This document shows, one piece after another, positions 1 to 64,000 of a stretch of DNA of 64,000 nt. Position 1 is the first letter of the stretch; each line of letters begins with the position of its first letter. Made by a program: the position numbers and the translations under genes. The stretch is from Methanolobus psychrophilus R15 (GTDB taxonomy: Archaea > Halobacteriota > Methanosarcinia > Methanosarcinales > Methanosarcinaceae): positions 1,550,001 through 1,614,000 of the forward strand of contig CP003083.1 in the NCBI GenBank assembly GCA_000306725.1, written 5' to 3'. The notes beneath the pieces were generated by a model, which had not been told where the DNA came from, did no database searches, and worked only from the letters and a program-made list of their open reading frames with translations.

Positions 1-551
1 TTCCCTACATAGACATCAGCATTTGGGACATCTTCTGTCCTGAGGTCCGGACCCCCTGTTGCAATAATAGGTATATCTATACCTTCAAATAACTTGGGTT
101 TTTTATTTTTGATACAATCTGCAAATGTCCCGAAAGAGAAAAGGGCGATATCGTGTTCGTTGATAAGCCGTCGTTCATAGTCAGCAGAAAGTGCAACTCT
201 CCTGCCCATTCCCCTGGCCAGGCCTATCATATTGGTGTTTGCCCCGTCCCTGCGCAGATGCTCAGCAACGTCACAGGCCGAGTGGGGGAGATGATGGGCA
301 GCAAGTGTGGGCGAGACCACAGCTATTTCAGTACCTGTAAGAGGCGCACTGGTCAGCTTGCCAAGCAATTTCGTGCCCAGCTCCTGAATAAGAGGAACAT
401 CTTTTTTCGGGATCAGCATTATTAGCGTGACTTCAGTAGCTGCGGGAATCTTCTGGATGAGGTATCCTCCCATATCTTCAAGGAGTTCGGTGATAAGAGT
501 ATGTTTATGAATACCGCCTTCATAGATATATGGTTCAAGCACTGCCGCCAT
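1..551 (-). CDS. mmp7: Methanogenesis marker protein 7 (partial)
   Basis: The C-terminal part lies beyond the window edge; about 183 residues are visible of a family usually near 300. The frame reads MAAVLEPYIYEGG at the start and runs open to base 1. Its ATG overlaps the TAA of the upstream marker-17 gene (TAATG), so the two are translationally coupled. A GGAGG ribosome-binding site lies just upstream. Family knowledge: Mmp7 is confined to methane-metabolising archaea and has been described as part of the ATP-dependent complex that activates methyl-coenzyme M reductase. Its place as last visible gene of the atwA-mmp operon supports that role. The identification rests on sequence recollection and gene order. 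Confidence 0.85.
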   Translation of the reverse strand, partial: MAAVLEPYIYEGGIHKHTLITELLEDMGGYLIQKIPAATEVTLIMLIPKKDVPLIQELGTKLLGKLTSAPLTGTEIAVVSPTLAAHHLPHSACDVAEHLRRDGANTNMIGLARGMGRRVALSADYERRLINEHDIALFSFGTFADCIKNKKPKLFEGIDIPIIATGGPDLRTEDVPNADVYVG

Positions 552-1150
552 TATTGCACCTCCTGCAGTTCGGCAAGCATCTGGTGAGCCTGCTGTATCC
601 ACTCCGGTTTTAAAGTGTCTTCGCTTGCTACAAAAATAAAACTGTTCTCTTTCATGGCATGATACCGGACCCTGAAGCCTTCAGGGGTCGACCTGATAGC
701 CATCTCGATGAGCCTGGACTGTAGGCTCTCTTTCGGGTCAGCTATAAGCATAGATTCAAGAGATATAATCTCCTTTTCCGGATCCTGGTCCTGGCGCACT
801 ATAAGTGTATTCCTTTCAGGCTGCAGCACCTGACCACGCCCATATCTGGCCCATAGTTTCTCCAGAAGCTTAGGGAGGTACTTCTCTTCCCTTATTGATA
901 TCTTGACCTCTTTGCGCTCCATGACCCCATATCCCAGGCTGGCAACATCCACAAGCCTGACAGGAGGCTGGCTGCCTCTCAAAAGGATAGCCATCTGGAA
1001 CAGAGAATCTTCCGGCCTGAGAACGATCCTTATCCGCCCTATGGCTCCGCCCAGCATAAGTTCGGAGATGACATCAGCTACAATGCTCCTGTAAGCTTCA
1101 GCTTCATCCGGAACAGCTGACTCTACAACAAATGTTTCAAGAGCTTCCAT
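551..1150 (-). CDS. mmp17: Methanogenesis marker protein 17
   Basis: A 199-residue protein starting MEALETFVVESAVPDEAEAY. A longer reading to 1201 exists, but the ATG at 1150 is preceded by GGAGTGA and begins 4 nt after the stop of marker 15, so the shorter form is chosen. Length fits the family (about 190). There are no transmembrane segments. Family knowledge: Mmp17 is a methanogen-specific protein linked to the MCR activation complex with component A2, Mmp3 and Mmp7. The gene sits between mmp15 and mmp7 and overlaps mmp7 at its stop codon. Confidence 0.88.
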   Translation of the reverse strand: MEALETFVVESAVPDEAEAYRSIVADVISELMLGGAIGRIRIVLRPEDSLFQMAILLRGSQPPVRLVDVASLGYGVMERKEVKISIREEKYLPKLLEKLWARYGRGQVLQPERNTLIVRQDQDPEKEIISLESMLIADPKESLQSRLIEMAIRSTPEGFRVRYHAMKENSFIFVASEDTLKPEWIQQAHQMLAELQEVQ

Positions 1151-1154
1151 AGGG

Positions 1155-2396
1155 TCACTCCTCCACGAACCCGGAGGCCAGGAGAGCACTTCCCACAGCA
1201 CCTATCATATGGGAATTCGGGGGGACAAGTACTTCGATCTTGAGAAGCTCGCTGAGCGCCTTGGGCACACCTTCAATGAGAGATGAACCACCTACGAGGA
1301 TAAGAGGCTCCTTCACGTCGACTTCCTGCAATTGCTGCTCAAATATCTGCTCGACCACACTATGACAGGCAGCGGCTGCGACATCTTCAGGAGTGGCACC
1401 TTTTGCAAGGGAATTTACCAGTGACTGGATACCGAAAACGATACAGTAGCTGTTCATGTCCACTTTATTCTGCATACCTTTCACCGCCAGGGCACCAAGT
1501 TCGGTGATATCCACGCCAAGCCTTTTAGCAGTCATATCCAGGAAACGTCCGGATGCTCCGGCACAAATACCCCCCATTGTGAACATGCCGGGTATACCGT
1601 CATCAACGGATATGGCCTTGTTGTCCATACCCCCGATGTCTATAACAGTGGCAGGGCCTTTCTGCTTATTGGCAAGATAAACGGCACCCTTTGAGTTAAC
1701 TGTGATCTCTTCCTGCACAAGCTGGGCATTGAAATGTTCACCCACAAGAAAACGGCCATATCCCGTGGTTCCTATCGCCTGGATGTCTTCCCGCCTGACA
1801 CCTGCCTGTTCAAGTGCTTTATCAAAAGCTTCCGTTGCGCTTTCAATGACCTTGATCGTAGGCACCCATCCGGTACCGAGTATCTTGTCATCTTTCATTA
1901 CAACAGCCTTGGTTGTGGTGGAACCTGAGTCTATGCCTGCGGTAAGGCCGGTCTGGTGCTCCCTTGCAAGCAGATGCTTCCTTCTTGCGATCGTGGTCAG
2001 TGCTTCCATACGGGTCATGAGGGTTGCTGCCGTTGTGCGCTCCGTGAACGAATAACTGATAACAGGAATGTCTGAATGTTTGTGGATATAGCGCCTCAGC
2101 TCGTTCCTTACAATGGCAGCTTCTGCGCATCTGAAACATGAAGTAATGAATACTCCGTCAACGTCTGTTATCCCTTCAACAACGGCTTTTGCCCTTGCCA
2201 TCATGAGTCGCAGATCAGGGCTGGCTGCCTCTATACCAAAATCCCTGCCTATCGTATCCAGGGAAGAAACATCTATCTCCGGAAATACCAGCTTGGCATC
2301 AACGGATTTTGCCACGGATTCAAGTTCCTTATGCACACCCGCATATTCCGAGCCGCATGATACCAAGGCTACTTTTACAACGGATTTGTCACTCAT
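1155..2396 (-). CDS. mmp15: Methanogenesis marker protein 15 (BadF/BadG-type ASKHA ATPase)
   Basis: A 413-residue member of the BadF/BadG/BcrA ATPase group. The phosphate-1 motif [13 protein letters not shown] lies near residue 150. A glycine/cysteine motif [13 protein letters not shown] lies near residue 280, as in activators of 2-hydroxyacyl-CoA dehydratases where the cysteines hold a shared iron-sulfur cluster. The C-terminal adenosine motif [12 protein letters not shown] is present. An N-terminal domain with SCFRCAE precedes the ATPase fold. The ATG overlaps the end of mmp5 by 4 nt. Such activators use ATP to deliver low-potential electrons, which would suit nickel reduction in MCR activation. 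That role is inferred from fold and operon. Confidence 0.88.
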
Positions 2397-2860
2397 GCTT
2401 TATCTTCCTCTTCATCCCCGGGCAGGGATTTCAGGAACTCTGCGATCTTGTACACGAATTCCTTAGCCTCCTCATCGTTGCCTTCACGCGGATAGTCCAC
2501 TTCCAGGATAGGCATCTCACGCTGCCTGATGAGGTATTTTGTCAGTTCGTTGGTACGTGCGCAGCCCATGCATCCAAATGCCATCGGGGATTCGTTGACA
2601 ATGATGCCTGCCTGGGCTTCTTCTATCATAGGACCCACTATTGCCATCCTTCCTCTTACACCAGCCGGTACTTCCACTGCTGCATACTTCAAGCCCATCT
2701 TAGGCTCTTCCGGGGTTATATTCAATGGAGGCGAATCCACACTTACAGTAGAGATCTTTTCCTTGATCTTCTCCATCATAGCAATGGGTTTGTGGCCGAA
2801 TCTCTCAACCAGGTCGGAAAGGATCAGGCTGTTTGTCGGGTATATGATGACTTTAACCAT
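2393..2860 (-). CDS. mmp5: Methanogenesis marker protein 5
   Basis: A 155-residue methanogen-specific protein. It has a conserved central cysteine segment ([15 protein letters not shown], about residues 93-107) that could bind metal, and an acidic C-terminus. The ATG follows the mmp6 stop by 9 nt with GAGGC as ribosome-binding site. The stop overlaps the mmp15 start. The biochemical role is not established; the function is inferred only from strict co-occurrence and co-localisation with MCR activation genes. Confidence 0.85.
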
Positions 2861-2869
2861 GATATTGCC

Positions 2870-3304
2870 TCATAATTCGGATTTGATCATATCTTCCAGT
2901 TTATCCACATCAAGCTTCTTCTTTGACTCTATTTCTTTAAGAGGTGCTTTCCGGTCATATGCATCAAGTGCTTTTCCGATAGTGGGCAGCATCTGCACCT
3001 CATGCCTCAGGTAATGGAACCCGGGCCTTGGGCCTCCTCCACGGGATGAACGGCATCTTCTTTCATCTCCCGGCAGGAAACCTCTCTCTTTTACGAAAAT
3101 ATGATTCCTGTCAAGGTCCACTACTTCCCTGACAACCCTGTTAACAGCATCCCTGGGGCCTGTGACCATGGTCCCAAAACACGTTTCCTTGATCTCTATA
3201 TTGGTATCTGACTGATATATCCTCATTGCAGCATCTATAGGCAGGACACTGTCAGAGCTTATAACCACGATCTTGGTGAGAGTATCGTTCTGCCCCTGGG
3301 ACAT
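2870..3304 (-). CDS. mmp6: Methanogenesis marker protein 6
   Basis: A 144-residue protein with an N-terminal predicted alpha/beta part and a lysine-rich C-terminus. Its middle holds an unusual basic and glycine-rich turn (RRCRSSRGGGPRPGFHY, about residues 82-98). The ATG overlaps the stop of mmp3 (TAATG), so translation is coupled. Length agrees with the marker-6 family. No catalytic motif is recognised. The place between mmp3 and mmp5 is the common order in Methanosarcinales. Confidence 0.85.
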   Translation of the reverse strand: MSQGQNDTLTKIVVISSDSVLPIDAAMRIYQSDTNIEIKETCFGTMVTGPRDAVNRVVREVVDLDRNHIFVKERGFLPGDERRCRSSRGGGPRPGFHYLRHEVQMLPTIGKALDAYDRKAPLKEIESKKKLDVDKLEDMIKSEL

Positions 3305-4866
3305 TATGACTCCTCCGTGCTGCTCTCTATAATATACATGATATCGTCATCCTTGAAATTCCTGAGCTTGTCCGTCTCGATCACCCTTCCGATGATATTC
3401 GTGCTGGCGAACTTTTCGCCTGTAGGCCCGAAAAGGTCATTATCCTCCAGCTTGACACCCACCATGCCAGCCCTTTTGGCAGCCTGGTTGGTGACACCGA
3501 TCTCCCCTGCTGCCACTTTCACACCGGGTGTGTTCTCAGGCAGGATTTCCTTGTACTTATCAGCCTCTTTCTCTGCGGCCTTAAATATGTAGGTGTTATC
3601 ATAGGTCATGAGGACAGCCAGAGCACCTACAGGCTTATATTGCATTCCGGTAGCATGCCTGAAGAATTCAAGTGTCTTTGGCACAAGGTCATTATACAGT
3701 TTTACACGAACAAGATGTTCAGGATCAACACCCTTCAGTGTCACCCTGGCCTCCTTTAAAATGCCTATTGTTGTTGCAGGGTCCTGGGCCACAATGAAGC
3801 CATCATCTCCCGTATAGCCCTCCCTGACAACTTCCACACCCAGAAACTCCATCTCTTTTTCAGCTTCCACGTAGCTCATTCCAAGCAGCATGATAGGATG
3901 AGGAACGCTTTCTACCATGATCTTCTGGCCTTCCTGTGCCACCTTGGCAAGCTCCAGACCCCTGACCACATGACCAACCACCGAGTGCATGATGGTCGAT
4001 GTCCTGTCGTCAGTGGCAATGAACAGCTTACCTGCCCCGTATCCCACGGTCCTTACAAATACAGAACCTGCGGAACGGGATTCGAAATTCTCGTAGGTGA
4101 CAAGTTCACCCTGGAACCTGTGATCCGAGATATAAGATGAAGAAACGGCGTCTATGTGGAAAGTACCATCGCGAGTTACGGCAAACAGGTGTTCTGCACC
4201 TTCAGGAGCTTCGGCATCGATTTCTATCTCCAGGTATGTGAATATCCGGGAACCATTTTCCAGCCGTGTGGAAAGGTCTGTGGTGCATATATGTTCTCCG
4301 GCCTCTGCAGACTCGGTAACAGGTTCAATATCCAGTATCCTGTCGTTCTTAGTCAGGTCAGGAAGTACGTGTTTCCCGCTTATCACTTTTGCAAAAGTCC
4401 CTTCCTCAGGAGCTCCATAGTCGGCAGAGTGCTTATCCTTGACTAATATCAAATGAGTGTTTGCAGGATCTGAACCTCCGGCAAACATCAGCTCAAATCT
4501 TTTATGGTCCGCGCTTCCCCTGACCGGAACTATCTCGGAGGCAAAAGGCCCAAAAGCAACCGCGTCCCTGCTTATCCAGCGGACAGGCATGTTACTGTAC
4601 TCTGCATAACGGGACATCCATATTTTTCTAGAAGATGATGGCGTATCCTGGAGTTCTATCCGAAACTCACCCTTTGAGGTCCTGACAGTATATCTGGAAA
4701 CATCTGCAACTTCCTCACCGGCTCTCTCTATGAAGATACCTATCGCCGTACCTTTCCTGTAAGGGGCGTTTGACAACCTGATAGCATCCTCAAGGACCGA
4801 ACCTTCAGGCAATTCGATCTCATTTCCATTGATTTCTACCTTTATTTTACTGCTCGTGCCAAACAC
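3304..4866 (-). CDS. mmp3: Methanogenesis marker protein 3 (UPF0288)
   Basis: A 520-residue protein of the UPF0288/marker-3 family. It has an N-terminal small beta-rich domain (VEINGNEIELPEGS) and cyclophilin-like portions later in the chain. Family knowledge places Mmp3 in the MCR activation complex. The start is unclear. An in-frame TAA lies just upstream, so the only standard start is the GTG at 4866, but the ribosome-binding site (GAGGTG) overlaps that GTG. Six bases beyond the GAGGTG is ACG at 4857, which would give an N-terminus (xSSKIKVEING) closer to what I recall for relatives. The gene follows atwA by about 50 nt. Confidence 0.85.
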   Translation of the reverse strand: MFGTSSKIKVEINGNEIELPEGSVLEDAIRLSNAPYRKGTAIGIFIERAGEEVADVSRYTVRTSKGEFRIELQDTPSSSRKIWMSRYAEYSNMPVRWISRDAVAFGPFASEIVPVRGSADHKRFELMFAGGSDPANTHLILVKDKHSADYGAPEEGTFAKVISGKHVLPDLTKNDRILDIEPVTESAEAGEHICTTDLSTRLENGSRIFTYLEIEIDAEAPEGAEHLFAVTRDGTFHIDAVSSSYISDHRFQGELVTYENFESRSAGSVFVRTVGYGAGKLFIATDDRTSTIMHSVVGHVVRGLELAKVAQEGQKIMVESVPHPIMLLGMSYVEAEKEMEFLGVEVVREGYTGDDGFIVAQDPATTIGILKEARVTLKGVDPEHLVRVKLYNDLVPKTLEFFRHATGMQYKPVGALAVLMTYDNTYIFKAAEKEADKYKEILPENTPGVKVAAGEIGVTNQAAKRAGMVGVKLEDNDLFGPTGEKFASTNIIGRVIETDKLRNFKDDDIMYIIESSTEES

Positions 4867-4916
4867 CTCTTTTTAATGGCAAACTCGCCAGTTGACCCGG
4901 AGCATCCGGGATGCGG

Positions 4917-6530
4917 TTATGAGCCTGCTGCTGCTTCCATGCGTTCTTTATCAGTGAGTTTTGAGAGAACTGCTGCAGGTGCACCAATATCAACGATCTT
5001 CCCGTTCCTCATAAGAGCAACACGGTCACATATCTCCTCAAGGAAATCCATATCATGGGACACGATAACAAAAGTGTCACCCATTTTTTCGCGTGCCTTG
5101 AGAATGGATTTTGTGACCTCCTTCTTTGTTATGGGGTCCATTGTACCTGTAGGCTCATCCATTACTATTATCACAGGCTCCTTCATAAGGATCTGGGCAA
5201 GCGCGATCCTGTGCCTTTCTCCTTCACTAACTTCATCTGACATCTTTGATAATATAGATTTTGCCTTTTCCTCAGTAAAACCAGTAGATATCAGAGTGTT
5301 AATAGCCTTCCTTACTGCAAGCTCATAGGGCAGGTCGATGCCTATGGACTCGGTAAGGTTGTCGATAATGGTCCTGTGGTTATACAACCCATACTCCTGA
5401 TGGAGGATACCCATGTATTTCACTGCACGTCCCCTGCATTCCGGCCCCGGCTTCTTCATATCCACCCATTCGTCACCGACCCTTACATGCACCTCACCAC
5501 TGGTTGGCTGTACTATTCCCATCAGTATCTCAGAGGTCGTGGTCTTACCTGCCCCGCTGGTACCTGCGAGACCGAATATCTCTCCTTCCTTTACTTCAAA
5601 GGAAACATCATTTACCGCATAGACGACTCCTCTGCTGACTGATATATATTTCTTGACGAGATTGTCGACCTTGATAAGAGTGTCGCCTATCTCAATATCG
5701 GATTTTTTCTCCACGGCACACACAAGTTTCATGAACTCATTTGCAATAATTGCAGGGGAGCCCTCACTTACAATCGCCCCATCCTCAAGCACAATAGCCT
5801 TGTCAGCCAGCTCCTCTATAACATCGCACCAGTGGGAAGTTATCACCATGGTCATCTTGTAGTCCTTGACAGCCTTGGCGATCACATCGTGTACGACCTT
5901 TGCAGTCCGGGGATCCAGGGTACCCGTAGGTTCATCCGCTATGAGCAGCATAGGGTCCCTGACAAGCTGACGTGCAAGGACAACTCTCTGTTTCTCGCCG
6001 CCGCTCAGGTCGCGTGCCACATGCATCATGCGATGGGAAAGTTCCACTTTTTCCAGCAGGTCCACTGCCTTGCCCATGGCATCCTCGGTACTGACACCGA
6101 TCTCTGTCAGGGAGTTTACCACATTGGCAATAACCATATCATCACCATAAAGCGCAAATGTGCGCTGAAGCATGATAGCTATTCTTCTGGTGATATCCCT
6201 TCTGCCTGGGTCATGGAGTGAGAGCTTAACAAAATCAGCTTCAAAGGACTTTAAAGTATCATCACATTCCGGGCACTTCATTCCTGTCTTGCTCGGAGGT
6301 TCTATGTGCCCGCACTTCTCACATCGCGCAAGATGATAGATGACCTGCCCGCTTATGCCTTCATATTCTTCCACACCACGCAAAACATGCATCAATACGG
6401 TCTTGCCCGAGCCGCTCCTTCCAAGGATGCCCAGAACCTCTCCTTCATTGATAGTCAGGTTAATGTTCTTTAAAACTTTGACACCGTCAAATTCCAGTGA
6501 AAGGTTTTTGACTTCTATAAACACTGCCAT
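4917..6530 (-). CDS. atwA: Methyl-coenzyme M reductase activation component A2 (AtwA), double ABC ATPase
   Basis: A 537-residue soluble protein with two ABC nucleotide-binding domains and no membrane segments. The first half has Walker A GRSGSGKT and signature LSGGEKQR. The second has GTSGAGKTT and VSEGERHR, followed by Walker B VIIVMDEPTG. A zinc-ribbon-like insertion (CEKCGHIEPP...MKCPECD) sits in the first domain. The start at 6530 is chosen because GGAGG lies 8 nt upstream; the longer reading from 6557 has no such site. Family knowledge: A2 couples ATP hydrolysis to the reductive activation of MCR. It heads the marker-gene operon. Confidence 0.92.
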   Translation of the reverse strand: MAVFIEVKNLSLEFDGVKVLKNINLTINEGEVLGILGRSGSGKTVLMHVLRGVEEYEGISGQVIYHLARCEKCGHIEPPSKTGMKCPECDDTLKSFEADFVKLSLHDPGRRDITRRIAIMLQRTFALYGDDMVIANVVNSLTEIGVSTEDAMGKAVDLLEKVELSHRMMHVARDLSGGEKQRVVLARQLVRDPMLLIADEPTGTLDPRTAKVVHDVIAKAVKDYKMTMVITSHWCDVIEELADKAIVLEDGAIVSEGSPAIIANEFMKLVCAVEKKSDIEIGDTLIKVDNLVKKYISVSRGVVYAVNDVSFEVKEGEIFGLAGTSGAGKTTTSEILMGIVQPTSGEVHVRVGDEWVDMKKPGPECRGRAVKYMGILHQEYGLYNHRTIIDNLTESIGIDLPYELAVRKAINTLISTGFTEEKAKSILSKMSDEVSEGERHRIALAQILMKEPVIIVMDEPTGTMDPITKKEVTKSILKAREKMGDTFVIVSHDMDFLEEICDRVALMRNGKIVDIGAPAAVLSKLTDKERMEAAAGS

Positions 6531-6815
6531 ATGATTTCCTCCGCCTACTGGATGCATGGGCGTTATTATCCATTAATATGTTTCTATGCATACATATGCA
6601 AATTACTTAACGGTTTTGCAGATTCTGCACAAAACTAACATCAATGTATCTTACATCCCATACAAACGATCTGACAACATTCTAATGAGTTTTTTATAAA
6701 TAAGTTATACTTGGATTATTAAACTCAGTACATAAACATGACGCATCGGCTTTGCGCTGTTAACTTTCGAAAAATTGAGCTTTGTCACCCTGATATCTCA
6801 AGGATTCCTGCGCAC
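6531..6815. promoter_or_regulatory. Intergenic region upstream of atwA, with small inverted repeat
   Basis: 285 bp between the atwA start and the end of the HAD gene (both minus), holding the likely atwA operon promoter. An inverted repeat TGCATA-CA-TATGCA lies at 6587-6600, about 57-70 bp upstream of the ATG, and could be an operator. An AT-rich TTTTTATAAATAAG stretch at 6692-6705 is on the plus strand and drives no convincing gene. No coding capacity is supported. Confidence 0.4.
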
Positions 6816-7622
6816 TTACGACAATGCCTGCCTTACAATATCCGTTACATCAGATACATTGTCAATAATCCTGTCTGCAGCATCTTGCAAAACCTGCGGT
6901 CTTTCATCACCCTGCTGGGTGGTCATTACCCCGATGTCTGCCGCCCTTAGCGCAAGCATGTCGTTCATGCCGTCCCCGACCATTATCACTGTGCCATAAC
7001 TCTTCCGGAGTTCAAGGACTATCCTTTCCTTCTCCCTGGGTGAAGCAACGCCAAACACATCCTTCATGGGGATGCCCACAGATACTGCAAGTTTTCCCAG
7101 GTTATGATAACCATCCCCTGAAGCGATAAATACATCAGCGCCCATTCTCTTCAGCTTGGTTATTGTTGCCGGTGTCCTGGAATACATCCTTCCGCCCGTA
7201 CTAAGCACATAAGGCACTGTGCTTTCCTCCGTATCGACGATGATACCTGCGGCAAGATAGAACACATCCGGACAGCGGCCCCTTACGATAGATATAACAT
7301 CCCTTATGTCACCAACACAGACACTGCTCTTTTGTATCACTCCGTAAGCCTCATCCAGCCCTATGGGACTACTTGAACAACTGATCTCGATGCTGATGCC
7401 GTATTTCCCCAGGAATTCATGGAATGTCATCTGTGGACAGGATAGTATCGTGCTCTCAAGGTCACCGTTCATTACCACAAGAGCCCTGCGAGGTTTCTGA
7501 GCCACCAGAAGTGTAGTCTGGATATTATCGAGGACAAGGCCTGTGGCTGATTCCTTGGCCACACGATACATACGAAGCAAGGTCCCAGCACTGTCAAAAA
7601 CCACAGCTACACGTTTTTGCAT
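6816..7622 (-). CDS. HAD-superfamily hydrolase-like protein
   Basis: A soluble HAD-fold protein of 268 residues from the ATG at 7622 (a longer reading reaches 7679; no clear ribosome-binding site decides). Motif I is VVFDSAGTLL, where the second aspartate of the usual DxD is alanine, as in the DKTGT of P-type ATPases. The later motifs are present: a lysine in TITKLKRMGADVFIASGDG and the acidic GDGMNDMLALRAADIG. The second half resembles the P domain of P-type ATPases, but no transporter segments exist. The substrate is unknown. It lies upstream of atwA on the same strand, separated by 285 bp. Confidence 0.7.
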   Translation of the reverse strand: MQKRVAVVFDSAGTLLRMYRVAKESATGLVLDNIQTTLLVAQKPRRALVVMNGDLESTILSCPQMTFHEFLGKYGISIEISCSSSPIGLDEAYGVIQKSSVCVGDIRDVISIVRGRCPDVFYLAAGIIVDTEESTVPYVLSTGGRMYSRTPATITKLKRMGADVFIASGDGYHNLGKLAVSVGIPMKDVFGVASPREKERIVLELRKSYGTVIMVGDGMNDMLALRAADIGVMTTQQGDERPQVLQDAADRIIDNVSDVTDIVRQALS

Positions 7623-7739
7623 GGAAGATGCTTTGCACTGAAACATAATTATCTTTACGGCGCAAGAAGGGGTCTGCATTACTGCGGATATGCTTCATTA
7701 GTTATAATTACATAGAACCATTAATATCTGTAGATACCA

Positions 7740-8447
7740 ATGCCAGCTAACAAAAGAAGAAGAGTCCTGTTTGCCATACTGGCCCTGTTACTGATTGCAG
7801 CGCTCTTTTCACCTTCCGAGAAAGTATATCCCCTGTTGAACCCCGACCCATGGGAGAACATTCCCATCACGGTATATATAGATGACAGGAATGTGCCGGC
7901 GCACTACAGTCCCAGTTACAGGGTCCAGGTCGAGAGAGCCCTTGAATACTGGAGCAACGGGGGAAACGGGAAACTGGGATATACCCCGGAGTTCGAGATT
8001 GTCGAAGAGGATAATGCAGACATCCTCATCATGTGGGTGGAGAACTTGCAAAAGGATGCGGGCGTTCCTGAAGGTGTCGCGGGCTTTGCCAGGCCCTATG
8101 AGGTCAACGGCAGGTATGAGCGTGTTGAGATAGTGCTGGAAGTAGGCAATTACCAGGGATACTCATGGAGGCAGTACGGAGACGCCAACATGCGGGAAAT
8201 AGCAAAGCATGAGATAGGCCATGCTCTGGGTCTTGGACACAGTAACGACAGGAAGGATATCATGTTCCCGACATATGACCAGAAGGATGACATTAACCCC
8301 CTGCTCGTACAGAAGACCCTGCCCCTGATCATCACGGGGATATTACTTGGCCTGACGCTTGTGTTCTACCACGGAGGCGGATGGCTTCATTCCAGAAAGA
8401 AAAGGGAAAAACTGGAGGAAGAGATATTGGGCAGGAAGGAGAAATGA
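7740..8447 (+). CDS. Membrane-anchored matrixin-like zinc metalloprotease
   Basis: A 235-residue protein. Residues 8-24 form an N-terminal hydrophobic segment (signal anchor). The middle holds the metzincin zinc motif HEIGHALGLGHS (about residues 158-169) with a downstream IMFP that fits the Met-turn of M10-type peptidases. A second transmembrane helix at about residues 194-212 is followed by a basic tail. The protease domain would therefore lie outside the cell between two helices. The stop overlaps the start of the next gene (ATGA). Substrates are unknown. Confidence 0.75.
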   Translation: MPANKRRRVLFAILALLLIAALFSPSEKVYPLLNPDPWENIPITVYIDDRNVPAHYSPSYRVQVERALEYWSNGGNGKLGYTPEFEIVEEDNADILIMWVENLQKDAGVPEGVAGFARPYEVNGRYERVEIVLEVGNYQGYSWRQYGDANMREIAKHEIGHALGLGHSNDRKDIMFPTYDQKDDINPLLVQKTLPLIITGILLGLTLVFYHGGGWLHSRKKREKLEEEILGRKEK

Positions 8448-8827
8448 AACAGAACACTGTCTTCCAGGATATATTGCGATATCTCAGCGGAGAAAAGGTC
8501 GACTTCTCAGGTTACGAGCCCGACCTCTGCGACCTTACGGAATTCCAGCAAAAAGTGCTCATGGAGACCAGGAAGATTCCCTACGGTCAAACCATCACAT
8601 ACGCCGAGCTTGCCTGCCGTATAGGAAAAGAAGGAGCAGCAAGAGCTGTAGGAAGCGCGCTTGCAAAAAATCCATATCCTATAGTCATACCATGCCACAG
8701 AGTCGTTTCAGCATCTGATATCGGCGGCTTTTGCGCAGAGACCTGCGGGGAGAAAGTAGAGCTTAAAAGGAAGATGCTGGAAATGGAATCAAAAGCAGTG
8801 TCAGAAGATTCCAAAAGCCAGGAGTAG
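8444..8827 (+). CDS. ogt: Methylated-DNA--protein-cysteine methyltransferase (MGMT/Ogt)
   Basis: A 127-residue suicide enzyme that repairs O6-alkylguanine. The active-site cysteine is in IPCHRVV (about residue 86). The DNA-binding helix is in the IPYGQTITYAELA and GAARAVGSALAKNP region. The start at 8444 overlaps the upstream protease stop (ATGA) and has GGAAGGAG before it, so a longer reading from 8381 is rejected. It is shorter than two-domain Ogt proteins, mostly the C-terminal catalytic domain, which is common in archaea. Confidence 0.88.
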   Translation: MKQNTVFQDILRYLSGEKVDFSGYEPDLCDLTEFQQKVLMETRKIPYGQTITYAELACRIGKEGAARAVGSALAKNPYPIVIPCHRVVSASDIGGFCAETCGEKVELKRKMLEMESKAVSEDSKSQE

Positions 8828-8871
8828 GATACAAGATATCCATGCGTTATCAATGGGTTTAAGGGATGAAC

Positions 8872-10605
8872 ATGTTCGGATGGACCGGAAGGACAGTAAT
8901 CATAGACCTTGAGAGTAACTCGGTCACTGAATCGAGGACAACGAAAAAGGATGCAGAACAGTTCATCGGAGGGCGTGGCCTGGGATGCCGGCTCATGGCG
9001 GACCTGGCTGACCCTGGGATAGAACCCCTGAGTCCGGGAAATCCACTTATCTTCAGCACCGGGCCGCTGACAGGAACCTCTGCGCCCATGTCAGGACACT
9101 TCAACATAACAACAAAGTCACCCCTGACAGGGACAATATCTGACTCCAACGCAGGAGGTCATCTCGGGGCGGAGATGAAGTTCGCAGGTGTGGATTCCCT
9201 GATAGTGCTGGGAAAAGCTGCAGAACCGGCCTATATCCGAATAGAGGATGAGGATGTTGAGATACTGCCAGCTGGCCACCTTTGGGGAAAAAGTACCGCT
9301 GAAATAGTATCCATTCTTGAGTTTCAGGGAAAGGTGGCATGTATAGGTAAAGCAGGAGAAAGGCTGGTCGCGCTTGCAAACATAGTGAGTGGTGGCTATC
9401 CCTCCGGGCGCGGCGGGCACGGGGCTGTGGCCGGGTCAAAGAACCTCAAGGCGGTTGTTGTGAAGGGAAGCAACCTTCCGGAGATAGCAGAGCCAAAAGC
9501 CTTTGGAAAAGCAGTGGAGAAGGTCAACAGGCTGCTGATCGCAAATCCACCGGCATCAAAGGGCCTTGCCAATTACGGAACAGCAGTCTTTGCTGACCTG
9601 TTAGGCCACATGGGGATACTGCCTGCGGACAATTTCAGGAAAAAGGGGTCCCATGAAGCGGACAAGATCTCGGGCGAGTTCATCATGGACAATTACCGAA
9701 CCGAAAAAGAGCCATGTTATGCCTGCCCTGTCGGGTGCAGGAGGGATTTTGATAATGGCTCTCCCGTGCCGGACTATGATTCACTCTGGACATTTGGGCC
9801 GAATATAGGCAATACTGATCTGGATACTATCACTTTGCTCAACAGAATGTGTGTCGACTATGGCATGGATCCCATTTCATGTGGATCTGCCGTTGCGGCA
9901 TACATGGAGCTGCACTCCGTCAGGCTTGGAAAAGAAGAACTTGTTGCACTGGTCAGGGATATTGGGGAAGGGAGAAGCGAACTTTCTGCAGGTTCATACT
10001 TATATATGTGCTCAAAAGGAACGCGGCAGAACAGTATGAGCGTCAAGGGGCTTGACCTCCCGGGATATGATCCCCGGGAAATGGCAGGGATGGCACTTGC
10101 CTATGCGACATCCAACAGGGGAGGATGTCATCTGAGTGCATTCATGGCGGCACCGGAGATAATGGGAAAACCGGTGGCTCTCAACAGGCTTAAGTTTGAC
10201 GGCAAGGCAGCTCTTGTCCAGTATTTCCAGAACCTTGCGGCAGTGATCGACTCGCTTGTTATCTGCCCTTATGCAGCTTTTGCGATGGGAGAGGTGGAAC
10301 TTGCTTCCCTCCTCAGCACTGCAACCGGAAAATCCTATACTGCCGAGGAACTGCTGCGTGCGGGAGAGCGCATATACAATCTGGAGAGAATGTACAATAT
10401 CAAGACCGGATTTTCAAGAAAAGATGATACATTGCCTGAAAGATTCTTCGGGGAAGATGGCATTGACAGGGAGCTGTTCGGAAATACCCTGACCGATTAT
10501 TATCATTTCAGAGGCTGGGATGAGACAGGAGTGCCTTCAAAGGAAAAATTACAGGAACTGGGCATTTGGGAAGAAAAAGCAGGGAAGGATTCCGGGGGAA
10601 GATAG
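8872..10605 (+). CDS. aor: Aldehyde:ferredoxin oxidoreductase, tungsten-dependent
   Basis: About 577 residues, close to the AOR family length near 600. The N-terminal domain MFGWTGRTVIIDL with GGRGLGCRL binds the tungstopterin. CYACPVGCRR (about residue 285) supplies three cysteines of the 4Fe-4S cluster, and CPYAAF further on the fourth. The start could be 8866 or 8872; the AAGGG site fits the second ATG better. The enzyme oxidises aldehydes to acids with ferredoxin as electron acceptor, in the cytoplasm. moaC elsewhere in this window (40008) serves the same cofactor pathway. The aldehyde substrate cannot be told from sequence. Confidence 0.9.
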   Translation: MFGWTGRTVIIDLESNSVTESRTTKKDAEQFIGGRGLGCRLMADLADPGIEPLSPGNPLIFSTGPLTGTSAPMSGHFNITTKSPLTGTISDSNAGGHLGAEMKFAGVDSLIVLGKAAEPAYIRIEDEDVEILPAGHLWGKSTAEIVSILEFQGKVACIGKAGERLVALANIVSGGYPSGRGGHGAVAGSKNLKAVVVKGSNLPEIAEPKAFGKAVEKVNRLLIANPPASKGLANYGTAVFADLLGHMGILPADNFRKKGSHEADKISGEFIMDNYRTEKEPCYACPVGCRRDFDNGSPVPDYDSLWTFGPNIGNTDLDTITLLNRMCVDYGMDPISCGSAVAAYMELHSVRLGKEELVALVRDIGEGRSELSAGSYLYMCSKGTRQNSMSVKGLDLPGYDPREMAGMALAYATSNRGGCHLSAFMAAPEIMGKPVALNRLKFDGKAALVQYFQNLAAVIDSLVICPYAAFAMGEVELASLLSTATGKSYTAEELLRAGERIYNLERMYNIKTGFSRKDDTLPERFFGEDGIDRELFGNTLTDYYHFRGWDETGVPSKEKLQELGIWEEKAGKDSGGR

Positions 10606-10654
10606 TTACCAAAGTCCTGTATGCAAAGAGTCCGGACTGCATTGAACAAATTGA

Positions 10655-10666
10655 TTTATATACTTA
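10655..10666 (+). promoter_or_regulatory. TATA box of the aIF5A gene
   Basis: TTTATATACTTA matches the archaeal TATA consensus and would start transcription near 10690, leaving a leader of roughly 110 nt before aIF5A, whose own ribosome-binding site is GGAGGATC. Confidence 0.55.
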
Positions 10667-10798
10667 AATGCGTTAGTAATGCCTGCTATAAAGTATTTCC
10701 GGTTCTTGTGGGATATATAGGTTAAATTGATATATGGAACAGGGAATTACACCCCACGAATTACGATCATAATCTAACTTTCCAATGGAGGATCATAA

Positions 10799-11182
10799 AT
10801 GAAAGTACAAGTTGAAGTTAAGGAACTCAAAGAAGGGAAATATGTCATAGTCGATGATGAACCCTGCGTTATCAAGAGCATATCCAAGTCGAAACCAGGA
10901 AAACACGGTTCAGCGAAAGCCAGGATCGATGTTATCGGACTCTTCGACAACCAGAAGAGATCATTTGTGGGACCTGTCTCTGACAAGGCATACGTTCCCA
11001 TAGTAGAGAGGAAGACAGCACAGGTGCTTTCCGTTGGCGGGGACATCGTCCAGCTGATGGATATGGGAGACTTTTCAACTTTCGAGCTGACCATACCTGA
11101 GGAGCACAAGGACAGGGTAAAGGAAGGGGAAGAGATCACCTACCTCACAGCCATGGGCAAGATGAGGATCGACCTCAGATAA
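10799..11182 (+). CDS. eif5A: Translation factor aIF5A
   Basis: A 127-residue translation elongation/initiation factor. The hypusine loop SKPGKHGSAKAR (about residues 33-44) contains the lysine modified by deoxyhypusine synthase. An N-terminal SH3-like barrel and C-terminal OB fold are implied by length and pattern. GGAGGATCATAA precedes the ATG. It helps ribosomes form difficult peptide bonds. The next gene, agmatinase, is 24 nt downstream on the same strand. Agmatinase makes putrescine, the precursor of the spermidine used for hypusine, so the pairing is functionally sensible. Confidence 0.95.
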   Translation: MKVQVEVKELKEGKYVIVDDEPCVIKSISKSKPGKHGSAKARIDVIGLFDNQKRSFVGPVSDKAYVPIVERKTAQVLSVGGDIVQLMDMGDFSTFELTIPEEHKDRVKEGEEITYLTAMGKMRIDLR

Positions 11183-11206
11183 AGGTCACTTTAATCTTAC
11201 TCTGAT

Positions 11207-12076
11207 ATGTTCCATAAACCTGAGATGATGGATGCCCTGTCAGACTATGGCTCTGCCAGGTATGTTATATTCGGTGTGCCTTTTGACGGGACATCATCGT
11301 ACAGGTCAGGAAGCCGATGGGCGCCGGACGCCATGAGACAGGCATCTGCAAATTTTGAAACGTATAACGCTTACTTTGACGTGGATTACGAGGATCTGCA
11401 GATACATGATGCAGGCAACCTCGAACACTACACAACAGTAGAGCAGACGCTTGAAGAGCTTGCTCTTGCAGTCGAGCCCATCGTTGCAGACGGAAAGATC
11501 CCTATTATGCTTGGAGGAGAGCATTCGCTTACTCTTCCCTGCGTGAAAGCCTGTGCAAAACAGGCAGGTGATGACTTTGGCGTTGTGGTACTGGATGCCC
11601 ACTTTGACCTCCGTCCGGAGTACGGCGGTGTCAAATACAATCATGCATGCGTATCAAGACACATCTTGGATGAGATCACCGATAACTACGTGACAATCGG
11701 GGTACGCAGCGGGCCAAAGGAAGAATGGGTGTTTGCAAAAGATAATGATATCAGGTACTATACTCCTGACGATGTACGCGAGAAAGGTATCAGGAAGGTA
11801 CTTGCAGAGGTTACCGACTACCTGGGCTGCTCGCAGATATACCTCTCCCTGGATATGGATGCCCTCGACCCTGCATACGCGCCTGGCCTCGGTACACCTG
11901 AACCCTTTGGTCTTAGCGACATTGAGGTCCGTGAAGTGATACACAGGCTTGCACCTATGAGCGTGGGCTTTGATATCATGGAAATAGCGCCGGAATATGA
12001 CAACGGGCAAAGCGCGCTGCTTGGCACGAAACTGCTGAGGGAATTCATCGCGGCACATGCTGCAAGTGAGAGATAG
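11207..12076 (+). CDS. speB: Agmatinase
   Basis: A 289-residue ureohydrolase that splits agmatine into putrescine and urea. The binuclear manganese ligands are visible: GGEHSLT, DAHFDLRPEY and SLDMDALDPAYAPG. GTPEPFGLS follows, as in the family. It is co-directional with aIF5A and likely in the same transcript. Substrate choice (agmatine rather than arginine or guanidinobutyrate) is inferred from context and archaeal homologues. Confidence 0.9.
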   Translation: MFHKPEMMDALSDYGSARYVIFGVPFDGTSSYRSGSRWAPDAMRQASANFETYNAYFDVDYEDLQIHDAGNLEHYTTVEQTLEELALAVEPIVADGKIPIMLGGEHSLTLPCVKACAKQAGDDFGVVVLDAHFDLRPEYGGVKYNHACVSRHILDEITDNYVTIGVRSGPKEEWVFAKDNDIRYYTPDDVREKGIRKVLAEVTDYLGCSQIYLSLDMDALDPAYAPGLGTPEPFGLSDIEVREVIHRLAPMSVGFDIMEIAPEYDNGQSALLGTKLLREFIAAHAASER

Positions 12077-12198
12077 GACAGGATCATTGCTTTTCAGGAT
12101 CATGGGTCACCTGGCCCAAAGTATCCTTTTTTGAGAGAAACTTGGATCGGAGACAGAGTTAATTATTTACGCACTCCAGACAATGGATAATTGAGATC

Positions 12199-13365
<1,167 letters not shown>

Positions 13366-13400
13366 GTCAATTTGAGATATGCAGGGTAAACCACAAGAAC

Positions 13401-13443
13401 ATCAAATTAGAGCTTTGATTTAAAGGCCTGCTCTTTTTCCATC
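13401..13443 (+). repeat. Dispersed TCAAATTAGA repeat, copy 1
   Basis: A 43-bp segment beginning ATCAAATTAGA that matches 17785-17827 with about eight mismatches. It lies 3' of the pcm remnant and 5' of the oxoprolinase gene. It ends in a pyrimidine/T-rich run, so it may also act as a terminator. Confidence 0.5.
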
Positions 13444-13575
13444 CATAATGAATGCACTTTCTGGATCTTATTATCCTCCTTACAACCACTTCTAAATAGA
13501 ACCTTGTTTTAAATAGGAAATTGTTTCCGGACACATTCATATTTATTCCTTAATCAGGTATTCCGGGGGAATAGC

Positions 13576-16500
13576 ATGCTAACAGGCAAGGTTTCAGACA
13601 AAAACAGTTCATGGGAATTCTGGATTGATCGTGGCGGAACTTTTACTGACATTGTTGCAAAGTCGCCGGAAGGAAAACTACTTACCCGGAAACTGCTCTC
13701 CGAAAATCCGGAACACTATGAGGATGCAGCCATACAGGGAATTCGCGAGATACTGGGGCTTGGGCCTGAGGATAACTTATCAGGAGAGAATATCTCGTCC
13801 GTAAAAATGGGCACGACCGTGGGGACCAATGCCCTTCTGGAACGTAAAGGTGAACCCACGGCCCTTGTCACGACAGAGGGATTCAGGGACGCATTGCGTA
13901 TAGCCTACCAGAACCGCCCTGATATCTTTGCACTGGAGATCAAGCGACAGGAATTGCTCTACAACAACGTCGTGGAAGTTAAGGGACGCTACACTGCCCG
14001 GGGAGAGGAACTGGCGCCCCTTGATATCCGTAAATCGCGGGAAGAGCTTGAAAAGTTATATGCCAGTGGTATCAGGTCTCTTGCCATCGTACTGATGCAT
14101 GCCTACCGTTACCCTGACCACGAATTACAGCTCAGGCAGGTCGCAGAGGAAATAGGGTTCCCTCATATATCGCTTTCCCATGAGGTCAGTCCCCTGATGA
14201 AATTCGTGAGCAGCGGGGAAACAACAGTTGTAGACGCCTACCTGTCCCCTGTTTTGAGAAGATATATTGACAGGATGGCCGCAACGCTGGAAGATGCAGG
14301 CAACAAGACGCACCTGATGTTCATGCAGTCCGGGGGCGGCCTTACGGATGCCTGGCATTTCAGGGGCAGGGACTGTATCCTTTCCGGCCCTGCAGGCGGT
14401 ATTGTCGGGGCTGTCCGTACATCGGAAATGGCAGGCTTCAGGAATATCATCACTTTCGATATGGGAGGGACATCCACGGATGTTGCACACTACAGCGGCG
14501 AATACGAAAGGAGCTTTGAAACAGAAGTTGCAGGAGTGCACCTGCGCTCCCCCATGCTCCATATCCATACTGTTGCAGCAGGAGGCGGGTCCATACTACA
14601 CTTCGATTCCGGCAGGTTCCGCGTGGGTCCTGACTCTGCAGGTTCGGATCCCGGACCCGCATGTTACCGAAAAGGTGGGCCGCTGACTGTCACAGACTGC
14701 AACCTCATGCTTGGCAGGATACAGCCGGAGCACTTCCCCCGCGTTTTCGGCCCGGGAGCCAACCTGCCACTTGACAAAGGAATTGTCATCCGGAAGTTCA
14801 GGGAACTTGCCGCTGAGGTAGCTGCCTTCACAGGCGAGGATTATCCTGCAGAAAAAGTCGCAGAGGGCTTCCTGAAAATTGCTGTTGAGAACATGGCGAA
14901 TGCCATCAAGAAAATCTCGATCCAGCGTGGTTACGACATCAAGGATTACACCCTGTGCTGCTTTGGGGGAGCGGGAGCCCAGCATGCGTGCAGGGTGGCC
15001 GATTCACTGGGACTGAGAAATGTCTTCATCCATCCCCTTGCAGGAGTGCTCTCTGCATACGGCATGGGACTTGCAGACCAGAGAATTCTCAAAGAGCATG
15101 CTGTCGAGCAGGTATTGAATGAAGAACTGCTCTTGAGCTTGAGTACTGAGTTTTCGAGGATGGAGGCAGAAGGGAAGGAAGAGATGCTAAGACAAGGAGC
15201 AATAGAGGAGAAAATTACAGTACAGCACAAAGTGCATGTGAAGTACACAGGAACAAATACACCCCTGATAGTCGATTCTGCGGATTGGGATAGCATTCGG
15301 ACCGCGTTTGGCCAGGAACACAAAAAACGTTTTGGATTCCTTATGGAAGACAAGGATATGGTTGTGGAAGCAATCTCGGTCGAGATCATAAGTCGCGGGG
15401 AAAAGATGCAGGAAAATGAGATGTCTTTCTTTGAGAATGACCAGGATGAGTCAGCATCCCCTATTCTTATGTATACATATGATCAGTCCCATGAAACCCC
15501 TGTCATAAGACGCGAGAATCTTAAACCGGAAACAGAGATCTTTGGCCCTGCCATCATAGCGGAAGAGAACACAACAGTTGTCATCGAGCCCGGCTGGAAG
15601 GCAAGACTTACACCCACTAACTGCCTGGTACTTACAAAAGTTCAGCAGTTCCCCGGGATGCAGGACATCGGCACCAAAGCAGACCCTGTGATGCTTGAGA
15701 TATTCAATAATCGTTTCATGTCCATTGCAGAGCAGATGGGCTACACCCTTCAGAATACCGCCTACTCGGTCAACATCAAGGAAAGGCTGGACTTCTCTTG
15801 TGCAGTATTTGACGGGAAGGGGAACCTTGTGGCCAATGCGCCCCATATCCCCGTGCACCTGGGCTCCATGGGAGAGAGCGTCAAATCGGTGATGGAACAA
15901 TTTAAGGATATGCAGACGGGCGATGTATTCATGGTCAACTCCCCCTACAGGGGTGGAACGCATCTGCCGGACATTACGGTTATAACCCCGGTCTTTATCG
16001 GGAGCAGGATAGCATTTTATGTAGCTTCAAGAGGGCATCATGCTGATATTGGAGGGATAAGTCCTGCTTCCATGCCACCCTGCAGCAGGCATATCGAGGA
16101 GGAGGGTGCCATGACCGGCGGAACCCGGATCATTGAAAAAGGGCGATTTATGGAGGAGGATGTGAAGCAATGGCTGCTGCGCGGGCGGTATCCTGCGCGC
16201 AGCCCCCATCAGAACATTGCAGACCTGCATGCACAGGTGGCTGCTAACGAGAAGGGCGTGGCGGAGCTGAGAAAGCTGGTGGAACACTTTTCCCTTGAAA
16301 CTGTGGAAGCATACATGGTCCATGTACAGGACAATGCCGAGGAAGCCGTGAGGAGAGTTATCACATCCCTCACAGATGGGGAATCGGTGCAGGTCTTTGA
16401 CGACGGCAGTGAGATCAAGGTGAAGGTGAGCATCGACCGGGAAAGGAGGATGGCACACGTTGACTTTACCGGAACCTCGCCCCAGCATCCGGGAAACCTC

Positions 16501-17223
16501 AATGCACCTGTAGCTGTGTGCAGGGCTGCTGTGCTCTATGTGTTCAGGACACTTGTGCAGGAAGACATACCTCTGAACGAAGGTTGTCTCAGACCGCTGG
16601 AAATTACGATACCTGAAGGTTGTATGCTCAATCCATCATATCCTGCGGCAGTGGTTGCCGGGAATGTGGAAACTTCCCAGGCGATAGTCGATGCGCTCTT
16701 CCTGGCATTGGGTGTGATGGCAGGCTCCCAAGGCACTATGAACAATTTTACCTTCGGGAATGCAGAGTTCCAGTACTACGAGACCATCTGCGGCGGTTCG
16801 GGTGCAGGAAATGGTTTTGACGGGACCGATGCAGTGCATACCCATATGACAAACTCCAGGATCACCGACCCAGAGGTACTGGAGTGGCGCTTTCCGGTGC
16901 TCATGGAGGAATTCTCTATAAGGCCGGGAAGCGGCGGGAGAGGTGAATACGCCGGAGGATGCGGCGCCACCAGAAAAATACGGTTTTTGGAGCCTATGAA
17001 AGCCGCCATACTTTCAGGCCACAGGAGGGTACCACCTTCCGGTCTTAATGGTGGAGAGGATGGAAAAGTCGGGCGTAACTATATCGTTAAAAAGGATGGA
17101 GTACTTCTTGAACTTGGGGAAAAGGCGGAATGTACGGTAAATGCAGGAGATGTATTTGTTATTGAGACTCCGGGAGGGGGAGGATCTGGAAAGATCAGAA
17201 ATGATCCGGAAAGAAAACCATAA
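13576..17223 (+). CDS. Hydantoinase/5-oxoprolinase, fused HyuA-HyuB
   Basis: A 1215-residue fusion. The N-terminal half (to about residue 690) is the HyuA ATPase-like subunit with [14 protein letters not shown] and [11 protein letters not shown]. The C-terminal half is HyuB, with [31 protein letters not shown] and GHHADIGG, ending in the glycine-rich [13 protein letters not shown] region. The enzyme opens 5-membered imide or lactam rings (hydantoins, 5-oxoproline) at ATP cost. Full fusions of this size are typical of 5-oxoprolinases; many archaea keep two genes instead. GGGGGAATAGC precedes the ATG. It is flanked by dispersed repeats. Confidence 0.88.
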
Positions 17224-17307
17224 AAGAGATTTGAAAGAAAATCTTAAGTAATGCTGTTTGTTAATCTACTATGTGAATCGTGAACAAAGCAAAATTATGC
17301 TAATCAT

Positions 17308-17766
17308 ATGAACTCTGATACAAATTTGAAAGAAGTCAGCATCAAGGGCGTCTTCATGATAAATATCCTGGGCAGCTCGGTCCCTTCGGTCATGCTGGAG
17401 GATAAAGAAGGCCACCTTATGCCGATACATATAGGTAACTCCGAGGCAATTTCCATTAACTCGGCACTCCGGAAGGAAACGATGCCAAGACCCATGACCC
17501 ATGATCTCATGATCGCCATGCTGGAGAGACTGGACTCAAGGATTCAGAGCGTGCTTATCGATGAGAAGATCGATAATATCTACTATGCGCGGCTCAAGAT
17601 CATCAGGGACGGGGCAGATATGGAGTTCGATGCCCGGCCAAGCGACTGCATCGCGATGGCCCTCAGGCACAATGCGCCGATATTTATCAATGAAGAGCTC
17701 TTCATGAGCGATTCCATCAATAAGGAAAGTTTCCTGGATTCCGGAGCTGGCACTGGTATCGATTAA
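17308..17766 (+). CDS. Bifunctional nuclease family protein (DUF151)
   Basis: A 152-residue protein of the BFN/DUF151 family. It shows GSSVPSVMLEDKEGHLMPIHIGNSEA and the RPSDCIAMALRHNAPIF block that marks the family (residues about 110-127). The family is associated with RNase/DNase activity in plants and with unknown roles in prokaryotes. It stands alone, 84 bp after the oxoprolinase gene. Confidence 0.82.
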   Translation: MNSDTNLKEVSIKGVFMINILGSSVPSVMLEDKEGHLMPIHIGNSEAISINSALRKETMPRPMTHDLMIAMLERLDSRIQSVLIDEKIDNIYYARLKIIRDGADMEFDARPSDCIAMALRHNAPIFINEELFMSDSINKESFLDSGAGTGID

Positions 17767-18091
17767 ACCTGTATTTACGAGGTTATCAAATTAGAATTTT
17801 GGTTTAAAAGCCTATTCTTTTTTCATTAAGGTCGGTGCCTTTTCCAGGTTCTTTTTCAAGACACGGATTTACAGGATAAACACAGATTCAAGGCAATGCC
17901 TCTATCATTAAAATGTAACAAAGTTTTAATCGGTGTTAATCTGTGTCTTACATATAATCACTAAAATATTTCATCCGACTGCACGCCGTCAAATTAGAAC
18001 ATGGGTTTCAGGAGCTAATTTGATATCCTTTTTACAAAGACATGTATTTGTGATAATGATAAATACTATGGATTGTAGAAATATTCATATC
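17767..18091. repeat. Repeat-rich intergenic region
   Basis: 325 bp without a convincing gene. It holds the second TCAAATTAGA repeat (17785-17827), a pair of 16-bp inverted arms matching at 14 positions (17858-17873 and 17934-17949, core AAGACACRGATTWACA), and a perfect 9-bp inverted pair TCAAATTAG/CTAATTTGA (17989-17997 and 18015-18023). These look like remains of small non-coding mobile or hairpin elements. Confidence 0.5.
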
Positions 18092-18796
18092 ATGCCACCT
18101 CTTTTTTACAGCCCTTTCAAAGTTGCTTTCACAATCATCCTTACGCTGTTTCTTGCCATAGCCGTATCCATACTCTTTTTCGGGCTTGCAAGTACTGCTT
18201 TTGCCAGGATAGGCTTCTCCTGGAGGGACGCCTTCATCCTGCTCTTCTTTTCCCTTATCGGAAGCAATATCAATATCCCACTGCGGACCTTCGAGTCTGA
18301 GGCATCCATTGAGAAACAGCGCCATGCAAGGATGTTTGGCATCTCCTACAGGGTGCCCTTCAGAGATACATTCAGGACAAAGACGACGCTTGCCGTGAAC
18401 GTGGGAGGCGCGCTAATCCCCGCCGTGGTATCCATTTACCTGTTGAGCCTGTTCCCCGAAGCGCTCGTCTACTGCATCTATGCCACTATCATAGTGGCCG
18501 CCGTAACAAAGCTGGTCGCGCGTCCCGTCAGGGGCGTAGGGATCGTCTCCCCCGCGCTGGTACCTCCCATTGCGGCCGCACTTGCCTCCACCCTTGTAGT
18601 CTACGTGACCCAGCTAAACCACGACCTGCTTTTCATAACAGCCTATATCAGCGGCACCATGGGCACCCTCATCGGCGCCGACCTGCTGAACCTCAAGGCA
18701 ATAACCAAGATCGGGACGCCGGTGGCGAGTATCGGCGGGGCGGGCACATTCGACGGGGTGTTCCTTGCGGGAGTTATTGCGGTGCTGCTGGTTTGA
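18092..18796 (+). CDS. DUF1614 family membrane protein
   Basis: 234 residues from the ATG at 18092 (MPPLFYSPFKVAFT). Longer readings to 17933 run through repeat DNA and are rejected. The chain is mostly hydrophobic, with about six predicted membrane segments. It contains the DUF1614-type segments LIGSNINIPL and GTMGTLIGADLLNL, and a glycine-rich end (ASIGGAGTFDGVFLAG). Function unknown; a transporter-like or peptidase-like role is possible from the fold. No ribosome-binding site is evident. Confidence 0.8.
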   Translation: MPPLFYSPFKVAFTIILTLFLAIAVSILFFGLASTAFARIGFSWRDAFILLFFSLIGSNINIPLRTFESEASIEKQRHARMFGISYRVPFRDTFRTKTTLAVNVGGALIPAVVSIYLLSLFPEALVYCIYATIIVAAVTKLVARPVRGVGIVSPALVPPIAAALASTLVVYVTQLNHDLLFITAYISGTMGTLIGADLLNLKAITKIGTPVASIGGAGTFDGVFLAGVIAVLLV

Positions 18797-18904
18797 AAGT
18801 TATGTGTTTGAAGGTTAAATCAGACCATTTGCGTGTTTCTGTTCCCTCTTCTCCTATAGGGCAAATTACAAAACATTCTTTTTCGCCCATGATAACAACT
18901 TCAT

Positions 18905-19210
18905 CTAAAAATCATCCAGAGTTGACTGTGCGGAAATGCCAGCCCAGTTTTTTAATATCATGTTTATTGATTCCATGGTCTTAAAATGAATCTTGAACTT
19001 TTCAGTTGCAACATATTTTGCGTCTTTTTTTGTTAAGTAGTCTTTAAGCTTGTCCTTGACTAATTGATCCATTTCCAGTTGTACTTTATTATTAAGAGTC
19101 CTAATAAGACCAGAATCCACTTTAGAATAGAGCCGTTCCATTCCTTCTTCTACCATTTCAGCGGCAGTTTTTCCTTCACAAGTCGGACTAAATATCTGCA
19201 TAATAATTTC
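18905..19210 (-). pseudogene. 3' part of an unknown gene split by an IS1-family element
   Basis: An open frame of about 100 codons (from MQIFSPTCEGKTAAEM; charged, helical, no known domain) begins right at the left end of the IS. If the IS and one copy of the 8-bp target duplication are removed, the frame continues without a stop into minus-strand codons right of the IS (reading PEMHDKTQELRRALVEI then MQIFSP). So it is the 3' half of the gene whose 5' half lies at 21363-21683. It may still be expressed as a fragment from its internal ATG. Confidence 0.7.
19203..19210 (+). repeat. Target-site duplication (left)
   Basis: ATAATTTC directly precedes the left IS1 end and is found again at 21363-21370 directly after the right end of the second IS1 segment. 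This marks the outer boundaries of one original IS1 insertion. Length 8 bp is normal for IS1-family elements. Confidence 0.75.
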
Positions 19211-19951
19211 GGCATTGGTAAGTATATATAGTTATATATTATGATAGCCTACACATAAAGCGTGAATTGTCCCAAGTGCAATAGCTTTAATAACAAAAAG
19301 AACGGTAAAATCAATGGACTCCAACGCTATCAATGCCATGAATGTAGATACAATTATACAGTAGAACTTAAGTCTACTGCCTCTCCTCCCTCCGTTAAAA
19401 GACAAGCTTTACAGCTATACCTTGAAGGATTGGGATTTCGTTCAATAGGACGTTTTTTAGGAGTAAGTCATGTTTCGGTTCAAAATTGGATAAAGACATT
19501 CGGACAGGAATTAGAGGATCTAAAAAGCGAAAACGAGATAGAGATCGTTGAATTAGACGAAATGCATACTTATATTGGAAACAAAAAAAATATTGTTGGA
19601 TCTGGATTGCTGTTGATAGAGCTGGGAAAAAATTCATCAACTGCTCTTTTGGTAGCAGGGGAACCAAAACAGGACAAAAGCTCTGGGAGAAACTAGAGAA
19701 GAAAGAGATAGGGAAAGTGATGACCGATAACTGGAAAGCATATGCAGAGTTTCTTCCAGATGAGGTTCATACACGATCAAAAGCAGAAACCTATACAGTG
19801 GAAGGATATAACAGCATATTCAGGCACTTTCTGGCAAGATTACGAAGAAAAACAAAATGTTATACTAAGAGTCTTGAAATGCTAAAATACTCTGTTCTTC
19901 TTTTGATGAAGTATAGAAATAATGAACTAACTATACTTAATTAACAATGCC
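19211..19951 (+). mobile_element. IS1-family insertion sequence, complete
   Basis: 741 bp bounded by related terminal inverted repeats: left GGCATTGGTAAGTATATA and right, read inward, GGCATTGTTAATTAAGTA. It carries a two-frame transposase. The sequence right after 19951 (AAAAGATC) does not match the left target duplication; the matching copy lies after the second IS1 segment at 21362. Confidence 0.8.
19262..19944 (+). CDS. IS1-family transposase (InsA/InsB, -1 frameshift)
   Basis: The first frame (from GTG at 19262) gives a zinc-ribbon CPKCNSFNNKKNG...CHEC and a helix-turn-helix (SIGRFLGVSHVSVQNW). The DDE catalytic domain begins in ELDEMHTYIG. At a run of eight A (19583-19590) the coding sense moves to the -1 frame, giving YCWIWIAVDRAGKKF, MTDNWKAYAEFLP and a basic C-terminus ending at 19944. 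This is the InsA-InsB arrangement of IS1, where ribosomal slippage on an A-run makes the fused transposase. Slippage itself is inferred. Confidence 0.8.
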
Positions 19952-21164
19952 AAAAGATCAATTCAATGAGTAAAACTTTACGGATATCTTAAAGTTAAGC
20001 GGGCCATTCTTTCTCCATGAATAAGTCCTGCTTCAGACAGAAAAATCCTTCTCTGCCTGTTATCAAATGTTCCTCAAGAAGTTTGATAGCTTCTTCTTCA
20101 TCAATATCCGTCAGTTTTGTCTGCAGAGAATAAACGACATCAACAAGGACATTGTTAATCCTGAACTTTTTAGGCAGCTTTTTGTTTTTGTCAATAGATT
20201 CTTGTATCTCTTTTGCTTCCTGGATCTGCCTCATGATCTTCCTGGCTCTTGATTCAAGTTGCTCCTTCTTGAGCTTTTCAGAGAAGTAGAAGTAGTTGAC
20301 ACTACTTGGTTTAACGATTTTCAGGCCATAGATACCATCTTCTGAATCAACGATCTCAAGAGAATAGTTCCCGAAGTTTGCAATTATCTTGTCATCGCTC
20401 TTATTGAGCTTTCTTGCAGTCAGATACTGCATATCATCTGCCCTTATCATGGCAGTGTTCTCTGTACTATGAGCTCCTTTATCGAAAACAACAAGTGATC
20501 CCTGCTTCAACCTCTTGTTAACCTGTTGATACGTTTTCCTGAAGTGCTTTTGATCATGTAGATTTCCTTGTTCTACTGTGATGCCAATTGGCACATTGAT
20601 AGGATCAGCAAGTTCTGCTATGCCTAAAGTTATCTGTTTCTTATCCGGCCTATGGTCACGACTATAACCATATTTACCCAATGGCGATTTATCACCGTGC
20701 AGGACAATACTTGTCCAGTCCATGTTGATGTTAGTATGTTCGAAATCGTATCTGCCAAACAATCTGTCCTGGATATCGGAAATAATCGTTTCACGATTAT
20801 TTCCCAGGGTTCCAAGAATCCTGTAAAGTGTTCGTTCACTGAATTCTTCAAGATTGAAGATCTCAAGTACCTCATCACGGTTGATCCAATCATGAGCTTT
20901 ACTTATGCTGAAATTATCTGTAAGCTTGTAGCTTACAAGAGCTTTCAGCAGGTAGTTGATGTCAAATCCATTCTTTTTGTGTTTGCCAAAAACAGTGGAA
21001 AAGTCAAGTACATCATAAAGTTGTTCTACAGCCAGGATAGTTCCGATAGGAAAGCATATATTCTCATTAGGAATAATCTCGTATGTTCTTAGTTTTTGTT
21101 GCATTTTTGGTCGAATACATCAAGACTAAGAACACTATTATTACTTTTGACTGTCAAAGTTGGG
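19952..21164 (-). mobile_element. IS1634-like element remnant trapped between IS1 segments
   Basis: This 1.2-kb segment lies between the complete IS1 and a 198-bp duplicate of its right end. It holds a transposase gene (19995-21104, minus) that lacks its C-terminus. The segment has its own upstream DNA with an imperfect palindrome CTTTTGACTGTCAAAG (21143-21158) that may belong to an end of the older element. No intact pair of ends for this element is seen. Confidence 0.6.
19995..21104 (-). pseudogene. IS1634/IS4-type transposase, C-terminally truncated
   Basis: 369 residues are open, starting MQQKLRTYEIIPNENI. The DDE pattern is recognisable: NMDWTSIVLHGD, then LVVFDKGAHSTENT, and GREGFFCLK near the end. 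The family normally continues for well over 100 further residues after the GFFCLK block with the last catalytic acid region. Here the frame ends QDLFMEKEWPA in unrelated sequence. The loss of the 3' end makes an active enzyme unlikely. The family is widespread in Methanosarcina. Confidence 0.75.
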
Positions 21165-21362
21165 TTCCAGATGAGGTTCATACACGATCAAAAGCAGAAA
21201 CCTATACAGTGGAAGGATATAACAGCATATTCAGGCACTTTCTGGCAAGATTACGAAGAAAAACAAAATGTTATACTAAGAGTCTTGAAATGCTAAAATA
21301 CTCTGTTCTTCTTTTGATGAAGTATAGAAATAATGAACTAACTATACTTAATTAACAATGCC
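21165..21362 (+). mobile_element. IS1 right-end fragment (198 bp)
   Basis: Identical over all 198 positions to 19754-19951, the 3' end of the complete IS1 including its right inverted repeat. It encodes only the transposase C-terminus. It is followed by the right copy of the target duplication ATAATTTC (21363-21370). Full identity suggests a recent duplication or single-crossover event. Confidence 0.85.
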
Positions 21363-21683
21363 ATAATTTCAACTAAAGCTCTTCTTAATTCTTGTGTTTT
21401 ATCATGCATCTCAGGAACGATTGTTATTGGGATTGCAGGAACTTTTGTTATCAGTTGTAAGCTATAAAACTGCAAATCCATCTTCACTGCTTGCAATTAT
21501 ATCAGGTGTAGGGTATTTACCTTCATCAGAAGATACACACATTTTCTCTATAGCATACTCAAAACCTGCAGCTTTGAAAGGACCTATAAATCTTGGTTTG
21601 TTACTCTCATGAAAGAGTTGTATTGTATTTCTCCATAAAACAATCCGATCGTTGGGATTATACAAAAATCTCAACTCCATCAT
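21363..21683 (-). pseudogene. 5' part of an unknown gene split by an IS1-family element
   Basis: From the ATG at 21683 the frame reads MMELRFLYNPNDRIVLWRN and ends at a TAG at 21462-21464. One base away, the +1 frame continues QFYSLQLITKVPAIPITIVP to the IS boundary and joins the 3' part at 19210. So besides the IS there seems to be a one-base shift near 21465, unless the TAG is the real end and the rest a second gene. Rejoined, the product would be about 200 residues. It overlaps the end of the upstream gene by 26 nt. No known domain. Confidence 0.6.
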
Positions 21684-22695
21684 GATAAATAGAAGTATTA
21701 CCTGCGCTATTTTCTCCTTGAATAGTGGCTATTCTAGGCGCAGCGTTTACACATCCCTTTCCAGGAACAGTTAAATATGCAAAATCGGGACCCAAATCAA
21801 GGAAAACACGGTCCCACGTATGTAAATCAATTCCTTTATATCTTTTAAAGTCTTCTTCGGATTCGGTTTCTACAAGCCATAATTTCATGTTGCCGGTTCC
21901 CTTCATAACTTTCTCAGAAAAAGCTTCTAAGTCAACAGGCTGAGTGAAATCAATTTCAAATGCACCCATGGATTCGTCTCTGAGTTTAGTAGCTTCTGTG
22001 AGAGAGTCTTCATATCGGCTTGCGACTTCTGAAATGGATAACAGTGTTTCATCTACAGATTTCGCATTATTGATTGTCACTCTTCCATTACTATACCATT
22101 CAGAAGATAAAACAATGGAATCATCTCTTCTTTTCTCCCATCGTGCACTATGAATGGCAAAATTATCTTTAGCAATTTCGATTATTTTATCCAAACCTTC
22201 AATAGACCTGTTTGACCTATACCATCCCTTTAAGCTAAAGTTCCCTGCATTTTCTTTAGAGTATAAACCATCTTCAAACTTAAACCCAAAACCCCGTTGA
22301 ACCCAAGATTCCCTGTTTTCCCATTGTAATAATTGTCTGCGTGACAACCAACAATTATCAAATCCTTGAGAATTTGCAATCCAACTATTAAGAGCCTGTT
22401 TTGTATCATCCGAATCAAGTAGGCTATAAAGTATCCACACTCTTTCTCTGCTGGCATCTAAAAATAGACTATAGGGCTTGTTTCCAAACTGATTTACATA
22501 CCAATCTTCTGCGTCAAGTTTTTTCCATTTACCATCTGGACATCCTGATGCTGAAAAAGGATTATTTGTCTCTATGAGATAAGCCTTCAGCTGTGTTGAA
22601 TGGTTTTCACCATATACAGCCATCGATTCCTTATTGTTATCAAAACCGGCTTGTACTTTTCCTTTAAAATCATTTAACGTTGAAACTTTCAGCAT
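21658..22695 (-). CDS. Hypothetical protein, partner of the IS-split gene
   Basis: About 345 residues from the ATG at 22695 (MLKVSTLNDFKGKVQ); a longer reading starts at 22761. I do not recognise a family. It is soluble, rich in Trp, Asp and Ser, with no membrane segments, no Walker or zinc motifs, and a mixed alpha/beta look (WSRRQLLQWENRESWVQRGFGF-like central part). No ribosome-binding site is seen. The next gene overlaps it by 26 nt, which points to a two-gene unit. AT-rich codon use and IS neighbours suggest acquired DNA. A defence or mobile-element role is possible but unproven. Confidence 0.55.
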   Translation of the reverse strand: MLKVSTLNDFKGKVQAGFDNNKESMAVYGENHSTQLKAYLIETNNPFSASGCPDGKWKKLDAEDWYVNQFGNKPYSLFLDASRERVWILYSLLDSDDTKQALNSWIANSQGFDNCWLSRRQLLQWENRESWVQRGFGFKFEDGLYSKENAGNFSLKGWYRSNRSIEGLDKIIEIAKDNFAIHSARWEKRRDDSIVLSSEWYSNGRVTINNAKSVDETLLSISEVASRYEDSLTEATKLRDESMGAFEIDFTQPVDLEAFSEKVMKGTGNMKLWLVETESEEDFKRYKGIDLHTWDRVFLDLGPDFAYLTVPGKGCVNAAPRIATIQGENSAGNTSIYHDGVEIFV

Positions 22696-22761
22696 AAGGT
22701 TACAACCAATAATAAATACAATTTTCTCAATGAGTATTTGTAGTATATAATTTTTACGCAC

Positions 22762-23207
22762 TTTTTTAATATCTTATATTGCTAGTTCAAATTATAACGC
22801 AGTTACATTTCCACACTTCATATTACAGATTCTCTTCAATGAATTAAAAAGAAATGTAAATGAAGTGAAAGTATTTGTCAGATAGATTAAGCGGTTCTTC
22901 TTCCATCGTTTCATAGATAATATATGCCGACAAATAAGATATTGAAACGAAAAACAATAAACATTACTATTTAACTACAAGAAATATCTATCTTTTTCTT
23001 CCACTCCTCAGCTTTTCCTCAAATTTCATCGCCCTCGCCGGACTTGAAGAAAGCTCACTTATATATTGATGGTTAGTTCAATCGTAAGAACCCAATTCAT
23101 ACAACAAGTATTAAATAAAAAATCAATGTGTTCTTATCTAAATATACCAGTTGCCAGGCTTACTGGCAGACACGAATAACACACAGCATTGGAAAGGATT
23201 AATCATA
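22762..23207. other. Intergenic region with a possible gene remnant
   Basis: 446 AT-rich bp. On the minus strand at 22988-23062 a short open stretch ends ARAMKFEEKLRSGRKR and a TAG. It looks like the 3' end of a lost gene but is too short to assign. A TATA-like TTATATATTG at 23059-23068 and the ribosome-binding site GGAAAGGA before hisF are on the plus strand. Otherwise I see nothing. Confidence 0.4.
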
Positions 23208-24029
<822 letters not shown>

Positions 24030-24041
24030 TACGGTGATACG

Positions 24042-24329
24042 ATGGAGATCAAAGAGTTCCAGCAACTGATGTCCGACCTCTACGCGCACAACGACAGGAA
24101 GCGCGGGCCTGCCGCAACCATGCTCTGGCTGGTGGAGGAAGTCGGCGAGCTTGCCGAGGCCGTGCGCAGGGACGACAGGGAAAATCTAAGGGAAGAGCTT
24201 GCAGACTGTTTTGCCTGGGTGGGCGCCCTGGCAAATCTCTATGGGATCGACATTGAAGAAGCTTTCCTTGAGAAATATCCTGATAAATGTCCCACATGTG
24301 GGCAAAAGCCGTGCATCTGCACTGACTAA
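24042..24329 (+). CDS. MazG-like nucleotide pyrophosphohydrolase
   Basis: 95 residues, all-alpha MazG fold. The metal-binding acids are in [14 protein letters not shown] and [11 protein letters not shown]-terminal [11 protein letters not shown] tail adds a small zinc-ribbon not found in core MazG. It begins 12 nt after hisF, so is probably co-transcribed. Likely a house-cleaning NTP pyrophosphatase; the nucleotide is unknown. Confidence 0.82.
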
Positions 24330-24362
24330 TTTTTTGACACCGCATTGATCCGATGAGGAAAC

Positions 24363-25073
24363 ATGACCAGAGAACTGCCTGAATGGTATTACGACGAATT
24401 CATCCAGACCGGCACTGATTACTCCGATAAGGAGGAAATTCACAGATATGACCGCAAGATGCAAAAGATCCGGAACATAAAAGATGAAGCTGAGACAATG
24501 CGCAGGCTCATTGATCTTCAGGCAGGGGACAGAGTATTGGAAATAGGCTGCGGAACCGGAGAATTTTCAATTGAGCTTTCAAGACATTGTAAAGAGGTTA
24601 TTGCAGTAGATATTTCAGATGGAATGCTTGAATTTGCCAGGGAAAAAGCAAAGTCGCGACACAGGAAAAATATCAGATTCATCAAAGGGGGTTTCCTGAC
24701 ATTCGAACCTGGTGATGAGCCATTTGATGCAGTGGTGACCCAGCTGGCATTGCATCACCTTCCGGATTTCTGGAAACTTATTGCACTGAAACGTATCAAT
24801 TCAATGCTTAAAGTGAGCAGCAGGTTCTATCTCAGAGATGTAATTTATTCATCAGAAATTAGTGATTTTGACCCTTTTTTCTCAAAACTGCTGCAAAGCA
24901 TCCCTGAAGAAGTAAAAGATGAAATGACCCATGAATATATTCTACATATAAAGGAGGAATTCTCAACCTTTGACTGGGTGATTGAAGAGCTCATCGAAAA
25001 AGCAGGTTTCAGGATAGAAGAGGCTTTTTATGATAATGGGTTTATAGCAACCTACCTGTGCATAAAAAAGTAA
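24363..25073 (+). CDS. Class I SAM-dependent methyltransferase
   Basis: 236 residues. The SAM loop is VLEIGCGTGEFSIEL (about residues 57-71) and the acidic motif IAVDISDGML follows. TQLALHHLPDF is motif IV-like. The substrate is not clear from sequence. It follows MazG by 33 bp and may belong to the same transcript. Confidence 0.8.
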   Translation: MTRELPEWYYDEFIQTGTDYSDKEEIHRYDRKMQKIRNIKDEAETMRRLIDLQAGDRVLEIGCGTGEFSIELSRHCKEVIAVDISDGMLEFAREKAKSRHRKNIRFIKGGFLTFEPGDEPFDAVVTQLALHHLPDFWKLIALKRINSMLKVSSRFYLRDVIYSSEISDFDPFFSKLLQSIPEEVKDEMTHEYILHIKEEFSTFDWVIEELIEKAGFRIEEAFYDNGFIATYLCIKK

Positions 25074-25606
25074 GATTTAAAAGTGAGATTTATCTCTGCA
25101 ATATCAATTAAAGCTTTTTGGGCTTTGTAGAAACCCGATATAAATCGATAGCAATAGACTAAAATAGACAATTTTCATCATTATCTGGAAGTACTTTAAA
25201 AATATTGTGAACCAGACTGATCACTTGAAGAACGAGGATCTCTCCAGAGCAAAAAAATCGATTATCGTTTTGAACAAAACATTTATAACTTGACGGTTCC
25301 CAATTATAATTACTTTATTTTGGTGGGATAGGTTGATGATTCTTTATAATGGAACATTTCCAAAAACTGAATTAAGTTTAAAAAATCATTGCTCACTTTC
25401 TGAGCAAGAGTTCAATGAAAATTTGGATATGGCAGGACCTGCTACACTCAAGCTTTGAATAAGGCAATGGTGGGGAAAAAGTATAAACATTACAGGCATG
25501 ACCCTTGCCCGACATCAAGAGAGATAGTGGAAGGAAAGCCATACAATAGTGCCACATCATAGAAAAATGGTTTAGAAATCAAACCAAAAAGCGGAAGTGT
25601 CAAGAT
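25074..25606. other. Intergenic region with an inverted-repeat end and decayed sequence
   Basis: 533 AT-rich bp. GGGCTTTGTAGAAACCC at 25120-25136 looks like a transposable-element end and has an inverted, imperfect partner at 28048-28063. Short open stretches near 25465-25550 (for example MVGKKYKHYRHDPCP) look like gene debris but have no start site or continuing frame. No intact gene. Confidence 0.45.
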
Positions 25607-26086
25607 TTGTTAGATAAAACAACTCCTTTGACCAAGACCTTACGAATTCGTCTCATTAACGACCTAGGTCAGCCTATTAAAATGTCCAAGTACCGACTGG
25701 AAGTGGATAAACAGATGTTTGAAGGCATAACCAATAATGAAGGCATACTTCAACATGACATTCCAGCGGGAGCGAAAACAGGTAACTTAATACTTGACAA
25801 GAAGCTGTTCCACATAAGTGAAAAGAACACCGACGATATGAAAATCGAAAATTGGAGCATCCGTCTCCATATCGTAGATAGCATGGCCCCAGGTGACCAG
25901 ATAGCTGGTGCACAAGCACGTCTGAACAACCTGGGTTTTTTTGCCAGCAAAGAGATTCAGGAACAATATGACGAGCAAACCAAGCGAGCGATACAAAGGT
26001 TCCAAACAGCTTACCCCCCTCTTAAGGTAACCGGCAATATAGACCAAGAGACCAAAAAAAGGTTGGAGGAGGTATATGGTAGCTAG
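25607..26086 (+). CDS. Peptidoglycan-binding-domain protein
   Basis: 159 residues from a TTG start, with no signal peptide. The N-terminal half (to about residue 90) is a beta-rich domain (IRLINDLGQPIKMSKYRLEV) of the kind seen in front of effector and tip proteins. The C-terminal half is a PG_binding_1 domain (AQARLNNLGFF...TKRAIQRFQTAYP...VTGNIDQETKKRL). Methanogens of this group lack murein, so the gene is probably bacterial in origin. Its stop overlaps the next gene by 11 nt, making the two a unit. Confidence 0.75.
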   Translation: MLDKTTPLTKTLRIRLINDLGQPIKMSKYRLEVDKQMFEGITNNEGILQHDIPAGAKTGNLILDKKLFHISEKNTDDMKIENWSIRLHIVDSMAPGDQIAGAQARLNNLGFFASKEIQEQYDEQTKRAIQRFQTAYPPLKVTGNIDQETKKRLEEVYGS

Positions 26087-27803
26087 TGCTCTTTCCCCTC
26101 CTCATCGACTAGACCCGCCGGAATCGTTACTTACTCGAACAGCTCAGGTTGGGACTGGCGTCCTCAATACAATATGTGTCCCAGGTGACCCTTTCCGGGA
26201 TGAGAGAAAATCATGGTTTAAGACGGAATTTGATCCTGGAAAAGGGAGGCTTATTAATGCCTCTTGGGGAAGTCAAAAATTAGCATTAATTAAGCGTGTA
26301 GTTGGCCGCATTCGATCAAAAACCCCTAAAATAGTCAAAAGTCCCAGAAATGTAAAGAAAGAAATGCCCACTGTTTATGAGGGTAACGAAGTTAAGTATT
26401 TGATTGATGGCAAAGAGACTTTTAAGGAAATTGTCGCAGCCATTCGTACAGCCACAGGAATATCGGAGACGGGTGAAAAAGCTGATCACTTCATTTATAT
26501 GTTGAATTGGTGGATGGATAAAGAGTTCGAACTTGATAGTGATGAGCCAGGAGTAAACCTTGGTTTATTACTTTCTCAGGCCTCACACGACAAAGGTGTT
26601 ATGGTTCGTGCCATGCTCTGGAATCAACAATTCACCACCCAGAACAGCGCTGAGGCCGATCACATCAATTCGCTGGATAGTGGCGCTGCGATCCTCGATA
26701 GCCGTGGTAACGAGGATTTTCCACCGTTTTCATGGGTAGGCATTCCATTTATTCCTATGAATATAGGTGCTCAACATCAAAAGGTACTCTGCGTTTTGGG
26801 AGAAGAGGGATTGATATGCTTCTGTGGAGGTATTGATTTCAACCCGGATCGCGTTCAAGAAGTGGGAAAAGGCTCTCCACTCCACGATGTACATTGCAGG
26901 ATCCGCGGCCCTGCAGCAACGGATCTGGTACATCTTTTTATTCAACGTTGGAATGATCATGCAGAGGGTCAAAAGTATAACCGGTCCGTTGCAATGGGAG
27001 GCAAAGGGCCACTAATAACACTCAAAGAAATGCCGCCCTCGGCTGGGTCTCAGATAGTGCAGATCGGCCGTACTTTCGGGGATTATGACTACGAATTCGC
27101 ACCCGGAGGCGAGCTAACGGCAAAAGAGATCATTCTCTGTGCCATAAATAATGCAAAGCGGTTCATTTACACCGAGGATCAGTATTTTGTGGGAAATCCG
27201 CAGGTGGAAGAAGCTTTATGTGAAGCCATGAAGAGAGGGATCCAACACCTTACGGTTGTCCTCACGTATTATAAATTGATCGACTTACCACTGGTCCAAC
27301 ATCATCGCCGCAAATTCATAAGAAAGCTTAGAGAAGCAGGAGGAGATCGAGTTCGCATCTTCGTCTCGTGTCCTCAGGACTCTAGCGAAAAGACCTTCAA
27401 AGAAGGAAAGATCCCTCACACTTATGTCCACTCCAAACTCTGGATCATCGACGACGAATTCGCGGTAATCGGTTCTCTCAATACAAATAACCGTAGTTGG
27501 TCACACGATAGTGAGGTCGCCGCTGGAATTTACGACACCTCTAATGATATTGTGATGACCTACCATTTTGCTCACTGGCTGCGAATCGAACTATGGAAAG
27601 AGCACCTTAGCTTGCAGACCCCAGAAGGCTCAGCAGAACTAGCAGACGGAGTAGCAAGCGCCGTCCACTGGCTGGATCTTCCCTCAGGAGCACGAGTGCA
27701 ACGTTACAACGAACAGGAAAAGGGTGATTATCATATTCCTATCCCAATTTTAGGGCTTCCTATCGAACGGTTAGTATACAGTAAAATTATCGACCCCGAT
27801 TGA
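26076..27803 (+). CDS. Phospholipase D-superfamily protein
   Basis: 575 residues with two HKD catalytic motifs: HQKVLCVLGEEGLICFCGGID at about 231-251 and HSKLWIIDDEFAVIGSLNTN at about 450-469. The size and paired motifs match phospholipase D or toxin-like PLD enzymes that cleave phosphodiester bonds. No signal peptide or membrane helix is seen. It overlaps the upstream peptidoglycan-binding gene. This pairing resembles bacterial secreted or contractile-system effectors, which is an inference. Synonymous codon choice looks different from the housekeeping genes around it, consistent with transfer. Confidence 0.8.
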   Translation: MVASALSPPHRLDPPESLLTRTAQVGTGVLNTICVPGDPFRDERKSWFKTEFDPGKGRLINASWGSQKLALIKRVVGRIRSKTPKIVKSPRNVKKEMPTVYEGNEVKYLIDGKETFKEIVAAIRTATGISETGEKADHFIYMLNWWMDKEFELDSDEPGVNLGLLLSQASHDKGVMVRAMLWNQQFTTQNSAEADHINSLDSGAAILDSRGNEDFPPFSWVGIPFIPMNIGAQHQKVLCVLGEEGLICFCGGIDFNPDRVQEVGKGSPLHDVHCRIRGPAATDLVHLFIQRWNDHAEGQKYNRSVAMGGKGPLITLKEMPPSAGSQIVQIGRTFGDYDYEFAPGGELTAKEIILCAINNAKRFIYTEDQYFVGNPQVEEALCEAMKRGIQHLTVVLTYYKLIDLPLVQHHRRKFIRKLREAGGDRVRIFVSCPQDSSEKTFKEGKIPHTYVHSKLWIIDDEFAVIGSLNTNNRSWSHDSEVAAGIYDTSNDIVMTYHFAHWLRIELWKEHLSLQTPEGSAELADGVASAVHWLDLPSGARVQRYNEQEKGDYHIPIPILGLPIERLVYSKIIDPD

Positions 27804-28224
27804 ATCTACCACCAAAGTGAATTTGTTCGTGTAACTATTGAGTGAGCAGCCATGAAGTAGGATCAGGGTTCTAACCGACTTTATAGTTAAACACCTTTGG
27901 TTTGTAACTTATGAGTTCTAAAACTATGTCCTGTTGGCAGTTATGTCAATACCATAAGTTTCAAACAATCGGTTCTTAACTATAAATTAAAGTTAATAGT
28001 ACACAACCTTGGCAGATCTGCCAAGGTTGTCTATGTCATTCAAATGAGGATTTCTACAGAGCCACTTTTTGTCACATTTATCCCCCTAAGAGTATATAAC
28101 CAAAAAATCATATTATAGCCTGAAATTGAGAAATCGGAGAAGATATACTCTCCTGAACAATTGGCAGGTCATCTTTTATAGCACTGCAAGGCATATTTGT
28201 AATCATGACTCACGGGGGTTAGTT
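27804..28224. repeat. Intergenic region with inverted repeats and a 28-bp palindrome
   Basis: A 33-bp imperfect inverted pair lies at 27881-27913 and 27953-27985 (TTATAGTTAA at one edge, TTAACTATAA at the other). A perfect 28-bp palindrome with 14-bp arms (ACAACCTTGGCAGA and its complement) lies at 28003-28030. The element-end-like GGATTTCTACAGAGCC is at 28048-28063. Before the peroxiredoxin gene GGGGGTTAG is the ribosome-binding site. No gene. Confidence 0.6.
28003..28030. repeat. Perfect 28-bp palindrome
   Basis: Two exactly complementary 14-bp arms meet without spacer. No T-run follows, so it is not a standard intrinsic terminator. It could be an operator, a replication or recombination site, or part of a mobile-element end. 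Confidence 0.6.
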
Positions 28225-28683
28225 ATGAGTAAATTAAAACCAGGAGAAGTAATCGAAGATTTCACGCTGTATGACCAGAACCTCAACGAGGTACATCTGC
28301 ACGACCTTAAAGGCAAAAAGATATTACTCGCCTTCCATCCGCTGGCCTGGACCAGGGGGTGCGCGAAGCACATGAAAATGCTTGAGGATAACTACGGAAA
28401 ATTCCAGGCCGCAAACGCAGTAGTTCTTGGGATCAGTATTGATTCTGTGCACTCCAAGAAAGCCTGGGCCAGGGAACTGGGAATTGAGAATACCCTTTTC
28501 CTGGCAGACTTCTGGCCGCATGGCAAAGTGGCAAAGATGTACGGATTGTTTAATGAGGACATGGGCGTATCCAAGCGGGCCAGTATTGTGATTGATGAAT
28601 ATCTGAAAGTAAAACTTATAAAGGTTTATGAGACCCGTTCACTCCCGGATATTGAGGAGATCTTTAATGCAATGGAAGATTGA
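28225..28683 (+). CDS. Peroxiredoxin (AhpC/TSA family)
   Basis: 152 residues from the ATG at 28225, preceded by GGGGG. The peroxidatic motif is FHPLAWTRGC (P-x3-T-x2-C), with Cys near residue 50. No second cysteine is visible in the usual resolving positions, so it is probably of the 1-Cys type or needs a partner thiol. It reduces peroxides in the cytoplasm. Monocistronic by spacing. Confidence 0.85.
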   Translation: MSKLKPGEVIEDFTLYDQNLNEVHLHDLKGKKILLAFHPLAWTRGCAKHMKMLEDNYGKFQAANAVVLGISIDSVHSKKAWARELGIENTLFLADFWPHGKVAKMYGLFNEDMGVSKRASIVIDEYLKVKLIKVYETRSLPDIEEIFNAMED

Positions 28684-28784
28684 AGTAAATTTATTGATGT
28701 TTCATGAACTTATTTCTGCAAAAATAATAAATATTTAATAAAGTTTAAATAGTATCCCTGCTCTCGTACTGTGGAGGAACATCC

Positions 28785-29753
28785 ATGAAAAAGAGAGATA
28801 GAGGAATACGTTTTATTCTTATTTTACTTCTCATCGCATCTGTTGCTGTTTCCAGCGGGTGCTTAAAAGACTTTGAAGAACAGAGCAATTACGGAATAAC
28901 GGATATTGAGATCTCTGCAGACAGTGTCAAAAGTTCCTACGCTGACCTGAACGTGACAGCTTATATAGAAAACAGGGGCGGAAGCCACAAGGGAAATACA
29001 ACTCTGGTATTTAAAGCATTCAGCGAGCAGACAGGACTGCTTGAGCTGACTCAGGAAACGAAAGTCGACACCATAAATAAAGGCGGCATAAAAGCTGTGA
29101 GCCAGTCTATCAGGCTTCCTAAAGAAGGGAGTTACAGGCTGGTACTGACGCTATATGAGGAAGAGCAGAAAAAAGCCGATTTAAGGATAACTATCCGCGA
29201 CCTCTCCGGCATACCCACCGACCTTCAGGATGTTGGCATCCAGATCAATGGAATGGATTTCATGGTGAAAAACGTCACATCCGGAAGAGTTCTCATTGAG
29301 AATGATATCTACCTGAAAAATGAGGGAACAAGAACCACAAACGACTACAGGGTTCTTGTCAAGGCAAGGGAAATCGATGCCCGCCTCATTGCAGACAAGG
29401 AATGGACATCTACCGGCAGGATAGAGCCTGAAGCAACATCTATCAGGGCCGTCAGCCTCACAGTTCCTGACGGTTACAACTACGTAGTTGAGGTCAGCGT
29501 ATGGGACGGGGACACCATAGTCAAAACAGGCGAGGACTATGTGCAACTGAACCCTCAGAAAGTGATCAGCAAGCAGCAAACGGTCCAGACAAAAACTATC
29601 CAGACAAGTGATTTCCTAATTGAGGAAAGCTTCGGTGAGGAGCCCCTGGATTATGGCACACCGGAAGAAGAAAGTCCCGGTTTCGGATCGCTGATGGCAC
29701 TAATTTCCTTATTATCCGCATTAGTCATGATAAGGAGGGGAAAACATGAGTGA
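28785..29753 (+). CDS. Surface lipoprotein with PGF-CTERM anchor (DUF7490-like)
   Basis: 322 residues. An N-terminal signal segment (about 10-26) ends in a lipobox-like SSGC. The exported part has repeated beta-sandwich stretches (DLNVTAYIENRGG, LIENDIYLKNEG). The C-terminus ESPGFGSLMALISLL...RRGKHE is a PGF-CTERM sorting signal that archaeosortase A cleaves with lipid transfer. Both a lipobox and a PGF-CTERM tail are therefore present. The next gene overlaps by 8 nt. Confidence 0.75.
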   Translation: MKKRDRGIRFILILLLIASVAVSSGCLKDFEEQSNYGITDIEISADSVKSSYADLNVTAYIENRGGSHKGNTTLVFKAFSEQTGLLELTQETKVDTINKGGIKAVSQSIRLPKEGSYRLVLTLYEEEQKKADLRITIRDLSGIPTDLQDVGIQINGMDFMVKNVTSGRVLIENDIYLKNEGTRTTNDYRVLVKAREIDARLIADKEWTSTGRIEPEATSIRAVSLTVPDGYNYVVEVSVWDGDTIVKTGEDYVQLNPQKVISKQQTVQTKTIQTSDFLIEESFGEEPLDYGTPEEESPGFGSLMALISLLSALVMIRRGKHE

Positions 29754-30081
29754 AGAGAGTGCAAAAATGGTAGAGGAAAATAATACTTTTGGCATACCTG
29801 CCGTTCAGGAGAGAAAAATGAACAATGGACACACTGCGAGAACAATAAATGAGGATAAGAAGAAAGTCACGCCTGAAGAATACTTCAGGTGGGGAGTCTT
29901 TGGCATAACAGTACTACTGCTCTTCATGGCATCAATCGAGTTCTATTTCTCCATGCAGGAAGCGATAAGAACCTGGTTTGAATGGCAATACGTGCCGCTT
30001 TTCAAATCAGTGTACAACCTTGTAATAATGGCTCTCTGTATCTATATAATAAAGCTCTACGTTTTCAGGAAACAGGTCTAA
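29746..30081 (+). CDS. Small two-helix membrane protein
   Basis: 111 residues. The first 45 are charged and likely cytoplasmic. Two membrane segments follow at about 50-68 and 85-104, with a short basic end (YVFRKQV). The start overlaps the surface lipoprotein gene, so it is translated with it. No family is recognised. A partner role for the surface protein is an inference from coupling. Confidence 0.6.
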   Translation: MSEESAKMVEENNTFGIPAVQERKMNNGHTARTINEDKKKVTPEEYFRWGVFGITVLLLFMASIEFYFSMQEAIRTWFEWQYVPLFKSVYNLVIMALCIYIIKLYVFRKQV

Positions 30082-30115
30082 GGCCTGCTTTCTTCTTTTT
30101 CCTGCTTCATCTTCA

Positions 30116-30126
30116 TTTTTATATAG
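30116..30126 (+). promoter_or_regulatory. TATA box of the U32 peptidase gene
   Basis: TTTTTATATAG lies about 29 nt before the ATG at 30151, the distance expected for a leaderless archaeal transcript. Confidence 0.55.
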
Positions 30127-30150
30127 CTTTCATGAGTATACTGCAGATTC

Positions 30151-32604
30151 ATGATGATACGAAAACCCGAACTTCTTGCCCCTGCCGGGGATAGGGAATC
30201 GCTTATCGCTGCAGTAGAGAATGGTGCAGATGCCGTTTATCTAGGGATAAAGGATTTCAGTGCAAGGGCATATGCCGGTAATTTCACAGTTGATGAGTTC
30301 AGGGAAGGGCTGGACTATGCCCATCTGAGGGGGGTAAAGGTTTTTGTTACCCTGAACACACTCATTAAAGATCAGGAGATCGAAAAAGCAGTCAACCTGA
30401 TGTATACTCTTGACGAGCTTGGAGCTGATGCGATAATTGTACAGGACATCGGTCTGCTGTCACTTGCAAGGGAACTTCTGCCTGGCTTGCCGGTGCATGC
30501 CAGCACCCAGATGACCATCCACAACACCGAAGGAGTGCGATTCCTGCAGGACATGGGCATAAGCAGGATCGTACTTGCAAGAGAAGTGTCACTTAAGGAG
30601 ATAAGGACGATCAAGAAGGAAACAGGAATGGATATAGAGACTTTCGTTCACGGTGCCCTGTGCATCTGCTATTCCGGCCAGTGCCTGATGAGCAGCATGA
30701 TCGGAGGCAGGAGCGGTAACCGTGGACACTGCGCCCAGCCATGCCGGAAAAAATACAGCCTCATGGAGGACAAAGAGAAGCTCAGCACCAGGGGTAGCTT
30801 TCTCCTGAGCCCAAAAGACCTTAACACTTCCCCGATACTGTCAGAGCTCATAGAGGCGGGCATCAGCTCTTTCAAAATAGAGGGCCGTATGAAGCGGCCC
30901 GAGTATGTGGCAGGCGTGGTGAGAATATACCGCCGCCTTATTGACAGGTGCATAAGCGATCCGCAGGGCTACTTCGTGTCTGATGAAGAGGCCGCGCAGC
31001 TTGCCCAGCTCTTCAACAGGGAGTTCACAACAGGATATTTCAAGGGTAACCCTGCCGGGGACCTGATGGCCCGGGACAGGCCATATAACCAGGGAGTGCC
31101 CATCGGCAGGGTCATCGGATACAATAGCAGGGGCAGGAACCTGAGCCTTGAACTATCGGGTCCCCTGCGGACAGGAGATGGCATAGGCTTTGGAGGGGGA
31201 GAGGAGTCAGGAATGATCGTGCAGGCCATGTATGCCGGAGGGAAGCCTGTAAAAGAAGCATGCAACAGAGATATTGTTTCAATACCCTTTGATGCGCCGC
31301 TCAGGACGGGAACAATTATTTACAGGACTCTTGACAGTTCGCTCATGAAAGAGCTGCAAAGTTCATTTGAGCAGCCCGGCAGGTACAGGAAAGTACCTGT
31401 ATCCCTTGGAGTGCAAGCATCTGTTGGAGAGCCCTTTGTTTTGACGATGCGTGATGAAGATGACAATAGTGTCAGTGCCTGTTCTGAATACACCATTGAA
31501 GCCGCCCTCAGAAAAGCAACATCCATGGAAGATATACACAAGCAGATGAATAAACTTGGAAACACTGCTTTTGAGTTAAAGGCAATTGAAATTAATATGG
31601 AAGATGGTGTCTTCATACCTATCAAAGAGATGAACGATACAAGGAATAAAGCCGCAGCAGAATTGGAGAGAATAAGGACAGAAGTCCACAGAAGAGAAGG
31701 GCAAGCGGCATATAATTCCATTAGTGAACCCCATTGCGCGGAAAATGCAAAAAAGCCACTTCTTGCAGTCAGTGTCAACAACATGGAAAGTCTGCAAAAT
31801 GCTATGGAATGCGGCGCTGACATAATATATTACGATACGGAACGATACTCAATGGAGGAAGGTACAGACCTGCGGACCATTGCTTCACATGCCGCGGATG
31901 CACATGTACCGGTCTATCTGCACACTCCGCTCATTGTCAAAGACGAAGAGATGCCGGATGTTCAAGAGCAAATGCTTACCGCCATTGAGGCGGGGTTTGA
32001 GGGAATGGTTGCAGCGAATCCCGGAGTGCTCAGGAAGGCGCTTTCGCTTGGTTTCAGGACTATTGCAGACAGCTCGTTCAATATATTCAACAGGCAGGCA
32101 GCATCAGTTTTCTTCAGGAGGGGAGCTGAGCTGACAGTACTCTCCCCGGAGATGAACTTCGAACAGATAAAAGACGTGAGTGCCGGGAATCAGACAGAAT
32201 ATATCGTTCACGGCAACCTGCAGGTCATGGAGTCCGAACACTGTCTGGTTGCAGCCCTGACCGGACTGGAGGCAATGCGTGAAACCACCAAAGAGGGCTC
32301 ATTCCGGCTGAGGGATGAAAAGGACTTTATCTTCCCGGTAATGACCGATAAGAATGGCAGAACACATATTTTCAATTCAAAGGAAATGTGCCTTCTGGAA
32401 GATATATCCTACCTTTTGGATGCAGGTGTTTCGAGATTTAGGATCGATGCAAGGATTGCAGAGCCATCGCTTACAGGGCAGGTTGTAAGTTCATACAGGA
32501 ATGCAATTGATTCTTACTATGGAGACAGACAGCCCATGAATAAAAAATGCCGGGATATCTCAAAGGAGTTCACCAGAGGGCATTACCACAGGGGCATACT
32601 ATGA
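30151..32604 (+). CDS. U32 family peptidase (collagenase-like, with DUF3656)
   Basis: 817 residues. The N-terminal TIM-barrel begins ELLAPAGDRESLIAAVENGADAVYLG. The U32 signature with cysteines is seen at HGALCICYSGQCLMSS and RGHCAQPCRKKY, followed by SFKIEGRMKRPEYV. The C-terminal half is a second, divergent barrel. Relatives of this family act in RNA base hydroxylation (RlhA) and ubiquinone synthesis, or as proteases; the cysteines suggest an iron-sulfur cluster. The start is leaderless. The next gene overlaps by 4 nt. Confidence 0.88.
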   Translation: MMIRKPELLAPAGDRESLIAAVENGADAVYLGIKDFSARAYAGNFTVDEFREGLDYAHLRGVKVFVTLNTLIKDQEIEKAVNLMYTLDELGADAIIVQDIGLLSLARELLPGLPVHASTQMTIHNTEGVRFLQDMGISRIVLAREVSLKEIRTIKKETGMDIETFVHGALCICYSGQCLMSSMIGGRSGNRGHCAQPCRKKYSLMEDKEKLSTRGSFLLSPKDLNTSPILSELIEAGISSFKIEGRMKRPEYVAGVVRIYRRLIDRCISDPQGYFVSDEEAAQLAQLFNREFTTGYFKGNPAGDLMARDRPYNQGVPIGRVIGYNSRGRNLSLELSGPLRTGDGIGFGGGEESGMIVQAMYAGGKPVKEACNRDIVSIPFDAPLRTGTIIYRTLDSSLMKELQSSFEQPGRYRKVPVSLGVQASVGEPFVLTMRDEDDNSVSACSEYTIEAALRKATSMEDIHKQMNKLGNTAFELKAIEINMEDGVFIPIKEMNDTRNKAAAELERIRTEVHRREGQAAYNSISEPHCAENAKKPLLAVSVNNMESLQNAMECGADIIYYDTERYSMEEGTDLRTIASHAADAHVPVYLHTPLIVKDEEMPDVQEQMLTAIEAGFEGMVAANPGVLRKALSLGFRTIADSSFNIFNRQAASVFFRRGAELTVLSPEMNFEQIKDVSAGNQTEYIVHGNLQVMESEHCLVAALTGLEAMRETTKEGSFRLRDEKDFIFPVMTDKNGRTHIFNSKEMCLLEDISYLLDAGVSRFRIDARIAEPSLTGQVVSSYRNAIDSYYGDRQPMNKKCRDISKEFTRGHYHRGIL

Positions 32605-33017
32605 GGATATTCCTTTCAGCCTCGATACGCGGCGGCAGGGACATGCTGCATGTGTACACAGAGATATTGGAGTTATTGCAGTGCTACGGACATGAGGTTC
32701 TGAGCTGGCATGTTGCAGACCCTGAACTTGAGGACAAGGAATTCCTGATGACAGAACAGGGAATATACGAGCGTGACATGGGTTTGCTCGTCAGGAGCGA
32801 GTGCATGATCGCAGAGGTCAGCACTCCCTCCATAGGTGTAGGTTATGAGATCTGCAGGGCCCTGCAGCTCGGTCTGCCCACACTCTGCCTGCACTCGCCG
32901 CATTCCAGGGTCTCTGCAATGATACTCGGGAACAAGAACAATAGGATCATATGCAGGCAATACGCCAATTATCAGGAACTGGAAAAGAATATCGGGCATT
33001 TCCTGGCAACCATCTAA
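32601..33017 (+). CDS. Nucleoside 2-deoxyribosyltransferase / DNPH1-like N-glycosidase
   Basis: 138 residues. IFLSASIRGGRD starts the Rossmann-like fold. ECMIAEVSTPSIGVGYEICRA carries the catalytic acid region and the GYE motif of the DNPH1/2-deoxyribosyltransferase group. It would split the base from deoxynucleoside 5'-phosphates. ATG overlaps the TGA of the U32 gene (ATGA). A longer reading at 32547 is not supported. Confidence 0.75.
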   Translation: MRIFLSASIRGGRDMLHVYTEILELLQCYGHEVLSWHVADPELEDKEFLMTEQGIYERDMGLLVRSECMIAEVSTPSIGVGYEICRALQLGLPTLCLHSPHSRVSAMILGNKNNRIICRQYANYQELEKNIGHFLATI

Positions 33018-33124
33018 AAAAATAGCTATATTATATATTGAGGCTAATAGTTGGCTTAGTACCTTTAAACTGTTTTTAAAAGATAATCAAGAGCTGAATA
33101 CTCTAAATACTTACTAAAAGGTAG

Positions 33125-33133
33125 TTTTATATA
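33125..33133 (+). promoter_or_regulatory. TATA box of the small lysine-rich protein gene
   Basis: TTTTATATA lies about 190 nt before the ATG at 33315. With a start near 33157 the transcript has a leader of about 155 nt holding possible stems (GATTGGT with ATCAATC at 33158-33195, and a hairpin over the ribosome-binding site). Confidence 0.5.
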
Positions 33134-33287
33134 CATAGTATGCATATTATCTTCTAGATTGGTGAATCGGCACTAATTAGCGGTTAAATCAATCTATAAA
33201 GCCTGATAACAGCTCTATATGGGTAACGCGGTATCAATTCCTGCGAAAACCCGGCATAGCATGTTTGAATTCTTTAAAAGATAAAGG

Positions 33288-33312
33288 TATCTCTCCAATG
33301 GGAGGTGAGATA
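33288..33312 (+). promoter_or_regulatory. Hairpin overlapping the ribosome-binding site
   Basis: TATCTC (33288-33293) pairs with GAGATA (33307-33312), with inner TCC/GGA pairing, so the GGAGGTG ribosome-binding site of the small gene at 33315 lies in the loop and stem. It could control translation. Pairing is read from sequence; the effect is inferred. Confidence 0.45.
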
Positions 33313-33314
33313 TA

Positions 33315-33392
33315 ATGGCACCAAAGGAACAGAAGAAGGATGACAAGAAGGGAGCAAAGACTGCCCCTGCAAAGGATCAGAAAAAGAAGTAA
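33315..33392 (+). CDS. Lysine-rich 25-residue protein
   Basis: ATG to TAA in 26 codons, starting MAPKEQKKDDKKG and ending DQKKK. Eleven of 25 residues are lysine and there is no hydrophobic core, so it is probably disordered and nucleic-acid- or ribosome-binding. Support for a real gene: GGAGGTGA 7 nt upstream, a TATA box with leader, and a strong intrinsic terminator 28 nt after the stop. It is its own transcription unit. No function is known to me. Confidence 0.65.
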   Translation: MAPKEQKKDDKKGAKTAPAKDQKKK

Positions 33393-33420
33393 TTTTACAA
33401 TTCTTGAATTTCGTTCTTTT

Positions 33421-33445
33421 GAGGAGATAAAACTCCTCTTTTTTT
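33421..33445 (+). terminator. Intrinsic terminator after the small lysine-rich gene
   Basis: GAGGAG and CTCCTC form a 6-bp stem with a loop ATAAAA, followed directly by seven T. Confidence 0.75.
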
Positions 33446-33505
33446 AGCAGCATAGTTTTTTAGCAATCATTAAATACTAATCAAGACCATTTAATAGTGG
33501 TAACT

Positions 33506-33751
33506 ATGATGAGTGAAATATTCATATTAGTAATAGCAATTATAGTTGCAGTTATCCTGTACAAGGTGTTGAAAACTGCTACAAAGATGGCAATGAATGC
33601 AGTTTTAGGTCTTTTGATACTTATTATTGCAAACGCTGTATTTGGGCTTGGCATAGCCTACACATGGATAGTCATCCTGATCTGTGCAGTCGCGGGAGTT
33701 GTAGGTGCCCTGCTGATAATATTCTTGCATTATTTCGCGGGTTTATTCTAA
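33506..33751 (+). CDS. BofA-like small membrane protein
   Basis: 81 residues, nearly all hydrophobic, with two to three helices. AMNAVLGLLILIIANAVFG resembles the pro-sigma-K processing inhibitor BofA family, which archaea also have. Start at 33506 (ATGATG) about 30 nt after a TATA-like ATTAAATACTA suggests a leaderless message. The last 4 nt overlap the convergent methyltransferase gene. Confidence 0.7.
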   Translation: MMSEIFILVIAIIVAVILYKVLKTATKMAMNAVLGLLILIIANAVFGLGIAYTWIVILICAVAGVVGALLIIFLHYFAGLF

Positions 33752-34377
33752 AGAATAGCTGTTCCCTTTATGTGGTGGCGTGTGTGACGCTCACCACGGA
33801 ATGTTTTTTCGGCGATAATGTTTTTAAGGTCCACCTGCGCAAACCCGCCCAGCAGTGAGGACAGTTCCTTTTCCATAAAATAATGGTATATGATACCGCC
33901 TTTCCTCATGAAAGTATTATTCTCGACCTCCTGTCCGCCAAATCTCATATCCTCAGTGCCGAAAACTTCGATGAACAGAATCCCTGAGGGCTTGAGAAGC
34001 CTTTTGAACTCTTCAACTGCAAGTATCCTTTCGCTTTCGAAAAGGTGCTGCAGGACACCGTAGCATAGCACTGCATCAAAGGAGTGGTCAGAAAAAGGGA
34101 GATTTGTGACGGTGGATACAATGAGTTCGGCACACAGGCCGCTCCTGTCAAGGTAGGAACGCGCTTCCAGGAGCGCATTCAATGAAACATCAGTACCTAC
34201 AACATCATATTTCCTTGAAAGAGGAAGCAAATACCTCCCATTCCCGCAACCTGCATCCAGCACACGGGAGCCTGGGGGGATGTTTCCCTCCACGGCAGAG
34301 ATCGACCGTGGACCACCCCACCTTACATGCCTGTATTCCTTATCCCACGCAAGAAGATGAGTAGATCTTGATCCCAT
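33748..34377 (-). CDS. Class I SAM-dependent methyltransferase
   Basis: 209 residues from the ATG at 34377, which begins 1 nt after the stop of lysS. The longer reading (to 34545) is in the lysS sequence. SAM loop VLDAGCGNGRYLLPLS, acidic VVGTDVSLNAL, and the DAVLCYGVLQHL block are present. Likely co-transcribed with lysS. The substrate is unknown; a link to tRNA or translation is only suggested by the neighbour. Confidence 0.8.
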   Translation of the reverse strand: MGSRSTHLLAWDKEYRHVRWGGPRSISAVEGNIPPGSRVLDAGCGNGRYLLPLSRKYDVVGTDVSLNALLEARSYLDRSGLCAELIVSTVTNLPFSDHSFDAVLCYGVLQHLFESERILAVEEFKRLLKPSGILFIEVFGTEDMRFGGQEVENNTFMRKGGIIYHYFMEKELSSLLGGFAQVDLKNIIAEKTFRGERHTRHHIKGTAIL

Positions 34378-34378
34378 A

Positions 34379-35971
34379 TCAAGGCTGATATTCTGAAGCT
34401 TTCCTGAAGCGCTCCACAAGGAAGTCCTTTTCCAGTGAGGACAGGAACCATCCCGCCTTGGGGCCTGACTGTTGCCCGAGCACAGCAGTATAGACGGCCT
34501 TGAAGAGTTCCTTAGGATCTGCCTGTATCTGTTCCGGGCCGACACCCAGAAGTTGCGCCATTTCTCCTGTCAGCTCGGAATCCTGCTCCTTTGCCGAATA
34601 GACCAGATTATGATAGTCCTCTCCGCTCATCTCAGCCCGTTGGGAAATGAGCTTTGAGAAGGAGGCAAGAAAAGCCCGCTGGAGTTCAGAAAGGCTGGCA
34701 GCTTGCACCGGCAGTTCACTTTTCACACTGAACTTTGCAAATTCAGGCGCATACATCTCAAGCCAGTTACCGACATTATCCGCCAGCTCTTTTATGCATC
34801 TCTCATTTGTGGTGTCATAGCCTGCCCTTTTAACTATGCGCATTATTTTACCAAAGTCCCCGCCTGCGGCCTGGTAAATAGTGATCATGTGCTTGAATGG
34901 GATATCAGTATGACATATACCCACTGCATGTGACAGCTCCAGTATCCTCTTCTCATAGGAGCCGGGACCATCGATGGAATGGAGACGCTCGAATTCGTCC
35001 ACAAGATTCAGCAGGGGCTGTGAGGGATCGAATTTTATGTGCTTCTCGGGTTTTGTACGGATAATAAGATACCTGAGTACCTCGGGAGGCACAACCTTCA
35101 GCATATCCGATATGGAAACAACAACACCTGAGGAAGATGACATAGCACCCTCGTTACCCAGCATGATCCATTCATAGACTATGGGGAAAGGAGCATCATA
35201 TCCGAATACCTCTTTTGCTATCAGCATGCCGGTGTCGTATGAGCCGCCTTTTGATGCATGGTCCTTGCCGTAGGGCTCGACTGTGACCCCAAGGGCCTTC
35301 CATCTTGCGGGCCAGTCCACACGCCAGGTAAGCTTGCCGCCGCCGTTCATGGAAACAGTGCCTGAGTTTGTGCAGGAGCAGGTGTAATCAACGGTTTCGG
35401 CATCCAGGTCAAAGCCTGTGACGATCGTCGTGTTTATTTTACCGCATGCGCTACAGATAGGATTGAAGGGACTCCAGGTATCCGCAGGGGTTTTACCTGA
35501 GACACTCTGAAGGATGGCTGCTATTTCATCCCTTTTCACGAGTGCCTTCTTAATGGCATCCGTATAGACACCCTGCTTGTACAGTTCATCAGCCCTGTAC
35601 ACAGTGGGGCGTATCCCCAGACGCTCAAGAGCTATAAGAAACGGCTCAAGATAGTGCTCAGAGTAACTCTGATGCTTCCCGCAGGGGCACGGCACATCTG
35701 ACAGGGGTTTTCCCACATGTTCAGCATAACTTTCATCAAGGAAAGGATAGACCTTCCTGAGGGGATCGTAAGTGTCAGCAATATAGACGAACTCGGCCTG
35801 TGCGCCTTTGTCGAGAAGGGCCCTGTATGCTGCATCCGCTGTTACGACCTCGCGCATATTGCCTATATGAATATGACCTGATGGCGTTATTCCTGTTGCA
35901 ACGAGATGTTTCCTACCTTTGGCGAGAACCTCGTCTGCAACTACATCCGCCCAGTGTGTGATATCTGCCAT
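34379..35971 (-). CDS. lysS: Lysyl-tRNA synthetase, class I
   Basis: 530 residues. The HIGH-type motif is [13 protein letters not shown] and the KMSKS-type motif is AMSSSSG, both as in archaeal class I LysRS. A zinc-binding insert CSACGKINT...CSCTNSG is present. The ATG at 35971 has GGTGA 5 nt before it and is preferred to the GTG at 35980. It charges tRNA-Lys. A class II enzyme also occurs in some relatives but is not in the window. Confidence 0.93.
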
Positions 35972-36234
35972 TCTTTTCACCAGTACCAGAAAGTGGGTAA
36001 TTTTTGTAATTATTCAAGCGATTAGCTTTTATGGAAATGGTCTCTGAGAGATTGAGAGATTGTAACCTTAAATTATTGCTACTATTATAACCTTTGCTTA
36101 AGGACAAAAGCTGTGATTTCCACTATATGCTTATTACTCAACATGAGATTATTTGTTCAAGAGTGCATCACTAATTCCAAAATCATAAATACCTTAATTG
36201 CTTACGGTTATTGAAAGGAGGCAATGGGGTTGTT

Positions 36235-36756
36235 ATGCATCCTGAACGCACAGGCGAATACCTTGAAACGATATTTCTTTTGGTAAGAAAGAATAATACT
36301 CCTGCAAGGACTACCCAGATAGCTGCTGAACTTAATGTTTCACCCCCAAGCGTCACAGAAATGATACAACGGCTCTCAGAGAGCGGATTTGTACACTACA
36401 GACCTTACTATGGGGTAGAGCTGACAGAGTCAGGCAACAACCTGGCAAAAAAACAGAGACATACCAATCGTGTGCTAAGGAGATTTCTGATCATGGTATT
36501 GGGGATGGAGCCTGAGATTGCGAAAGAGGAGGCTAACAACCTTCAGCATACTGCTTCTGAAAACTTGCTTGAACATATATGCCAATACATGCTGCATATG
36601 CAGCTCTGCCCAGAGTGCAGGGATTCAAAAGTAAAAGGTGCTGTAATTTATCGATGTCAAAGCACGCAGATCAGACCATGTGACAGGACATCGGGACAAC
36701 TTTCAAAAAATGATATCAATAGTCACTCTTTCTTAAATAATGAGAATTGTTCGTAG
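36235..36756 (+). CDS. DtxR-family metal-dependent regulator
   Basis: 173 residues. The N-terminal winged helix has MHPERTGEYLETIFLL and SPPSVTEMIQRLSESGFV. The dimer/metal domain shows HTNRVLRRFLIMVLGM and EEANNLQHTASENLLEHI. A C-terminal tail with CPEC lacks a clear SH3 domain. Acts as an iron or manganese repressor in the family. The start is unsure: GGAGG lies 13 nt before this ATG, and a TTG at 36211 is also possible. Confidence 0.82.
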   Translation: MHPERTGEYLETIFLLVRKNNTPARTTQIAAELNVSPPSVTEMIQRLSESGFVHYRPYYGVELTESGNNLAKKQRHTNRVLRRFLIMVLGMEPEIAKEEANNLQHTASENLLEHICQYMLHMQLCPECRDSKVKGAVIYRCQSTQIRPCDRTSGQLSKNDINSHSFLNNENCS

Positions 36757-36803
36757 GCAGACGAACCGTAAGGTATTAATAAGTAACCAATATAGTAAAA
36801 GTG

Positions 36804-37085
36804 ATGACCCGCATAACCACCACAAAAGTAGACGTACCTATGTGCACATCTATGGACATACTCTACATGAGGAACAAGTGTGAACCTATGGAAGAAGAAG
36901 CCTTACCTTTCATTATAGTTCACGGCAACCACGCGACCATCAACAACGAAGCAATACTGTATGACGAGGAAGAAGTATACCAGGTATACACCAAGAATGT
37001 CTTCATACAAACAGAAAAGCCACTCCCCGAAAAAACCATTGTACAGAACACCGAGGTAGAAGCAGATCTTGGGATCTACCACTGA
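36804..37085 (+). CDS. Conserved small protein of unknown function
   Basis: 93 residues, MTRITTTKVDVPMCTSMDILYM at the start, acidic, with a predicted beta-rich middle (FIIVHGNHATINNEAILYDEEEVYQV). No signal or membrane segment. I do not recognise the domain but the composition is that of a real protein. A GTG at 36801 is an alternative start. It ends convergent with the TPD-domain gene, overlapping 10 nt. Confidence 0.6.
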   Translation: MTRITTTKVDVPMCTSMDILYMRNKCEPMEEEALPFIIVHGNHATINNEAILYDEEEVYQVYTKNVFIQTEKPLPEKTIVQNTEVEADLGIYH

Positions 37086-37855
37086 ACTCCATGGTTTAGC
37101 AATTCATCGATCGTGTCGGACTCCTTCACAAAGAACCTATAATCTTTGATAAGGTGCCCGTCCATCTTTACGCTATCAAGGAAACCGTACCAGTAAACTA
37201 TCATACCGGTACCGAAGTTTCCTTCATAATCGGTGAATTGCTTTTTCATATAATATTGATGTTCCTTCTCATCACCGAACAGGGCCTTGCTCTCGATCCA
37301 CGATACTTTTTTACCATTGATCTCAAGAGGCTCGTCCAGCAGGAAATCCGGTGTTTTTGCAATTCCCAAAGCCCGGAGATCGTTTTCCGTCCTGAATGAA
37401 ACTCCTTTGTTCGCAAGCCACTGCTCAAGTATCGACTCGCCCATTTTCCCTTTGACCGTATGGACCTCATGAGCTCTCGGAGAAAAGAAGTGGTCGGAGC
37501 ACATGGCTTCCTTCACTTCTTTTTTGAGCCGCATGTCAGGAAGCTCATCTATATTCTTCATGAAAGATTTTTTGGGAATACCCATCTCAGACAGGATCAT
37601 GGCAGCCATAAGAGTTGCAGGAATACTGTTCTTCCGGGCTATCTGGACAATGGTGGTGCCCTTCTGCCACATCGACAGGTGCTTGCCGCTACGGTCCTGT
37701 ACGCGGGAGAAGTTCTTCTTCACATTCGTCACGGTCTTCTGGTTGAGTATAGAGTATATCACACCCACGGGTTGTGAGAACATTTCTGACACCCTGTCAA
37801 TATCATCAACCCCCTTAAGGGAACTGAATATCTGTTCGTAGGTATTGATGTCCAT
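37076..37855 (-). CDS. TPD-domain protein, CDIN1/C15orf41-like nuclease
   Basis: 259 residues. An N-terminal helical part contains a helix-turn-helix-like segment (TTIVQIARKNSIPATLMAAMIL). The C-terminal PD-(D/E)XK fold has KTPDFLL, giving the TPD motif, then WIESKALFGD. This is the architecture of the archaeal relatives of human CDIN1 (mutated in congenital dyserythropoietic anaemia). AAGGAGATA precedes the ATG. A structure-specific DNA nuclease is likely by family. It is followed upstream by a HhH glycosylase gene 17 nt away. Confidence 0.78.
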   Translation of the reverse strand: MDINTYEQIFSSLKGVDDIDRVSEMFSQPVGVIYSILNQKTVTNVKKNFSRVQDRSGKHLSMWQKGTTIVQIARKNSIPATLMAAMILSEMGIPKKSFMKNIDELPDMRLKKEVKEAMCSDHFFSPRAHEVHTVKGKMGESILEQWLANKGVSFRTENDLRALGIAKTPDFLLDEPLEINGKKVSWIESKALFGDEKEHQYYMKKQFTDYEGNFGTGMIVYWYGFLDSVKMDGHLIKDYRFFVKESDTIDELLNHGVQW

Positions 37856-37871
37856 TTGAATATCTCCTTAA

Positions 37872-38498
37872 TTACAAAGGCTGCTTCAGCAAACATGCAT
37901 CGCACCGTTTTTTTCCGCAGAAGCTCTTTGAATATTCCACTATCAATGCATGATATTCCTGAAAGAGGCCAACATCTGCAGGCAGGCTACCCTCAAACAA
38001 CCTCTGAAGTTGCATGTAATCACCTTTCACCCCTATGCATTTCATCATACGGGTCGTGTACGCATCTATCACAAAACTGGGCTTATGGGCAGCATAGAGG
38101 ATTATGCTGTCTGCAGTCTCATTGCCAACGCCTTTTAAAGACAGCATCCTTTGTCTTAAAACATCAAGAGGTAATGAGAAAACATCGTTCATCTCGTTTT
38201 CGGTGAAATAAGAGGCAATATTCTTTATCCTAAAAGCTTTCTGACGATAGAAGCCACAGCACCGGACCAATTCCTCAAGCAGGAGGAGATCGGCTTCTGC
38301 AAGAGGCCTGGGTTCAAGCAGGCCGTGCTCTTTAAGATTACAGATGGCTTTTTCAACATTGGTCCATTTCGTCTGCTGGGTAAGCATTGCGCCCACTACG
38401 ACTTCAAAAGCCGTTTCAGCAGGCCACCAATGTTGAGGACCTAATTCTTCCCGCAGTATATGATAGACCTTAAGAAGGTCTTTGTTTCTAAAGCTCAT
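37872..38498 (-). CDS. Endonuclease III-like DNA glycosylase (HhH-GPD)
   Basis: 208 residues. The HhH motif is LKGVGNETADSIILYA, then FVIDAYTTRMM with the catalytic Asp. C-terminal cysteines CGKKRCDACLL could hold a 4Fe-4S cluster. Where Nth has the Schiff-base lysine (GxKTA) this protein has glutamate (GNETA), as in the COG2231 subgroup, so it is probably a monofunctional glycosylase. Probable operon with the TPD gene, both for DNA repair. Confidence 0.82.
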   Translation of the reverse strand: MSFRNKDLLKVYHILREELGPQHWWPAETAFEVVVGAMLTQQTKWTNVEKAICNLKEHGLLEPRPLAEADLLLLEELVRCCGFYRQKAFRIKNIASYFTENEMNDVFSLPLDVLRQRMLSLKGVGNETADSIILYAAHKPSFVIDAYTTRMMKCIGVKGDYMQLQRLFEGSLPADVGLFQEYHALIVEYSKSFCGKKRCDACLLKQPL

Positions 38499-38516
38499 AA
38501 GAAAAGAAAGAAAGGG

Positions 38517-39032
38517 TTATTTCCAGAATTCCTCCTCATAGTTATCAGGAAGATCAAGGTTCATTACTTCATCCAGTGACTTCCTCTTTTTCGGGGGCTG
38601 CTCTTTTGGCGCCTCCCGGGATTCTATCACCGTTGTATTCTTAGTATTGATAGTTACTTCCTCACGCAATTCAAAATCCGGTTCTTTGTGGGAAGTCACA
38701 GCATGGACATCTCCCAGGTACCGGGGTTTTATTTCTTCACAGGGAACAACTGCCGGTTTTCTGGAAGTATCCACTTGACGGACTTCTGTTATCTGCTTTT
38801 CCCGGGGATAGAATCCCAAAGGCTCCTGACTCTCCTTATCCATGCGCTTGCGGCGAGTATCTTGTGCATAACTGTCTACTACAGGAGAAGACCTCGATGA
38901 GCTCTTGTGAGTTGAACGGTAGCCTATGATACATTGTTCATCCCCTGAACGCCAGTCCACAACATAGAGATGACAGGCATTCTTCTTACAATGAGAGGCC
39001 CCGTCCCGGGGGCAGATGTCAGGTAGCGTCAT
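38517..39032 (-). CDS. Conserved hypothetical protein, Cys-rich head and disordered tail
   Basis: 171 residues. The first 40 include CPRDGASHCKKNACHLYVVDWRSG and a fourth Cys, a possible zinc site. Residues 45-150 are charged and likely disordered. The end SLDEVMNLDLPDNYEEEFW is a compact motif that looks like a conserved binding peptide. No known family. It lies 18 nt upstream of the glycosylase gene (same strand) and may be in its operon. Confidence 0.6.
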   Translation of the reverse strand: MTLPDICPRDGASHCKKNACHLYVVDWRSGDEQCIIGYRSTHKSSSRSSPVVDSYAQDTRRKRMDKESQEPLGFYPREKQITEVRQVDTSRKPAVVPCEEIKPRYLGDVHAVTSHKEPDFELREEVTINTKNTTVIESREAPKEQPPKKRKSLDEVMNLDLPDNYEEEFWK

Positions 39033-39107
39033 GTCAGATTTCTCAGTTAGATATTATAAGCAGCTATTGTATATAATTAACACTTATGCTTTTACAATCT
39101 CTTAATG

Positions 39108-39980
39108 TTACAGTCCCTTTATAGTAGCGGCTATCAGGGGTGCAACACTGATGCAACTCTGGGTCTTTTCAATGGTATCTGTAGAGATTATATCTCTCAC
39201 ACCTGCATTGTACAATCTCATGACAGCATTCCTTGCAAGTACAGGATGTACACAGGCAAGATATACATCTTTTGCACCCTGCCCTTTAAGCAGTTTTATC
39301 GACTCCACCATCGTTCCGCCGGTAGCTATCATGTCATCAAGCAGTACGATATCCCTGCCCTGCACATCAATGCTCTTTGTCTTGATGGTCACAGTATCGC
39401 CCGAGATGCGGGTCTTCTCAAGATAATCACAGTCGTATCCTATTTCCTTAGCAGTCCGCTCTACGAACTCCATGGCCCCGGCGTCCGGAGAAACGAGCAG
39501 GGCATCCTTGAGGCCCATGGACCTTATATGATATCCTATCAGCTGTGAGGCATCCAGGTCAAATGCGTCAGCATTGAAATAATCCAGCACACTCGTTTTG
39601 TGCACATTCACAGTAAATACCCTGTCAGCATTGATGGTCCTCGCAATCGCCCTTGCGCTGATGGGTTCGCCTGTTTTGAACTTCCGGTCCTGCCGTGCAT
39701 ATCCCATGTAGGGAATGACAACATTGATGACCGGAGAGTCTTCACATGCATCAATAAGCTGCAATAGCGCTACAAAATCAGAATCCGTGATTATGCTTTG
39801 TATAATAGTGACCTCATCCACATCCTCATCCAGGATGCGGGTATAAAGCTCACCGTCGGGGAACCTGGTGAAATCACAAACTGTCGGTTCCAGATTCAAT
39901 TCCCTTGCAACTCGTGATGAGAGAGCCTGAGATGCGGGTCCTCCTATGATCTTCAAATGATGTACCTCTTTTAATTCCAT
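39108..39980 (-). CDS. prs: Ribose-phosphate pyrophosphokinase
   Basis: 290 residues, as in archaeal short Prs. It begins KIIGGPASQALSSRVAREL. FPDGE, PYMGYARQDR and the PRPP-binding LLDDMIATGGTMVES motif are in order. It makes PRPP from ribose 5-phosphate and ATP for nucleotide, histidine and cofactor synthesis. It lies 27 nt after moaC. Confidence 0.95.
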   Translation of the reverse strand: MELKEVHHLKIIGGPASQALSSRVARELNLEPTVCDFTRFPDGELYTRILDEDVDEVTIIQSIITDSDFVALLQLIDACEDSPVINVVIPYMGYARQDRKFKTGEPISARAIARTINADRVFTVNVHKTSVLDYFNADAFDLDASQLIGYHIRSMGLKDALLVSPDAGAMEFVERTAKEIGYDCDYLEKTRISGDTVTIKTKSIDVQGRDIVLLDDMIATGGTMVESIKLLKGQGAKDVYLACVHPVLARNAVMRLYNAGVRDIISTDTIEKTQSCISVAPLIAATIKGL

Positions 39981-40007
39981 TTTTTATAGCATTTCCTAAT
40001 GTAACGG

Positions 40008-40493
40008 TTATAATACATTAGTTTTGGTTCCTTTGACTTTTGAAAGGACCCTGATGTTACGTATACATGTGAGGGGATAGTTGCCGGTATCGTCCTTCTC
40101 GGCAGATTTGACCATGTCCCAGATAGTAAGGAGGGCTGTGGAAACACCTGTAAGGGCCTCCATTTCAACACCGGTCCTTCCGACTGAGCCCACTTCCACC
40201 ACTGCAGAGATCTGGTCCTCTCCTATCGAGAAGTCCACATCCACGCTTGTTATGGGTATCTGATGGCACATGGGAATGAGTTCGGGAGTTCTTTTTACTG
40301 CCAGGATGGCAGCTATTCTTGCAGTTGAGAGCACATTGCCTTTCTCAACGGTCCCGTTCCTGATACTCTCTATGGTGCTTCTGCCCAGAATGATCTCTCC
40401 GGAAGCTATTGCCTTTCTGGCAACGGTATCCTTGTGGCTTATGTCCACCATGACCGCACGGTCATCTTCTATATGAGTGAATTTCGTAGTCAA
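40008..40493 (-). CDS. moaC: Cyclic pyranopterin monophosphate synthase MoaC
   Basis: 161 residues. MVDISHKDTVARKAIASG opens the fold, and LIPMCHQIPITSVDVDF and GVEMEALTGVSTALLTIWDM are the family blocks. It acts in molybdenum/tungsten cofactor synthesis, consistent with the AOR at 8872. The start is TTG with GGTGATC a few bases upstream. Confidence 0.94.
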   Translation of the reverse strand: MTTKFTHIEDDRAVMVDISHKDTVARKAIASGEIILGRSTIESIRNGTVEKGNVLSTARIAAILAVKRTPELIPMCHQIPITSVDVDFSIGEDQISAVVEVGSVGRTGVEMEALTGVSTALLTIWDMVKSAEKDDTGNYPLTCIRNIRVLSKVKGTKTNVL

Positions 40494-40508
40494 CAGATCA
40501 CCGAAGGG

Positions 40509-40691
40509 TCAGTCTATTCGCAGGTTCTGTCTCTGCATGTAATCCTCAATAGTTGTATTTAATGTTTCTTTCAGGTCCCTTGCTTCATCGAGGGTCAGTT
40601 TAAATATCTCCTCATCCTCACCATGACTGATGCTTATGCGTACCCGCTTCCTTTCAATATCCACGGCTATTTTCCTGCCTTCTCTTTCCAT
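40509..40691 (-). CDS. Conserved small archaeal protein
   Basis: 60 residues, MEREGRKIAVDIERKRV..., alpha/beta, with no known function. The ATG at 40691 has GGAGTGAT as ribosome-binding site, which is why the GTG at 40700 is not used. It begins a few bases after the end of the NAD(P)HX-repair gene (overlap region) and before moaC, so the three are likely co-transcribed. Confidence 0.65.
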   Translation of the reverse strand: MEREGRKIAVDIERKRVRISISHGEDEEIFKLTLDEARDLKETLNTTIEDYMQRQNLRID

Positions 40692-40696
40692 ACCTA

Positions 40697-42184
40697 TCAC
40701 TCCTGTTTCATTACATAGGGTATCTTCAGGATAACATCACTCGCAAGCAAGCCAAAACCATTCTCTTCAAAAGCAAGATCCCCTGCGGCACCATTCACAA
40801 AGCAACCGCAACATGCCGCATCAAACGCATTATTAGTGGCAAACAGCGCGCCGACAATGCCCGCAAGCACATCACCGGTGCCTCCCACGGTCATACCGGC
40901 ATTCCCTGTCCGGTTGAGCCTTGTTTCCTTCCCATCGGATATCACATCGATATTTCCTTTCAGTACAGTAACAACCTGTTTCCTCTTCGAGAAGGTATGA
41001 ACAAGACCTTTTTTCTCTTCCAGAGAAACGGGGGGTTTGCTTCCGTTCCTGCCCCCCAGGAGGTGCAAAAATTCCCCCGCATGAGGCGTTATGATGAACT
41101 CACCACTCTTTGCCGGAGGGAGTGACAGATCATAAAGTGCATCAGCGTCGATGACGGCTTTTTTGCACAGAGGCAGGATCTCGCCTATCGCTTCAAGGGT
41201 CGCTGCGTCCCTCCCCAGACCAGGACCGATGACAACAACATCACTTGAATCAATAAGAGGGCGTAGCAGAGATATATGCCCAGGACACAAGCGGTCACCA
41301 TGCATGCCTTTTATAATCAGGTCCGGGGAGTAGGCAGCCACTATATGTGAAATGCTCTCAGGCACTGCAACTATGACAAGGTCAGCACCTGCCCTTAAAG
41401 CTGCAAGTGACGCAAAAGCCGGTGCTCCGGAATAAGGCCCGCCACCTATTACCAGTATGCTGCCTGCATTACCCTTATGTGAGGAAGCGCTTCTCACTGC
41501 CAGACCTTTGAGGTCGCCCAGCCCCACGAATTCCTCGGCATCTCTGCAAACCCCTATACTCACCACCCGAACCTCGCCAGTCATGTCCTTTGAGTGAGGC
41601 AGAACAAGGCCGGTCTTCATTTTGTGGAAGGTAAGGGTCAGGTCCGCTTTCACGCTTTTTTCAAATGCACCGGCTTCCGGATCAAAACCGGAAGGAGAAT
41701 CTATAGAGATGACAAAAGCATCTGCTGCATTGATGAGATCTATTGCTGTGGATTCCGGCTCCCTTAACCGGCCTTTTATCCCTGATCCAAGCACACCGTC
41801 AACGATAATATCTGCTTCTTTCCAGCCAGGATAAGAACGCAGGTCAGCAGAATCGCGTATCTCCCTGATATCATCGATACCGCTGTATGTGAGCAGATCG
41901 AAGTTGGCTCGCGCTTCCATGGTCTTTATCTGTGATGCGCTCCCGAGCAGGAGTACTCGTACCCGGAATCCCGGAAGAAGGGAAAGGTGTCTGGCAGCCA
42001 CAAAAGCATCGCCCCCGTTGTTACCCCTGCCTGCGATAAAGAGCACTGTTGCCGCCCTTGTCTGTAAACTGATCTCCCTTGCGATGCCTGCGCCTGCATT
42101 CTCCATCAATTGCAGGGGGTTCATGCCCAGGTAGAAGCAATTATTATCGACGGCCCGCATCCTTGAAGGTGTAATGGCTTCCAT
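40697..42184 (-). CDS. nnr: Bifunctional NAD(P)HX epimerase / ADP-dependent dehydratase
   Basis: 495 residues. The N-terminal NnrE half shows FIAGRGNNGGDAFVAARHL. The C-terminal NnrD half shows VIGGGPYSGAPAFA, VIGPGLG, TPHAGEF and NAGMTVGGTGDVLAGIVG. It repairs hydrated NAD(P)H. Typical fusion length. Starts the gene set nnr-small protein-moaC-prs on the minus strand. Confidence 0.93.
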   Translation of the reverse strand: MEAITPSRMRAVDNNCFYLGMNPLQLMENAGAGIAREISLQTRAATVLFIAGRGNNGGDAFVAARHLSLLPGFRVRVLLLGSASQIKTMEARANFDLLTYSGIDDIREIRDSADLRSYPGWKEADIIVDGVLGSGIKGRLREPESTAIDLINAADAFVISIDSPSGFDPEAGAFEKSVKADLTLTFHKMKTGLVLPHSKDMTGEVRVVSIGVCRDAEEFVGLGDLKGLAVRSASSHKGNAGSILVIGGGPYSGAPAFASLAALRAGADLVIVAVPESISHIVAAYSPDLIIKGMHGDRLCPGHISLLRPLIDSSDVVVIGPGLGRDAATLEAIGEILPLCKKAVIDADALYDLSLPPAKSGEFIITPHAGEFLHLLGGRNGSKPPVSLEEKKGLVHTFSKRKQVVTVLKGNIDVISDGKETRLNRTGNAGMTVGGTGDVLAGIVGALFATNNAFDAACCGCFVNGAAGDLAFEENGFGLLASDVILKIPYVMKQE

Positions 42185-42289
42185 GGTACCTATTTATCCT
42201 TTGTTTGCATTCTATTTAGCAGTTAATGTTTTCTTCTGGGAATTATTTTAATATAACTAACATCCTTTATATGAAAAGGAGGTATTCAT

Positions 42290-43759
42290 ATTAACGCCGT
42301 TGCTAAGGAGAACACTGCAAGCGACAGGATCAGGATAAAGCCCACTTACCTAATACTTGGAAGCGGGAGTTTTGGCTTTGCATTGGCCAAAGAGCTCAGG
42401 GAGCTTGACAAAGACCTGATAATCGTGGATAAGGATGCGCAAAAAGTCGAAACCCTGCGCGATGAAGCCTATGAAGCCATTGTCGGCGACGTCGGCGACC
42501 CCGGCCTCCTTGACCGGATCAATACAAAGAACCTTTCAGGCATACTAATTCTCAGTTCCGATACCTTGGCAAATAAAGCTGCTCTTGACAATGTCAGGAA
42601 GAAGGTATCAAGGGACGTATATTGTGTAGCAAGGGCCACTGATGTTATCAATATGCAGGAGATGGAAACAATGGGTGCTGACCTTGTCATCATGCCTCCG
42701 AGAATGGTCGCCAAATCCCTTTCAAGGTCTCTGGAGCGTGCCGAAGGGCTGCGACGTGGCAATAAGATGGCGCAGTGGTTTGAAAATATCCGGGGCAAAA
42801 AGATGGCTATCATGGTGCATAATAACCCGGATCCGGATGCCATTGCAAGTGCGCTTGGACTAAAGACCATTGCAAATTCCCATGATATAAGATCGGACAT
42901 TGTGTATCATGGAGAGATAGGACATCAGGAGAACAAGGCTTTTGTGAACCTTCTGGGAATCGATCTTTACAGGTATGAGGACATTGAAATGGCAGCCTAT
43001 GACAAGATTGCCATGGTGGACTGTTCCGGACCGGGGGCCAACAATCCCCTTCCTACGAACACACATATCGGGATCATAATCGATCATCACCCCATAACGG
43101 ATTCCGACATAGATGCCGAATTCATCGACATACGCCCCAACGTGGGTGCTTCCTCCACCATTGTGACAAAGTACCTGCAGGAACTCAATATCGATATTGA
43201 CGGCAAGCTTGCAACAGCTCTTCTGTACGGGATCAGGACCGATACCCTGGACTTTAAGAGGAACACAGACTCAGCCGACCTTTCAGCCGCTTCATACCTC
43301 TATCCCCTGTCGGACCATGATATCCTGGATCAGCTGGAACGTCCTTCCATGTCCATCGAGACGCTGGACGTATTGGGCGAGGCTATCAACAATCGCCAGG
43401 TCATAGGAAGTTATCTTCTTTCAAATGTAGGAAGCATCCGCGACAGGGATACGCTCCCTCAGGCTGCGGACTACCTGCTCAATCTGGAAGGCATCTCGAC
43501 TACCATTGTCTTTGGTGTGAGCGAGGACAAGATATTCATTTCCGGCAGAAGCAATGACATCCGTGTTAATCTGGGAGATGTCATGAAACGCGCCTTTGGC
43601 GAGGAGTCTGGCGGAGGACATGCCAACGCTGCAGCCGCAACTATAGAACTCGGCGTTTTCAGCGCAGCAAAGGACAGGCAGACCCTTTTGAGACTTGTTA
43701 ATGAAGCAGTGGTCAAGCGCTTCCTTACAGCCGTCGGTGTGGAAGAAGACGACATATAA
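42290..43759 (+). CDS. TrkA-N and DHH-family phosphoesterase fusion protein, ATT start
   Basis: About 489 residues. An N-terminal Rossmann domain (YLILGSGSFGFALAKEL and LIIVDKDAQKVE) binds NAD or a nucleotide. The DHH domain has MVHNNPDPDAIASALGL and IIIDHHPITDSD, and the DHHA1 part ends ESGGGHANAAAAT. Such fusions act on c-di-AMP or nanoRNA in relatives. No ATG, GTG or TTG occurs in frame before 42383, which lies inside the Rossmann motif. The best start is ATT at 42290, six bases after AAAGGAGGT; TGA is in frame upstream at 42272. Confidence 0.85.
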   Translation: MNAVAKENTASDRIRIKPTYLILGSGSFGFALAKELRELDKDLIIVDKDAQKVETLRDEAYEAIVGDVGDPGLLDRINTKNLSGILILSSDTLANKAALDNVRKKVSRDVYCVARATDVINMQEMETMGADLVIMPPRMVAKSLSRSLERAEGLRRGNKMAQWFENIRGKKMAIMVHNNPDPDAIASALGLKTIANSHDIRSDIVYHGEIGHQENKAFVNLLGIDLYRYEDIEMAAYDKIAMVDCSGPGANNPLPTNTHIGIIIDHHPITDSDIDAEFIDIRPNVGASSTIVTKYLQELNIDIDGKLATALLYGIRTDTLDFKRNTDSADLSAASYLYPLSDHDILDQLERPSMSIETLDVLGEAINNRQVIGSYLLSNVGSIRDRDTLPQAADYLLNLEGISTTIVFGVSEDKIFISGRSNDIRVNLGDVMKRAFGEESGGGHANAAAATIELGVFSAAKDRQTLLRLVNEAVVKRFLTAVGVEEDDI

Positions 43760-44642
43760 TACCACATCTTCTTTCTCTTTCTATTCTTTTTTGCCAGAGT
43801 GGCGCAAGATCACCGACACCAGTCGCTACGCGCCTGCTACACTACACGCCTGCTAATATTTGTAGATATAAATAATATATAACATCGTATATTAAGTAAA
43901 AAGTATAACAGGTCATATACATTTTACTGACGGGATAGATATCCAAATATCCACACCCAGATATAATATGCCAGAAGTTATTAGAATACAGAAGTTATCA
44001 GAATGCGAAAATGCTAATCTGGTCTGATTAAGTGTGGTTGGAGAATAACGATTTGAGTCAGAAAATACCCGGAGACGTCCTAAGTGTTACATATTCATAC
44101 ATTTCATACTCAGACATAATGCTCTATAAAAAACACATATTCTTATGATTTCTTAAGAGAACATACATCATCATACATCATCATACATCATCACACATTA
44201 CCTGACACAGAAATCACACATTACCTGACACAGAAGTACATATCCAACATAATATGCAGATGTATGAAAAACACACCGGAACAAGGACTGAGCCCACCTG
44301 ACAAATGAATCGCTCCGTCAGGATAGCAAGATACCCCTGAGGGAAAAAATGATCATGCGAGTCCTAGCAGGATAGTATCAGCAGGCTGTTTTATCCGGGA
44401 CTGCTTAAATGATGTACCCTAAGCTAGGAAATAGCTTATTTAGGGAACCTACCAGATACAACATCATATATAAAAACAAATATATAAACTGTTATCACTA
44501 ATTCATAGCACATATTTGAAGATACATATTTAAAAAAATGTCCTGCCAAAGACCCTCACATGGCACAGGATTTAACCAGCCGTAATGACCATTCTGTAAA
44601 TCCACGATAATTCCTTATACGAGTCTTGCCAAGAACCAAAGG
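43760..44642. other. 883-bp gene-free region with short tandem duplications
   Basis: No coding frame has support. Short duplications are CGCCTGCTA (43831 and 43847), CAGAAGTTAT (43972 and 43989), a 10-bp unit TCATACATCA (44161-44190, three times), and a 23-bp period unit starting TCACACATTACCTGACACAG (44191 and 44214). Possible stems are CCTGAC/GTCAGG (44297-44322) and CCCTAA...TTAGGG (44417-44445). TATA-like TATATAAAAA is at 44467-44476, about 170 nt before the next gene. A non-coding RNA is possible. Confidence 0.55.
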
Positions 44643-45356
44643 ATGAATTACAGATTCAAAGAGTCTCTTATCAGGAAGCTGACTACAGAACTTGATACTG
44701 CAATGGAAACAACCGCAGAAGAGATTGCAGCAGAGATAAAAAATATTGGCTTTTCCTGCCTCATGTGCGGCAGGTGCTGCCGGAGCGAGCATGGAGATAA
44801 CTCAGTTATAGTCAGCCCTGCAGAGATAGAAAATATATGCCTGTACACTGGCCTTGAACACATGTCAGTTGCGCAACCTCCACATGAGAGTTCCGGAGAT
44901 ATCCGGGAGAGGGGAGCTCTGGAAGAACTTTCAGATATGATAGACATCCAGGGTAATATCCACACTTTCGGCTGGGAACTGGCCCGCAAGAAAAACGGAG
45001 ACTGCAATTTTATACAGGATATAGCAGCCGGGAACAAATGTAGCACATATCCTGTACGACCCATGCTTTGCAGCACTTATCCATTCTACATAGAAGAAGG
45101 AGAGCTGAGAGTATCGGAGTGTGAAGGACTTGGCAAAGAGATAGGGCAGGATGAAAGCCTTGAGCTGGCCAGAAAAGTCATCATGAGGTACAGAGAGGAA
45201 CTAAAGGAAACGATCCTGCTCTACGAGAACTACGAAAGTTTCAGAAGTGGACCTGAAAATATTAATAAGGCCATAGAGAATATACGGGAAGGTATTATAA
45301 ACTACGTAGTACATGACAGCACAGGCAGTCACAGGACTACCCGCAGGATAAGCTGA
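44643..45356 (+). CDS. YkgJ-family cysteine-cluster protein
   Basis: 237 residues. CLMCGRCCRSEHGDN (about residue 40) and CSTYPVRPMLCSTYPF (about residue 130) are the YkgJ/Fli-type cysteine clusters that likely bind a zinc or Fe-S. AAAGG precedes the ATG. Function unknown in general. It stands before leuC with 40 nt between. Confidence 0.78.
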   Translation: MNYRFKESLIRKLTTELDTAMETTAEEIAAEIKNIGFSCLMCGRCCRSEHGDNSVIVSPAEIENICLYTGLEHMSVAQPPHESSGDIRERGALEELSDMIDIQGNIHTFGWELARKKNGDCNFIQDIAAGNKCSTYPVRPMLCSTYPFYIEEGELRVSECEGLGKEIGQDESLELARKVIMRYREELKETILLYENYESFRSGPENINKAIENIREGIINYVVHDSTGSHRTTRRIS

Positions 45357-45396
45357 CACTCATAACATTACAGTATAAAATCACAGACTGATCAAT

Positions 45397-46680
45397 ATGT
45401 CCACCAATACTGACCAAGCAATGACGATCTCTGAGAAGATCTTTTCAAAGGCTTCCGGAAAAAAGGTAAAAGCCGGCGAATTCGTAATGGCCAACATAGA
45501 CATGGCAATGACCCATGACATCACAGGACCTCTTGCTGTGGAGGGTTTTTACGAGATAATGCGGGAAAAAGAGCAGAAAAAAGTATGGGACCCCAGTAAA
45601 ATTGTGATCCTTTTCGACCACCAGGTACCTGCCGACTCCCTGAACGCCGCTGCAAACCACATCATGCTCAGGAAATTTGCAAAAGAGCAGGGCATAATGA
45701 ATTATGATGTTTATGAGGGCGTATGTCATCAGGTCATGCCTGAGAAGGGGCATGTCAGGCCCGGGGACCTTGTCGTGGGATCTGACTCACACACCTGTGC
45801 CTACGGTGCACTTGGTGCATTCTCAACGGGCATTGGGTCGACTGACATGGCTGCAGTCTTCGCATCCGGCAAGCTCTGGTTCAGGGTCCCTGAAACGATC
45901 AGGTTCGAAGTCAATGGGAAACTTCCAAAGCATGTGTATTCCAAAGATGTCATACTTCACCTGATAGGTGATGTCGGTGCCGAGGGAGCAAGATATAAGG
46001 CTGCAGAGTATGCAGGCTCAACTGTCCAGGACATGCCGATGTCAGAGCGCATGACAGTGTCCAACATGGCCATTGAGATGGGCGGCAAGGCAGGTATCAT
46101 CGAGGCGGACAAGGTAACAGAGAAGTACCTGCAGGAACGCATCCCGGATTTTAAGCTGGACACGTACTGGAAGTCTGATAAGAATGCCGTCTCCGAGATC
46201 AGGGAATATGATGTCAGCAAGCTCGAGCCCCAGGTGGCCTGCCCCCACAATGTAGACAATGTCAAGCCTGTAACAGAAGTGGAAGGCATAAAAGTTGACC
46301 AGGTATTTGTAGGATCATGCACCAATGGCAGGTTCGAGGATATCGAGATAGTGGCAAAGATGATGGGTGACGAGTCTGTGGCAAAGGGAGTAAGGCTCCT
46401 GATAATACCGGCCTCAAGAACTGAATATATGAAGGTTCTAAGGGCAGGTTATATCGAGCAGTTCATGGAAGCCGGTGCAATGGTAGAGTCACCTTGCTGC
46501 GGGCCGTGCATGGGAGGTTCCTTCGGACTCCTTGGAGATGGAGAGGTAGGACTTGCAACATCCAACAGGAACTTCAAAGGCAGGGAGGGAAGCCCACAGT
46601 CCTTTGTATACCTGAGCTCCCCTGCAACAGCGGCAGCTTCAGCTCTCACGGGAGAGATAACTGACCCAAGAAAGATATGA
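45397..46680 (+). CDS. leuC: 3-isopropylmalate / homoaconitate dehydratase large subunit
   Basis: 427 residues, aconitase superfamily. [23 protein letters not shown] binds substrate; the 4Fe-4S ligands are in [11 protein letters not shown] and PCCGPCMGG. Methanogens have two such large subunits, one for leucine and one for coenzyme B (AksD); sequence alone does not let me choose. The small subunit is not adjacent. Confidence 0.9.
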
Positions 46681-46831
46681 GCCCATTGGGCTCTATCTGC
46701 TTGAAAGAGATACCAAAAAAGATATATCATAAAATTTCTATGATACTTTCAGACGTTGGGATACCAACACATCCCGTCATATTGTGATGGATTACACCAA
46801 CGTCGCCATATTACTTTTGATGTGACCTACC

Positions 46832-47131
46832 ATGCCAGATACTGACCTTTCTATCCTTAATGAGATATACGACGTCATAATTGAGCGCAAGAATACGCCA
46901 GCTGAGAACTCCTATGTATGCTCGCTGCTTAACCACAGGAAAGGTATTGACAAGATACTGGAAAAAGTAGGCGAGGAAGCGGTTGAAACGATACTGGCGG
47001 TCAAGAATGACAATAGAGAAGAGATAATTTATGAGTCAGCCGATCTGCTCTTCCATTTGCTGGTGATGCTCGCGGCAAAAGGGATAGACCTTGAAGAGAT
47101 TGCAGAAGAGTTCAAAAAACGCAGGAAATAG
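46832..47131 (+). CDS. hisE: Phosphoribosyl-ATP diphosphatase HisE
   Basis: 99 residues, all-alpha MazG-like fold. [36 protein letters not shown] carries the metal-binding acids. It removes diphosphate from PR-ATP in histidine synthesis. It is separate from hisF (23208). A TATA-like AGATATATCATAAA lies about 110 nt upstream. Confidence 0.94.
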
Positions 47132-47158
47132 AAAAGATGTCAGCTTACTGACATCCCA

Positions 47159-48034
47159 TCAGTAAACTGTTAATTCGTGGAATATATCCTTCTTTGAAAG
47201 TACCCCCTTTGGCACTCCCTCAAAGGACACAAGCAAAAAACCGATGTTATGCTTGTCGAATATCTTTACCGCATCATACAAAGAGGTTTCCGAATCTACT
47301 GCAATAAGTTCCTTTGTCATGATGTCCTTCACTCTTGCAGTCATCTTGCCGCTTGCCACAGCATCCCCAATATCGGTGAAGGTTACGATACCGACTATCT
47401 CTCCATTGTCTTTCACGGGCGCGCCATGTATTCCATTGTCAACAAGTTTTCTCGCAGTTTCCTGGATAGTGGCATTGATATCAATGAAGATAATGTTCAT
47501 GCGTGCATAATTCTTAACAGGCTTTTTGGGAAGCGAGATCATCTCATTTATGCAAAAAACAAGAGTGTTCTGAGTATCATCCCGCCCGACAATCTCACCG
47601 CTTATCACCAGCTTATTAACAGGCGTGGGACCGATCTGGACTTTATCCCCCTGCTCAAAACCTTTGATACTGCCAAGTACCCGTATGTTGCCGTGACATA
47701 GGTCCGGGTGCCTGACGGTCGTGAAGCTAATCTCGGCTACTGTTGCACCATCCACCAGTTTGTCGTTCCTGAAAAGAGGCACAACGGCTTCATGCTCCAT
47801 AGCCGTGATACTGAGAGCCTCATAAGCATCGCCGGTGGCTTTATAGCCCCCTTTGGGACCTGGGACACCTTCGACAAGCCCAAGCACCTTCAGGGATTGC
47901 ATTTGATTTCTAACAGTACCTGGATTTCGGTTTATAAGTTCAGCGATTTCTTCGCCTTTGACAGCACGATCTTTCTCTCTTTGAAGATTTATTAAAGCTA
48001 TTAAAATATCTTTTTGGATAGGAGCCAGCTCCAT
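47159..48034 (-). CDS. Winged-helix regulator with CBS domain pair
   Basis: 291 residues. The N-terminal HTH (KGEEIAELINRNPGTVRNQMQSLKVLGLVEGVPGP) is followed by a central beta domain and a C-terminal CBS pair (IHGAPVKDNGEIVGIVTFTDIG...VKIFDKHNIGFLLVSFEGVPKGVLSKKDI). CBS pairs sense adenine nucleotides or SAM. GGTGATTTA precedes the ATG at 48034, so the longer reading is not used. Regulated genes are unknown. Confidence 0.82.
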   Translation of the reverse strand: MELAPIQKDILIALINLQREKDRAVKGEEIAELINRNPGTVRNQMQSLKVLGLVEGVPGPKGGYKATGDAYEALSITAMEHEAVVPLFRNDKLVDGATVAEISFTTVRHPDLCHGNIRVLGSIKGFEQGDKVQIGPTPVNKLVISGEIVGRDDTQNTLVFCINEMISLPKKPVKNYARMNIIFIDINATIQETARKLVDNGIHGAPVKDNGEIVGIVTFTDIGDAVASGKMTARVKDIMTKELIAVDSETSLYDAVKIFDKHNIGFLLVSFEGVPKGVLSKKDIFHELTVY

Positions 48035-48186
48035 TAAATCACCGTTCCCTGAATAATAATAGATACTCAAAAGGGATATATATATTTGTAGTATATCAGA
48101 TAGATATTATTGAAGAATATATTTTCTCAGGGGAGGAACATTAATTTATACGTATAAGTGATTACCCCCCAGCAGGTAAATAAACT

Positions 48187-49191
48187 ATGATATTTGAAAA
48201 GATTCACACTGTCCCTACAGCCGATGAACTGGTGGACAAGGCATTCAGAAGGGCGACCCGTGCAATGTCCGGGAAGACCATTTCAGGGAGGGAGACAGCA
48301 CTCAAGGCAAACGAGTCAATGACATTGACCGCTGCCAACATACTAACAGACAATCTGTCAAACGCAGTGCGCCGTTTTCCGAGTTTTGACCATGTCCAGC
48401 CGTTCTATTACGAACTCGCGGACATACTTATAGGTGTCGACGAACTTAAAAAGGCACTGGGCAGAATAGATTGGGCGAGCACCAAGATACATGAAGTGGC
48501 CAGGGACCATGTAGGGAAGATGCGCCGCTCAAAAGACCCCATAGTGATTAGGAAACAGGCCTTTGGGCGCATGGGATCTATAATGAAGTCCATAGACAAG
48601 GAACTACTCTTGCTGAACGAGGCGCGCAACAAGCTTAGGAAATTGCCTGCGGTACATGATGAACCTACAATTGTCGTTGCCGGGTACCCTAACATCGGCA
48701 AATCCAGTTTCGTGACAAAAGCCACCGGAGCCACACCTGAGATAGCGCCATACCCATTCACAACAAAAGGCGTGTCCATCGGGCACTTCATGATAGGGAA
48801 TGAAAGATATCAGGTAATGGACACCCCGGGACTGCTTGACAGGCCTATGTCTGAAAGGAATGCAATAGAGTTGCAGGCCATATCTGCGCTGAAGCATCTC
48901 AAGGCGGTTGTCCTTTTCATAATAGACCCGACCGAAACATGCGGATACGAAGTAAAGGACCAGGTGAACATGCTTAATGAGGTTAAGCAGCAGTTCCCAC
49001 TTCCATTGCTGGTAGTTGCCAATAAGTCAGACCTTCCCCAGTTCAGGGATCTGGAAATTGCTGACATGAAGATGTCAACGATGACCGGTGACGGGATTCA
49101 GCAGGTTATGGACAGGCTTGTGACAATGATACAGGAAAAGAAAATAGAAGATGATAAAGCAGCAGAGAATAAAATGGAAGTAGACCAGTAG
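48187..49191 (+). CDS. NOG1-family GTPase
   Basis: 334 residues. An N-terminal helical domain precedes the G domain: G1 GYPNIGKSSF, G2 TTKG, G3 DTPGLLDRP, G4 NKSD. The PFTTKGVSIGHF stretch is typical of NOG1/Obg-type ribosome assembly GTPases. The C-terminus is acidic and lysine-rich. Likely works in large-subunit assembly. Confidence 0.9.
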   Translation: MIFEKIHTVPTADELVDKAFRRATRAMSGKTISGRETALKANESMTLTAANILTDNLSNAVRRFPSFDHVQPFYYELADILIGVDELKKALGRIDWASTKIHEVARDHVGKMRRSKDPIVIRKQAFGRMGSIMKSIDKELLLLNEARNKLRKLPAVHDEPTIVVAGYPNIGKSSFVTKATGATPEIAPYPFTTKGVSIGHFMIGNERYQVMDTPGLLDRPMSERNAIELQAISALKHLKAVVLFIIDPTETCGYEVKDQVNMLNEVKQQFPLPLLVVANKSDLPQFRDLEIADMKMSTMTGDGIQQVMDRLVTMIQEKKIEDDKAAENKMEVDQ

Positions 49192-49222
49192 AGATTGAAT
49201 CAAATCAATCTCTTTTGTCTTT

Positions 49223-50332
49223 TCAAAGCACACGTTCCATAATCTCAAGAGCTCTTTTTATGTCTGCCTGTGATGTGGCGTAGGACAGGCGCATATAGCC
49301 TTCTCCGGCGCTGCCAAAAGCAGTCCCCGGGACTACCACAACACCATTGGAAACGCACTTTTTTACGACTTCCATGTAATTATCAACCTGCGGAAATGCA
49401 TAGAAAGCGCCTTTGGGTGGGTCGCACCTCATACCAAGAGAATTAAGGCCCCCTACTATCAGGTCCCTGCGCTGTCTGAACTCCTCGCGCATCCGGATAA
49501 CCGGTTCAAGAGGACCGTTCAGAGCGGCAACAGCGGCCTTCTGGGCTATGGAGTTGGCGCATGCCTGCACATACTGGTGCACTTTTATCATCTGGTCAAC
49601 ATACTGCTGCCTTGCAGCAATATAGCCCAGCCTCCAGCCTGTCATTGAGTAGGTCTTGGAGGTCGCATTTATAGTTATGACATTATCTGAGTACTGCGCA
49701 GGGCTTACATGCTCCCCTTCATAAATGAAATGCTCGTAGACCTCGTCAGAGATAAGTGTAAGACCGTGGTCGTCGGCAATTTCCGCAAACGCCTTTATGT
49801 CACTCCTGCTTTGCACGGCACCAGTAGGATTAGCAGGAGAGTTAACGATGAATGCTTTTGTGCGCGGAGTGATTCTTTCCACGACGTCCTCAGGCCTTAA
49901 AGAAAGGTCATCCCCAAGAGGGACAGGAACAACTTTACCACCCATGATTTCCACAAGGGCATTGTAGGAAACAAAACCGGGGTTTGCAATAAGGACATCA
50001 TCCCCGGGGTTCACGAGGGATGCTATAGCCAGTTCCAGCGCTTCCGATGCCCCGGATGTCACTATGACCTCGTTGGGGGTGACACTGAAATTATTCTCCC
50101 TCTCGAATTTGGAGCTTAATGCCTGCCGGAGTTCAGGGATGCCTGCTCCCTGCGTATAACCCGTGAAACCCTCATTAATGGCATCGATCGCAGCCTGCTT
50201 TATATGCTCAGGCGTATCAAAATCCGGCTGCCCCAGACCAAGGTTTATAGCATTGGACCCTGCAGCTTCGAACATCTTCCGGATACCGGAAATATCTATG
50301 TTCAGCACCCTTTGTGCAAACCTGGTGGTCAT
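49223..50332 (-). CDS. PLP-dependent aminotransferase (aspartate aminotransferase family)
   Basis: 369 residues, fold type I. The PLP lysine is in TINATSKTYSMTGWRLGY, and NSPANPTGAV and SYATSQADI are family signatures. Substrate could be aspartate, aromatic or a related amino acid. The ATG at 50332 follows AAGAGAGA; the longer form to 50389 overlaps the next gene and is rejected. It lies 11 nt downstream of the SIS gene. Confidence 0.9.
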   Translation of the reverse strand: MTTRFAQRVLNIDISGIRKMFEAAGSNAINLGLGQPDFDTPEHIKQAAIDAINEGFTGYTQGAGIPELRQALSSKFERENNFSVTPNEVIVTSGASEALELAIASLVNPGDDVLIANPGFVSYNALVEIMGGKVVPVPLGDDLSLRPEDVVERITPRTKAFIVNSPANPTGAVQSRSDIKAFAEIADDHGLTLISDEVYEHFIYEGEHVSPAQYSDNVITINATSKTYSMTGWRLGYIAARQQYVDQMIKVHQYVQACANSIAQKAAVAALNGPLEPVIRMREEFRQRRDLIVGGLNSLGMRCDPPKGAFYAFPQVDNYMEVVKKCVSNGVVVVPGTAFGSAGEGYMRLSYATSQADIKRALEIMERVL

Positions 50333-50342
50333 AGCATCTCTC

Positions 50343-50963
50343 TTACTCGATATTAGTATGTCTTGATTTGAGATCAGCTTCCGATGCACCTGTTATGTAG
50401 ATGAGCTCCGCGATCACCGCATCAAGAAAAACGCTGGCAGATGTCTCAAAGGAAGTACCCAGCGGCGTGAGGTATGTGTATTCACCACGCATGTGGCGTT
50501 CCAGATAGCCGCCAACGTCATCCTTAGTCCTTCCGGGAAGCACTACTGCAACATCAGCAAGATTGCCCAGTTTTGAATCCTTGTTGGAGGTTATCGCTAT
50601 AACGGTAGCACCTATATCCTTGGCAACTTTCCCAAGGTCTGATACAGAGCGGGTCTGTCCTGAGCCAGATATAGCAACTACAGCATCCTCAGTGCTGACG
50701 GCAGGAGTGGTTGTTTCACCGACCACATGAGAAGAAAGCCCAAGATGCATGAGCCTCATAGCAAAAGCCCTCCCGACCAGGCCGGACCTTCCCGCACCCA
50801 GTACAAATATGCGCCTTGCCTTCAGGAGCGCTGCAAGCATCTGCTTGATGGACTCGTCATCGAGTTCTTGTGCAACTCTTTCAAGATGATGGGCCATAAG
50901 GAGTATAGAAGATTTAAGATGATAACATTCTGTACACTCACTAGTATTTTCTTCTGCCATAAT
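50343..50963 (-). CDS. hxlB: 6-phospho-3-hexuloisomerase (SIS domain)
   Basis: 206 residues. The SIS fold shows FVLGAGRSGLVGRAFAMRL, ISGSGQTRSV, and TSNKDSKLGNLADVAVVLPG. The family interconverts fructose 6-phosphate and 3-hexulose 6-phosphate in the ribulose monophosphate path used by methanogens for pentose supply. The start at 50963 has GAGGTG upstream. The partner hexulose-phosphate synthase is not in the window. Confidence 0.87.
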   Translation of the reverse strand: MMAEENTSECTECYHLKSSILLMAHHLERVAQELDDESIKQMLAALLKARRIFVLGAGRSGLVGRAFAMRLMHLGLSSHVVGETTTPAVSTEDAVVAISGSGQTRSVSDLGKVAKDIGATVIAITSNKDSKLGNLADVAVVLPGRTKDDVGGYLERHMRGEYTYLTPLGTSFETSASVFLDAVIAELIYITGASEADLKSRHTNIE

Positions 50964-50989
50964 AAGGAACACCTCATAAATTGATCTGA

Positions 50990-51499
50990 TCAATCATAAT
51001 GTTTGTCTTTTACATCTTCCTTATAGTTGATGTTTTTTATCTTCCAGCCTTCGATGCTGCTGAGCTCCTCATACAGGCGCATGATGTCAGAGTCATCGCC
51101 GGTCCAGTAGCAGTCCACGACGATGTCCTCCTTCTTAAGTCCTCTGCTTATCGAGCTCGCAAGAGCGAATAAAGCTTTCTTGCTTGCGAAAGGAATGTTA
51201 AACGTTGTCCGGTATCCATCTTTTGACCTTGCATAGGACACTAGTACATACCCGTTGCTCTCATAATCCGTGATCTCATCGAAATCACAGACCACTTCGA
51301 GCTCATGCACGGCTGATTGATCGATCCCGGACATGCCAAGGAGTATCTGGCCGATCACTATATCGGGCACCTGGCGCCCAAACCATATAGAGATTTTACC
51401 GTATGTACATACCACATTCACATCATCTCTTCCCATTTCAAAGGAAGACAGGGAAAGATGAGGAGATATCAGAGTTCCTTTGTCTTCTTTTATCCGCAT
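50990..51499 (-). CDS. Conserved methanogen hypothetical protein
   Basis: 169 residues, mixed alpha/beta, no membrane segment and no cysteine cluster. SLSSFEMGRDDVNVVCTYGKISIWFG and ELEVVCDFDEITDYESNGYVLVSYA are notable blocks. No known domain is recognised. It lies between DUF2073 and the SIS gene on the same strand, in what looks like one long transcript from 52517. Confidence 0.65.
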   Translation of the reverse strand: MRIKEDKGTLISPHLSLSSFEMGRDDVNVVCTYGKISIWFGRQVPDIVIGQILLGMSGIDQSAVHELEVVCDFDEITDYESNGYVLVSYARSKDGYRTTFNIPFASKKALFALASSISRGLKKEDIVVDCYWTGDDSDIMRLYEELSSIEGWKIKNINYKEDVKDKHYD

Positions 51500-51513
51500 T
51501 AATATTCACGCAA

Positions 51514-51876
51514 TTATTTATGTGTCGAGATGAGAGCACTTATCATGTTGCGATCCTTCCTGAGAGTCTTTAGCTGGTCCGCAGGCCCGATCACCGTCAA
51601 TCGTGACTTGATGGTGTTCTTCTTTAAGAGCCTTCCGAAAATAGATGTGTCCACTTCGGCAGGATAACTTTCCATTTCTATGCCCGAGAAGCCATCCGGC
51701 TCGATAAGTGTCATTGTCATCTCAATAAGGCTTGCTTCCTCCGCGGGGCTTAAACCCTTCTCAAGGACAAGGATCTTACCTTCCATGACCTCATCGATAA
51801 TGAACCTGACCTTTTCGACGGGCGCCATTTCCGATAGCCTGTGCTCCGAAATAAGATCCATCTGAAAACCCTGCAT
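51514..51876 (-). CDS. DUF2073 protein
   Basis: 120 residues, MQGFQMDLISEHRLSEMAPVEK at the start. The family (COG3365) is archaeal and often next to an Era-like GTPase, as here. The start is chosen at the ATG nearest GGTGA; the stop of the GTPase overlaps the region. Function unknown. Confidence 0.75.
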   Translation of the reverse strand: MQGFQMDLISEHRLSEMAPVEKVRFIIDEVMEGKILVLEKGLSPAEEASLIEMTMTLIEPDGFSGIEMESYPAEVDTSIFGRLLKKNTIKSRLTVIGPADQLKTLRKDRNMISALISTHK

Positions 51877-51881
51877 CATGC

Positions 51882-52517
51882 TCACCCAAACCTCTTTGCG
51901 ATCTCTTCATATAAAGTATCTATGTTCTTCCCTTCAAGAGCAGATATAGACACCATCGGATGCTGCGGGAACGCATCCCTGATCGTCGAAGCGGATGCAT
52001 TTGGGAGGTCCACCTTATTAGCTGCTATAAGGAGGGGAAGATTGCGGGCTTCCATGTTGCCTATAACTGTTACATTGACCTGCGTGAAGGGATCTTCTGT
52101 TGCATCCATTACAAGAATGACACCATCAAGGTTATCTAGCCATTTGACAGCTTCTATGACACCCTCGGTAGCTTCTTTTGCGCGCCTTTTGGATTCATTC
52201 TCATCCATGCCCTGTTCCATGAACTCATGGAAATCGATCTTTGTGGCAAGTCCGGGAGTATCTATGATGTCAAGGGTGATGGAACCGCCGTTGGCCTTTA
52301 TGGTCACACCCTCCCTGCGTCTTGCACGCCTTGTTTCATGGGCGATATGTGAGACTGACCCCATGGCATCTCCTGTCCAGTCCCTGAGGATCCTGTTTGC
52401 AAGAGTGGTTTTACCTGCGTTTGGGGGACCATATATTCCAATACGCGCATTCTGCTTTTTGAATACTTTCTTAAAGAGGTCTGCAAAGTTCCGTCTTATC
52501 TTTTTTATTACACCCAT
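51882..52517 (-). CDS. Era-like GTP-binding protein
   Basis: 211 residues. G1 GPPNAGKTTL, G3 DTPGLATKI, G4 NKVD and a G5-like SALEGKN are present. The N-terminal 25 residues are basic and amphipathic. It is a separate archaeal group of Era/Der-type GTPases. The DUF2073 gene follows with an overlap, which supports a complex. Role probably in ribosome or membrane function. Confidence 0.85.
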   Translation of the reverse strand: MGVIKKIRRNFADLFKKVFKKQNARIGIYGPPNAGKTTLANRILRDWTGDAMGSVSHIAHETRRARRREGVTIKANGGSITLDIIDTPGLATKIDFHEFMEQGMDENESKRRAKEATEGVIEAVKWLDNLDGVILVMDATEDPFTQVNVTVIGNMEARNLPLLIAANKVDLPNASASTIRDAFPQHPMVSISALEGKNIDTLYEEIAKRFG

Positions 52518-52638
52518 TCATTCCCTCCAGAGGTGAATGACTCGAATTTTTCGAATGTTTTTCTACTATAAACAATCATTGGAATATAATTGTTATTATA
52601 TGACTGTAGCAATAATAGTTATCAGAGGTTGCTGGCAA

Positions 52639-53637
52639 TTACTTTAGTCTCGCCATTGAAGAATTAATAGCAATTTCCGCCACATTTGCACCGTAGTCAG
52701 CAGTCCTGTCAATACTGTCAACCACTATACCCAGGGCAACTATGGTTTCATGGGATTCAAGTTTAAGGCTTGCCTCATTGAGCCGGGTCAGCAGTGGTGC
52801 CATTTTTGCAACCCTTTCAATTACCTGGTTGGCAAGATCGACATCGAAACCATATAATGAATCGATAGCATCCTCCACAATCTTTCTTGAGAGGTCGCTT
52901 GTCTTTTCGATCATATCCATTATATCATCGGGTATAGGATGCTTTAAAGAGAATGTTACCCTGGCAATCTTGCGCGCATGGTCAGCGATGCGCTCTATCG
53001 GACCTGCCGCCATCCTTAGGTCGTGGTACTCATCAATCGACGCTTCCGAAACATCAGGGAGCTTGGCACCCCTTAGCACTGCACGGTATTGTTTTGCAGT
53101 CAAAAGGAACAGCCGGTCTACATCATCATCCCTGTGGTCAACGTCTAGTGCCAGGTCAGTATCGAGGGTCTTGATAGCCCTTATAGCATCCATGTGCATG
53201 GAATTCGAGATGAGGAACATCCTCCGCACACTTTTCTTGATGGATATCTCATCGGGATTGAGCAGATCCTGAATAACTACTTTCTTTGCCGTTTCCTCGA
53301 TGATCTCCGGACCGATAAGCTTGTAGCACATCTCCCGAATGATGCTCTTCTGATCCGAAAGGATGCGGTCAGCTTTGATCTCGATGATATCAGAGCCTAC
53401 AAGATAGGCGGCTATGATGTCCCGCTTAAGGATATCACCCATTCTTCCGGTTACATCTATCTGGCATTTTTTTACAGGAGGGGCATCATGGACCGGGTCG
53501 ATCACTAGTTTCCCATCGGGTTGCGGATACAGACTAACCCGGCTGCCTGTTTTGATTCCCACTTTATCTGCCCATGGCTTTGGAAGGGAAATAATATATG
53601 TGGAACCACCCGTTTGCTGAACTTTTCTCGTCTCTAT
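52639..53637 (-). CDS. phoU: PhoU-type phosphate regulator with AbrB domain, ATA start
   Basis: About 332 residues. An N-terminal SpoVT/AbrB-like domain (ETRKVQQTGGSTYIISLPKPWADKVGIKTG) is followed by two PhoU helical bundles (DLALDVDHRDDDVDRLFLL and GPIERIADHARKIARV). The first standard start (GTG at 53562) cuts off half the AbrB domain. No ATG, GTG or TTG exists between it and an in-frame TGA at 53649. The ATA at 53637, six bases after GAGGG, matches the Met position of relatives and is chosen. Likely a regulator of phosphate uptake. Confidence 0.85.
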   Translation of the reverse strand: METRKVQQTGGSTYIISLPKPWADKVGIKTGSRVSLYPQPDGKLVIDPVHDAPPVKKCQIDVTGRMGDILKRDIIAAYLVGSDIIEIKADRILSDQKSIIREMCYKLIGPEIIEETAKKVVIQDLLNPDEISIKKSVRRMFLISNSMHMDAIRAIKTLDTDLALDVDHRDDDVDRLFLLTAKQYRAVLRGAKLPDVSEASIDEYHDLRMAAGPIERIADHARKIARVTFSLKHPIPDDIMDMIEKTSDLSRKIVEDAIDSLYGFDVDLANQVIERVAKMAPLLTRLNEASLKLESHETIVALGIVVDSIDRTADYGANVAEIAINSSMARLK

Positions 53638-53723
53638 TATAATCCCTCATAATAACCTTGATTTTGACGAATATATAGAATATCTTGTAGTATATATAGG
53701 TGCCCTTTTGATGGCGAGAACAA

Positions 53724-53731
53724 TATATAAT
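53724..53731 (+). promoter_or_regulatory. TATA box of a small membrane protein gene
   Basis: TATATAAT lies 21-28 nt before the ATG at 53752; the spacing fits a leaderless transcript. The opposite strand drives phoU from the same AT-rich interval. Confidence 0.5.
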
Positions 53732-53751
53732 AAAAGCAATTATTATATCTC

Positions 53752-54237
53752 ATGCAGCAGATAAAAATCAGTCCGCATGAAGTGCCGTTGCTGAGGAAGT
53801 TATTGCCGTTGATCTGTCTTGCAGTCCCATGGGAACTCTATTTCTACACCAGCACTTACTCCAGCGGATGGGGCATCAAGTTATCAGTCCTGTATGCCAA
53901 TTTTGATAACCAATATGGCATGCTCTTCGTAGATGTGACCAGGCAGCTATCCATGCTCTCCTATGGAGGATTATTACCGTCTGTAAGGACTCTTGCGTGG
54001 TTTATGGCTTCCATACTTTGTATCCTGCTTGTATGTTACGAACTGAGCAGAGACCAGCTGGAACTGAAAACCAGCACAAGAACCACAGCATTAGTGCTTA
54101 TTGGCTGCGGTTGCCTCACACTGGTAAGCTCAATGGCAGTGTGGAACGATTCTTTCAGAACTATTCCTCTGGCACCCGTTATTTTTGGACTCTCCGGTTA
54201 TATAATGCTACGTGCCCAAGAATGGAGCCAAAGATAG
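53752..54237 (+). CDS. Four-helix membrane protein of unknown function
   Basis: 161 residues with predicted helices near 15-30, 85-100, 115-130 and 140-152. I do not recognise the family. The charged linker (ELSRDQLELKTSTRTT) separates pairs of helices. Divergent from phoU, with which it shares the promoter interval. Confidence 0.6.
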   Translation: MQQIKISPHEVPLLRKLLPLICLAVPWELYFYTSTYSSGWGIKLSVLYANFDNQYGMLFVDVTRQLSMLSYGGLLPSVRTLAWFMASILCILLVCYELSRDQLELKTSTRTTALVLIGCGCLTLVSSMAVWNDSFRTIPLAPVIFGLSGYIMLRAQEWSQR

Positions 54238-54280
54238 TTACCGGCAATGAGTGATAATGAGATGAGGATAAGATTCAGTG

Positions 54281-54757
54281 TTAGCAGAAGACACTGTAAG
54301 AACGGGTTTCGACCATAACCTCAATTTCATTCACTTTCGAACTCTTTTCGGAGAGAATTAGAAGGGCAATGGACTTCCAACTGAGAAAAATAGTTACACT
54401 CCCTCCATCAGCGGATCCAGTGCCTGAAACTTCCCTGACCAGGGATAGAAGATTGTTTGAAAATCGTGCGGTATTGACTTTTTCATTGAAACTGATCGAT
54501 TCAAATACAAAGTCCATCATTTTGGGAAAGTCTGAAGAGAGGTTGTCAAATATCTCGCCCTTCCAGGAGAGGTACAAACTCAGTCCATGGGAATTAAACC
54601 AGTAGCATGAGTCACTTGTTTCATTAAAATAAGTGGGGCTGCAGCTCAGGTTCGAGAAAGCATCAACTAAAGGATAAGCATGTCCCATTTTTCCTCCGCA
54701 ATGATCACACCTAGGAGATATAAGATCATGGTCGTTTTTAGCATAATTCATAAGCAT
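54281..54757 (-). CDS. Hypothetical protein with CxxC motif
   Basis: 158 residues. The N-terminal RCDHCGGKMGH could be half a zinc ribbon, with no clear second pair. Otherwise beta-rich (SCYWFNSHGLSLYLSW, DGGSVTIFLSWKS). No family is recognised. It is monocistronic. Confidence 0.5.
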   Translation of the reverse strand: MLMNYAKNDHDLISPRCDHCGGKMGHAYPLVDAFSNLSCSPTYFNETSDSCYWFNSHGLSLYLSWKGEIFDNLSSDFPKMMDFVFESISFNEKVNTARFSNNLLSLVREVSGTGSADGGSVTIFLSWKSIALLILSEKSSKVNEIEVMVETRSYSVFC

Positions 54758-55124
54758 GACAATCGTGTTTTACTTGTTCATAAACTAAGAGAGGCATGAT
54801 AATATTATGCCTGTCGGTAGTTGTTTTTTGAAGTATATATATTAGCCTTGGAATAAGATTAGTACGATGATATAATATAGACTCGAAATATAACGCAGCA
54901 TCTATGTCGAAGAACGGGATAATTACAGAAACTTTATATATGACAATTTATATTTATTAGGCTGTGATGAGTAGTTGCTTTTTTTATATATCTTAAGTCA
55001 GTCCCCATTAATGAAAAATAGAGACTGTTGGGCTTTCAAAGTTTTAAAGGCAAGCAAACTTTATTTTTGTCGTATAAACTTATAGTAGGAAAATAATATT
55101 GGGCAGTTTTTGAAATTGAGTGCT
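54758..55124. promoter_or_regulatory. Intergenic region between divergent genes
   Basis: 367 AT-rich bp. TATA-like AAGTATATATATTA (54831-54844) and TTTTTATATATCTT (54979-54992) are seen. The latter could serve the UbiA-like gene with a leader of about 110 nt. No gene or repeat. Confidence 0.35.
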
Positions 55125-56048
55125 ATGAGTTCGAATAGCACATTAGAACTACCAGGCTTTGCAGTAAGGAATTATGAACAAAACAGTTTTCTGCCCAATA
55201 CAGACTTAGTAGCAACTTTTAACCTGCTAAAAAGTTCGGTACTTGTTTCAGTATCCGGTGCATTGCGGATATATATTGCCTTTCTCTTAATACAGGCGCA
55301 ATTTATTGTTTTGCATTGCATAGCAGGGGGATTGATAATATATTCTGTTTACACCCTGGACAGGGCAATGGACTCCGAAGAAGACGCTGTCAACAGGGCA
55401 GAATTAAGAGGGGCTTCTAAAAAATTCACTCTTTTTATTTGCCTGGTATGTTTTGTTGCAGGAGCGTTCATTCTTGCTAGCGGCGGATTACTGACAATTG
55501 CATTCCTTCCTCTTGTGACAGGTTACCTGTATACAAAAGGCCTTGTTATCGGCAACTTGAAGATCAAGCTCAAAGGAGGCATGGGAATAAAGAACACAGT
55601 AGTAGGACTTACCTGGGGAGCATTCATTGCAGGTATCGCAGGTCATAGCGCACAAAGTTCTATAGCTATCCTGATAGTATTTCTTTTCTTTGGAATGAAG
55701 CTGTTCGTCAATTCCACAATCTACGACTTCAAAGATATAAAGGGAGACTCTCTGGCAGGCATCAGCACACTTCCTGTAAGCCTTGGAGAAAGGAGGACCA
55801 GGACGCTTATCTTTTGCATGCATATCACATCGCACTTTATATTGTTATTCTACCTGCTTAAAGGAACAATAGGTTTTGAGCCAATCATCCTGTTCTACAG
55901 CTTGATTGCAGGCATAGTGAGCATCCTCACCTTCGCTCGATCAGTAGATACAGAGAGCGGTAAAAGAAGAGCAAAGCGTCTTTTTGTAGTGGACGGGGAA
56001 TCAGGATCGATAGTGGGTCTCAGAGCTATCAGCGGCCTGATAGCGTGA
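55125..56048 (+). CDS. UbiA-like prenyltransferase family membrane protein
   Basis: 307 residues, mostly hydrophobic, with seven to nine helices. The two Asp-rich regions of UbiA enzymes are only partly kept: YTLDRAMDSEEDAVNR near residue 80 and NSTIYDFKDIKGDSLAGI near residue 200. GTKGLV-like YTKGLVIGNLKIK follows. It may act on a polyprenyl group or be a degenerate paralogue. The ATG at 55125 is chosen over 55110 by alignment of the first residues; support is weak. Confidence 0.7.
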   Translation: MSSNSTLELPGFAVRNYEQNSFLPNTDLVATFNLLKSSVLVSVSGALRIYIAFLLIQAQFIVLHCIAGGLIIYSVYTLDRAMDSEEDAVNRAELRGASKKFTLFICLVCFVAGAFILASGGLLTIAFLPLVTGYLYTKGLVIGNLKIKLKGGMGIKNTVVGLTWGAFIAGIAGHSAQSSIAILIVFLFFGMKLFVNSTIYDFKDIKGDSLAGISTLPVSLGERRTRTLIFCMHITSHFILLFYLLKGTIGFEPIILFYSLIAGIVSILTFARSVDTESGKRRAKRLFVVDGESGSIVGLRAISGLIA

Positions 56049-56057
56049 GATGCAGTA

Positions 56058-56852
56058 CTAAATGGAAGTGACCTGACGGGACAGATCTTTGTAGTGTTCA
56101 AAAAGATCATTTCCCCATTTAAGCGCTGAACCTTCATAACCCACCAAATCATTGCGGGGGTCATAGGAACCGTTTGCATAGAACAGGGATAGCGAGAAGA
56201 AATAGTCAGTTACCACAAAAGCAAGCCTGACATCATCAATCACGTAAAGTTTCGAGTAAGGAGAATCCAGGAATACTTGCAGTTTGTCCCTGTGTTCGGA
56301 CACGACCTTGGAAAAGACCTTTTCTGTCAGCACAAGTTCTGCAGGGGTTTTACTTTCCGCAAGGCCGACAAAGAAATCAGGATAAGTAGGGATAAATATA
56401 GTTGAAACTCCTTTAAGCGTGCTTGACTTTGAAAGGTTTTCCCGGAACACCTTATGTGATTCATATATATTCTCAAGCGGATCTGCAACAACTTCGCATT
56501 TATCCAGATCTGCCAGCCTTTCAAGCAGGAACTGAAGGATATCGTCCACCAGATGCTCTGACCAGAAAGACTCGTTCCTCTCTATGGTTTCCAGCATGTT
56601 GAGAAAGGGTTTATAATGTTTTGCTATTGCCCTTCCAATCGGTGTTATTTGATAGTGTTTATCAAGTCTGGTGATCAGGTTGGCAGCTTCCATTTCCTTG
56701 ATCCGGGGAGAGATCTCCGGAGAAGATACATTGAAGTAATCCCTTATTTCCGAGAGGGTCCGGGGACTGTCTTCAAGCAAGAACAGGATATCCTTCCTTT
56801 TTTCGGAAAAGGTCAATATACTAAGCAATCCTTTTGATTTCACTGCAATCAC
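56058..56852 (-). CDS. ArsR-type winged-helix regulator (FilR1/DUF1724)
   Basis: 264 residues. A winged helix (KRKDILFLLEDSPRTLSEIRDYFNVS...ISPRIKEME) is followed by the C-terminal FilR1-type ligand domain (VFSKVVSEHRDKLQVFLDSPYSKLYVIDDVRLAFVVTDYFFSLSLFY). Such regulators are numerous in Methanosarcina and include those of methyltransferase genes. GTG start. It converges with the UbiA-like gene. Confidence 0.8.
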   Translation of the reverse strand: MIAVKSKGLLSILTFSEKRKDILFLLEDSPRTLSEIRDYFNVSSPEISPRIKEMEAANLITRLDKHYQITPIGRAIAKHYKPFLNMLETIERNESFWSEHLVDDILQFLLERLADLDKCEVVADPLENIYESHKVFRENLSKSSTLKGVSTIFIPTYPDFFVGLAESKTPAELVLTEKVFSKVVSEHRDKLQVFLDSPYSKLYVIDDVRLAFVVTDYFFSLSLFYANGSYDPRNDLVGYEGSALKWGNDLFEHYKDLSRQVTSI

Positions 56853-57082
56853 ACTGTGCCTTCAAGGAGATATAAGTTAAGACAGGATATCAAAAGCCCT
56901 GTATTGAACCATCTATGCCTAATAATTTATAAATGTTGTCGCCGTAAAAAAAATTATAAGACTTCCTAAGCCTGCTTTTTTGAACACAACCCGCTATAGA
57001 AAGTATTTTAGCAATTGAAAATAAATCAATGGAGACGTTTGGAGTCCCGGGTTACCAGGACCCTGTAAACACTGATCGCAAT

Positions 57083-58699
57083 TCAATGCAGGAAGTGTCT
57101 CATCCCGGTGAACACCAAGGATACACCAAACCTGTCAGCAGTTGCGATAACTTCATTATCCCGGATGGAACCGCCCGGTGACAGGACATACATTATGCCG
57201 CTCTCAGCGGCATGCACTATGCTGTCGTCAAATGGGAAGAAAGCATCCGAAGCCATCACACATTTCGAGAGCACCTTCCGGGAGTATTCTTCAAAGGGAA
57301 TTCCCGGTTTGTCACGCTCATAGATCACCGCAAGATTTTCCCTGGCTTTGGTAACTGCCAGTTTTCTTATAGAGTCAACCCTGTTGGGCTGTCCGGCACC
57401 CATAGAAAGCATCATGTAACAGCCTTCTGCATATTCATAAGCCAGAGTAACTGCATTGGATTTCACGCATTTGCATGCATGCATGCTGAATTCCGAGAGG
57501 GAACGCAGGTCTTCCGGGAAGGGGGCCTGCGTTACACAATCCCATTTCTCGTATATCCCTATGTCACGTGCTTGCTTCAGCATGCCACCAACGATATATT
57601 TATAAGTATGGTCAACAGCAAACGCTTCGTTGAACGAGGGAAGTTCAAGCAGCCTGAGATTTGCGCTTTTCTTTTTCAGATATTCAAGGGCTTCATGCTC
57701 AAAACCGGGAGCAAGGATGATCTCGACAAATTTGCCGTTGAGGAACTCAGCGGCTTTAAGGTCAAATATAGTATTGGTACAGATAATACTGCCAAAAGCG
57801 GATATCGGGTCGCCATCCCACGCAGCCTGGAGAGCCTGGAGGAGAGTGTCACCTGTGGCAAGCCCACAAGGGTTATTGTGCTTGACTATGGCAACAGCCG
57901 GCTTGCTGTGACCCAGTTCCTTCACTGTCTGTAGGGCATTGTCAGCATCAATATAATTGTTATAGGACAGATCTTTGCCATGTAGCTGCCTTGCGTTTGC
58001 AAGAGAAGGTCCGGACACTCCCACTTCTTTATAGAACTTCGCATCCTGATGCCAGTTCTCACCATATCTGAGAGTCACACCGTCGTTAAAGCTCATGTGC
58101 AGGACTTCCTCGCCAAGCAGTTCCTTGCTAAGGTAGGTATCTATGGTTGCATCATAATCCGCAGTGTGCCTGAAAGCCTTTACTGCCAGATGTTCACGGG
58201 ACTTCTGGGAAACCATCCCACTGGAACGCAGTTCCTTGAGAACATGACCATAATCTTCCGGATTACATACAACAGTTACAGAACGATAGTTCTTGGCTGC
58301 CGAACGCAACATTGCAGGTCCTCCGATGTCTATGTTCTCAATAGCTTCATCGAGCAGGACACCTTCTTTTGAAACAGTAACCTCAAATGGGTAAAGATTC
58401 ACCGCAACCAGATCAATGAGTTCCACACTCACTTTCTCGGCTTCGCTCATGTGATCGTGGTCGTCACGCACACACAGGATACCGCCATGTATCATAGGAT
58501 GAAGAGTCTTTACCCTGCCTCCCATCATCTCAGGAAAACCGGTCACCTCTGAAACATCAGTAACACTTACACCTGAATCACGCAGCATGCGTGCAGTGCC
58601 ACCTGTCGAAATGATCTGTACGTCGAGTTTTTCCAGACCTCGAGCAAAATCTACAATTCCGGTTTTATCAGAAACGCTGAGCAATGCCCTTTTTAGCAA
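57083..58699 (-). CDS. purH: Bifunctional AICAR transformylase / IMP cyclohydrolase PurH
   Basis: 538 residues. The N-terminal IMPCH domain begins LKRALLSVSDKTGIVDFARGL. The AICAR transformylase part shows VAIVKHNNPCGLATGD and GAGQPNRVDSIR. It performs the last two steps of IMP synthesis. TTG start with GGTGA upstream. It draws on AICAR made by HisF as well. Confidence 0.95.
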   Translation of the reverse strand: MLKRALLSVSDKTGIVDFARGLEKLDVQIISTGGTARMLRDSGVSVTDVSEVTGFPEMMGGRVKTLHPMIHGGILCVRDDHDHMSEAEKVSVELIDLVAVNLYPFEVTVSKEGVLLDEAIENIDIGGPAMLRSAAKNYRSVTVVCNPEDYGHVLKELRSSGMVSQKSREHLAVKAFRHTADYDATIDTYLSKELLGEEVLHMSFNDGVTLRYGENWHQDAKFYKEVGVSGPSLANARQLHGKDLSYNNYIDADNALQTVKELGHSKPAVAIVKHNNPCGLATGDTLLQALQAAWDGDPISAFGSIICTNTIFDLKAAEFLNGKFVEIILAPGFEHEALEYLKKKSANLRLLELPSFNEAFAVDHTYKYIVGGMLKQARDIGIYEKWDCVTQAPFPEDLRSLSEFSMHACKCVKSNAVTLAYEYAEGCYMMLSMGAGQPNRVDSIRKLAVTKARENLAVIYERDKPGIPFEEYSRKVLSKCVMASDAFFPFDDSIVHAAESGIMYVLSPGGSIRDNEVIATADRFGVSLVFTGMRHFLH

Positions 58700-58731
58700 A
58701 AAATCACCGTATGAGATTGGAGGCTATCGGG

Positions 58732-58740
58732 TATAAATAT
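58732..58740 (-). promoter_or_regulatory. TATA box of purH
   Basis: On the minus strand ATATTTATA lies about 35-40 nt upstream of the TTG start, leaving a leader of about 10-15 nt that includes GGTGA. Confidence 0.5.
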
Positions 58741-58771
58741 TATGGTCATTCCCGGCAAAAAAAGAAAAAGG

Positions 58772-60676
58772 TCAGGAATTGAACTTTACCACGGGACATA
58801 CATCGATGCATTTTTCACAGCAAATGCAGCCCTCCGCTATAACAGCCACCCCTTTGATGAGCCTGATCCTTCCCTTAGGGCATTTACCTACACACACACC
58901 GCATCCACTGCACTGCAGTGCCCGACGTACGGATAGCTCAACTTTACGCATCAGTGAGCGTGCCTTCTTATCAGTATCACTGCGGGCTGTCACTGTCCCT
59001 GAAGCAAATACCTGAGCCCGGTCCTCGCCCTGAAGCAGGGAAACGGCGCCTTCCATATAAGCTGCCTTGCCAACAGCCTCAAGCATGGAAGTCTCTTCCA
59101 GTTTCTCAAGATCAATGGCAGCATTAAAACTGCCCTCTGCTGAAACACCACCCTGCTTGCACGGCCTGTATCCTGATGTGACCGTAAATGCCAGCGTCCC
59201 GGGTGCATCACTCCGGGGTATTATGTTTATCCCTTTCTTGGTTGCCAGTTCCTTCAGCTGGGGAGGCAGCTTCTTCCAGCGCCACAGACCGTACTCCACC
59301 CACTGTTCCGACAAGCCCATGCGCTTTGCATAAGAAAGGAGATGGTCACTCAGTTTCTTCTCCAGTTCCGGATGAGTTTCCTTGAGCCTGTAAAGGTCAG
59401 CCAGTGAACAGGAAGGGCATAGCCAGCAACCTATCCTGTCAAAGCCTCTCTCGTAAAGAGGATTATAAGGCAGATGGTTCTTGAATATGTACAGCCAGAC
59501 ATGCATTGCCGTCCAGTTCTGGATGGGAGCCGCAGCTACCTGATTGCTTACCCAGGGATTCTTCCAGACACTCTCACTTTTTGCACGTGTATCAGACTCA
59601 TATTTCCTCTGGCCCAGGAATGTCAGGCATCCGTCATCATAACTGTCATCTATTATCTGAGTGATGGGACCGAGTTTGCAGACCTTGCAGCACCATCTGG
59701 CTTCTACGCTGGGTGGGCCGAAAATGACAATGGAGTCCCAGAAAGCATTTCCTGAACTTATAGACCTCAGCGGCTTACCGTATAGTTCCGCCACCTCAAG
59801 GGCATTCTGCACTGTTTCAGGAAACTCAATACCCGTATCAGCGAACATGAGCTCGTAGTCATCCATGCACTCGCTCACAAGGTGCAGCACAGCCAGGCTG
59901 TCCTTGCCCCCGGAATAAGATACGGTTACCTGACGGTCTATCGAGGATGCCACATTCTTTATGAAATTCCGTGAGCGCTCAGCAAAGTCCTCGATGTATC
60001 TTTCATTTGCAGCCACTACATCGTCCCAGGTCCGGCCGCCTGCAGGGACTTTTATATCTGCCGGAGTTTCCTTGGTGCGTACTTTTACTGCGACACCCTT
60101 ACCCTTTTCAAGCATTCTGGCACCGGACATACGGGCCCTGCCTGTTGCAAGTAATTTCCCGTCACGTGTAAGTACTACGACCTCATCAGTCTCCATAATC
60201 CCAGGGTCTGCATCGAACACTCCCGGGGCAAGCACACTGGCACCTTCCAGGATGAACTTCTCTGCGCCCCGGTCTATGACAACCCAATTTCTTAGATTAG
60301 AGTATTCCCTGCCGTCGAATATGCGTCTTGCACCGGCAATCCTCAGAAGCAGGGTCCACCGGAGAGATTCCAGCTCGAACCGGATATTTCCCACGACATC
60401 GCCGTCGACTATGATCTCTTCCATCCGGTCATCGTAAGGGGATTTGTTCAGCACGACCACGCGGTCTTCTGTAAAGAGAGGAGCATTGAACTGCTTCATA
60501 GAAACGGAATTGATTAGCCCGATCTCATATCCGAAAGCTGGCCTGATATCGCCGGGAGGTGTGATGGTCACCTGCCCTGCATTACTTCCGCAGGAGCACT
60601 TCTTTCCAAGTACAGGCACATTACATGAGGGGCACCAGTGAAGGAGCAGTTCACCAAGATACAAAGGTTTTGACAT
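58772..60676 (-). CDS. PAPS reductase-family PP-loop protein fused to ferredoxin
   Basis: 634 residues. An N-terminal zinc ribbon (CPSCNVPVLGKKCSCGS) and a PUA-like domain (about 120-200) precede the adenine-nucleotide alpha-hydrolase domain with VSYSGGKDSLAVLHL. CCKVCKLGPI, RIGCWLCPSCSLADL and an IFKNHLPYNPLY stretch are as in PAPS reductases. Two ferredoxin clusters close the protein (CSGCGVCVGKCPKG, CICCEKCIDVCP). Could reduce sulfate derivatives or thiolate a tRNA; PUA hints at RNA. Widely kept in methanogens. Confidence 0.8.
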   Translation of the reverse strand: MSKPLYLGELLLHWCPSCNVPVLGKKCSCGSNAGQVTITPPGDIRPAFGYEIGLINSVSMKQFNAPLFTEDRVVVLNKSPYDDRMEEIIVDGDVVGNIRFELESLRWTLLLRIAGARRIFDGREYSNLRNWVVIDRGAEKFILEGASVLAPGVFDADPGIMETDEVVVLTRDGKLLATGRARMSGARMLEKGKGVAVKVRTKETPADIKVPAGGRTWDDVVAANERYIEDFAERSRNFIKNVASSIDRQVTVSYSGGKDSLAVLHLVSECMDDYELMFADTGIEFPETVQNALEVAELYGKPLRSISSGNAFWDSIVIFGPPSVEARWCCKVCKLGPITQIIDDSYDDGCLTFLGQRKYESDTRAKSESVWKNPWVSNQVAAAPIQNWTAMHVWLYIFKNHLPYNPLYERGFDRIGCWLCPSCSLADLYRLKETHPELEKKLSDHLLSYAKRMGLSEQWVEYGLWRWKKLPPQLKELATKKGINIIPRSDAPGTLAFTVTSGYRPCKQGGVSAEGSFNAAIDLEKLEETSMLEAVGKAAYMEGAVSLLQGEDRAQVFASGTVTARSDTDKKARSLMRKVELSVRRALQCSGCGVCVGKCPKGRIRLIKGVAVIAEGCICCEKCIDVCPVVKFNS

Positions 60677-60728
60677 CGTGCAACCTGATTATTGAAGAAT
60701 TAAATACTTTTTGGATATATCCTGCATC

Positions 60729-61547
60729 TCAAAAGAATTTAGAGGCAAGAGAGGACTGCACATTGCACATACTGTAATAAGCGCATTTATCGCACAGTGC
60801 ACCTTCTTTTCTGTCAGGCATGGAGCCTTCCTTGATCTTGCGGACCTTTGAGAGCACATTCAACACCTGCCTTCTATCATCGGAGCGGATGTTCATACGC
60901 CGGATATGACCTTGTCTTGCATAGGCTGCAATACCAGATCTTACGACAGAAGCGTTGGACTCTTCCAGGAGCAGAGCAAGAGATGTAAGATGCAGCCTGT
61001 CATTGGCCCACAGGCCATTTTCAGGGCACTTTCCGGTCTTGATTATCACAGGAGAAAGAATACCATCGAAATTTGCAGTGCCGCTGGGTATGCCGCTAAG
61101 ATCGAGCCGTTCAGATTTATATAACGAGCCTGGCTGGAAGGAGGATAGCTGCCGCATCATCCCTGAGCCGTTTTCATCACGCGCCAGAGAAAGAAGGTTA
61201 TCCCCCAGCTGCCCGAGGCCTGCCAGAACGTTGTTTGCCGCCTCCTCTATTATATGTGCCGGCACATCTTCCAGTTCTGCAGCATATATCAGCAAAATTT
61301 CCCCGGACGCCTGGAATAGCAACGATTGAAGGGCCTTAAAAAACTCTTCGTCTTTTGACGAATACGCTTTCAACAGTTCAGGATAGGACATTCCCATTTC
61401 TTTGAGGATAAGGTGCTCAACGTAAGAAACAGTGACCTGGGAGGAGATGTTTTTCTCACGGGAGGTATAATATACTTTCCTAGGACAGGAGAGATACAGG
61501 ACAAGTTCCGAAACATTTACACCGGTTTTGTGCTTTTTAAGAAACAT
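60729..61547 (-). CDS. Cas4-like PD-(D/E)XK nuclease, standalone
   Basis: 272 residues. The N-terminal SELVLYLSCPRKVYYTSR has the first Cys of the Cas4/Dna2 Fe-S cluster. The nuclease core residues lie in SGTANFDGILSP and VIIKTGKCPEN. The C-terminal CDKCAYYSMC gives three more cysteines. No CRISPR array or other cas gene is in the window, so it may be a repair nuclease. A TATA box just upstream favours the ATG at 61547. Confidence 0.7.
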   Translation of the reverse strand: MFLKKHKTGVNVSELVLYLSCPRKVYYTSREKNISSQVTVSYVEHLILKEMGMSYPELLKAYSSKDEEFFKALQSLLFQASGEILLIYAAELEDVPAHIIEEAANNVLAGLGQLGDNLLSLARDENGSGMMRQLSSFQPGSLYKSERLDLSGIPSGTANFDGILSPVIIKTGKCPENGLWANDRLHLTSLALLLEESNASVVRSGIAAYARQGHIRRMNIRSDDRRQVLNVLSKVRKIKEGSMPDRKEGALCDKCAYYSMCNVQSSLASKFF

Positions 61548-61680
61548 ATTTTTATAGAGGATATAGAGCATAATATATATAATCAGATGATTTGATTCTG
61601 TGTAGAAAGTTTGTATTCGTCAATTGACGAAAGCCTATTCGTTAAATATATATGTGAATCTATCCTTAGGAAAGTGAAGC

Positions 61681-62421
61681 ATGAAGGAAGAAGAATCGCA
61701 CGGAATAGTCCGCCAGCGTCTGGCAGAAAAGATGGCAGGCGAGATTACCTTGTCCGAAAAACCTGGTGAGGCATTAAAAAAATGGCGGTTAAACTTCGAG
61801 ATTGCCCAAACAGACCTGTCTGGCTATCTGGGAGTGTCACCTTCGGTCATCAGCGACTATGAGAGTGGCAGGAGAAAGTCCCCCGGCACCCTTATAGTTA
61901 GCAGGATAGTCGAGGCTCTGCTTGAGATAGAAGCCCAGCGGGGAGGACAAAAGATTCATGCTTATGAAGGGATGCTTTTTACCGAGAAGACATCAAAGGC
62001 CATCTATGCCACTTACGAGTACACTTTTCCAATTCAGGTGGCAAAGCTTGCAAGTCTTATAGAAGCCGATATAGTACACAAGGGCATTGAGAAACCATTG
62101 TATGGATTTACTGTCGTTGACAGCAAAAAAGCCATCCTGGAACTTTCCTCCCATGAGTTCCAGAAACTCTATGGATGGAGCACGGAACGTGCAATGGTAT
62201 TTACCAAGGTGACCACCGGTAAATCGCCGATGGTAGCGATCAGGGTTACCAATCTCAAACCCGGGGCTGTGGTCATGCACGGCCTGCGCGGGAGCGAGGT
62301 ACACATGATGGCAAAGAAAATGGCCGAGATAGACAGGATTCCCCTTCTTGCAACGACAATGGATATTGACGAAATGGTAGCTGCACTGAAGAAATACAGT
62401 GAGTACCATGTTATGGAATAA
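61681..62421 (+). CDS. HTH (Xre-type) regulator of the mevalonate-entry operon
   Basis: 246 residues. An N-terminal helix-turn-helix (LKKWRLNFEIAQTDLSGYLGVSPSVISDYESGRRKSPG) is followed by an alpha/beta domain that resembles COG1709. The gene is 18 nt before HMG-CoA synthase, a conserved order in euryarchaea. A repressor or activator of lipid precursor synthesis is likely but inferred from position. Confidence 0.82.
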   Translation: MKEEESHGIVRQRLAEKMAGEITLSEKPGEALKKWRLNFEIAQTDLSGYLGVSPSVISDYESGRRKSPGTLIVSRIVEALLEIEAQRGGQKIHAYEGMLFTEKTSKAIYATYEYTFPIQVAKLASLIEADIVHKGIEKPLYGFTVVDSKKAILELSSHEFQKLYGWSTERAMVFTKVTTGKSPMVAIRVTNLKPGAVVMHGLRGSEVHMMAKKMAEIDRIPLLATTMDIDEMVAALKKYSEYHVME

Positions 62422-62439
62422 AATTAAAATGGTGTGAAA

Positions 62440-63489
62440 ATGAGCGTAGGGATAGTCTCATACGGTGCCTATATACCTCGATATAGGATTAAAATAGACG
62501 ACATCGCCCGTGTATGGGGAGACGATGCGGAAATATTAAAAGCAGGATTAATGGTATTTGAAAAATCATTTCCCGATGTGGATGAAGATACAGCTACCAT
62601 GGCAGTAGAAGCTGCAAGGTCGGCTGTAAACAGAGCATGCCTCGATGCACAGAGGATTGGTGCAGTGTATACCGGCTCAGAGAGCCACCCATACGCTGTG
62701 AAGCCCACAAGTACAATAGTTGCCGAGGCAGTGGGTGCTACACCTGTGCTGACAGCTGCAGATTTTGAGTTTGCCTGTAAAGCAGGTACGGCTGCTATCC
62801 AGGCATGCATGGGTCTTGTTTCCTCCGGCATGATAGACCTTGGCCTGGCGATCGGTGCGGATGTCGCCCAGGGAGCACCCGGAGATGCACTGGAATATAC
62901 TGCAGCCGCAGGCGGCGTGGCCTATGTTATAGGCAACAAGGAATCGGAACTTGCAGCAATAATAGAAGATACATACTCGTTCACAACGGACACTCCTGAC
63001 TTCTGGAGGCGTGAAGGCATGCCATATCCGGAACATGGAGGACGCTTCACAGGCGAACCCGGTTACTTCAAACATGTCACCAATGCTGCAAAAGGACTCA
63101 TGGAAAAAATAGGTACAAAACCTGATGACTATGATTTTGCTGTGTTCCACCAGCCAAACGGGAAATTCCCTTCACGTGCAGCCTCAATGCTTGGATTCAG
63201 TAAGGAACAGATCAAGCCTGGCCTTGTGGTCCCAAGACTCGGGAACACTTATTCAGGCTCCTGCATGATGGGAATAGCAGCAACACTGGACCAGGCAAAA
63301 CCAGGAGATCGCATATTTGCAACCGCTTTCGGTTCCGGTGCAGGCGGAGACGCCTTCAGCATAACGGTCACCGACAGGATAGAAGAGATCCGCAATAATG
63401 CACCCAAGGTAGAAGAGCTTCTTGCAAATCCGATATATGCGGATTATGCGAAGTATGCAAGGCATAAAGGAAAGATAAGGTTAGCGTGA
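62440..63489 (+). CDS. Hydroxymethylglutaryl-CoA synthase
   Basis: 349 residues, thiolase fold. The nucleophile Cys is in [14 protein letters not shown] (about residue 111), and [17 protein letters not shown] and [13 protein letters not shown] are family blocks. It condenses acetyl-CoA with acetoacetyl-CoA in the mevalonate route to archaeal lipids. GGTG at 62431 sits 5 nt before the ATG at 62440. The thiolase gene follows 9 nt later. Confidence 0.94.

Positions 63490-64000
<511 letters not shown>

Follow-up and report, generated by a model that had tools for sequence, protein, structure and literature searches.

The infC gene of E. coli has a conserved AUU start codon and is autoregulated by IF3. 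TTG and GTG starts are used by normal archaeal genes and accepted by ordinary gene finders, unlike AUA, AUU and AUC (here AUH). Autoregulation of infC is also mentioned in a study of S. aureus, in which an extended Shine-Dalgarno sequence precedes the AUA starts of infC and ccpN and the AUU start of cvfC1; those of ccpN and cvfC1 are conserved (PMC13009471). In poor medium, reporters with the S. aureus starts of ccpN, cvfC1 and citZ (AUA) were expressed at about 10% of the AUG level; in rich medium the ccpN reporter reached up to 30% (PMC13009471). The ccpN gene encodes a transcriptional repressor, and S. aureus and B. subtilis share its odd start (PMC13009471). For archaea, the start-codon shares of M. 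mazei, in the sections of PMC11456600 available to us, mention ATG, GTG, TTG and CTG only; aIF1 disfavours non-AUG starts in other archaea (PMC6237735, PMC8211752), and in the open-licence literature we found no earlier report of conserved AUA, AUU or AUC starts in archaea.

The window analysed here, a stretch of 64,000 nucleotides from Methanolobus psychrophilus R15 (genome of one contig, 3,072,769 bases), holds a PhoU-AbrB family gene that we read as starting at ATA, and a second gene that appears to start at ATT. The features concerned, in window positions, are:

52639-53637, minus strand: PhoU-AbrB family gene, 332 aa from ATA 53637 (open frame; Pfam PhoU and MazE/AbrB; 84 family orthologues aligned from residue 1)
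53635-53637, minus strand: ATA start codon (ATA 62, ATC 14, ATG 8 of 84 family orthologues; 4 tree changes against 17-20 at internal Ile columns)
53647-53649, minus strand: in-frame TGA, four codons 5' of the ATA (sequence)
53560-53562, minus strand: GTG, first canonical in-frame start, codon 26, rejected as the start (sequence; domain match)
53644-53648, minus strand: Shine-Dalgarno-like GAGGG (GAGG or GGGG in most non-ATG orthologues)
53672-53677, minus strand: TATATA, putative TATA box (sequence)
42290-43759, plus strand: gene for a TrkA_N-DHH-DHHA1 protein (TrkA-DHH), ATT start (sequence; domain matches; 46 orthologues)
42277-42283, plus strand: Shine-Dalgarno sequence AGGAGGT of the ATT gene (sequence; GGAGG-type at the same place in the orthologues displayed)

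On the minus strand the PhoU-AbrB frame reads TGA (53649-53647), GGG, ATT, ATA, ATA (53637-53635), GAG, ACG, AGA and onwards to GTG (53562-53560), and it is open from ATA 53637 to the stop at 52639 with no internal stop. Direct reading bore out an earlier note on this DNA, which held that ATG, GTG and TTG are absent from the upstream TGA to the GTG at codon 26; between that TGA and the conserved codon 2 the only start candidates are GGG, ATT, ATA and ATA. Six bases (ATTATA) separate GAGGG (53648-53644) from ATA 53637, which is, as the note had remarked, the spacing seen at ATT 42290, where ATTCAT follows AGGAGGT (42277-42283). Pfam matches placed MazE_antitoxin at residues 7-51 and PhoU in two stretches, both models above cut-off; the NCBIfam AbrB domain model scored just below its own (25.9 versus 28.3 bits), and the score against classical PhoU (TIGR02135) was 68.6 bits versus an equivalog cut-off of 130.25. 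The protein has the make-up of an archaeal PhoU-like regulator, an AbrB/MazE-type N-terminal domain plus PhoU domains, and its nearest named records are from Methanolobus, then from other Methanosarcinaceae.

GTG 53562, as the first canonical in-frame start, invites the reading that a shortened protein is made. That we consider very improbable, because no Shine-Dalgarno match of at least four bases stands at a usable distance from the GTG, orthologues differ in where their first downstream canonical codon falls, and residues 1-25 would be lost, and with them 7-25 of the DNA-binding domain match (7-51). The earlier note had objected that this start would delete a conserved region, and residues 2-25 are indeed conserved as protein. 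Between the window and the other Methanolobus sequences compared, differences in codons 2-26 were almost all synonymous (15 synonymous and 0 amino-acid differences in L074), so these codons are translated. Further upstream, if the TATATA is a TATA box, the PhoU-AbrB transcript would have a leader of about 13 nt, and a second copy of TATATATA lies at 53698-53691 on the minus strand. As a separate observation made by eye, TTCTATATA/TATATAGAA repeats surround the putative TATA box (window 53671-53698, minus strand; also L110 and L098-L105); the palindrome that they form is complete in L110 and nearly so in genera g8 and g3. They are a possible operator for the AbrB-type domain of the protein itself; a palindrome search within the window found nothing.

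We compared the start region in 111 PhoU-AbrB orthologues: 84 belong to the same family, 5 to family f2, 6 to f3 and 16 to f5. PhoU paralogues (identity about 30-41%) and a fragment of 159 residues (G041) were left out; the six f3 sequences could not be aligned at the start and stand outside the 84, 5 and 16. The aligned codon was ATA in 62 of the 84, ATC in 14 and ATG in 8, and never ATT, GTG or TTG. All 24 Methanolobus orthologues had ATA; the family members with ATG belonged to genera g3 (2/9), g10 (4/4) and g9 (2/2), and ATG was also found in 5/5 f2 and 16/16 f5 sequences. The proposal of the earlier note that ATA is the start is thus strongly supported, with ATA or ATC in 76 of 84 family orthologues. 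Its further statement that relatives carry Met at this position held for outgroup families f2 and f5 and for 8/84 of the family, but not for close relatives, which carry ATA or ATC. A sequencing error for ATG, or a degraded start in one strain that would make the gene a pseudogene, has nothing in its favour except the oddity of ATA itself; the same codon in 24 separate Methanolobus genomes and in most other genera compared, together with the lack of an internal stop in the window's gene, leaves this explanation with almost no probability.

An upstream in-frame ATG, GTG or TTG was absent between the upstream stop and the aligned codon in 54 of the 76 non-ATG orthologues. The other 22 failed this strict test, 21 through such a codon and one because its contig ended before a stop. 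In 6 of 8 g8 members (L098, L100-L103, L105) an ATG lies two codons upstream, directly behind GAGGG, and likewise in 4 others; this earlier ATG could serve in these orthologues though hard against GAGGG, and in g8 the start may have moved to it. The same position is ATT in 24/24 Methanolobus (53643 in the window) and often ATT, ATC or ATA elsewhere. Initiation at the ATT, with the ATA as an ordinary Ile codon, would agree with this constancy and with the g8 ATG; yet only one base separates ATT 53643 from GAGG, the codon between ATT and ATA is otherwise unconserved among the non-ATG orthologues, and the outgroups have their ATG at the ATA position. One Methanolobus sequence, L083, has TAA directly 5' of the ATA, between it and the upstream ATT, so no earlier start is possible there. 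Outside L083 the choice of ATA rests on spacing and conservation, because the upstream codon is itself so often ATT, ATC or ATA. Bases -11 to -8 of the 76 non-ATG orthologues were GAGG in 50, GGGG in 18, AGGT in 4, GAGA in 3 and GGGA in 1, so that a GAGG or GGGG Shine-Dalgarno-like sequence begins at -11 in 68/76, including 24/24 Methanolobus.

The constancy of the codon was gauged on a quick gene tree built from the 97 codons after the start in the 84 family and 5 f2 sequences, using for comparison the three internal columns among the first 60 codons in which Ile makes up at least 90%, gaps left out. Among the 76 non-ATG sequences the start codon required 4 changes, whereas the three Ile columns required 17, 18 and 20. 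Were the ATA an ordinary Ile codon, it should be as variable as the internal ones, and we regard initiation at the upstream ATT as improbable. Exchange between ATG and non-ATG needed just two changes on the tree, though ATA to ATG is a single transition, and ATT, common at the internal columns, was never found at the start. Judged by these alignments, such strict retention favours selection on the codon.

As with infC and ccpN, no canonical start is possible at PhoU-AbrB in the window, a Shine-Dalgarno sequence stands at working distance, and the non-canonical codon is kept across species. We put at about 0.85 the probability of the whole explanation, namely that ATA 53637 is an authentic start, placed by the Shine-Dalgarno sequence, read by initiator tRNA-Met and kept by selection for low synthesis. 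The Shine-Dalgarno sequence would position initiation at the ATA, which would most probably be decoded by the ordinary initiator tRNA-Met (anticodon CAU) with a third-position mismatch, placing Met at the N-terminus; the peptide expected for the M. mazei orthologue from its ATA/ATC start is M-ETRKVQQTGGSTYIISLPK. Scanning with one initiator-type anticodon-arm pattern gave three places, a tRNA-Met (CAT), a tRNA-Arg (TCT) and one non-tRNA; no initiator tRNA with another anticodon was seen. With a single tRNA-Met(CAT) bearing the initiator-type arm, AUA would be paired with a third-position mismatch and give Met. Since AUA and AUU starts express weakly in S. aureus, low expression of PhoU-AbrB is expected by analogy; the AUA, with a presumably low initiation rate, is likely a translational throttle that keeps the protein scarce, and selection would have kept the weak start most likely because it holds synthesis of a DNA-binding regulator low.

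This locus resembles S. aureus infC, ccpN and cvfC1 in having an AUH start behind a Shine-Dalgarno sequence, and ccpN, too, encodes a regulator. The S. aureus cases, however, are bacterial and known from ribosome profiling, with reporter tests for ccpN and cvfC1, whereas PhoU-AbrB is archaeal and read from sequence, in a setting where aIF1 is credited with discrimination against non-AUG starts (PMC6237735). E. coli infC shares the conserved AUH start, and its AUU sets the level of a regulatory protein; the infC product, however, itself senses start-codon stringency, and PhoU-AbrB is not an initiation factor. TTG and GTG starts of archaeal genes are like AUH starts in being weaker starts in normal genes. 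The aIF1 gene of this genome (G000:C1:1952939-1953154) itself has ATG at the conserved N-terminus. Compared without genera g9 and g10, whose PhoU-AbrB start is ATG, 15 family aIF1 proteins have Val and Ala where 29 others have Ile and Pro; these two conservative, family-specific changes have no known effect and offer no evident cause of the odd starts.

Alternatively, the protein might arise by frameshifting from an out-of-frame ATG that overlaps the Shine-Dalgarno sequence (ATGAGGG, 13 bases upstream of the ATA). This ATG occurs in 16 of 24 Methanolobus, and the same genomes do contain a 2-isopropylmalate synthase gene that looks frameshifted; but its absence from the other 8 Methanolobus, and from 52 of the 76 non-ATG orthologues overall, makes a frameshift here a very slim prospect.

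That 2-isopropylmalate synthase-type gene (L365:1476-3014, minus strand; G000:C1:1776476-1778014) is an observation in its own right. Its main frame has no canonical start before codon 100, and in 29 of 30 family orthologues (L375-L404; exception L392) a short ATG-led frame runs through AGG GAT CGN TTT TTA, and the enzyme is encoded in the +1 frame. Only the third base of CGN varies (CGC 14, CGA 8, CGT 7), which is silent in the upstream frame, and GAGGG lies just upstream of the UUU-UUA site. This pattern points to a likely conserved programmed +1 frameshift at UUU-UUA behind an internal GAGGG, an arrangement that recalls the +1 frameshift of prfB. UUA encodes leucine and the gene serves leucine synthesis, so feedback suggests itself, and the frameshift is possibly leucine-responsive. 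We found no literature on a frameshift in this gene. For a second gene of this type (L359:12305-13783, plus strand, with orthologues L405-L434), 27 of 30 orthologues lack a clear canonical start when inspected by eye; three g14 members have TTG, and most orthologues have TTA 7 bases after GAGG.

Further AUH starts were sought in 864 kb, comprising the window and 40 stretches (800 kb more) with 393 + 308 = 701 coding-like ORFs, by scanning for coding sequence that extends upstream of the first canonical start and then checking relatives. At least five AUH starts were supported, those of PhoU-AbrB, TrkA-DHH and three more genes, LarA-like, CysK and AIM24. At its coding-score threshold of 3 the scan missed PhoU-AbrB (score 1.9), so its sensitivity is low and 5/701 is a lower bound; of its 44 rows, 14 had by eye no convincing AUH start. 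Two of the five lie in the window, which is thereby richer in such starts than the other stretches sampled. The TrkA-DHH start was ATT in 17 of 46 orthologues, ATA in 11, ATG in 7, TTG in 10 and unclear in one (L057: GTG, ATT or ACG), and 22 of the 28 with ATT or ATA had no upstream in-frame canonical start; L051 and L150 have GTG two codons before the start, within the Shine-Dalgarno region. LarA-like has ATC in 7/7 Methanolobus, and its 20 orthologues divide into 7 ATC, 6 ATT and 7 ATG once ten paralogues near 30% identity (L206-L215) are set aside. CysK, counted without one paralogue (L277) and one truncated CysK (L268), has ATC in 6/6 Methanolobus, all of them lacking a canonical start upstream, whereas 9/9 others have ATG. 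AIM24, with a weak Shine-Dalgarno match, has ATA in 5 and ATG in 2 of 7 Methanolobus, and outside the genus 7 of 8 orthologues apparently have ATG and one (L259) possibly ATA.

Two side observations concern single genes. A HAD-type hydrolase (L361:5725-6399, plus strand), viewed in this genome only, seems to start at an ATA behind GGAGG because its first ATG falls inside the FDMDNT motif, which we take to have a role in this enzyme. The gene for KEOPS subunit Pcc1 (L183:15474-15719, plus strand) has no ATG, GTG or TTG before codon 57 and likely starts at CTG; the aligned codon is TTG, GTG or ATG in 28 of 29 relatives and ATC in one, so the CTG stands alone.

When this genome was scanned by itself for codons of any kind that follow a Shine-Dalgarno match and precede the first canonical start, AUH codons showed no excess (at five or more matched bases, ATA, ATT and ATC once each, other codons once or twice), and the case for AUH starts rests on comparison between species. 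The earlier note had read its two genes as a sign of relaxed start selection in this organism, a view that the absence of such genes elsewhere in the genome would have overturned; the three more in the extra 800 kb agree with it that further cases exist. However, these starts are shared by descent within a genus or throughout most of a family, amount to five in 701 ORFs, and at PhoU-AbrB are strictly retained. As compared across relatives, AUA, AUU and AUC starts are real but rare, gene-specific and inherited, and not a general sloppiness of one organism. As a better description than relaxed selection, this points to particular genes having retained weak starts in a lineage with accepting ribosomes. 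Because the other four genes behave more loosely, the idea of relaxed selection stays partly open.

The same genes bear on whether AUH starts are near-neutral, drifting in a lineage of loose stringency with no regulatory role. AIM24 and LarA-like switch to ATG between relatives, TrkA-DHH switches to ATG or TTG between genera, and the two aIF1 sites (Ile to Val, Pro to Ala) set the family apart; against this, the PhoU-AbrB start is conserved far beyond the expectation of drift, and by a crude count 353 of 393 sampled ORFs have a canonical codon with a Shine-Dalgarno match of at least four bases. Near-neutrality is a possibility to be taken seriously, if one we doubt, and it has room in the four genes whose starts behave more loosely.

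PhoU-AbrB would belong to a limited group of genes with AUA, AUU or AUC starts that this methanogen family has retained. A wider reading is that Methanosarcinaceae carry some tens of inherited AUH-start genes as a start-stringency regulon, whose output would co-vary with initiation fidelity as this shifts through aIF1 or through the level or modification of initiator tRNA. We think this unlikely; if true, archaea would have their own version of the infC logic of bacteria, applied to regulators and metabolic enzymes. For annotation, gene finders confined to ATG, GTG and TTG misplace the PhoU-AbrB start in the 54 of 84 family orthologues that have no upstream canonical codon, in the window by 25 residues and into the DNA-binding domain. 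For the biology of the family, archaea would gain a conserved non-AUG start comparable to those of bacterial infC and ccpN, and methanogens amenable to growth and genetic modification would offer natural targets on which the start-codon fidelity of aIF1 could be probed.
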